From Flavobacteriales bacterium (GTDB lineage: Bacteria > Bacteroidota > Bacteroidia > Flavobacteriales_F > PHOS-HE28), in assembly GCA_016787995.1 (NCBI GenBank), contig JAEUTB010000042.1, forward strand, positions 1-33,308: a stretch of 33,308 nucleotides of DNA, in the 5' to 3' direction. The notes beneath the pieces are model-generated. The model searched no databases, was not told the DNA's origin, and saw nothing but the letters and a program-made list of their open reading frames with translations. The position numbers and the translations under genes are program-made. Shown piece by piece: positions 1-33,308 of this stretch (positions within the stretch are counted from its first letter, which is position 1; each line of letters starts with the position of its first letter).

Positions 1-1
1 A

Positions 2-1310
2 ACCACCTTCTGCTCAGGTGGAACCGTGACCCTCACCAGCAGCAGTGCCGCTGGCAACCTCTGGAGCAACGGTGCTACTACGCCGAGCATCACAGTGAGC
101 ACACCCGGCAACTACGCCGTGACCGTGACCGACGCCAACGGATGCAGTGCCGCAAGCGCTAGCACCACCGTAGCGGTGAACGTGCCGCCTGCCCCACCGG
201 TGATCAACGCCAGTGGGCCTGCCACCTTCTGTTCAGGTGGCAGCGTGACCCTGACCAGCAGCAGCGCTACTGGTAATGTGTGGAGCACTGGCGAGACCAC
301 ACAAAGCATCACGGTTAGTGCCTCCGGTAACTACTCGGTGGCGGTGACCAACGGCAACGGTTGCAGCGCGACAAGCGCAGCCACGACGGTGACGGTGAAC
401 CCGAACCCTGCTACGCCCACGATCAGCGCTGGTGGACCTTTGGCCTTCTGCGCCGGTGGCAGCGTGACCTTGACCAGCAGCAGCGCCACGGGCAACGTGT
501 GGAGCACTGGCGAGACCACACAAAGCATCGCGGTTAGTGCCTCCGGGAACTACTCGGTGACGGTGACCAACGGCAACGGGTGCAGCGCGACCAGCGCAGG
601 CACGACGGTGACGGTGAACCCGAACCCCGCTACGCCCACGATCAGCGCTGGTGGTCCTTTGGCCTTCTGCCCTGGTGGCAGCGTTACCTTGACCAGCAGC
701 AGCGCAACGGGCAATGTCTGGAGCACGGGTGCGACCACCCAGAGCATCACAGTGAACGCATCGGGCACCTACACGGTGACGGTGACCAACGGTAACGGCT
801 GCAGCGCGACCAGCGCAGGCACGACCGTGACGGTGAACCCGAACCCTTCTACGCCCACGATCAGCGCCGGTGGTACAACTACCTTCTGCGCCGGTGGCAG
901 CGTGACCTTGACCAGCAGCAGCGCCACAGGTAATGTGTGGAGCACAGGCGAGACCACACAAAGCATCACGGTTAGTGCCTCCGGTAACTACTCGGTGACG
1001 GTGACCAACGGCAACGGATGCAGCGCCACCAGCGCCAGCACCACGGTGACGGTGAACCCGACACCGGCAACACCGGTGATATCCGCCAGCGGACCGACAA
1101 CGTTCTGCCCTGGAGGGAACATCACGCTGACCAGCAATAGCGCTGCCGGCAACCTATGGAGCAATGGGGCCACGACGCCAAGTATCACCGTTGGCACATC
1201 TGGGAACTATTCTGTGACGGTGACCGATGGGAACGGATGTAGCGCCATAAGTGGTGCGACCAGCATCCTTGTTCAAGACGCCGTTGCGCCGCAAATTACC
1301 TGTCCCAACA
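2..1310 (+). repeat. Six tandem 219-bp coding repeats
   Basis: A TTCTGC-type codon pair followed by a Gly-Gly motif recurs at about 8, 227, 446, 665, 884 and 1103, an exact 219-bp (73-codon) period. The middle units are almost identical at the DNA level, including synonymous positions; the first and last are more divergent. More distant protein-level copies occur near 2440, 2670, 3590 and 3810. The array probably continues left of the window. Confidence 0.9.
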
Positions 1311-4300
1311 CCGTTACGGTGAATGCGAACGCGACTTGTACAGCGACCGCTGTGGCGCTCGGTTCACCGGTCGTTTCCGACAACTGCTCGGTGCTCAGTG
1401 TACTCAACAACGCCCCGGCCACCTTCCCATTGGGTTCTAGAAATGTGATCTGGACAGTGTCCGATCCAACAGGCAACACCAATACCTGCACCCAGACGGT
1501 GCTCGTGGTCGACAATACCCTTCCGAACATCACCTGTCCCATGGAGATCGGCGTCAACGCCGCTCCGGGCACCTGTCAAGCACTTGTCACCTATGCACAG
1601 CCAAGCTTCAACGATAACTGCCCTGGGATCACACTCAGTCAGGTGAGTGGTCTACCGAGCGGATCGACCTTCCCGGTAGGCAGTACTGTGAACGTGTTCA
1701 GGGTGACCTCTCCGAATGGGCAAACACGGGATTGTTCCTTCGCGGTTACGGTCTTCGACTCAGAAGGGCCCAGCATCAGTCCGATCGCAGATATCGTGGT
1801 CTCCTCGGGTGCCAACGCCTGCGGCGCCAACGTCTCTTGGCCAGCACCATCTGTAAGCGAGAATTGCGTAGGATGCCCTTCAGCGTCCACGCCTTCAGGG
1901 TTCACACCGATAGGCACTTATCAAGGGCGTCGGTACTTCCGCCGAACGACTTCGGAACCATGGGCCGTTGCGAATGAACGGGCCAAGAGCGTCCACGGAC
2001 ATCTCGCCATCGTGCGCGATGCAGCTACGAACAATTGGCTGCGTAATGCGATGACCGCCGCTGGGGTCACTGGAGGCTTCTGGATCGGCTTAACGGATGC
2101 AGGTTCCACCGACACCTACCGTTGGACGAACTCCACACCGGTGGTCTTCACCAATTGGCCTTCTGATGGTAGTGAGCCGAACAACAACGGTGGCCAGGAA
2201 TATTATGTCGAAGTGGAGGCTGACGGAGATTGGAACGACGAGAAGCGCATAGTCTCTTCTCCGTACGCGATCGAACTCGAGGCGGATTGTAACGTCGCTG
2301 TGCAGGTAGCAGGTCCGGCGAACGGCTCCTGGTTCCCCGTAGGAAACACGCCTGTATCCTATCGAGCCGTTGATGCCGCCGGCAATGAGACCATCCGCAC
2401 GTTCACGGTGACCGTGCTACCGAATAATACAGCACCCACGATCACAGCGAACGGGCCACTTACATTCTGTGCAGGCGATAGCGTGATCCTCATCAGCAGC
2501 AGCAGTACCAACAACAGCTGGAGCACAGGCGCCACGAGCGACCGTATAACAGTGAAGACCACGGGAACCTATTCGGTGACGGTGGACAATGGCCCAGGTT
2601 GCAGTTCAACCAGCGACCCTGTCGTTGTGAACGTTCATCCGGATCCGAGCATCCCCACGATCATGCCGAGCGGTCCTAGCACTTTCTGCCCGGGAGGCAG
2701 TGTGACGCTTACCAGCTCTGCGGCTGCCTCCTACCTCTGGAGCAATGGGGCTACGACGCAAGCTACCACCGTGAACACCACGGACTCCTACACCGTGTCC
2801 ACCACCGATAGCAATGGATGCTCCGCCACGAGCGCACCTGTGCAGGTCACGACACAGGACCTTACGCCGCCAACGATCAACTGCCCTTCGAACATCAGCG
2901 TGACGGCCGATCCTGGCTATTGCGGAAAAGAGGTGATGTTCAGTGCTTCGGCCACTGACGATTGTACGCCTACACCGACGATCACCTACTCGACACTCCC
3001 TGGCTCCGAATTCACGATCGGGGCTCCGACAACCGTTATCGCTTCCGCTTCGGATGGCGTGAACCCTCCATCCACTTGCACCTTCATGGTGACGGTGAAT
3101 GCGCCTCTGGTCGACTTCGAGTATCCGGTGACAACGATCTGCCAGAACGCCGCCCCCGTTGCTCCGAGCTTCATCTCCCATCCTGGCGGAACCTTCTCCG
3201 ACGCCAATCAGGCGGGAACCATCGACGCGAATGGGTTATTCGATCCTTCTTCGGCGAACGTAGGACCGCATACGCTCGGGTACGTCTTCAACACCGGGGC
3301 TGGATGCGTACACCATGACTGGTTCCTGATCAACGTGGTGGCAGCTCCTGTCATCAACACCGGCAACTATCCGCCGCTGTGCATCAACGATCCTGCTCTT
3401 GCCCTGAACGCGACACCTGCAGGTGGTAGTTGGGCAGGTCCAGGTATCGTGGGGAACACGTTCGACCCACTTGTCGCCGGCATCGGCACCCACGTGGTCA
3501 CGTACACGTCCAACTCGGGAAGCTGCACCGCCTCGGAAAGCACCACCATCACCGTGCTTTCCACCCCGTCCACCCCCCTCATCACGGCCTCTGGTCCCAC
3601 GACTTTCTGCGCTGGGGACAGTGTGGTGCTCAGCAGCTCGGCGGCAACCTCCTACCTATGGAGCAGTGGAGCGACCACCCAGAACATCACTGTGAGTGCT
3701 ACCGGCAACTACAACGTGGCCATCGGGAACGGAAGCGGCTGTAGCTCGATCAGCGCGAATACCAGCGTAACGGTGAACCCATTGCCTACGCCGGTGGTCA
3801 CCGCTGATGGGCCAACGACCTTCTGCACCGGTGGAAGTGTCAATCTTGTAAGCAGTAGTTCTTCCGGTAATGTCTGGACGACCGGAGCGACCACACCGAG
3901 CATCACGGTGATGACCTCAGGGTCGTACGCCGTTGCCGTGACCGACATCAACGGTTGCAGTGCTATGAGTAGTGCGGTTCCAGTTCAAGTGGATACGCCG
4001 CCTCAGCCGGTGATCGCACCCATTCCGGTCTTGTGCAGTTCTGGGGGGCCGATCGAACTCGTTGGCACCCCTTCAACGGGGACATGGTCAGGCCCAGGAG
4101 TCATTGGCGCGAGCTTCAACCCAGGATCGGCAGGACCCGGCAACCATACCATCACCTATACGGTGGGTCAACCGGGCTGCATCAACACAGCGACCATCAA
4201 TATCCAGGTCGATGAACAGTTCATCGCACCTCCGTTCAGCTATCCGGGTTCGCCTTTCTGTACTTCTGGCAGTGTGGTGCCTCCGCCCGTGTTCGCAGTT

Positions 4301-7201
4301 ACCCCGAACGCTGGTGGGTCGTTCACGAACACTGGCCTTTCCGCCTTCGATAGCGCCACCGGTCAATTCAATGCTGGCGGCACATCACCTGGAACCTATG
4401 CAGTGACCTACACCAGCGCAACGAACGGTGTTTGTCCGTCGTTGTCCATCATCACCATGGTGCAGGTGAATACCAGCGTATCGGCAGGCAATGATGCCAC
4501 GATCGAGCTGTGCGGGACCGCATCACCCGTTCCCTTGTTCGGTTCGCTACCAGGCGCCAACACCGGAGGAACATGGATATCGCCACTTGGAGTGGTCCAC
4601 AGCGGTGTTTACGACCCCGTCGTGGATGGCTCCGGGATCTATCGCTACACGGTAACAGGACCAGTAGGATGTGGATCGGATACCGCTGTTGTGGAGGTAT
4701 CAGAGACCCCTGAGCCCAACGGTGGAACACTGGTCGGTGATGCGGATCATTGCGGTACCTCGAATACGGGAACACTTCTCCTGAGCGGACATACTGGGAA
4801 CCTGCAATGGCAGAAGCGCATCAACGGTGGTCCATGGACCGACTTCGCGAATGCGACCAACTCCTACACGTATTCCAACCTACCGGTGGGCATGTATGAC
4901 TATCGCGTTGTGCTCGACGCACCCGGTTGCCCACAAGCGATGAGCAACTCCGTGACCGTTCGCGTGAGCCGTCCACCGAATGCCGGTACGGCCAACCCCA
5001 TCTTCATTTGCCAAGGCACTTCCTTCACGCTGGATGTGCTCGTGACCAGCGAAGATGTGAATGGAATATGGACGGATGTGAACGGAGCAGTTGTATCCGG
5101 TACTGTGGCTCCCATTGCGACCACCGCGTACACCTATACCGTCCCAACCAATGGCAGCTGTGCAAGTGATGCTCGCACGGTCCAAGTCACCGTTATCCAA
5201 CCGCCGAACGCCGGCAGTAACGGTAGCATAAGTGTGTGTTCAACCGACCCTGCTTTGAACTTGTTCGATGCACTCAACGGCACACCATCGACAGGAGGAA
5301 CATGGACTGGACCAAGCCCGATCACCGGAGGCTTCTACGATGCGATGTCCATGGTGCCTGGAACCTACACCTACACGGTGAACGGTCAAATACCTTGTCC
5401 AAGTGTTCAAAGCGCGGTGATCGTATCTGAAGTTACAGCTACATCGAACACCACCAGCATCAGTGCGTGCGACACCTACACCTGGAGCGTGAACGGGGCC
5501 ACCTACACCCAGAGCGGCACGTACACCGATGTGGATGATTGCCACACCGAGACCTTGGTGTTGACGATCGTGTCAAGCACGAACAACACCACGACGGTAT
5601 CGGCCTGCGACACCTATACCTGGAACATCAGTGGGTTGACGTACACGGAAAGTGGCACCTACACCAGCGTCAGCGGGTGCGGCACCCAGACCTTGGTACT
5701 GACCATCACCCCGAGCACGACCAACACCACCACGATCAGTGCGTGTGACACTTACACCTGGAGTGTGAACGGTGCCATCTACACCCAGAGCGGTACGTAC
5801 ACCGATGTAGATGACTGCCACACCGAGACCTTGGTGCTCACCATCACCCCGAGCACGAACAACACGACCACGATCAGTGCGTGCGATACGTACACATGGA
5901 GCGTGAACAGTGTCACCTACACCCAGAGCGGCACCTACGTGCACAGTGTCGGTTGTGCGAATGACACCCTCAACCTGAGCATCGTACCCACACCGACCGC
6001 GGCGTTCGACCTCGGGGCTGGCACGTTCTGCACGAACGAACAGGCGGTACTTCCGGAAGTCTCCACACCCGGTGGCCTCTTCTCAAGCAGCGAAGGATCG
6101 GCGGTCGATCCGATGAGCGGTGCTATCGATCCAGCATCGAGCGTGCCTGGGTCTTACACGATCACGTATACGATCGATGGCCAGTGTCCATCGTCCGCGA
6201 CCGTGAACGTGACCATCGTGGCAGCGCCGAACGCTGAATGGAACAGCCCAGTTTCGATCTGCGACAACTCCGGCAGCCTGCAACTGGCCGAGTTGGCGGA
6301 GAACGCTGGTGGTGTATGGAGTGGGTCCGGGGTGACCGGCACCACGCTCGATCCGGGCGGCATGGTGGGTCCTGTGACCATTACCTATACCGTGGAAAAC
6401 AGCGGGTGTACCGCTTCTGTGAGCAACGAGATCATTGTCATCGGTGCACCCCTATCAGTAGCTGGTCCGGATACGACCATTTGTGGCTACGAACTGCTAC
6501 TTACAGGCGCTGCATCCAGTGGAACGGGGATCTGGTCAGGGCCCGTTGAAGTGCTGTTCATGGACCCGAACGCTCCGAACACGAACGTCATCGCCACGGG
6601 TGCAGGTAGCTACACGCTTGTTTGGACCGTTTCCGAGAACGGCTGTTCGAGCAGCGATACCACGATAGTGACGATGAGGCCACCTGCAGACCAGCTCAAT
6701 GTCTTCGCCGGAGAGGATCAGATCCTGGAAGTGGAAACGACCACCACGCTCGAGGCGATCACGGATGCAGGAGCCCAGGTGGAATGGACGCTGGTGGGTG
6801 GAAGCGCACAGTTCGACGCACCCAACTCCGCTGCGACCATCGTCTCAGGGCTTTCACTCGGCACCAACACGGTGATGGTCACCGTATCACTTGGCAGCTG
6901 CACAGGAACCTCGGACACCCTCACCATCACAGTGGAAGACCTCTTCATACCTCAAGGCTTCTCGCCGAACGGGGATGGGGACAATGACCGGTTCGAGGTC
7001 ACCGGTATGATGGCCTATCCGAATAGTTCGTTCACCGTCTTCAACCGGTGGGGCCAGAAGGTCTACGAGAATAGCGCCTACAGCAACGAATGGGACGGTC
7101 GATCAGCGGCTGGGACAGAACTCCCCGACGACACCTATTTCTATGTATTGAACCTGGAAGGCGATCGTACGTACAACGGATTCGTCGTGATCAAGCGATG
7201 A
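2..7201 (+). CDS. Giant T9SS type-B secreted repeat adhesin with C-type lectin domain (5' end outside window)
   Basis: The frame is open from the window edge, so the N-terminus and signal peptide are missing; 2399 residues are visible. Domain order, numbered from base 2: six near-identical 73-residue Ig/PKD-like units (about 1-425), two HYR domains (about 427-587), a third HYR domain split by a C-type lectin domain (about 630-765), further divergent copies of the 73-residue unit and another HYR-like domain, many beta-sandwich segments, four 46-residue units (about 1813-1996), and a gliding-motility-associated C-terminal domain (about 2315-2399) with SPNGDGDND, FNRWGQKVYE and WDG motifs. That last domain is the type-B T9SS sorting signal, so the protein is predicted to be exported to the cell surface. 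The lectin domain keeps E725-P-N and W744-N-D, the calcium/sugar-binding motifs of mannose-type C-type lectins. The stop overlaps the next start (ATGA). An adhesive role is inferred from the domains. Confidence 0.9.
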   Translation, partial: TTFCSGGTVTLTSSSAAGNLWSNGATTPSITVSTPGNYAVTVTDANGCSAASASTTVAVNVPPAPPVINASGPATFCSGGSVTLTSSSATGNVWSTGETTQSITVSASGNYSVAVTNGNGCSATSAATTVTVNPNPATPTISAGGPLAFCAGGSVTLTSSSATGNVWSTGETTQSIAVSASGNYSVTVTNGNGCSATSAGTTVTVNPNPATPTISAGGPLAFCPGGSVTLTSSSATGNVWSTGATTQSITVNASGTYTVTVTNGNGCSATSAGTTVTVNPNPSTPTISAGGTTTFCAGGSVTLTSSSATGNVWSTGETTQSITVSASGNYSVTVTNGNGCSATSASTTVTVNPTPATPVISASGPTTFCPGGNITLTSNSAAGNLWSNGATTPSITVGTSGNYSVTVTDGNGCSAISGATSILVQDAVAPQITCPNTVTVNANATCTATAVALGSPVVSDNCSVLSVLNNAPATFPLGSRNVIWTVSDPTGNTNTCTQTVLVVDNTLPNITCPMEIGVNAAPGTCQALVTYAQPSFNDNCPGITLSQVSGLPSGSTFPVGSTVNVFRVTSPNGQTRDCSFAVTVFDSEGPSISPIADIVVSSGANACGANVSWPAPSVSENCVGCPSASTPSGFTPIGTYQGRRYFRRTTSEPWAVANERAKSVHGHLAIVRDAATNNWLRNAMTAAGVTGGFWIGLTDAGSTDTYRWTNSTPVVFTNWPSDGSEPNNNGGQEYYVEVEADGDWNDEKRIVSSPYAIELEADCNVAVQVAGPANGSWFPVGNTPVSYRAVDAAGNETIRTFTVTVLPNNTAPTITANGPLTFCAGDSVILISSSSTNNSWSTGATSDRITVKTTGTYSVTVDNGPGCSSTSDPVVVNVHPDPSIPTIMPSGPSTFCPGGSVTLTSSAAASYLWSNGATTQATTVNTTDSYTVSTTDSNGCSATSAPVQVTTQDLTPPTINCPSNISVTADPGYCGKEVMFSASATDDCTPTPTITYSTLPGSEFTIGAPTTVIASASDGVNPPSTCTFMVTVNAPLVDFEYPVTTICQNAAPVAPSFISHPGGTFSDANQAGTIDANGLFDPSSANVGPHTLGYVFNTGAGCVHHDWFLINVVAAPVINTGNYPPLCINDPALALNATPAGGSWAGPGIVGNTFDPLVAGIGTHVVTYTSNSGSCTASESTTITVLSTPSTPLITASGPTTFCAGDSVVLSSSAATSYLWSSGATTQNITVSATGNYNVAIGNGSGCSSISANTSVTVNPLPTPVVTADGPTTFCTGGSVNLVSSSSSGNVWTTGATTPSITVMTSGSYAVAVTDINGCSAMSSAVPVQVDTPPQPVIAPIPVLCSSGGPIELVGTPSTGTWSGPGVIGASFNPGSAGPGNHTITYTVGQPGCINTATINIQVDEQFIAPPFSYPGSPFCTSGSVVPPPVFAVTPNAGGSFTNTGLSAFDSATGQFNAGGTSPGTYAVTYTSATNGVCPSLSIITMVQVNTSVSAGNDATIELCGTASPVPLFGSLPGANTGGTWISPLGVVHSGVYDPVVDGSGIYRYTVTGPVGCGSDTAVVEVSETPEPNGGTLVGDADHCGTSNTGTLLLSGHTGNLQWQKRINGGPWTDFANATNSYTYSNLPVGMYDYRVVLDAPGCPQAMSNSVTVRVSRPPNAGTANPIFICQGTSFTLDVLVTSEDVNGIWTDVNGAVVSGTVAPIATTAYTYTVPTNGSCASDARTVQVTVIQPPNAGSNGSISVCSTDPALNLFDALNGTPSTGGTWTGPSPITGGFYDAMSMVPGTYTYTVNGQIPCPSVQSAVIVSEVTATSNTTSISACDTYTWSVNGATYTQSGTYTDVDDCHTETLVLTIVSSTNNTTTVSACDTYTWNISGLTYTESGTYTSVSGCGTQTLVLTITPSTTNTTTISACDTYTWSVNGAIYTQSGTYTDVDDCHTETLVLTITPSTNNTTTISACDTYTWSVNSVTYTQSGTYVHSVGCANDTLNLSIVPTPTAAFDLGAGTFCTNEQAVLPEVSTPGGLFSSSEGSAVDPMSGAIDPASSVPGSYTITYTIDGQCPSSATVNVTIVAAPNAEWNSPVSICDNSGSLQLAELAENAGGVWSGSGVTGTTLDPGGMVGPVTITYTVENSGCTASVSNEIIVIGAPLSVAGPDTTICGYELLLTGAASSGTGIWSGPVEVLFMDPNAPNTNVIATGAGSYTLVWTVSENGCSSSDTTIVTMRPPADQLNVFAGEDQILEVETTTTLEAITDAGAQVEWTLVGGSAQFDAPNSAATIVSGLSLGTNTVMVTVSLGSCTGTSDTLTITVEDLFIPQGFSPNGDGDNDRFEVTGMMAYPNSSFTVFNRWGQKVYENSAYSNEWDGRSAAGTELPDDTYFYVLNLEGDRTYNGFVVIKR
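5438..5989 (+). repeat. Four tandem 138-bp coding repeats
   Basis: A segment encoding an ACDTYTWS-like motif recurs with starts at 5465, 5603, 5741 and 5879, an exact 138-bp (46-codon) period. Units 1 and 3 are closest to each other at the DNA level, with unit 2 more divergent, which suggests past duplication of pairs. The repeats lie inside the giant adhesin gene and encode short Cys-containing beta-rich modules. Confidence 0.88.
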
Positions 7202-8121
7202 GGGCACCGATACACATACTCACCTGGGGGCTAGCGCTTTCCGCGCTCATCGGCCATGCGCAGCATACGCCGTTGACCAGCCAGTACCTCTTCAACGGCC
7301 TGGTGATCAATCCCGCCTACGCGGGAAGTCGCGATGCGTTGACGGCGAACCTCACCTACCGCCACCAATGGGTCGGTTTCGATGGTGCACCGGTCACACA
7401 AATGGTGAGCGTACACAGTCCCTTGGGGCGAAAGAAACTCGGGCTCGGTTTGCTCGTATACAACGACCGCATCGGCGTAAGCAATGCTTCAGGTGTTTTC
7501 TCCAACTACGCATATCGCATCCGGTTCCGCAACGGCAAACTGGCCTTCGGCGTGGGCGCAGGATTCACCATGTTCCGTAGTACCTGGACCACGGTGGCGC
7601 TTCAACAAAGCAGCGATCAGGCGTTCGCCGCCGACACCCGCAGTGCCTTTCGACCCAACTTCAGCACCGGGGCCTTCTACCATACCAAGAACTGGTTCGC
7701 TGGCATTTCCGCGCCTTTCCTCATCCTTCACCGGTACGATACCACCGCCGATGGGTGGCGCCTTTCAGAAAGCCGCGGTGATCTGCAACCCATGCTCACC
7801 GCAGGTTATGTCTTCCAACTGGCCCGGGACATCAAACTGAAACCCTCCACCTTGATCCGCTACCGCACTTCCAGTGGAGTTCAGGCCGATCTGAGTTCGA
7901 ACCTGATCCTCAAGGAGAAGTTCTGGGTCGGCGCTTCTTACCGGACCGGTGATGCTTTCATCGCGTCGCTCGAAGTGCTGCCCACGCCACAATGGAGGGT
8001 CGGTTACGCCTACGACCTGGGCTTATCCCAACTCGCCGCACACCACCTTGGCTCGCACGAGGTGATGCTCCAATACGAATTCGGTTACAGGATCCGCGTG
8101 AAAGACCCACGCTACTTCTAG
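7198..8121 (+). CDS. PorP/SprF family type IX secretion outer-membrane protein
   Basis: The product has 307 residues, starting at the ATG that overlaps the upstream stop (ATGA); this choice puts a signal peptide (ending near GHAQ) at the N-terminus. After it comes the family hallmark, a QYLFNGLVINPAYAGS stretch, followed by alternating amphipathic beta-strands and a C-terminal strand ending in R-Y-F, as expected of an outer-membrane beta-barrel. PorP/SprF-like proteins are known in Flavobacterium to be needed for secretion or attachment of type-B sorting-domain substrates. The gene lies directly after such a substrate gene, so it is probably the dedicated partner of that adhesin; this pairing is inferred from context. 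The next gene starts at the base after its stop. Family assignment is firm. Confidence 0.92.
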   Translation: MRAPIHILTWGLALSALIGHAQHTPLTSQYLFNGLVINPAYAGSRDALTANLTYRHQWVGFDGAPVTQMVSVHSPLGRKKLGLGLLVYNDRIGVSNASGVFSNYAYRIRFRNGKLAFGVGAGFTMFRSTWTTVALQQSSDQAFAADTRSAFRPNFSTGAFYHTKNWFAGISAPFLILHRYDTTADGWRLSESRGDLQPMLTAGYVFQLARDIKLKPSTLIRYRTSSGVQADLSSNLILKEKFWVGASYRTGDAFIASLEVLPTPQWRVGYAYDLGLSQLAAHHLGSHEVMLQYEFGYRIRVKDPRYF

Positions 8122-10320
8122 ATGCAACGCGCTCTCCCATCAGCCCTGTTGTTCGTACTTGCCGTGGTGCAGTCCACATCGGCCCAGTACATCCATGAGG
8201 TGAAGCCTTTGGAACTGGGCTTCAATACCGAAGACTACGCTCCTGTGGTCCGCGACTCCGGTATCGTGTTCTGCTCCATCCGCGAAACGGCCGCAACCAT
8301 CGCCTTCAAGGATGCGGAAACGGGAAAACCCCTCACAGACCTTTACTGGGTGCCCTTCGAAGGCAAAGGAATAGGACAGCCCGTGCTCTTCAGCGCGAAC
8401 ATCACCACCCCCGTCAACGAGGGCCCAGCCTGCTTCACTGATGGTGGCCGCACGATCTACTTCACCCGCAATCAGGTCCTACCGAAGAAGCTCTCCAATC
8501 TCCGCGCTTCGAACGCGCAACTGGGCCTGTTCCGCGCCCATTTGGAGAGCGGCACGTGGTCCGTACCAGAGCCCTTCGAACACAACTCCACCAAGTACTC
8601 CATCATGCATCCAGCGTTGAGCCCGGATGGTCGCATGCTCATCTTCGCCAGTGACATGGGGGCTGAGGAAAATGGGGTGGACCTATACCGGTGTGAACGG
8701 ACCAGCGCGGGCTGGAGCGCACCCGTGGACCTAGGCCCCGCCGTGAACAGCACCGGTAATGAGGGCTTCCCCTCCTTCGGCCCGGACGGTTCGCTCTACT
8801 TCGCCAGTGATCGCGCTGGAGGACTTGGCAAACTGGACCTCTACAAGGTGGAGCCCAAGAACGGCACCTGGTCACGCCCTGAACCATTGCCAGAGCCGAT
8901 CAACTCCGTAGGCAATGATGTAGGGATCTCCTTCATGCCCGATGGCTTCAGTGGATACTTGAGCAGCGATCGAAGCGGATCGGACAAACTCTACGCGTTC
9001 AAGCGTACCATCCCGAAATTCCGCGACTGTGCGCCCCAGGAGTTGAATAACTACTGCTTCACCTTCAAGGCCAAGCCGCATGCCGCCACCACCAACCTCC
9101 CCTTGGATCATGTGTGGGACCTCGGTGATGGCACCCGCGTAACCGGACTGAAAGCCGAACACTGCTACAAGGATCCCGGCACCTTCCCTGTTCGTTCGCT
9201 CCTGATCGACCGGAAGTCCGGGACCGTTTTCCATACCCTGAAGAGCAGCGATTTCGTGGTGGAAGATGTTCAGCAGGCTTGGATATCCGCCCCGGATACG
9301 GTGAGGACCGGCCGGATGCTCGCGCTCGATGCTCTGAAGAGCAACCTCCCTGGTTTCGAAGCAGCAGAACATCACTGGAGCTTTGATGATGGCACGGTCT
9401 TGAGCGGCTCCAGGGTGGTACACGCTTTCTCCACGCCGGGGATCCATGAGGTGAAGTTGGATGTGCTTTCCTCACCTGATGTCAACGGAGACATCCGCAA
9501 CCAATGCAACACCCGCACCGTGGTGGTGGTGGACCGCTTCCGCGACCAGGAGGACCAGACCATCGTAGCCACCTATCAGGATGCGGCCGGTCTCACCCAC
9601 AGTTTCGAGTTCCAGGAGCTGCCGTTCGACCATCTCGGCATGTCGTCCGATGAACTGAGCGATGTGGCCTTCGCCGTAGAGCTCTTCGCCTCCAAGGAGC
9701 GCGTGAGCCTCGATGATCCGAAGTTCGTAGAGATCAAGAAGCATTACCGCGTGGTGGAGCGTTTCGATCCGGAACGCGGCGTGTACACCTATTCCGTGGG
9801 CGAAGCGAAGAACGTGGAGGAGTTATACGAGGTGTTCAAGAAAGTGAAAGAGCTTCAATTCCTCGATGCCGAAGTGCACATGCTCCAGATCGAGAAATTG
9901 ATGGACCTCAGCAAGCTCGACTTCGCCTCGGTACAGGAACTGAACCACGCCAAGCTCCGGACCAACGCGATACACTTCGCTTTCAAGAGCTCCGATCTGG
10001 GTGAAGGCTCTGAACCAGTACTGGAACAAGTGCTGGACTTGCTCAAGCAGCATCCGGAACTCCAACTGGTGATCGAGGCTCATACCGATGATGTGGGCAG
10101 CCGGGCTTACAACATCGACCTCTCCCAGAAACGAGCCCAAAGCGTGGAAGCCTACCTGCTCGCCAATGGTGTCAGTACAGACCGCCTGATCCCCATCGGG
10201 CATGGCAAGAACCAGCCGATCGCCAGCAACAAGACCGAAGAAGGCAGAAGCCTGAACAGACGTGTCGAGTTCAGGGTGACGGTGAAGGACGAACAACAGG
10301 CCTTCGAGAAGACCCGCTAG
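8122..10320 (+). CDS. PD40-PKD-OmpA family outer-membrane/periplasmic protein
   Basis: The product has 732 residues with a cleavable signal peptide (ending near STSAQ). Residues about 30-300 hold WD40-like PD40 blades (SPDGRMLIFASD, GPDGSLYFASD and MPDGFSGYLSSD motifs). Two PKD-like domains follow at about 330-367 and 417-450, each with a W-x-F/L-x-D-G core. An acidic, helical linker leads to a C-terminal OmpA domain (about 613-725). That domain keeps the peptidoglycan-binding pair D656 and R671, in HTD and KRAQS contexts, so it should anchor to the cell wall. The start codon immediately follows the PorP/SprF stop. Proteins of this type accompany SprF-type genes in Bacteroidota and are thought to tie surface machinery to peptidoglycan. 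The specific link to the upstream adhesin is inferred. Confidence 0.9.
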   Translation: MQRALPSALLFVLAVVQSTSAQYIHEVKPLELGFNTEDYAPVVRDSGIVFCSIRETAATIAFKDAETGKPLTDLYWVPFEGKGIGQPVLFSANITTPVNEGPACFTDGGRTIYFTRNQVLPKKLSNLRASNAQLGLFRAHLESGTWSVPEPFEHNSTKYSIMHPALSPDGRMLIFASDMGAEENGVDLYRCERTSAGWSAPVDLGPAVNSTGNEGFPSFGPDGSLYFASDRAGGLGKLDLYKVEPKNGTWSRPEPLPEPINSVGNDVGISFMPDGFSGYLSSDRSGSDKLYAFKRTIPKFRDCAPQELNNYCFTFKAKPHAATTNLPLDHVWDLGDGTRVTGLKAEHCYKDPGTFPVRSLLIDRKSGTVFHTLKSSDFVVEDVQQAWISAPDTVRTGRMLALDALKSNLPGFEAAEHHWSFDDGTVLSGSRVVHAFSTPGIHEVKLDVLSSPDVNGDIRNQCNTRTVVVVDRFRDQEDQTIVATYQDAAGLTHSFEFQELPFDHLGMSSDELSDVAFAVELFASKERVSLDDPKFVEIKKHYRVVERFDPERGVYTYSVGEAKNVEELYEVFKKVKELQFLDAEVHMLQIEKLMDLSKLDFASVQELNHAKLRTNAIHFAFKSSDLGEGSEPVLEQVLDLLKQHPELQLVIEAHTDDVGSRAYNIDLSQKRAQSVEAYLLANGVSTDRLIPIGHGKNQPIASNKTEEGRSLNRRVEFRVTVKDEQQAFEKTR

Positions 10321-10384
10321 ACCGGTCAAGCCAAGCTTCCTTGAATGGTGATGCCCCGGGTGTGGGCACATGGCGCGCATGCGG

Positions 10385-10392
10385 TACTTTCG
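10385..10392 (+). promoter_or_regulatory. Candidate -7 promoter box before the SBBP adhesin
   Basis: TACTTTCG differs by one base from the Bacteroidota -7 consensus TAnnTTTG. It ends 5 nt before the ATG at 10398, so the transcript would be leaderless or nearly so. No convincing -33 TTG is visible at the expected distance. The 77-bp gap to the preceding stop is the only break between the two T9SS modules and is a sensible place for a promoter. Confidence 0.4.
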
Positions 10393-10397
10393 TATCG

Positions 10398-13300
10398 ATG
10401 CAGCGGTCGACCCGGGCCATCCTCTCCTTCTTGGCGGTGCTCTACTGTTCCGTTGCTGCGGCACAGACCGGCGTGTCCCTGATCGAGAATCGTGGTCAAT
10501 GGCCCGCACAGGTTACCCATAGGGCCGAAGTGAACGGGGCTACGGTGTGGATCGAACCAGCAGCCATCGTGATCGACCGGTACGACCAGCGGGCCGTGGA
10601 AGCCATCGCCCATGCGCATGCGCATCCGGGCAGCACCCCTCCGCTCCGGATCGCGCACCATGCGTTCAAACTCCATTTCCACGGTGCGAATGCTACGCCA
10701 CGCTTGGAACATTTGGGTGTCCGTCGTGGCACCTACAATTACATCATCGGCAACGATCCCCGCCGCTGGGGCCAGCGCTGTCATGCGTTCAGCGCGGTGG
10801 TCCAGCACGGCATTTATCCGGGCGTGGACCTGCGCATCCGCTCTGGGGAGAACGGCGTGAAGTACGACCTCATCCTGGCACCCGGCGCGGATCCCGCGAA
10901 CATCCGTTTCGATTATGAAGGTGCCGATGCCGTGACCATTGCACAGGACAAGATCACCTTGCGTACCTCCTTGGGCGTAGTGACCGAGACCATACCCCTG
11001 GCCTTTCAGGAGCGGGGCGGGCAACGGATCACCATACCGTGTGCCTATATCGAGAGTGAGAAAGGGATCGGCTTCACCTTGGGTGCGTACGACCGATCGC
11101 TGCCGTTGGTGATCGATCCTTCGCTCATCTTTAGCACCTATTCCGGATCCTTCGCCAACAACTTCGGGTATACGGCCACCTTCGACCGTGATGGCTTCTT
11201 GTACAGTGGCAGCTCCGCCTTCGGCCAAGGCTACCCCACCACCTTGGGCGCGTACCAGACCATCCATGCCGGGGGTGATGGCCTGAATGATGGTATAGAC
11301 ATGGCGCTCTCCAAGTACGACACCACCGGCACCTTCCTCGTGTGGAGCACCTATCTCGGTGGAAGCAGCGATGAGCTGCCCCACAGCTTGGTGGTGAACA
11401 GCAATGATGAACTTTTCGTTTATGGTACCACGAGCTCGGCCGACTTCCCCACCACCACGAACGCCTTCGACCGCTTCTTCGCTGGTGGACCCGTGTTGAA
11501 CCTCAGCAACGGGTTGGGAGCCAATTTTCCGAACGGCACGGACATCATATTGGCCCGCTTAAGTGCCGACGGCAGCGCCTTGCTGGCGAGCACCTTCATC
11601 GGAGGGTCGGGCAATGATGGACTGAACACCGCGCCCGGACTCAAATTCAACTATGCGGACGAGATCCGGGGTGAAGTACTGCTGGACCTCAACGACAACG
11701 TGTATGTGGCAAGCAGTACGGCCAGCCGCGATCTGCCCACCTCCGTCAACGCCGTTCAACCAGCTTATGGCGGGGGCGTACAGGATGGCGTGCTCTTGAA
11801 GATGGACGCCTCCCTCACCACCATGATCTGGTGTACCTACTTCGGGGGCCTTGGTGCCGATGCCGTCTACAACCTCGAACTGGACGAGAACGGTGGCATC
11901 TACATCGCTGGTGGAACCTTGAGCACGAACCTCCCGGTGAGCGCGGGTGCGTTCCAAAGCAGCTTCCAAGGTGGTGCGGCGGACGGCTTCGTGGCCGATA
12001 TCAGTACCGATGGCGATGTGATCACCGCCTGCACCTATTTCGGCAGCCAGGCCTACGACCAGTGCTATTTCGCTGACCTTGACCAGAGCGGTGATATCTA
12101 CCTCTTCGGGCAGACCCAGGCCCCAGCGAATGCCTTCATCGTCAATGCGCCCTACAACGTGCCCAACTCGGGTCAATTCATCACCAAAATGGACCCATCG
12201 CTGAGTACCGTGCTGATCAGCACACGGTTCGGTCAAGGTGATGGTCAGCCGGACATCTCCCCTACCGCTTTCCTCGTGGACTATTGCAACAAGATCTACG
12301 TGAGCGGCTGGGGCAGCGCCACGGGAGGTGCGCTCAGCACCACCGGTCTGGAGGTGACACCGGATGCTTATCAAGGCACCACGGATGGCAACGACTTCTA
12401 CCTCGCCGTGTTCGATATCGACCTGAGTGACATCTTTTATGGAACTTTCTTCGGAGGGAATATCAGTGGGGAGCACGTGGATGGCGGTACGAGCCGATTC
12501 GATCGCCGTGGACGCGTGTACCAAAGTGTTTGCGCTGGCTGTGGCGGCAACTCCGATTTCCCCATCCAACCCGACCCCGGGGCGGTGAGCGCCACCAACA
12601 ACAGCGGGTTCTGCAACAACGCCGTCTTCAAGTTCGACATGGACTTCCCCATCGTGGTGGCCGACTTCAACAGCACGGTGAACTGTCTGCCCGCACCCGT
12701 GGACTTCACCAACGCCAGCTATGGGGCCAGTAGCTACGAATGGTCTTTCGGGGACAACACCACGAGCACTGCCGTATCTCCTTCCCACGTGTATGCGGCA
12801 CCAGGAGTGTACACCGTGCGCCTGGTGGCTAACGAACCTGCAGCATGCAATGTGAGCGACACCACCTTCCGGCAAGTGGTGGTCTTGGGCGATATCCCCA
12901 TTCAACTGCCCGACACCAGTGTCTGTTCCGGCGATGCGGTGCAGATCGGTCTACAACCCATCGCAGCATCTGGCATCAGCTACCAATGGTCGCCATCAGT
13001 AGGGTTGAGCAATACGCAGGTGGCCAATCCAATCGCTTCACCCACAGCGACCACGACCTACACGCTCACCGTGAGCAACGGACAATGCAGCACCACAGCG
13101 CAACAAACAGTCACCGTTGCGATCAGCCAGATCGACGCTGGTGCCGACCAGACCATTTGTGGCCCCAACGCGAACGCCTTCCTGGTGGCCACGGGTTTCG
13201 GAACCGTTGATGGATTCCAATGGTCGAGCAACAACGCCTTCACCGATGTCCTGAACACATCACCGCAGGACAGTACCGCGAACGTCACCGTATCCGGCGA

Positions 13301-14135
13301 CGCTTGGTTCTACGTGCGTTCCACGGACAATGCGTGCGGCGTGGTGGACAGTATTCGCATAACCGTATCTCTGGCGAACATCGCGCTGCTCCCGGTGGAA
13401 GCCATCTGCCTCGGCGACACGGGTATCATCAGCGTAGCCGGTGCCGATCCCGGATCCACTTTCTATTGGTACCCCGAGGAATTCATCACGGCCGGTCAGG
13501 GGACATTCAGGATCTTCAACCGCGCTCCGACTTCCACCACCTACTTCGTGGACGTCACCTCACCCGTTGGATGCACCTGGATCGGCTCCGTGCAACAGGT
13601 GGTTTCACCGTTGAACGCATCCACGATCCTGGCCACCGCTGTGCCTGCTGTGCTTGTTGGTAGCGGAACGGTGCAACTTGAAGCGCGCCCCAGCGGGTTG
13701 CGCTACTCTTGGTCGCCCGCGAGCCTTGTAAGCAACGACACCATAGCCGACCCCACCGCGCAAGTATCCGCCACCACGCTCTTCTCCGTGATCGTATCCG
13801 ATGGCATCTGCAGCAAGGCGGCCACCGTGTTGGTGGAGGTGCGCGAGTTGATCTGCGCCGATCCAGACATCTTCGTCCCGAACACCTTCACACCGAACGG
13901 GGATGGACAGAACGATGTGCTCTTCGTCCGAGGACCCAACATCGCTTCGCTGGAGTTCATGGTCTTCGACCGCTGGGGCGAAAAAGTGTTCGAGACCACG
14001 GACATCACGCGCGGCTGGGATGGGACCTTTGAAGGTAGGCCCGTGGATCCGGCCGTATTCGTGTATCACCTCAAAGCACTTTGTGTGGATGGTCAATCCT
14101 TCTTCACCAAGGGCAACGTAACCGTGGTGCGATGA
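10398..14135 (+). CDS. T9SS type-B secreted protein with DUF7948, SBBP propeller repeats and PKD domain
   Basis: The product has 1245 residues from the ATG at 10398. An in-frame ATG 57 nt upstream exists, but 10398 gives a proper signal peptide (ending near SVAAAQ). Residues about 25-250 match the DUF7948 pattern (IENRGQWP near the start). About 250-735 carry repeated SBBP beta-propeller motifs of the form W-x-T-Y-x-G-G (for example VWSTYLGGS and IWCTYFGGL) with intervening D-F-P-T/S motifs. A PKD domain lies at about 753-828 and Ig-like segments follow. The last 90 residues hold the type-B gliding-motility C-terminal domain (TPNGDGQND, FDRWGEKVFE, WDG). Export through T9SS to the surface is expected. 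The stop overlaps the next start by ATGA, pairing it with a PorP/SprF gene as in the preceding module. The actual ligand is unknown. Confidence 0.92.
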   Translation: MQRSTRAILSFLAVLYCSVAAAQTGVSLIENRGQWPAQVTHRAEVNGATVWIEPAAIVIDRYDQRAVEAIAHAHAHPGSTPPLRIAHHAFKLHFHGANATPRLEHLGVRRGTYNYIIGNDPRRWGQRCHAFSAVVQHGIYPGVDLRIRSGENGVKYDLILAPGADPANIRFDYEGADAVTIAQDKITLRTSLGVVTETIPLAFQERGGQRITIPCAYIESEKGIGFTLGAYDRSLPLVIDPSLIFSTYSGSFANNFGYTATFDRDGFLYSGSSAFGQGYPTTLGAYQTIHAGGDGLNDGIDMALSKYDTTGTFLVWSTYLGGSSDELPHSLVVNSNDELFVYGTTSSADFPTTTNAFDRFFAGGPVLNLSNGLGANFPNGTDIILARLSADGSALLASTFIGGSGNDGLNTAPGLKFNYADEIRGEVLLDLNDNVYVASSTASRDLPTSVNAVQPAYGGGVQDGVLLKMDASLTTMIWCTYFGGLGADAVYNLELDENGGIYIAGGTLSTNLPVSAGAFQSSFQGGAADGFVADISTDGDVITACTYFGSQAYDQCYFADLDQSGDIYLFGQTQAPANAFIVNAPYNVPNSGQFITKMDPSLSTVLISTRFGQGDGQPDISPTAFLVDYCNKIYVSGWGSATGGALSTTGLEVTPDAYQGTTDGNDFYLAVFDIDLSDIFYGTFFGGNISGEHVDGGTSRFDRRGRVYQSVCAGCGGNSDFPIQPDPGAVSATNNSGFCNNAVFKFDMDFPIVVADFNSTVNCLPAPVDFTNASYGASSYEWSFGDNTTSTAVSPSHVYAAPGVYTVRLVANEPAACNVSDTTFRQVVVLGDIPIQLPDTSVCSGDAVQIGLQPIAASGISYQWSPSVGLSNTQVANPIASPTATTTYTLTVSNGQCSTTAQQTVTVAISQIDAGADQTICGPNANAFLVATGFGTVDGFQWSSNNAFTDVLNTSPQDSTANVTVSGDAWFYVRSTDNACGVVDSIRITVSLANIALLPVEAICLGDTGIISVAGADPGSTFYWYPEEFITAGQGTFRIFNRAPTSTTYFVDVTSPVGCTWIGSVQQVVSPLNASTILATAVPAVLVGSGTVQLEARPSGLRYSWSPASLVSNDTIADPTAQVSATTLFSVIVSDGICSKAATVLVEVRELICADPDIFVPNTFTPNGDGQNDVLFVRGPNIASLEFMVFDRWGEKVFETTDITRGWDGTFEGRPVDPAVFVYHLKALCVDGQSFFTKGNVTVVR

Positions 14136-15166
14136 AGAGGATCAACGGGGTCCCATCGGTGTGCCTTGCGGTGATCTCCATGCTCATCGTGTTGATCCCG
14201 CTGCACTCTTCTGCCCAGGATATCCACTTCTCACAGTTCTTCAATACACCCTTGGCCTCCGGTCCAGGCTCGATCGGCACCTTCGATGGCGAGTATCGGT
14301 TCAATGGCATCTTCAGGCAGCAATGGCGCGCGGTGACCATACCGTACCGGACCTTCGCCCTTGGTGGCGACGCAGCGAACGCGGTTGGCGTGAAGGGCCT
14401 TGGGTTGGGTGCCTGGATCTTCAACGACAAGGCCGGGGACAGCCGAATGGATCAAACGCACCTGAGCATTGGCGCCAGTTGGACCGAGTGGTTCGGTGCT
14501 TCACAAGAACATGCGCTGACCGGTGGGCTGCAATTCGGCTTCACCAATCTATCGCTCGACCCTTCGCGGCTCTCCTTCGACAATCAATACAACGGCTTCT
14601 ACTACGACCCTACGCTTGGAAGCGGCGAGCAATTCGCGCAAAGCTCTTCGGCGCGTGCCGACCTTCATACCGGCGCGGTCTATCGCTACCAAGCCGATGC
14701 CCGCACCCGAGTGCAGATCGGCTTCGGAGCATTCAACCTCACAACACCAGGTATCAGCTTCCTCAACGGACCAAGCACGGAGCTCGATATGCGCACAAGC
14801 ACCCACGTGATGGTGCAATTCCCGATCGCCGCCAAACTCGACCTACTTCCCATGGTGCAGTTCATGGCGCAAGGCGAGTTCAATGAGTTGGATATCGGCT
14901 CCAACTTGCGCTACATCCTGCTCCAGCGTTTCGGTCTCCAAAGGGCGGTGATCCTCGGTGCGCACTACCGCGCTGCCGATGCGGGTTACCTCCATGCCGG
15001 CTTGGAATACGATGACTGGACCTTCGGCTTGAGCTACGACATCAACACCAGTGATCTGGTACCTGCCAGTCGCAACCGTGGCGCCATCGAACTCACCGCG
15101 ATCCGCATCCTGAAGAAGCGGCCAGCGATACCGGCGCGGTTCAAAGCCTGTCCGGCGCAGATATGA
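14132..15166 (+). CDS. PorP/SprF family type IX secretion outer-membrane protein (second copy)
   Basis: The product has 344 residues, starting at the ATG overlapping the upstream stop. The N-terminus has a signal peptide (ending near SSAQ) and then the family signature QDIHFSQFFNTPLASGPG. After that come the R-Q-Q-W motif near residue 70 and repeated barrel strands with G-L-G and A-H-Y-R-A motifs. It is only distantly similar to the PorP/SprF protein at 7198, so the two modules do not look like a recent duplication. By position it should serve the DUF7948/SBBP substrate just upstream. A 3-nt gap separates it from the next gene, which supports one operon. Confidence 0.92.
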   Translation: MKRINGVPSVCLAVISMLIVLIPLHSSAQDIHFSQFFNTPLASGPGSIGTFDGEYRFNGIFRQQWRAVTIPYRTFALGGDAANAVGVKGLGLGAWIFNDKAGDSRMDQTHLSIGASWTEWFGASQEHALTGGLQFGFTNLSLDPSRLSFDNQYNGFYYDPTLGSGEQFAQSSSARADLHTGAVYRYQADARTRVQIGFGAFNLTTPGISFLNGPSTELDMRTSTHVMVQFPIAAKLDLLPMVQFMAQGEFNELDIGSNLRYILLQRFGLQRAVILGAHYRAADAGYLHAGLEYDDWTFGLSYDINTSDLVPASRNRGAIELTAIRILKKRPAIPARFKACPAQI

Positions 15167-15169
15167 ACC

Positions 15170-17413
15170 ATGAGCATTGACCTGCGCCATATCCTCTGCA
15201 TGTTCGCTGTTGCGCTGAGCATGGCAACAGCTGCGCAATCCATCGACCAATGGACCACCTGGGGCGATGCGTCCATGGCAAAGCAGGAGTACTACGGAGC
15301 TTCACGCTTCTACGCTGGGGCCCTGGCTTTGGAACCGGGACGAATGAGCTTGCAGTGGAAACAAGCCGAAGCATGTCGCCTAAGCAACCAATACCCGCAA
15401 GCTGCTGATCTCTACAGCCGGGTTTACCAGAAGGATGCCGGACGCATGTATCCCGATGCGCTGCAATGGCTCGGCGAGATGCAACTCTGCGATGCCCGGT
15501 ACGATGAAGCACGCTCTACTTGGGAAAAGGTGTTACAAAAGGAGAAGGACAAGACCTCCGTCCTTGCACGACGTGCCCTGAACGCGCTGGCGGGTTGTGA
15601 CAAAGCCGGTGCGTCGAAGCCCCTCGGCCTGGAGATCTCACATCTTCCTGGACCGGTCAATACGAATGATAGCGAATTCGGCGCACGCACTGGACCGGAC
15701 AGCTTGCTTTGGTTCAGCAGCCTTCGTGGCGATCTGAACGCGGATGGTGAAGTGCAGGACACCGCCGCCTACCGCGTTGGGATCTACAGCAGCCGCCCGA
15801 ACATGCAAGGCTGGAACGAACCTGTTCCCGGAGAAGGTCAGCCGGATGCCATGGGCCACTCCAACGCCAACTTGATGTGGACCGCGAGCGGTGATCGCAT
15901 GTACTTCACCATGATCGATGCGGATGGAACTAAACACATCGCGAGCCGCACACCGAACAGTCCGGCGCAGACCTTGACCGGGCTTGAAGGGCATGCCGAT
16001 GCAACACAGCCCTGGGTGGCCGAGATCAATGGGAAGACCATGCTCTTGTTCGCGGCCAGTGGCGGTCAAGGTGGAATGGACATCTGGTATGGTGACCTGA
16101 ATGGAACGACCGTAACGAACATCCAGAACGCGGGGCAGCTGGTGAACTCACCCGGCAATGAAGTTTCGCCTTCCATCGATGAGAGCGCAGGTATACTATG
16201 GTTCAGCAGCGACTTCCACGCTGGGCTTGGCGGTTACGACATCTTCAAGGTCGACTGGAAGAACGATCCGGATGGGATCGAGAACGTGCTCGATGTGAAC
16301 TCACCGGCCAACGACTTGTATCCCGTCTACGACTCAGCCTCGGGCAAGGGCTGGTTCACAAGTAACCGCAAGGGCTCTTTTGCCGCCAAGGGTGAAACCT
16401 GCTGCAATGATATCTACCGGATACAAGGCGTACCGACCAAGACTCCTGTAGACACGTTGCTCGTGGCGGAAACGACACCAGCGGACAGTGTGGATCCGAT
16501 GACACCAGGATCCACGAACGTGAAGTCGTTGCTTACACGGATGCAGAGCGAATTCCCGCTGAAGCTCTATTTCCACAACGACGAACCGGAACCGCGCACA
16601 CGGCAGACCAGCACACGGCAGACCTACGGCGCCACCTATGCGGCGTACAAGAACCTCTTTCCCACCTATCGGGAGCAGAACACGGATCCCACCGCGATCG
16701 AGGACTTCTTCCGCAACGAAGCCGAGTTCGGCCGCGCTCAACTCGATGCCCTTGTGCAAGCCTTGATCCCTGCATTGGAAAGCGGTGAACGCATCACCCT
16801 TGATGTACGTGGACATGCGAGCCCGCTGGCCAAGAACTACTACAATCGCGACCTGAGTTTGCGCCGCATCGAGAGCTTGCGCAATCACCTACGCACGGTG
16901 GAGAACGGGCGGTTGAGCAGCTACATGGATAGCACGGCCACCAATGGCGGCCTGCTGCGCTTGCGGGTGTTACCCTTCGGTGAAGATCGGTCGGCCAGCG
17001 GCGTGAGTGATGACCTCAATGACCTGAAACGATCGGTTTACAGCGCGGAGGCGGCACGTGAGCGCCGTATCGAAGTGGAGCGCATCCATGTGGAGTCGCA
17101 TTCCATCCGCCTCTCCCAAAGCAGTGCCGGTTTCGACCTGGGCACGGTGCGTCAAGGCGTTCCGCAGCGATTCCAAGTGCCGGTGGTGAATGATGGAGCC
17201 ACCCCACTCCACATCGTGCGCGGTCGTTCCTCGTGCGACTGTGTCATGGTAGAAGCCACCCCACCACCGATACCTCCGGGTGGAACCGGCACGATCGAAC
17301 TCCACTACTCCGGTCGCACACGGCCTGGGCCGCTCGAACGTCTGATCGAATTGGAGATCGAAGGCTCCACCACTCCCTATCTGTTGAACATCGTCGGCAA
17401 TGTGATCCAGTGA
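15170..17413 (+). CDS. TPR-PD40-OmpA-like protein with C-terminal DUF1573 domain
   Basis: The product has 747 residues with a signal peptide (ending near ATAAQ). Residues about 28-150 form TPR-like helices. About 160-418 form a PD40-type propeller (LLWFSSLRGD, MLLFAASGGQGGMDIW and ILWFSSDFHAGLGGYDIF blades). An OmpA-like domain follows at about 465-645 and a DUF1573 domain at about 655-747 (FDLGTV, SSCDC and PPGGTG motifs). TPR, propeller and OmpA together recall PorE/SprE-type T9SS components, but I see no carboxypeptidase-regulatory-like domain. In the OmpA loop the usual peptidoglycan-contacting Asp is Ser551 (GHAS in place of GHTD), while R566 is kept, so cell-wall binding is uncertain. 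It is the third gene of module 2, likely a periplasmic scaffold; function is inferred from architecture. Confidence 0.85.
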   Translation: MSIDLRHILCMFAVALSMATAAQSIDQWTTWGDASMAKQEYYGASRFYAGALALEPGRMSLQWKQAEACRLSNQYPQAADLYSRVYQKDAGRMYPDALQWLGEMQLCDARYDEARSTWEKVLQKEKDKTSVLARRALNALAGCDKAGASKPLGLEISHLPGPVNTNDSEFGARTGPDSLLWFSSLRGDLNADGEVQDTAAYRVGIYSSRPNMQGWNEPVPGEGQPDAMGHSNANLMWTASGDRMYFTMIDADGTKHIASRTPNSPAQTLTGLEGHADATQPWVAEINGKTMLLFAASGGQGGMDIWYGDLNGTTVTNIQNAGQLVNSPGNEVSPSIDESAGILWFSSDFHAGLGGYDIFKVDWKNDPDGIENVLDVNSPANDLYPVYDSASGKGWFTSNRKGSFAAKGETCCNDIYRIQGVPTKTPVDTLLVAETTPADSVDPMTPGSTNVKSLLTRMQSEFPLKLYFHNDEPEPRTRQTSTRQTYGATYAAYKNLFPTYREQNTDPTAIEDFFRNEAEFGRAQLDALVQALIPALESGERITLDVRGHASPLAKNYYNRDLSLRRIESLRNHLRTVENGRLSSYMDSTATNGGLLRLRVLPFGEDRSASGVSDDLNDLKRSVYSAEAARERRIEVERIHVESHSIRLSQSSAGFDLGTVRQGVPQRFQVPVVNDGATPLHIVRGRSSCDCVMVEATPPPIPPGGTGTIELHYSGRTRPGPLERLIELEIEGSTTPYLLNIVGNVIQ

Positions 17414-17415
17414 CC

Positions 17416-18135
17416 ATGGAACTGCTGCTCCTTTCCAACTCCACGCTCCCCAGTGAACACTTCTTCCAATGGCCCCGGCCCTATGTAGCTCCGTTCCTGA
17501 GCAGAAAGAAACGCATCGCCTTCGTGCCCTTCGCAGCTACCGAGGACTACTTGGACACGTACATCGAAAGGGTCGCTCCCATATTCGGGGAAATGGGATG
17601 TGAGACCATCGCCCTGCATCGCGAGAGCGACCCTATGGCGGCGTTGGCAACGTGTGATGTGGTCTCCATCGGTGGCGGCAACTCCTTCCTGCTCCTGCGG
17701 GCCCTTTACCGCACCGGTCTGATCAAGGCCATCGCCAACCGGGTTAAGGACGGGATGCCCTACCTCGGCTGGAGCGCTGGTAGCAATGTGGCCTGCCCCA
17801 CGATCATGACCACGAACGACATGCCCATCGTGGAGCCCCCCTCCTTGAAGGCCATGCACTTGGTGCCTTTCCAGATCAATCCGCATTACACCGAAGCCAC
17901 TATTCCCGGCCACGGCGGTGAAAGCCGCGACCAGCGTATCGCTGAATTCCTGGCGGTGAACCCTCAAGCGACCGTAATCGGGCTGCGCGAAGGATCGTTG
18001 CTTCACGTCCGCAATGGTCAACTGCGATTGCACGGCAAGGACATGCTCGTTTTCAGGGCGGGCAAGGAAAAGGAGCTCGTTCCGGATGGCAGCTCGTTCC
18101 GCAGTGACCTGCGCCCCCTGACCGCAGCGCACTGA
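17416..18135 (+). CDS. pepE: Peptidase E (alpha-aspartyl dipeptidase)
   Basis: The product has 239 residues, a usual length for the S51 family. It hydrolyses dipeptides with an N-terminal aspartate in the cytoplasm; no signal peptide is present. The catalytic residues known from Salmonella PepE are all in place at the same numbers: nucleophile S120 in GWSAGSN, D135 in TTND, and H157 in INPHY. The start is the ATG 2 nt after the preceding stop, so it is probably co-transcribed with the T9SS module. No functional link to secretion is known, and the gene may simply sit at the operon end. Confidence 0.95.
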   Translation: MELLLLSNSTLPSEHFFQWPRPYVAPFLSRKKRIAFVPFAATEDYLDTYIERVAPIFGEMGCETIALHRESDPMAALATCDVVSIGGGNSFLLLRALYRTGLIKAIANRVKDGMPYLGWSAGSNVACPTIMTTNDMPIVEPPSLKAMHLVPFQINPHYTEATIPGHGGESRDQRIAEFLAVNPQATVIGLREGSLLHVRNGQLRLHGKDMLVFRAGKEKELVPDGSSFRSDLRPLTAAH

Positions 18136-18191
18136 CAGAGCGACCTTCACAACTCCCGGCCGCCCGCGTTCTGAGGGCCTGAACCCCGGTC

Positions 18192-18199
18192 GATCTTTG
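18192..18199 (+). promoter_or_regulatory. Candidate -7 box upstream of the mechanosensitive channel gene
   Basis: GATCTTTG differs by one base from TAnnTTTG and lies 31 nt before the ATG at 18231, within a 95-bp gap. The same gap has an 8-bp inverted repeat (GACAGAGC at 18134 and GCTCTGTC at 18204) with a long spacer, too weak to call a terminator. Evidence is modest. Confidence 0.25.
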
Positions 18200-18230
18200 G
18201 CTTGCTCTGTCCCATCCATGGGGCATCGGA

Positions 18231-19178
18231 ATGCCTGCTACGTCAGCTGAAGAAACGGGAGCCTTCGTGGCTTTTCTGCGCGTGATCGGTATGGATCTGC
18301 TGATCCTGCTGAAGATCGCGGGCGTGATCGCCGCGGCCTGGCTCGTGGAGCGGATCATGTACCTCATCCTCCGTCGTGGTTATGCGCGACGCAAGGCCAA
18401 GGGGCGCGATGAATTCACGCAGTACCGCTTCCTGCGCAACGCGGTGCGCACCGTGGTGGTGGTGGCAGCCTTCTTCGGTGTGATCTACACCATCCCCTCA
18501 CTACGCTCCTTCGCGTTCACGCTCTTTGCGGGTGCCGGTCTGCTGGTGGCCATCCTCGGCTTCGCCGCGCAGAAGGCCTTCGGCGACATCATCAGTGGCA
18601 TCTTCATCGTCTCCTTCAAACCTTTCCGCGTTGGCGATGTGATCCAGGTGGGCCAGCAAGGTCTTTTCGGCACGGTGGAGGACATCAACCTACGGCACAC
18701 CACCATCCTCACCTTCGAGAACCGACGCGTGGTCATCCCCAACGCCATCATCGGTGAGGAGCGCATCGTCAACAGCAGCATCAAGGAAGAGGCCACCTGC
18801 CAATTCGTGGAGATACCCGTTGCGGTGGGCGTGGACATCGACAAGGCGAAGCGGATCATCCAGCAGGAAAGCAAAGCCCACCCTTCACAATTCGACAAAC
18901 GAACACCGGAGGAACGCGCCGCTGGTGAACCCGAGGTAGCCGTCCGTGTGGTGGAGATCAAGGATGGCGTGGTCACCCTTCGCGCCTACGTCTGGGCCTC
19001 CGATCCGGTAACGGCCAGGCTGATGCGCTATGACCTGAATGAGGCCATCCTGAAGCGCTTCTCCAACGAGCACATCGCTGTTGCCATACCGGTGCGTCAC
19101 TTCCTGCAGCAACATCCCTTGGCAGAAGCAGCGCACACCGAGACCTTTCCTCCCGAAGAGCAAGGACCACACCCGTAG
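18231..19178 (+). CDS. Small-conductance mechanosensitive channel, MscS family
   Basis: The product has 315 residues. Three membrane segments are visible at about 21-42, 67-86 and 91-128; the third is the pore-lining helix, rich in Gly and Ala. Next comes the MscS beta domain with the typical F-R-V-G-D-V-I-Q-V, G-T-V-E-D-I-N-L-R-H-T and V-V-I-P-N-A motifs (about 131-180), then a soluble alpha/beta C-terminal region ending near residue 300. Such channels sit in the inner membrane and release solutes under osmotic downshock. The first ATG was used; an internal ATG 60 nt downstream, directly before TM1, is a possible alternative start. The following CorA gene begins 21 nt after the stop. Confidence 0.93.
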   Translation: MPATSAEETGAFVAFLRVIGMDLLILLKIAGVIAAAWLVERIMYLILRRGYARRKAKGRDEFTQYRFLRNAVRTVVVVAAFFGVIYTIPSLRSFAFTLFAGAGLLVAILGFAAQKAFGDIISGIFIVSFKPFRVGDVIQVGQQGLFGTVEDINLRHTTILTFENRRVVIPNAIIGEERIVNSSIKEEATCQFVEIPVAVGVDIDKAKRIIQQESKAHPSQFDKRTPEERAAGEPEVAVRVVEIKDGVVTLRAYVWASDPVTARLMRYDLNEAILKRFSNEHIAVAIPVRHFLQQHPLAEAAHTETFPPEEQGPHP

Positions 19179-19199
19179 CACGAGCCAAGATCGACTACC

Positions 19200-20261
19200 A
19201 TGAAAAAAGTGCGGACCCGTTCGGAAAAAGCAGGCTTGCCCCCGGGCTCTTTCGTCGGTGTCGATGATGGCTCCGGATCCAACACCACCATCCGCCTGTT
19301 CGAGTACAACGCGGAGAAGGTCGTGGAAAAGCAGCTCTCCACCATCGCAGGTTACATCGAGAATGAAAGCGGCTGCGAGAACGCGTGGATCGATATCGAT
19401 GGGTTGAACAATGAGCAGCTCATGGTCGCCATCGGAGAACGCTTCAACCTGCATCCGCTGCTGATGGAGGATGTGCTCAACACCGATCACCGGCCCAAGG
19501 TGGAGGAGTATCAGGATACGCTCTTCGTGGTGGCCAAGATGCTCGGCCTGGACGAGGAGACCGGCGGTATCCACAGCGAACAGATCTGCTTCGTGCTGCG
19601 CAAAGGCCTGGTGATCTCCTTCCAGGAAAGACCTGGCGATGTGCTCGACCCGATCCGCGAACGTCTGAGAAAAGACACCGGCCGGGTGCGTCGCGCCGGC
19701 GCGGATTATTTGCTCTACGCCCTGCTCGATGTCATCGTGGACAACTACTTCCTCATCGTGGAAGACCTGGGCGAACGCATCGAAGCCCTGGAGCGCAAAG
19801 TGATGCTGAAACCCGGCAACGAAGACCTCCTGACCATCCAGGAACTACGGAGCCTACTCATCGGCGTGAACCGCTACGTGACACCCACGCGGGAACTCGC
19901 TGGTCGCCTCAACACTTTGCAGAGCCCGCTGATCGACAAGGCCACCCGGCGATACATCAACGACCTGCAGGACCACACGGTGTACATCGCGGAGACCATC
20001 AATACCGACCGCGAGATCCTGACCAGCCTGGAGAACACCTACCACGCAGGCCAGAACGCCCGCATGACCCAGGTGATGAAACTCCTGACGGTCATCAGCA
20101 CCATCTTCATCCCACTCACCTTCATCGTGGGCATCTTCGGCATGAACTTCAAGCACATGCCGGAGCTCGAATGGCGTTACGGCTATCCCCTGGTGATGGG
20201 GTCCATGGCCATCATCGCCCTGATCATGCTGCTGTGGTTCCGGCGCAAGCGTTGGCTGTGA
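19200..20261 (+). CDS. corA: CorA-type magnesium/cobalt transporter
   Basis: The product has 353 residues, typical for the family. It has a large N-terminal cytoplasmic domain with long helices and two C-terminal membrane segments. The family signature G314-M-N follows TM1 in the context IFGMNF, with MPEL shortly after, and the protein ends in a basic tail (RRKRWL). CorA pentamers take up Mg2+ across the inner membrane, and the GMN loop forms the selectivity entrance. It starts 21 nt after the mechanosensitive channel gene, so the two may be co-transcribed. No Mg2+-responsive leader is visible in the short gap. Confidence 0.95.
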   Translation: MKKVRTRSEKAGLPPGSFVGVDDGSGSNTTIRLFEYNAEKVVEKQLSTIAGYIENESGCENAWIDIDGLNNEQLMVAIGERFNLHPLLMEDVLNTDHRPKVEEYQDTLFVVAKMLGLDEETGGIHSEQICFVLRKGLVISFQERPGDVLDPIRERLRKDTGRVRRAGADYLLYALLDVIVDNYFLIVEDLGERIEALERKVMLKPGNEDLLTIQELRSLLIGVNRYVTPTRELAGRLNTLQSPLIDKATRRYINDLQDHTVYIAETINTDREILTSLENTYHAGQNARMTQVMKLLTVISTIFIPLTFIVGIFGMNFKHMPELEWRYGYPLVMGSMAIIALIMLLWFRRKRWL

Positions 20262-20284
20262 TCCGGGACACGACGACGAACAAC

Positions 20285-20303
20285 TCATGGTTTTCCGGTA
20301 TTG
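20285..20303 (+). promoter_or_regulatory. Shared 19-bp upstream element, copy 1 (response regulator)
   Basis: The sequence is one of three matches in this window to TCATGGTWTWMSRGTATTG. It is followed, 21 nt after its final TTG, by CATTTTTG (20325-20332), a one-mismatch TAnnTTTG -7 box. The TTG could therefore be the -33 hexamer core with a regulator site directly upstream. The downstream ATG at 20339 is only 6 nt past the box. Confidence 0.6.
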
Positions 20304-20338
20304 TAGCTTCACCCACGCACCGGGCATTTTTGTGGCCG

Positions 20339-20989
20339 ATGAGCGCGACACCCTATACCCTTCTTCTGGTCGATGACCAGTCGATCTTCCTGGACGGCAT
20401 CGAAAGCCTGCTGGAACGCCTGCCGGAGGTGACGATCGTAGGCAAGGCGACCAATGGGAAGGACGCCGTGCGGTTGACGGTGGAGCTGAAACCCGATATC
20501 GTGCTGATGGACATCAACATGCCCGGCATGGACGGTATCGAGGCCACCAAACACATCCGCAAGGCCCACCCGGATACCCGCATCGTGGTGTTGAGCATGT
20601 ACGGCCACCGCGAGTTCGTTCTGGAACTACTCGACAGCGGCGTGGGCGGATACCTACTGAAGACCACCGGTCGGGAAGAACTGCTCGAAGCCCTCCGTAC
20701 GGTGGCCAACGGTCAGCAATACATCGCTACGGAACTGCGGGAGCTCGCGGCCAAGGCCGACAAGCACACCGACCGCGAGGGCGAAGTCGGCTACGGCGCC
20801 CTCACCAAGCGGGAGGTCCAGGTGGTGAAGCTCATCATGCAGGAACGCACCACCCAGGAGATCGCCGACCAACTCTTCCTCAGCACCGCCACGGTGGAGA
20901 CCCACCGAAGGAACATTATGCATAAACTAGACGTGCGAAACACCGCCGGCCTCGTGAAGTATGCGATGGAACGGGGATGGGGCGCGTGA
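20339..20989 (+). CDS. NarL/LuxR-type two-component response regulator
   Basis: The product has 216 residues. The ATG at 20339 was chosen because it places the receiver domain at the N-terminus; upstream in-frame codons run back into corA. The receiver (about 6-120) keeps the acidic pair D12-D13, phospho-acceptor D58, S86 and K108. The C-terminal LuxR-type helix-turn-helix (about 150-210) shows LTKREVQVVKL, T-T-Q-E-I-A-D-Q-L-F and T-V-E-T-H-R-R-N-I motifs. It is expected to bind DNA after phosphorylation. The matching kinase type (HisKA_3) is encoded at 22872, two genes downstream, so these probably form one pathway. A copy of the 19-bp shared element lies just upstream, which makes autoregulation possible. 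Confidence 0.93.
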   Translation: MSATPYTLLLVDDQSIFLDGIESLLERLPEVTIVGKATNGKDAVRLTVELKPDIVLMDINMPGMDGIEATKHIRKAHPDTRIVVLSMYGHREFVLELLDSGVGGYLLKTTGREELLEALRTVANGQQYIATELRELAAKADKHTDREGEVGYGALTKREVQVVKLIMQERTTQEIADQLFLSTATVETHRRNIMHKLDVRNTAGLVKYAMERGWGA

Positions 20990-21028
20990 GGACCTACCAC
21001 AAAAACGGATCAATAAAACCACACCGTC

Positions 21029-21487
21029 ATGCCAGAATGGAAAATGCAGCTCGTTGAGCCCCCTGTTGGCAAGAACTACTTAGTTGTGATCTTCAGCCCA
21101 GAGGACTTTGTACCGGACCCCGCCTCACCTACAGGTGAAACAGGCAGCGGAAACGTCGTCAAGTTCTATTATAAATATCAGAAGGATGCTCCCGCGAGTG
21201 TGGAACTGTGGGACACTACCCTGACTCGCCTTGATCTTGAAGAAGCACCGAACTGGAACCTATATGCCGAAGCCGAGGGATTGTCCACACCTACAACTTT
21301 ACCCCGGAAGCAAACGCAGAAGCTGGCCAACTCCGGAGGCTCCGATGGATCGGGCCAGGATGGTACTGGCAAGGTGAAAAAGTGGAAGCTGAACGGATCA
21401 TGGGTGACTAGCCTTCGCTTCGATGATAAGCCGAAGGTCAAGTGGCCCGTCCCGCGTTGGAAGACGTTAAGGTTCCCTAAGAAATAG
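21029..21487 (+). CDS. Uncharacterised protein with Gly/Ser linker and basic, Trp-rich tail
   Basis: The product has 152 residues and I do not recognise it. Residues 1-85 look like a compact beta-rich domain with no signal peptide or membrane segment. A low-complexity linker rich in Gly, Ser and Asp follows at about 101-114. The tail (about 115-152) is strongly basic with repeated Trp-Lys pairs and ends in two lysines. The gene lies 39 nt after the response regulator and 27 nt before the next gene, so it may be part of the same transcript. GC content is visibly lower than in genes to the left. The lack of an export signal suggests a cytoplasmic protein; the tail could bind nucleic acid or membrane, but this is only a guess. 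Confidence 0.6.
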   Translation: MPEWKMQLVEPPVGKNYLVVIFSPEDFVPDPASPTGETGSGNVVKFYYKYQKDAPASVELWDTTLTRLDLEEAPNWNLYAEAEGLSTPTTLPRKQTQKLANSGGSDGSGQDGTGKVKKWKLNGSWVTSLRFDDKPKVKWPVPRWKTLRFPKK

Positions 21488-21514
21488 GTCTACTCGGCGA
21501 TCACGGAAAACAAC

Positions 21515-22858
21515 ATGGGGCTTCAACCAACTTCAGCTTGGGAGGCCATGTGGCGGTTGGTCATCCCTTCATCTGCCTACCATCTCGCTTCGATCAAGAC
21601 CTTTTCGCTGTTCTTGCTCTTCACGAACACCGCCTCTGCAACCGATTCAAAGCCAATATGGTCCAAGGCCGAAATAGAGCGTGTCTGTCTCAGGGCACTT
21701 CCTATTAGCGGATTCGTCCTAGTACCTGCTGATGGAGGTGGCTGGATGAAGTGTGAATGCCTGACACTTCGGAAAAAGTCGCAGACAGAGCTCGACTCCA
21801 TGCGTGCAGCTCGGGACTCCGTGACGATGGACCGACTTAAGAAAAGAAAGGCCGTACCTGCTGAGTCGCCTGGAAAGATGGAACCCTTGCCGAGCCTGAC
21901 CTTCAGAGATATCCCGTTCGTGTACAGCACCTTGGATGAAAGGATACAGTATCGATCATACATGGAGTGTGAAGAGGAAAGGCGTCTACTGCGCATCGTT
22001 GAGAACATCGGTCAACTTCCTGGTATAAGCTCCCAGTTGACAAGGAGGTTCCGGATCGGGGTGGATCCTAATATGACCGGACCAAGGATCGAGTTTCAGT
22101 CCGGTGCGGATCAGAACACGGTATTCATACCGAAAAGACTTCTGTATTCCCCACTTATGTCCGACGAGTTGCTTGTATTTCTCATCCTTCACGAATTGGG
22201 TCACGATCTAGGTGACCCCTTCGTCGGTCAGGAAACACCCGACGGCATGATACCCGAATTCATGGCGGATCGCTGGGCAGTTACCGAAGGACTACCCGCG
22301 TATTACAGCACAGACCTCGCCATCGCTTTGATCCCGATGATCGTGAGAGATTTCAAAGCTTACAGAGAATCGATGTACGATCCACTCACTGTCGAACGCT
22401 CCAGTTGTGACCCAGCACCGTACGATAGTTACCCTACACAGGACTGTAGACTACATGGCATCGCGAATGGTGTTTGGCCTGAAGTCGATCCTTTGGACCT
22501 TCTTCATGGATATCCTTCATATTGCTGGTCGCCTGCAGACGCCTGCGGATTCAGAGCACTGGAGATCACGAATCCGAATGATACGTTATGTTGCGAACAG
22601 AAGCCTTTCCCCATTTTCGTCTTCAACGAAGCATCTGTTTCATTCACACCTGAATGGCAGGCCTTGTTCGATGTGGAAAATATCATAGCGAACTACTGCT
22701 CGAACCAGATCAGATGCGGCCCGCTCTCTTCGCTCTCGAAAGATTGGTTGCGTAGTAATATTAAACGATACAATGCACGAGAGCGCTCGATCAAGCACCA
22801 TTTCGATAAGGCTCGTTCAAAGATGGAGGGTGTCATGAATGGCATCGTGAACAAGTAG
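21515..22858 (+). CDS. Exported metallopeptidase-like protein with HExxH and ExxAD motifs
   Basis: The product has 447 residues and belongs to no family I can name with confidence. A hydrophobic stretch at about 27-43 ending in Ala-rich sequence looks like a signal peptide, preceded by an unusually long n-region; an internal ATG at 21548 is a likely alternative start. H226-E-L-G-H230 followed by E248-F-M-A-D252 fits a zinc-binding gluzincin site as in M48-like peptidases. The C-terminal half is Cys-rich (several Cys between about 293 and 360, then two near 405), which suits an exported, disulfide-bonded protein. Codon use and GC content differ from the genes before it. It lies between a response regulator and its probable kinase, which starts 13 nt downstream. 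Proteolytic activity is inferred from the motifs. Confidence 0.65.
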   Translation: MGLQPTSAWEAMWRLVIPSSAYHLASIKTFSLFLLFTNTASATDSKPIWSKAEIERVCLRALPISGFVLVPADGGGWMKCECLTLRKKSQTELDSMRAARDSVTMDRLKKRKAVPAESPGKMEPLPSLTFRDIPFVYSTLDERIQYRSYMECEEERRLLRIVENIGQLPGISSQLTRRFRIGVDPNMTGPRIEFQSGADQNTVFIPKRLLYSPLMSDELLVFLILHELGHDLGDPFVGQETPDGMIPEFMADRWAVTEGLPAYYSTDLAIALIPMIVRDFKAYRESMYDPLTVERSSCDPAPYDSYPTQDCRLHGIANGVWPEVDPLDLLHGYPSYCWSPADACGFRALEITNPNDTLCCEQKPFPIFVFNEASVSFTPEWQALFDVENIIANYCSNQIRCGPLSSLSKDWLRSNIKRYNARERSIKHHFDKARSKMEGVMNGIVNK

Positions 22859-22871
22859 TTGCCATTCCATA

Positions 22872-24893
22872 ATGAGCGGTTCAACTGCGCGCTTGGTATT
22901 GATGGCTTTGCTCGCGCTGTCAAGTCTGATGACAGCGGGTCAAGCAACCAGCTACGACCGGTTCTACAGCGCATTTGGGAAGAACGACCTTACTACGATC
23001 CGAGCGATCCGCAATGGACCCAATTCGATGTCCACCGACGCTTGGCTACGAGGTATTGCCGGGGCCACCTTGCACTTGCGCGCTGCGGAACTACCTGAAT
23101 GTCTCGGCTTACTGGATTCACTAAGGCGTGTTACAGCGATCTCTGATCACCTAGCGCAGGGTTGGATAAGCAAATTACAAGCCGTGGCCCTGGATCGCAT
23201 CGGTTCAAATGCCCTAGCATTGGAGGCCATCACGACCAGTCTTTCCTTCCATACCCGCGAACTTCATCCTCAAGAGTATACAGAGCAGCTCATCGTTCGT
23301 TCCGAGATATACCGTGGCCTCAATGAGCACGCCCTTGCATTGAGGGATATTCGTGAGGCTTCGCTTGTGGCGGACAGTATTGGTCATAACCGAGCCCATT
23401 GCATGATCGAACTCGGTCTTGGTAATATATGCTACGAGCGAGAGGAATACCAAAATGCTAGATCACACTTCGAGAAGTGCTTCGAAATAGCCCAGAAAGA
23501 TGGATATCAACTGCTCGCCAAGAACGCTTTGAACAACCTGGGGCACGCTTCAATAATGACCGGTGATATTGAACTTGCCCGTCGCTGCTACACGAAGGTC
23601 TTAAGTGAGCAATCTACGTCCGACCCTTTGGAGCGATCCGATCTTCTGGACCAGCTAGGGTATGTGCTACGTGAAACTGGGGCTATCAATGAAGCTCTGG
23701 GCTTATTTGAGCGCTCACTGTTGCTTAAAGACACGATACATGACACCAAGGGCAGCTGCCGCGTACTTCTCCATATGGGTACTGCACTCTGGCTTGCCCA
23801 CAAAAAGATGGAAGCGATCGAGACCCTGGACCATGCCGTACACCTGGCGCGTGCCGAAAGCGTTGGGCAGGTAGAGTTGGAGGGACTGTCGAGTTTGGCA
23901 TATTACCGCTCCCTTCTTGGGCAATTTGAACTTGCCTATGCTGACAAGAATGCAGAAATGTGGCTGAATGATTCGCTTGTCAGGAGTCGCTATTCTGAGC
24001 AAGCAAGCATGAATAGGATCCTATTCGAGACCGAGCGCAAAGAACACAAGATCGCCACGCAGGATCAAGCCTTGAAATTCGCAGCGATCGAGTCTAGACA
24101 GAAGGTCTTGCAACGCAATGTCCTGGTAGCTTCAACGATACTCACTTTGATCATTGCCTTGCTTTTGTACCGTAGTCTACGTTCAAAACAACGTCTCGCA
24201 GCGAAGGAGAAGGAAATGCATCACCAACAGATCGACCAACTCCTCAGCCAGCAGGAGATGAAGAGCATCAATGCCATGCTCGAAGGCCAGGAACAGGAGC
24301 GCGCCAGGGTAAGCAAGGAATTGCACGATCATGTGGGCCACCTGCTCGGCACCATCAAGCACCAGCTGGGGCAATTGGAGGAACAGGTAGCTGATGTGAA
24401 GAGCGAGCAGACCGTGCAATACCGAAAGGTCACGGGACTTCTGGACAACGCCGCCGGTGCACTGCGCCGCATCAGCCACGACATGGCCGCGGCCACCCTC
24501 AACCGTTTCGGTCTGGAGAAAGCGCTGAAGGATCTGCGCGACACCATCCACATCAACGGCAGGTTGCAGGTGGAGCTGAACACCTTCGGACTGGAGAACC
24601 CATTGGAACGCGGGGTGGAGATCGCTGTTTACCGGATCATCCAGGAGGCGGTGAGCAACGTATTGAAGCATGCGCAGGCGAACGAAATGAGCATTGCGGT
24701 GACCCACGCGCCCGGTCGGATGAGCGTGCTGGTGAGCGATAACGGACAAGGCTTCGATACCGACAAGACATCCCACGGTGTCGGCTTGGCGAACATCCGC
24801 TCACGCGCGGCAGCGCTGGGCGCTCAGGTGCAGATCGACAGCACGCCTGGCAAGGGCACCACCGTGAACGTGGAGTGTCCGGTGGTGGAGTGA
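22872..24893 (+). CDS. TPR-containing sensor histidine kinase (HisKA_3/NarX type)
   Basis: The product has 673 residues. It begins with a signal peptide (ending near TAGQA), then a periplasmic TPR array (about 40-390; clear A-L-x-x-L-G-x-x-x-x motifs) and one membrane helix (about 417-436). A coiled coil follows (about 440-475), then a HisKA_3 dimerisation domain with phospho-acceptor H485 in KELHDHVGH, and a HATPase_c domain with EAVSNVLKHA, DNGQGFD and GVGLANIRSR boxes. It should phosphorylate a NarL-type regulator, most likely the one at 20339. The first about 1300 bases are AT-richer than the kinase part, and the change falls near 24180 just after the membrane helix. The signal sensed is unknown; periplasmic TPRs suggest a protein or peptide partner. 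Confidence 0.92.
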   Translation: MSGSTARLVLMALLALSSLMTAGQATSYDRFYSAFGKNDLTTIRAIRNGPNSMSTDAWLRGIAGATLHLRAAELPECLGLLDSLRRVTAISDHLAQGWISKLQAVALDRIGSNALALEAITTSLSFHTRELHPQEYTEQLIVRSEIYRGLNEHALALRDIREASLVADSIGHNRAHCMIELGLGNICYEREEYQNARSHFEKCFEIAQKDGYQLLAKNALNNLGHASIMTGDIELARRCYTKVLSEQSTSDPLERSDLLDQLGYVLRETGAINEALGLFERSLLLKDTIHDTKGSCRVLLHMGTALWLAHKKMEAIETLDHAVHLARAESVGQVELEGLSSLAYYRSLLGQFELAYADKNAEMWLNDSLVRSRYSEQASMNRILFETERKEHKIATQDQALKFAAIESRQKVLQRNVLVASTILTLIIALLLYRSLRSKQRLAAKEKEMHHQQIDQLLSQQEMKSINAMLEGQEQERARVSKELHDHVGHLLGTIKHQLGQLEEQVADVKSEQTVQYRKVTGLLDNAAGALRRISHDMAAATLNRFGLEKALKDLRDTIHINGRLQVELNTFGLENPLERGVEIAVYRIIQEAVSNVLKHAQANEMSIAVTHAPGRMSVLVSDNGQGFDTDKTSHGVGLANIRSRAAALGAQVQIDSTPGKGTTVNVECPVVE

Positions 24894-24918
24894 CGTAGGT
24901 CGCAGGGCCACGGCGAAA

Positions 24919-24937
24919 TCATGGTATAAGGGTATTG
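24919..24937 (+). promoter_or_regulatory. Shared 19-bp upstream element, copy 2 (lipoprotein gene)
   Basis: TCATGGTATAAGGGTATTG fits the shared pattern. Exactly 20 nt after its TTG lies CTGCTTCG (24958-24965), which keeps the TTCG-like end seen in other candidate -7 boxes here. The gene start at 25001 is 35 nt further on. The element sits in the 107-bp gap after the histidine kinase gene. Confidence 0.6.
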
Positions 24938-25000
24938 CCCACTTTCCTGGTTCGTCGCTGCTTCGCTTTACCGGAACAACTCCGGCCTAAACCCAACACC

Positions 25001-25639
25001 ATGCGATCCCAAATACCTGTCGTGCTACTTGCGGCCCTCCAAAGCTGTTGCCCTGATCCATGCTCGAAATGTCCTTGTCCTGAAACACCTATACCGGTTC
25101 ATGGCTGCGGTGTATCCGCACGAACACCCGGCCTTACCAGTGAGGTGGTCGTCGTGGACCCGCCGGAGGCTGTGACGCCTTCCGTGGCCGACCTCGGCAT
25201 CTATCTACCAAAGACCAACGTGGAGGAAACGACCGACTCGCTCATCCTGAACACCTACATCTACAATGTCAATGGCAACAACTGCTCGGACAGCACCAAC
25301 ACGAAAGCGATCATCTCCCTGCCGCAGAACAGCACCGTGAAGAGCGTATACGCGACCGACCCGGATGATCACGCACTTACATGGACCCAGTGCAACGCGA
25401 ACATCGAAGTCGAGCTCTCCTGGCTTTGTCCTGATACTGCACAGCCCCCCACCCGTATGGATCAGATCATCGTGGTCGTGGAGCGATCGAAGTTCCCGCA
25501 TCCGCGTTGCCAGGCGGCATTCGGGGTTTTCGTGACCAGCGGCATGCCGGATCCCGTACCGGATAATAACCACTGGTGGTGGCGCACAACATGCGAGGGT
25601 TTGGATCCATCGGCACCGATGCGAAGTGGACAGGACTAA
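25001..25639 (+). CDS. Probable exported lipoprotein with DUF11-like beta domain
   Basis: The product has 212 residues from the ATG at 25001, chosen because it gives a short signal peptide with a lipobox-like L-Q-S-C ending at about residue 16; the frame is open further upstream but without a signal. A Cys/Pro-rich stretch follows (about 16-40). The main domain (about 68-195) has the pattern of a DUF11/CARDB-like beta sandwich: a statement of a conserved asymmetric sheet, N-Y-N/V repeats and a P-D-P-V-P-D-N-N motif before the end. W-W-W near residue 193 is notable. The gene is followed by a strong terminator and preceded by the 19-bp shared element, so it is probably a single-gene unit. Function is unknown; lipoprotein status is moderately supported because Gln at -2 is unusual. 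Confidence 0.6.
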   Translation: MRSQIPVVLLAALQSCCPDPCSKCPCPETPIPVHGCGVSARTPGLTSEVVVVDPPEAVTPSVADLGIYLPKTNVEETTDSLILNTYIYNVNGNNCSDSTNTKAIISLPQNSTVKSVYATDPDDHALTWTQCNANIEVELSWLCPDTAQPPTRMDQIIVVVERSKFPHPRCQAAFGVFVTSGMPDPVPDNNHWWWRTTCEGLDPSAPMRSGQD

Positions 25640-25657
25640 AGAATGCCTGAACAGTGA

Positions 25658-25683
25658 GAAGGGTCGGCTTGAACCGGCCCTTC
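25658..25683 (+). terminator. Intrinsic terminator-like hairpin after the lipoprotein gene
   Basis: GAAGGGTCGG and CCGGCCCTTC form a 10-bp stem with one G-U pair and a 6-nt loop (CTTGAA). A weakly T-rich tract (CTCATTC) follows. It lies 18 nt after the stop at 25639. Confidence 0.75.
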
Positions 25684-25723
25684 CTCATTCGCCGATCTTC
25701 TGATCCACGATCGATCCCGGCGA

Positions 25724-25763
25724 TCATGGCAAGGCCATTCCGGCTGGCAGGAACGAAAGTTCC
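25724..25763 (+). promoter_or_regulatory. Two small inverted repeats upstream of the type-A T9SS gene
   Basis: ATGGC-AAG-GCCAT (25724-25736, approximate) and GGAAC-GAAA-GTTCC (25750-25763) are perfect 5-bp arm inverted repeats with 3- and 4-nt loops. They lie just before the shared 19-bp element in the 213-bp gap. They could be regulator sites or chance; evidence is weak. Confidence 0.25.
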
Positions 25764-25775
25764 AACCGCGAATAA

Positions 25776-25794
25776 TCATGGTTTACCAGTATTG
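25776..25794 (+). promoter_or_regulatory. Shared 19-bp upstream element, copy 3 (type-A T9SS gene)
   Basis: TCATGGTTTACCAGTATTG fits the shared pattern and contains a TGGT-TT-ACCA dyad. Exactly 20 nt after its TTG lies TCTCTTCG (25815-25822), a two-mismatch TAnnTTTG box with the same TTCG ending as copy 2. The gene start at 25853 is 30 nt beyond. Confidence 0.6.
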
Positions 25795-25852
25795 CCCATC
25801 GAACGGATCGGTCCTCTCTTCGCAGAGTAAGAAACAGCCAAAACCGAAACCC

Positions 25853-28800
25853 ATGAAATACCTCATTCGATCATTGATCGTACTCGCTTTGGTCGCGGGT
25901 ATAACGTCCGAAGGAATGGCTCAACTTTTCCGAAGTGCCAACAGCGGGAATTGGAACGCGATCGGAACCTGGCAGCAAAGTACCGATGGTGGTGCTTCTT
26001 GGGGGCCTGCAGCAGCCACTCCAACGAACGCTAGCGGTGAGATCACGGTACGTGCGCCGCATACGGTGACGGTGGCCGCTCCGGTGAACCTGGATGATGT
26101 GACGGTCGAAGCCGGGGGTACGGTGACCACAACCACCGGTGGTATAGCATGGGTGATCAACAATGGCACTTTCGGAGTACGCATCTTCGGGACCTTCAAT
26201 GCGAACGCTGGTGGAGGAAGCTTCGGCTGCTGTGGTTCAGTGAGCGTGGAGAACGGCGGCGTGGTGAACATGAACAATGGTGGAGCCTTCTTCGGCCCGA
26301 CCACGGTTCAAGTGGGTGGAACGGTCATTGGCAATACCCCCATCAACCTCGGAGGCGGGACGATCGTGAACCATGGCACTTGGACCATGACCGGCACCAA
26401 TGGGATCACCTTGTCCGGAGGCGGTTCGTTGACCAATAACGGAACCATGGTCTGGAAGGGCGGCACCTTGAGCGGCACACTCACGAACAATGGCACCTTG
26501 ACCTGGTCAGGCGGAACGATCACCAGCAGCCCATTGGGCGTTATCAATAACGGTGCCAGTGCCACCTTCATCTGCAACTGGAACACTGCCCAGAACGGTT
26601 CCATCAACAACCAAGGAACCTTTACCTGGAGCGCCGGTACCTTTCTTTCATTCACGGCGATCGGCACATTCCTGAACGCTCCGAGCGCGACCTTCAACAT
26701 GGCCGGCAATGCTGGCTTCAACACCTTCTACCAAGCTGTAACGAACCAAGGCACCATCAACTTCTCCGTGGCCGGTTCATTGCTGGCCAATCCCGGCACC
26801 ACATTGAACAACTCCGGCACCATCAATGTGAACGCCGGGACTTGGATATGGGGCCATCCAACATCGAATACCGGCAGCTTGAACATCGCCAATGGTGCCA
26901 CCCTGGATATCAGCCAGTCCACGACCATCAGCGGTCCGGTGAGCAACGCGGGTACGCTCATGGGCTCCATCGCCTCCTTCACCGGCACGACCTTCACCAA
27001 CAACGGCAGTGTAACGCTGACGAACCTACCCTTCAACGGTAGTGCCGCACAAACATTGACCGGCACTGGCAGTATCAGCAACCTAACGTTGAACAACACC
27101 AACGGTCTCACCCTGGGTGGAAGCCAGACGGTGACGGGAACCCTCACGCTCACCAACGGCCGCATCACGCTCGGTAACAATGACCTGGTACTGAGCAACA
27201 CCAACCTGGCCGCTCTTGTCGGCGGCAACGCCACGAACCACATCGTCACCAATGGCACTGGCTCCTTCCGCAGGAACTTGCCTGTCAGCGGAGCAGACTA
27301 CCCCTTCCCCATCGGTACGGGAGCGAGCTACCTGCCTGTGATACTTAGCAACACTAGTGGGCCACAAGAGCGTTTCGGCGCGCGGGTGCAGAACGATGTA
27401 CATAGCGACTACAGCACGCCAGGCACACCAGCCGGCAACGTGGTGGGGAACGAACAAGTGGAACGCACTTGGGTGATCTCCGAGCAGACCGATGGCGGTA
27501 ACCAGGCCACCTTGCAAGTGCAGTGGAACAGTACGGATGAAGGCGTCAACTTCGACCGCGCGAACAGTGCGCTGCATAGCTACAATGGCACCGATTGGGT
27601 GGCGCTGGCCTTGGGTGCCGCTGGAGGCAGCAACCCCTATACCCGCAGCGCATCGAACGTGGCCGTGTTCCGCGAGTTCACGGTAGCCGATGGGGAGAGC
27701 ACCTTGCCCTTCGTGTGCAACAATGGACTTACACCTGGATCCCTGTGCAATGACAACGACGCCTGTACGATCAACGATGTGGTTACCGCCGGTTGCCAAT
27801 GTGCAGGCACCTTCCAAGATGCCGACGGTGATGGCACTTGCGACCTGAACGACGGCTGCCCGAACGATCCCAACAAGACACTACCAGGCTCTTGCGGTTG
27901 CGGTGTAAGTGATGTCGATTCAGACAATGATGGAACCCTGGATTGCAACGACGCCTGTCCCTTGGACCCGAACAAGATCATCCCGGGTGATTGTGGCTGT
28001 GGTGTAAGTGACCTGGACAGTGATGATGATGGTACGGCCGATTGCAACGACGGCTGCCCGAACGATCCCTTGAAGATATCTCCCGGTGGCTGTGGATGTG
28101 GAACACCGGAGGTCGATACGAACAACGATGGGGCGTGTGATGGGAACAGTGCCTGCACTGCATTCATTGCACCCCATCTTAGTGGGATCCCGGACGCAGG
28201 ACCAGCGATCACCATCGAGCCAGCATGTCCTCCATCCAACGTGGGGTTCGTCCTGATCAACATCTGCAGTGATGCCACTGGGATCTACAGGTTGTACGAC
28301 GAAGTGACCGATGTCGTGGTGGACTTCGGTCAAATGAACGGCTGCGGAGCAACTGGCCATGGTTGCCCCGGTGGTGGTCTGAGCTGTCTATGGGAGTCCT
28401 GGCAACTCCCGGCAGGTCCATACAGCCTCAGGCTTTACAATGACCTATCCGGCTCACAACCCCTCGCATGCGCAAGGATCGACTTCACGGTACCCGGTGC
28501 TGGAGCGTGCTGCGGCGGCCTAGGTCCCGTTGGAACGCCTTGCGATGACGGCAACGCGTGCACCGTGAACGATTCGCTGAATACCAGTTGCCTTTGTGTG
28601 GGGGTGTTGCTGGATTCCGACAGTGACGGAACCTGCGATGCCGATGACGCCTGCCCCATGGACCCGAACAAAGTCGCCCCTGGCGCTTGTGGTTGCGGCG
28701 CACCAGACGTACCTCAGACATACTATGCAGATACCGATGAGGATGGCTTCGGCGATCCTAACAGCACGATCGCGGGATACACCTGCGATCAACCGACCGG

Positions 28801-30394
28801 TTACGTTCTTGACAACACCGACGATTGTCCCACCCTACCCGGCCGCGTCGGGGATAGTTGCAATGATGGCAATGCTGGGACCACTGGCGATGTGATCACC
28901 GCAGCCTGTGTATGCCTGGGCACCCCGATCGGCGATTGCACCAACTATACGCTCGAGTTGCAGAGCGGCGGCGGCATGGCGAACGCTGTGACCTACGAAG
29001 TGCTGGATGAGACCGGTGTAGCCACCATCCTCAGTGGGAACAACCCTGTACCATCGGATGGTGTCGGCACCCTGAACCTCTGTCTGCCCGACGGATGCTA
29101 TCAGTTGCGCATCACGGATAGTGCTGGCGACGGCCTGCTCGGCTACATCCTTCGAGAAACAGGTCCCAATGCACGCCGTGTGATCGACAACGCGTTCAAC
29201 ATGAACGACGGAGTAAGCCAGATCAGCGCCGGAGGAGGCTTCTGTTTACCCTTGGGTGATGACCGCCTCATCTGGAGCAGCTGCGACAAGCTCGATTGGA
29301 TCGACAACAAGTTCATCGTGGCAAGTTCCAATACGGCCGTATCCGCCCAGTTCGGTATTACCAATACCACCAGCGGCTATGAGTTCTGGTTCTTCGACCC
29401 CAACGGCGGCTTCAGCTTCCGCCGATTCCGGAGCCACGCCACCAGTGATGGTACAGGCAGCGGTGCAACAAGGGCCTGCCACTTCAAGGTGAATGGCTGG
29501 TTCAACACACCGAGCACTCCGCACTTGCCCGACAACGTACTGTTGAACGTGCGGATCCGTGGTCGGGTGGCCGGCAACAACCTACCATTCGGACCGGCCT
29601 GCCAGTTCATGCTGGACGCCGCGTTGGCCGCATGTCCACGGGTGAAGCTCCAGGATGATCCGTACAACGCGGCGGACTACAGCTGCGGCGTTTCGCGCAA
29701 TTTCGGTGGAGGTAGCAGCGCCGCTAATCGGATCCATGCCGCACCACCACAACCGATACCCTCGGTGCCCAGCAACCTGGTGCGCTACCAATTCCGGTTC
29801 CGTATCCCCAGTGAAGGGATCTGCATCGTGCGGCCTCCCCAAACCAGCGCGCGCATGGTATTGAACTGGACCAATGGGGCTCCTTTGCAGTGCACCAAGA
29901 CCTACGAGGTGGACGTGCGCGTGAGCTTGGACGGGGGTGCCTCCTGGTGCTTCGGTCCCGCTGGAAGCAGCGCGACGACAGCCTGCGCCGATACCGAGGA
30001 TTGGGGCAAAGTATGTTTGGTCACTATCAACCCCTGCGCGGGGGTGAGCGGCGGAACGAATGCGATGATCGGTGGCACCAACGCGGATCCGATCGACCTT
30101 CTCCCCGATGAGCAACGTGTGGTGCTTTATCCGAACCCGAACCATGGCGACCAACTGTTCCTGGTCTTGAACGACCTTGAGAACGAAGTACACGTGGTCC
30201 ACATGGACATTCTCGACCTAACCGGCAAACGTGTGATGACCCGCTCGATCCCGGTGCAGGCCCACGGAGCTGACGCGGGTGGTTCCGTGAACACCAACCT
30301 CACCTTGAGCGAAGACCTGAGCAGTGGGGTGTACATCGTTCACCTCTCCGTGGGTGATCGCGACCACATCGAGCGCTTGGTCATTCAACGGTAA
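25853..30394 (+). CDS. T9SS type-A secreted beta-solenoid protein with thrombospondin type-3-like repeats
   Basis: The product has 1513 residues from the ATG at 25853, which gives a good signal peptide (ending near EGMAQ); a longer in-frame start at 25778 falls inside the shared promoter-like element and was rejected. Residues about 25-470 are built of N-N-G-T-x-x-W-S/K-G-G-type repeats that suggest a beta-solenoid. About 625-765 carry Asp-rich D-x-D-x-D-G-x-x-D repeats alternating with C-x-C-G motifs, like calcium-binding thrombospondin type-3 repeats. Two further Cys/Asp-rich blocks lie near 895-945 and 960-1025. The final about 90 residues (from YPNPNHGD to IERLVIQR) fit the type-A T9SS sorting domain. 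It is followed by a terminator. A surface or released structural protein is likely; no enzyme domain was seen. Confidence 0.88.
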   Translation: MKYLIRSLIVLALVAGITSEGMAQLFRSANSGNWNAIGTWQQSTDGGASWGPAAATPTNASGEITVRAPHTVTVAAPVNLDDVTVEAGGTVTTTTGGIAWVINNGTFGVRIFGTFNANAGGGSFGCCGSVSVENGGVVNMNNGGAFFGPTTVQVGGTVIGNTPINLGGGTIVNHGTWTMTGTNGITLSGGGSLTNNGTMVWKGGTLSGTLTNNGTLTWSGGTITSSPLGVINNGASATFICNWNTAQNGSINNQGTFTWSAGTFLSFTAIGTFLNAPSATFNMAGNAGFNTFYQAVTNQGTINFSVAGSLLANPGTTLNNSGTINVNAGTWIWGHPTSNTGSLNIANGATLDISQSTTISGPVSNAGTLMGSIASFTGTTFTNNGSVTLTNLPFNGSAAQTLTGTGSISNLTLNNTNGLTLGGSQTVTGTLTLTNGRITLGNNDLVLSNTNLAALVGGNATNHIVTNGTGSFRRNLPVSGADYPFPIGTGASYLPVILSNTSGPQERFGARVQNDVHSDYSTPGTPAGNVVGNEQVERTWVISEQTDGGNQATLQVQWNSTDEGVNFDRANSALHSYNGTDWVALALGAAGGSNPYTRSASNVAVFREFTVADGESTLPFVCNNGLTPGSLCNDNDACTINDVVTAGCQCAGTFQDADGDGTCDLNDGCPNDPNKTLPGSCGCGVSDVDSDNDGTLDCNDACPLDPNKIIPGDCGCGVSDLDSDDDGTADCNDGCPNDPLKISPGGCGCGTPEVDTNNDGACDGNSACTAFIAPHLSGIPDAGPAITIEPACPPSNVGFVLINICSDATGIYRLYDEVTDVVVDFGQMNGCGATGHGCPGGGLSCLWESWQLPAGPYSLRLYNDLSGSQPLACARIDFTVPGAGACCGGLGPVGTPCDDGNACTVNDSLNTSCLCVGVLLDSDSDGTCDADDACPMDPNKVAPGACGCGAPDVPQTYYADTDEDGFGDPNSTIAGYTCDQPTGYVLDNTDDCPTLPGRVGDSCNDGNAGTTGDVITAACVCLGTPIGDCTNYTLELQSGGGMANAVTYEVLDETGVATILSGNNPVPSDGVGTLNLCLPDGCYQLRITDSAGDGLLGYILRETGPNARRVIDNAFNMNDGVSQISAGGGFCLPLGDDRLIWSSCDKLDWIDNKFIVASSNTAVSAQFGITNTTSGYEFWFFDPNGGFSFRRFRSHATSDGTGSGATRACHFKVNGWFNTPSTPHLPDNVLLNVRIRGRVAGNNLPFGPACQFMLDAALAACPRVKLQDDPYNAADYSCGVSRNFGGGSSAANRIHAAPPQPIPSVPSNLVRYQFRFRIPSEGICIVRPPQTSARMVLNWTNGAPLQCTKTYEVDVRVSLDGGASWCFGPAGSSATTACADTEDWGKVCLVTINPCAGVSGGTNAMIGGTNADPIDLLPDEQRVVLYPNPNHGDQLFLVLNDLENEVHVVHMDILDLTGKRVMTRSIPVQAHGADAGGSVNTNLTLSEDLSSGVYIVHLSVGDRDHIERLVIQR

Positions 30395-30413
30395 GGAACC
30401 GACCAACGGAACG

Positions 30414-30446
30414 GGAGGAGGTCGTCCGGTAAGGGCGGCCTCTTCC
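30414..30446 (+). terminator. Intrinsic terminator-like hairpin after the type-A T9SS gene
   Basis: A core stem GAGGTCGTCC / GGGCGGCCTC (10 bp, two G-U pairs) with a 5-nt GGTAA loop extends outward by about four more pairs. It is followed by a pyrimidine-rich tract (TCTTTCCTCCC). It starts 19 nt after the stop at 30394. Confidence 0.75.
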
Positions 30447-30526
30447 TCTTTCCTCCCAACGGCGGTCAAGCCGGTAGAGCGGTCCATTTCTTTTCCCGGG
30501 ACCTGCCGTACCGTTCCCTAAGGATC

Positions 30527-30534
30527 TACTTTTG
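30527..30534 (+). promoter_or_regulatory. -7 promoter box TACTTTTG upstream of the arginine decarboxylase leader ORFs
   Basis: TACTTTTG is an exact match to the Bacteroidota -7 consensus TAnnTTTG. It ends 5 nt before an ATG at 30540, the same spacing as at 10398. No good -33 TTG is visible 17-23 nt upstream. It lies well past the terminator at 30414, in the 428-bp stretch between annotated genes. Confidence 0.55.
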
Positions 30535-30539
30535 CCCGC

Positions 30540-30638
30540 ATGACCACGGCTTGGAATGATCTGCGGATGCACCTGCCCCCTTGCGGCTGCCAGGTGTCGT
30601 CCAACGTTCCTGTGGCCGGTCGCCCCCCCTTCCGCTGA
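30540..30638 (+). CDS. Candidate 32-residue leader ORF upstream of arginine decarboxylase
   Basis: This small ORF begins 5 nt after an exact -7 box. It has 32 codons, contains a Pro-Pro-Cys-Gly-Cys stretch in the middle and ends in G-R-P-P-F-R. Its stop overlaps the start of the next small ORF (TGATG). I do not recognise the peptide. Position and overlap suggest a leader peptide in the arginine decarboxylase transcript, but no experimental or family evidence supports translation. The stretch may instead be plain untranslated leader. Confidence 0.35.
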   Translation: MTTAWNDLRMHLPPCGCQVSSNVPVAGRPPFR

Positions 30639-30826
30639 TGAACGCACGAAGCCTCTCCGTGACCCGGCTGCAGCAAGCCATCCACGCGCAAGGACTTCCG
30701 CTTCTTCCCCTTGATCCCCTATCCGGCATCCGCTGCTTCGGATCCGGGATGAAGCAACGTCCGCAACAGGAAGGCCCTCAATCGCTTCCCTACTACCCAC
30801 ACCTCCTTCCTTCGACCGAAGCATGA
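30638..30826 (+). CDS. Candidate 62-residue ORF overlapping the arginine decarboxylase start
   Basis: This ORF begins at the ATG overlapping the stop of the 32-codon ORF, and its own stop overlaps the arginine decarboxylase ATG (ATGA). The peptide is rich in Pro, Gln, Leu and Ser, has no signal peptide and no recognised domain. Overlap at both ends would allow translational coupling from the promoter at 30527 through to the decarboxylase. The coding potential itself looks low. An earlier in-frame TTG at 30581 is possible but less attractive. Confidence 0.35.
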   Translation: MNARSLSVTRLQQAIHAQGLPLLPLDPLSGIRCFGSGMKQRPQQEGPQSLPYYPHLLPSTEA

Positions 30827-32238
30827 AGACCCGTTACGTCGACCTCATCGAACAGACCTTCGACTTCCCCAAGGACGAATTCAAGATCGATGATGATCAG
30901 CTCCTCTGGAACGACCTGCCTTTGGTGGAACTGCTCGAAAAGCACGGAACACCGCTGCGGATCAGCTACCTGCCCAAGATCGGTGAGAAGATCGACATGG
31001 CCCGGAACAGCTTCGCCAAGGCGATGAAGGAACATGAGTACAACGGCACGTACGAGTACTTCTACTGCACCAAGAGCAATCACTTCCACTATGTGATCGA
31101 CAAGGTGCTGGACAAAGGGGTGAACCTGGAGACGAGCAGCGCGTACGATCTGGAGATGATCGAGCTGTTGATCGAACGCGGCCGGATCACCAAGGACAGC
31201 ACCATCCTGTGCAATGGTTTCAAGGATGAGCGCTACATCAAAGGCATCGGTAGGCTCGCCAACCGGGGCTTCAACGTGGTGCCCATCATCGACAACATGG
31301 CCGAGATCTACCACCTCGACGAGGTGATCGAAGGCCATTGCGACATCGGCATCCGCATCGCCGCTGAAGAGGCGCCGAAGTTCGAGTTCTACACCAGCCG
31401 CCTGGGCATCGGCTCCAAGGACATCATCCCCTTCTATATGCGCAACATCAGCAAGCAGAAGAAATTCCGCTTGAAGCTGATGCACTTCTTCATCAACACG
31501 GGTATCACCGACACGGCCTACTACTGGAACGAGCTGGGCAAATGCGTGAACGTTTACTGCGACCTGTGGAAGCTGTGCCGCACGCTGGACACGCTGGACA
31601 TCGGTGGTGGCCTGCCCATCAAGAACAGCCTCAACTTCAGTTTCGACACCGACTACATGATCGGCGAGATCGTGGGTCGCATCAAGGACATCTGCGAAGA
31701 GAACAAGGTGCACGAACCCAACATCTTCTCGGAGTTCGGCAGCTTCACCGTGAGCGACAGCGGTGCCACCTTCTTCAGCATCGTTCACCAGAAGAAGCAG
31801 AACGAAAAGGAACGGTGGAACATGATCGACGGCAGCTTCATGACCACGCTACCGGACACTTGGGCCATCAGCAAGCGGTTCATCATGCTGCCGGTGAACA
31901 ATTGGAACGATGAGTATGAGCGCGTGTTCCTGGGCGGTATGACCTGTGATAGCGACGACTATTACAACAGCGAGCAGCACATCAACGCCATCTACCTGCC
32001 CAAGTACCGCGAAGACCGCAAGCAGTACATCGGTTACTTCAACACCGGCGCTTACCAGGATACCTTGGGCGGCTTCGGCGGCATCCAGCACTGCCTCATC
32101 CCGAAACCGAAACACGTGCTCATCGATCGCCTGCCGGATGGAACGCTGACGGACAAGGTCTTCGCCGAGCAGCAGAGCGCTGAACGGATGCTGCAACTGT
32201 TGGGCTATCTGCCCATGGAAGAGCCTGTGCGGAAGTGA
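30823..32238 (+). CDS. speA: Arginine decarboxylase, PLP-dependent fold-III type
   Basis: The product has 471 residues, the usual length of the Bacteroidota enzymes annotated as arginine decarboxylase and shorter than E. coli SpeA. PLP-binding K84 lies in YCTKSNHF, the phosphate-binding glycine loop in DIGGGLP, and a C-D-S-D-D motif near residue 374-378 matches the catalytic Cys region of the family. The canonical E-P-G-R motif reads E-F-G-S here, as expected for this subfamily. It should convert arginine to agmatine in the cytoplasm as the first step of polyamine synthesis. Substrate assignment follows family annotation; a related diamino-acid decarboxylase cannot be excluded. It is preceded by two overlapping small ORFs and followed by a deoxyhypusine synthase-like gene. 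Confidence 0.85.
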   Translation: MKTRYVDLIEQTFDFPKDEFKIDDDQLLWNDLPLVELLEKHGTPLRISYLPKIGEKIDMARNSFAKAMKEHEYNGTYEYFYCTKSNHFHYVIDKVLDKGVNLETSSAYDLEMIELLIERGRITKDSTILCNGFKDERYIKGIGRLANRGFNVVPIIDNMAEIYHLDEVIEGHCDIGIRIAAEEAPKFEFYTSRLGIGSKDIIPFYMRNISKQKKFRLKLMHFFINTGITDTAYYWNELGKCVNVYCDLWKLCRTLDTLDIGGGLPIKNSLNFSFDTDYMIGEIVGRIKDICEENKVHEPNIFSEFGSFTVSDSGATFFSIVHQKKQNEKERWNMIDGSFMTTLPDTWAISKRFIMLPVNNWNDEYERVFLGGMTCDSDDYYNSEQHINAIYLPKYREDRKQYIGYFNTGAYQDTLGGFGGIQHCLIPKPKHVLIDRLPDGTLTDKVFAEQQSAERMLQLLGYLPMEEPVRK

Positions 32239-32331
32239 GTTTCGAGTGATCCGTGGCCAGTAGCGAGTCTGCCGTCTCCTCGGTTCAAATGGAAGTTGCG
32301 CGGCAGACTCGCTACTGGCCACTCAAAACTC
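32237..32331. repeat. Large intergenic palindrome (perfect 21-bp arms plus imperfect outer arms)
   Basis: The arms at 32254-32274 and 32301-32321 are perfect reverse complements separated by 26 nt. Outer arms GAGTTTCGAG (32237-32246) and CTCAAAACTC (32322-32331) also pair with one mismatch, offset by a 7-nt insertion on the left. The left outer arm overlaps the decarboxylase stop codon. The motif CGAGT recurs within the arms. No T-tract follows, so a REP- or MITE-like element fits better than an intrinsic terminator. Confidence 0.85.
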
Positions 32332-32336
32332 GCCCC

Positions 32337-32363
32337 TTGCATTTCTCCTCCGCTCTATCTTTC
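32337..32363 (+). promoter_or_regulatory. Candidate promoter for the deoxyhypusine synthase-like gene
   Basis: TTG at 32337-32339 and TATCTTTC at 32356-32363 resemble -33 and -7 boxes with a 16-nt spacer; the -7 box has one mismatch. The ATG at 32391 lies 27 nt downstream. It sits after the palindrome and would allow expression independent of speA. Confidence 0.35.
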
Positions 32364-32390
32364 GCCCCCATTCCCTCCTGCCCTCAAGAA

Positions 32391-33308
32391 ATGAGCAACC
32401 GACCGATCAGCAGCTTCATCGAGAAGCACTACCTGCACTTCAACGCCGCCGCACTGGTGGATGCCGCGAAGGGCTACAAGGAACACCTCGGCAAAGGCCG
32501 CAAGATGATGGTGACCCTCGCCGGTGCCATGAGCACGGCCGAATTGGGCAAGATCCTCGCCGAGATGATCCGCCAGGGCAAGGTGGACATCATCAGCTGC
32601 ACCGGCGCCAACCTGGAGGAGGATGTGATGAACCTGGTGGCGCACGACCACTATGAGCGCGTACCGAACTACCGCGACCTGACCCCGCAACAGGAGCGCG
32701 ATCTGTTGGACCGCGGCATGAACCGGGTAACGGACACCTGCATCCCCGAACACGAAGCCTTCCGCCGCCTGGAGAAACACGTGGTGGACCTGTGGACGGC
32801 CGACGATAAGAGCGGCAACCGCCGTTTCCCGCACGAGTACTTCTACGAGATGATCCGCAGCGGGGTGTTGAAGCAGTATTACCAGATCGATCCGAAGGAC
32901 AGCTGGATGGTGGCCGCCGCCGAGCGCAACCTGCCGATCATCTGTCCCGGATGGGAGGATAGCACCCTGGGCAACATCTTCGCGGGCCACTGCCTGGTGG
33001 GCGATTGCAAGCCGGGCATGATGAAGAGCGGCATCGAATACATGATGTTCCTGGCCGAATGGTACACCAATAATTGCGGCGACGCCGGCATCGGCTTCTT
33101 CCAGATCGGGGGGGGCATCGCCGGTGATTTCCCCATCTGTGTGGTCCCCATGCTGCACCAGGACCTGCAGCGCGACAACATCCCCTTCTGGAGCTACTTC
33201 TGCCAGATCAGCGACAGCACCACCAGCTACGGCAGCTATAGCGGCGCCGTGCCCAATGAAAAGATCACTTGGGGAAAACTCGACATCGATACCCCGAAGT
33301 ACATCATC
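32391..33308 (+). CDS. Deoxyhypusine synthase-like protein (3' end outside window)
   Basis: The frame is open to the window end; 306 codons are visible and about 15-20 residues are probably missing. The family motifs are present: S-C-T-G-A-N-L-E-E-D near residue 66-75, a P-G-W-E-D-S-T-L-G motif in the middle, G-G-G-I-A-G-D-F-P near the NAD site, and W-G-K296-L, which aligns with the catalytic lysine (K329) of human deoxyhypusine synthase. Bacteria lack eIF5A, and bacterial relatives are reported to transfer aminobutyl groups to polyamines such as putrescine, forming homospermidine. Its place after arginine decarboxylase supports a polyamine role. The exact substrate cannot be read from sequence. 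Confidence 0.9.
   Translation, partial: MSNRPISSFIEKHYLHFNAAALVDAAKGYKEHLGKGRKMMVTLAGAMSTAELGKILAEMIRQGKVDIISCTGANLEEDVMNLVAHDHYERVPNYRDLTPQQERDLLDRGMNRVTDTCIPEHEAFRRLEKHVVDLWTADDKSGNRRFPHEYFYEMIRSGVLKQYYQIDPKDSWMVAAAERNLPIICPGWEDSTLGNIFAGHCLVGDCKPGMMKSGIEYMMFLAEWYTNNCGDAGIGFFQIGGGIAGDFPICVVPMLHQDLQRDNIPFWSYFCQISDSTTSYGSYSGAVPNEKITWGKLDIDTPKYII

Follow-up and report, generated by a model that had tools for sequence, protein, structure and literature searches.

Nascent-peptide control of arginine and polyamine genes is known from eukaryotes, where the fungal arginine attenuator peptide and the polyamine-responsive uORF peptides act with an established ligand and without a relay reading frame. 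Arrest peptides that sense metabolites of the polyamine pathway are, to our knowledge, known in few bacteria. The closest described system is SpeFL/orf34 of the gammaproteobacteria, an L-ornithine-sensing arrest peptide encoded upstream of speF (PDB 6TC3). According to the accessible text of PMC8429421, which also names the fungal arginine attenuator peptide, RF1-mediated release is inhibited on SpeFL, while an amino acid is able to block the release of TnaC, the leader peptide of the tna operon, at its UGA stop, with Rho-dependent attenuation. Rho and a CU-rich stretch have been described for the Salmonella speF leader as well (available part of PMC6386406). A different kind of control comes from overlapping reading frames: ATGA and TGATG overlaps couple translation through termination-reinitiation, and Bacteroidetes seemingly do not use Shine-Dalgarno sequences for initiation or reinitiation (PMC6728339, in the portion accessible).

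Here we describe a leader ahead of a speA-like gene of the Bacteroidota that would combine elements of both. The window, by which we mean the whole stretch of DNA that was analysed (33,308 bases), contains the following features:

30527..30534, + strand: -7 promoter element TACTTTTG of the Bacteroidota sigma-ABfr type, the sole TAHHTTTG in the window
30540..30638, + strand: ORF1, 32-codon leader peptide MTTAWNDLRMHLPPCGCQVSSNVPVAGRPPFR, found in 40/41 readable loci of the genus
30627..30638, + strand: Pro-Phe-Arg-stop (UGA), the conserved end of ORF1 (codon counts and tree)
30636..30640, + strand: TGATG stop/start overlap of ORF1 and ORF2 (TGATG/ATGA recurrence in the genus loci)
30638..30826, + strand: ORF2, relay frame of 62 codons without sequence conservation (open frame, dN about equal to dS in 4/6 informative pairs)
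30648..30698, + strand: three-tier RNA hairpin (pairing, covariation, folding z)
30639..30822, + strand: leader stretch rich in C and poor in G, on which Rho might load if it is left untranslated (base composition)
30823..30826, + strand: ATGA overlap of ORF2 and speA
30823..32238, + strand: speA-like PLP decarboxylase, 471 aa (NCBIfam, Pfam, solved-chain comparison)
32391..33308, + strand: deoxyhypusine-synthase-like gene, running past the window edge (Pfam DS 2.4e-35)

The box, ORF1, the RPPFR at its end, the TGATG, ORF2, the ATGA and speA all lie base for base where the original prediction had put them, and ORF1 starts with an ATG at 30540, 5 bases after the box. The top NCBIfam matches of the speA-like protein are models of biosynthetic arginine decarboxylase, with scores far under their cut-offs; it passes the Pfam Orn_Arg_deC_N cut-off, and the solved chains nearest to it (3nzq, 3n2o and 3nzp) are arginine decarboxylases. 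Judged by these matches the product is likely an arginine decarboxylase, arginine being the predicted substrate. The enzyme is a short form (471 aa) and is followed by the deoxyhypusine-synthase-like gene. Between the two genes, at 32243-32332, sits an inverted repeat (32243-32274 / 32301-32332) with 32-nt arms that are 88% complementary and a gap of 26 nt. Five antisense or alternative ORFs across the leader region were compared with Pfam and none matched, save one at E 0.47.

In its outlines the ORF1 leader would work like SpeFL and TnaC. The comparison with SpeFL and speF made in the original prediction is apt as an analogy, as both leaders have a short ORF (34 aa in SpeFL, 26-43 codons in the loci of this genus) upstream of a polyamine decarboxylase gene, with an arginine before the stop. 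However, SpeFL precedes an ornithine decarboxylase, whereas the gene downstream of ORF1 is nearest to arginine decarboxylases, below the family cut-offs. Unlike SpeFL, moreover, ORF1 belongs to the Bacteroidota, ends on UGA, and has a stop that overlaps a second ORF running into the enzyme gene. A UGA stop is read by RF2. When we used a SpeFL sequence verified against 6tbv/6tc3, BLASTP gave no alignment to the ORF1 of the window at E up to 100, nor to any of 39 ORF1s when E was allowed to reach 1. Because of this lack of similarity and of the different enzyme downstream, ORF1 is not a sequence member of the SpeFL family. TnaC is a different peptide ahead of a different gene, and we know of no relay ORF that overlaps its stop. 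Both overlap types of the known termination-reinitiation pairs are used in the speA leader; unlike in those pairs, an enzyme gene is reached through two overlaps in a row from two short ORFs that have no known relatives, and the middle ORF is near-neutral in sequence. Attenuators of the trp/his type are marked by a run of regulatory codons and an intrinsic terminator. In the ORF1s only the terminal arginine is conserved (RR occurs in 5/39), no intrinsic terminator-like site was found in the window between 30380 and 30900, and only 2/39 leaders contain a five-T run.

We examined the leader across the family, which comprises one genus in the genome collection used. SpeA is present in 44/45 genomes, and its start was readable in 42 loci; one of these, L010, has 49 nt of upstream sequence, too few for the leader to be read, which leaves 41. 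The arrangement of box, ORF1 and speA occurs in 40/41 of these loci with adequate upstream sequence, and L025 is the only one without ORF1. Because of this recurrence the arrangement is more than chance, and we hold it very likely that a conserved leader ahead of speA is real. The expectation of the original prediction is borne out among the relatives in that the ORFs, the overlaps (37/40) and the peptide end are conserved. Where several ORF1 starts were possible, one shortly after the box was picked by hand (GTG in L002 and L044). L073 equals L004 in ORF1 and ORF2 as read; it is omitted from the 39-locus counts below and kept in the 40-locus counts, while parsimony on the speA tree covers 33 loci. 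Those relatives that carry a name are genomes of uncultured Flavobacteriales, Bacteroidetes or Bacteroidota, bar one metagenome record (L042) labelled Chryseobacterium gleum; it carries a speA of this genus, and the label looks wrong. In 30/39 loci ORF1 is preceded by a CorA-like gene at a distance of up to about 1300 nt; this gene was not found upstream in the other nine, the window included (L075 covers only 426 nt); in the window its place is taken by a 1538-aa ORF that ends at 30394. Since the upstream neighbour varies, the leader stays linked to speA.

TAHHTTTG is the refined -7 element of Flavobacterium johnsoniae, with its G at -5 (PMC6847099, accessible text). If the promoter geometry of that species applied to the box of the window, the transcript would begin near 30539, a single base ahead of ORF1, which would make ORF1 nearly leaderless. 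The window contains one other TANNTTTG, at 30012, inside a gene and with a G at an H position. As 5.2 occurrences of TANNTTTG are expected by chance, the lone box proves nothing, and it is its recurrence at the same place that counts. With a loosened motif, a box-like element was found 4-23 nt before ORF1 in 40/40 loci, and such gaps would give transcript leaders of 0-19 nt. Nineteen of these boxes are strict TAHHTTTG; the other 21, among them 13 TTACTTTG, are looser and therefore less sure as promoters. From the start of ORF1 to speA, no second -7 box, strict or loosened, was found in 39 loci. Hence ORF1, ORF2 and speA probably share a single transcript, and a transcription start downstream of 30640, named in the original prediction as its refuting case, is spoken against by the same result.

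The peptide end of ORF1 is highly conserved. Phe-Arg is found at the end of 37/40 ORF1 peptides (the exceptions are ER in L009, FV in L017 and YR in L075), and over the 39 distinct loci arginine is last in 38, phenylalanine penultimate in 37, and proline or alanine occupies position -3 in 35. At positions -4 to -20 the most frequent residue reaches 13/39 at most. On the speA tree base 3 of the terminal arginine codon changed ten times, whereas bases 1 and 2 each show one change, with a single change of the amino acid; ten amino-acid changes were counted at codon -3, and 14-20 at each of codons -4 to -12. As the changes in the arginine codon concentrate at base 3, selection acts on the end of the peptide and not on a DNA motif. 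The stop is TGA in 40/40 loci. ORF1 thus has in common with termination-arrest leader peptides that its stop is fixed and the C-terminal residues before it are conserved. The body of the ORF is a different matter: it is unalignable between many species, and a DQTW core is found in 11/39 ORF1s scattered over the speA tree (5 changes). The body has thus been exchanged, or has diverged past recognition, several times. In most close pairs dN/dS is 0.09-0.61, a value of about 1 being found in L047/L051 and L002/L031 (the latter from an ungapped alignment), which points to mild purifying selection on the body in most close pairs. When the DQTW peptide was searched across the genus, 10/10 matches at E < 1e-3 were speA leaders.

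The second conserved property is the overlap. ORF1 and ORF2 share a stop-start overlap in 37/40 loci, namely TGATG in 29 and ATGA in 8, with no overlap in 3 (L003, L047 and L051); over the 39 distinct loci the counts are 28, 8 and 3. Across the 33 loci of the speA tree there were 8 switches of type, which means that an overlap is maintained while its form is free. At its other end ORF2 terminates on the ATGA of speA in 28/37 loci, with 7.1 expected for random phase and sequence and 16.3 if the length is kept; 33/37 end between 10 nt before speA and the overlap, and 4/37 end 33-61 nt before it. Both junctions are thus of the ATGA or TGATG kind on which translational coupling of overlapping ORFs is based. 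The distance from the ORF1 stop to speA is 118-222 nt, and over 36 loci we counted 9 stops in the frame of ORF2, the remaining frames having 49 and 28. In 4/6 informative pairs of equal length, dN and dS of ORF2 are about equal (0.35 and 0.40; 1.45 and 1.30; 1.26 and 1.37; 0.43 and 0.40), the pair L015/L016 having too few changes to be included. Because of the open frame and these similar rates we regard ORF2 as a relay whose frame is clearly selected and whose peptide is selected little or not at all. In the other two pairs dN is about half of dS (1.12 and 2.24; 0.61 and 1.17), so the peptide may not be wholly neutral.

Ten bases past the ORF1 stop a hairpin begins, at 30648-30698 in the window, with tiers at 30648-30654/30692-30698, 30658-30661/30683-30686 and 30666-30669/30676-30679; the pair 30652-30694 is non-standard in this register and bulged in the predicted fold. 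Counted over the 8 alignable loci only, L004 being poorly aligned among them, 90.4% of cells pair, vs 30-50% with the partner slid. Three pairs changed on both sides, but the covariation score is reached by 19/500 shuffles, so that covariation is modest. The hairpin of the window folds with a z of -1.5, and over 39 loci the mean z is -1.58 for the hairpin stretch and -0.74 for the stretch after it; in 14/39 loci the hairpin z lies above -1. With RNAalifold a 10-locus clade yielded a single hairpin at about this position and a 29-locus set no common fold, as hairpin sequences differ between clades. The switching stems that had been proposed are not supported. The sequences of both, CACCTG/CAGGTG inside ORF1 and ATCCG/CGGAT in ORF2, do occur in the window, but it is a different hairpin, the one at 30648-30698, that is conserved; for the stem within ORF1, the body is unalignable between many species, and the folding of the final 66 bases of the ORF does not surpass that of shuffled sequences (39 loci, mean z +0.06). 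In Rfam, 30100-31000 of the window gave nothing over threshold (two unrelated families appeared below it, at E up to 5), nor did the loci L011 and L023.

The leader after ORF1 is rich in C and poor in G (mean 42.5% and 23.5% over 39 loci; 30.3% and 26.1% in speA), C exceeding G in 39/39 loci. A Rho gene is present in 6/6 near-complete genomes of the genus and was not found in the genome of the window, which is 73.9% complete.

Comparative sequence thus shows ORF1, constraint at the level of its peptide, the overlaps, an open and weakly constrained ORF2, and the hairpin. We read ORF1 as a candidate stop-codon arrest peptide and ORF2 as a near-neutral relay, and we infer, with a probability of roughly 0.55, that the leader gates speA through regulated termination on ORF1; translation of both ORFs, their coupling, the sensing and its direction all belong to this inferred part. 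Transcription from the -7 box would produce a nearly leaderless mRNA, given the promoter geometry, on which ORF1 would be translated first. [Pro/Ala]-Phe-Arg at the UGA would then set how fast the ribosome terminates. We propose termination at Phe-Arg-UGA as the regulated step because TnaC and SpeFL act at a fixed stop through the nascent end. Termination on ORF1 would most likely be slowed by a metabolite of the arginine, agmatine and polyamine pathway; arginine, agmatine or a polyamine as the ligand is a guess. Prompt termination would allow reinitiation at the overlapping start of ORF2, and the ribosome on ORF2 would unwind the hairpin, keep the C-rich leader covered, and terminate on the ATGA of speA, from where it would reach the speA start. 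That speA is fed by ribosomes that have finished ORF1 is suggested by the overlaps, the lack of a second -7 box and the apparent lack of Shine-Dalgarno use, and coupling of decarboxylase translation to the ORFs, as originally predicted, appears to be the best reading. A stall on ORF1 would leave ORF2 and speA untranslated, and the bared C-rich RNA might admit Rho and end transcription. The stall would thus switch speA off, which is predicted to be the opposite sense to SpeFL and TnaC. Several observations speak against such a gate and relay: the 3 loci without overlap, the variant ends of L017, L009 and L075, and L025 without ORF1. The same holds for the 4/37 ORF2 frames that stop early, the two ORF2 pairs with dN at about half of dS, the two ORF1 pairs with dN/dS of about 1, the modest covariation and weaker folding of some hairpins, and the share of strict boxes (19/40). 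As the body of ORF1 is so variable, it is difficult to picture a ligand pocket common to all, and the end alone may matter.

A simpler possibility is plain coupling without sensing, in which ORF1 and ORF2 merely bring ribosomes to speA and Phe-Arg-UGA favours efficient termination and reinitiation. The variable body of ORF1, the near-neutral ORF2 and the apparent disuse of Shine-Dalgarno sequences in Bacteroidetes (PMC6728339, as accessible) fit it, and short ORFs that solely deliver ribosomes have already been proposed (PMC12548453, in its accessible part). Such coupling would, however, be expected at many genes. A 14-mer motif, SCNTTYCGNTGATG, has 114 sites in 7 genomes, outnumbering the reversed control in each of them, and with that many sites it is not specific by itself; yet when 29 of the 114 sites were read, a -7 box within 170 nt was found only at the speA site. 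Moreover, a three-residue end kept over deep divergence suggests regulation of speA, and so does the different speA leader in a second family, described below. We therefore consider plain coupling unlikely, while taking it seriously.

Attenuation by charged tRNA would place the decision one codon earlier: when arginyl-tRNA is scarce the ribosome would wait one codon before the stop, ORF2 would not be started, and arginine would be spared. The terminal arginine in 38/39 loci fits this, as does its codon, which is CGC, CGA or CGT in 38/38 and CGG, AGA or AGG in 0/38, these three making up 19.6% of the arginine codons within speA; the 8 loci of the ATGA type need a codon ending in A anyway. CGC, CGA and CGT share one tRNA. 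Against it, the ORF1s lack a run of arginine codons (RR occurs in only 5/39), and the conserved phenylalanine at -2 and proline or alanine at -3 are left unexplained by tRNA supply, which makes this account improbable. We give even less credit to antitermination after the manner of TnaC and SpeFL, in which a ligand-induced stall at the ORF1 stop would hide a Rho site and switch speA on. The C-rich leader, the Rho gene and the two precedents (PMC8429421, accessible text) speak for it, but a ribosome stalled at the stop codon would sit on the start of ORF2 and block it, although selection keeps the ORF2 frame leading into speA, and the footprint of that ribosome would cover little of the 118-222 nt between the ORF1 stop and speA. 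That the leader is an element of RNA only, with incidental ORFs, would agree with the conserved hairpin but is very improbable, as base 3 of the arginine codon is free while bases 1 and 2 are fixed, and stops are avoided in the frame of ORF2.

A different leader ORF is found in a second family (f53), which we take to be Flavobacteriaceae. We read 36 loci of this family; a profile of its leader (FGLLKIRKSYSKAAYR...) matches 23 of them, including its 10 seeds, and these matches lie in the 30 loci whose SpeA scored highest across 60 genomes. Five further loci have a leader ending in NIRV or NIRQ, and in the other 95 loci the profile gave no confident match (one at E 0.47). Like ORF1, this leader is a short ORF upstream of speA with a UGA stop (TGA in 27/27 listed loci, L107, where the frame runs on, being left out). 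It has a conserved body of its own of about 50-60 codons, ends about 50-150 nt before speA and does not overlap it. The leader loci of the family are L093-L122, L062, L063, L065, L067 and L070, at about 50-260 nt upstream of speA. Its ends include PFRI, TFRI, PIRI, QIRI, QIQI and NIRV, in most cases with Q, R, L or M followed by a hydrophobic residue, and some resemble PFR-stop with one extra hydrophobic residue. No homology to ORF1 is recognisable, and from the sequences we cannot tell whether the two ends are related or convergent. In one of these loci (L122, 1075-1153) a Flavo-1 RNA of Rfam (58.7 bits) lies upstream of the speA leader region.

Elsewhere in the class, an ORF after a box was found in 16/86 loci with a recognised speA start, several of these cases being probably due to chance; 19/105 class loci were omitted as the pattern missed their speA start, and 4 of them were restored for the profile counts above. 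By eye, and uncounted, the other members of the class that were inspected show no such leader, and a box-like element often stands close before speA. In another family one locus (L141) has a 30-aa ORF 150-57 nt upstream of speA, after a TAGATTTG box, which ends in GGYQLRI and may represent another, third type of leader or have arisen by chance. Leader-peptide attenuation upstream of amino-acid biosynthesis operons has been described in F. psychrophilum, in a paper whose supplement lists 64 structured 5' regions (PMC9723704, accessible part), and the f53 leader may be among them. Among the openly available papers listed in our literature search, which covered titles and the beginnings of abstracts, there was no report of a speA leader peptide in Bacteroidota.

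Taken further, the leader might represent a new class of metabolite-responsive arrest peptides, characterised by [Pro/Ala]-Phe-Arg-UGA and gating a relay ORF, which would bring about feedback repression of the entry into polyamine synthesis. This reading, which includes kinship or convergence with the PFRI, PIRI, NIRV or QIQI-UGA ends of the second family, is tentative, and we place it somewhat short of even odds. If it is true, termination itself would be regulated and a relay frame would carry the decision to speA, with repression as the outcome, unlike the induction by SpeFL and TnaC. A relay ORF retained chiefly for its reading frame would provide a natural test of how events at a stop codon are passed on to a downstream gene, and through the leader of the second family some of the mechanism could be tested in culturable hosts. 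Such control would then have arisen more than once, here in a second lineage with another peptide and another enzyme, in a phylum without Shine-Dalgarno initiation.
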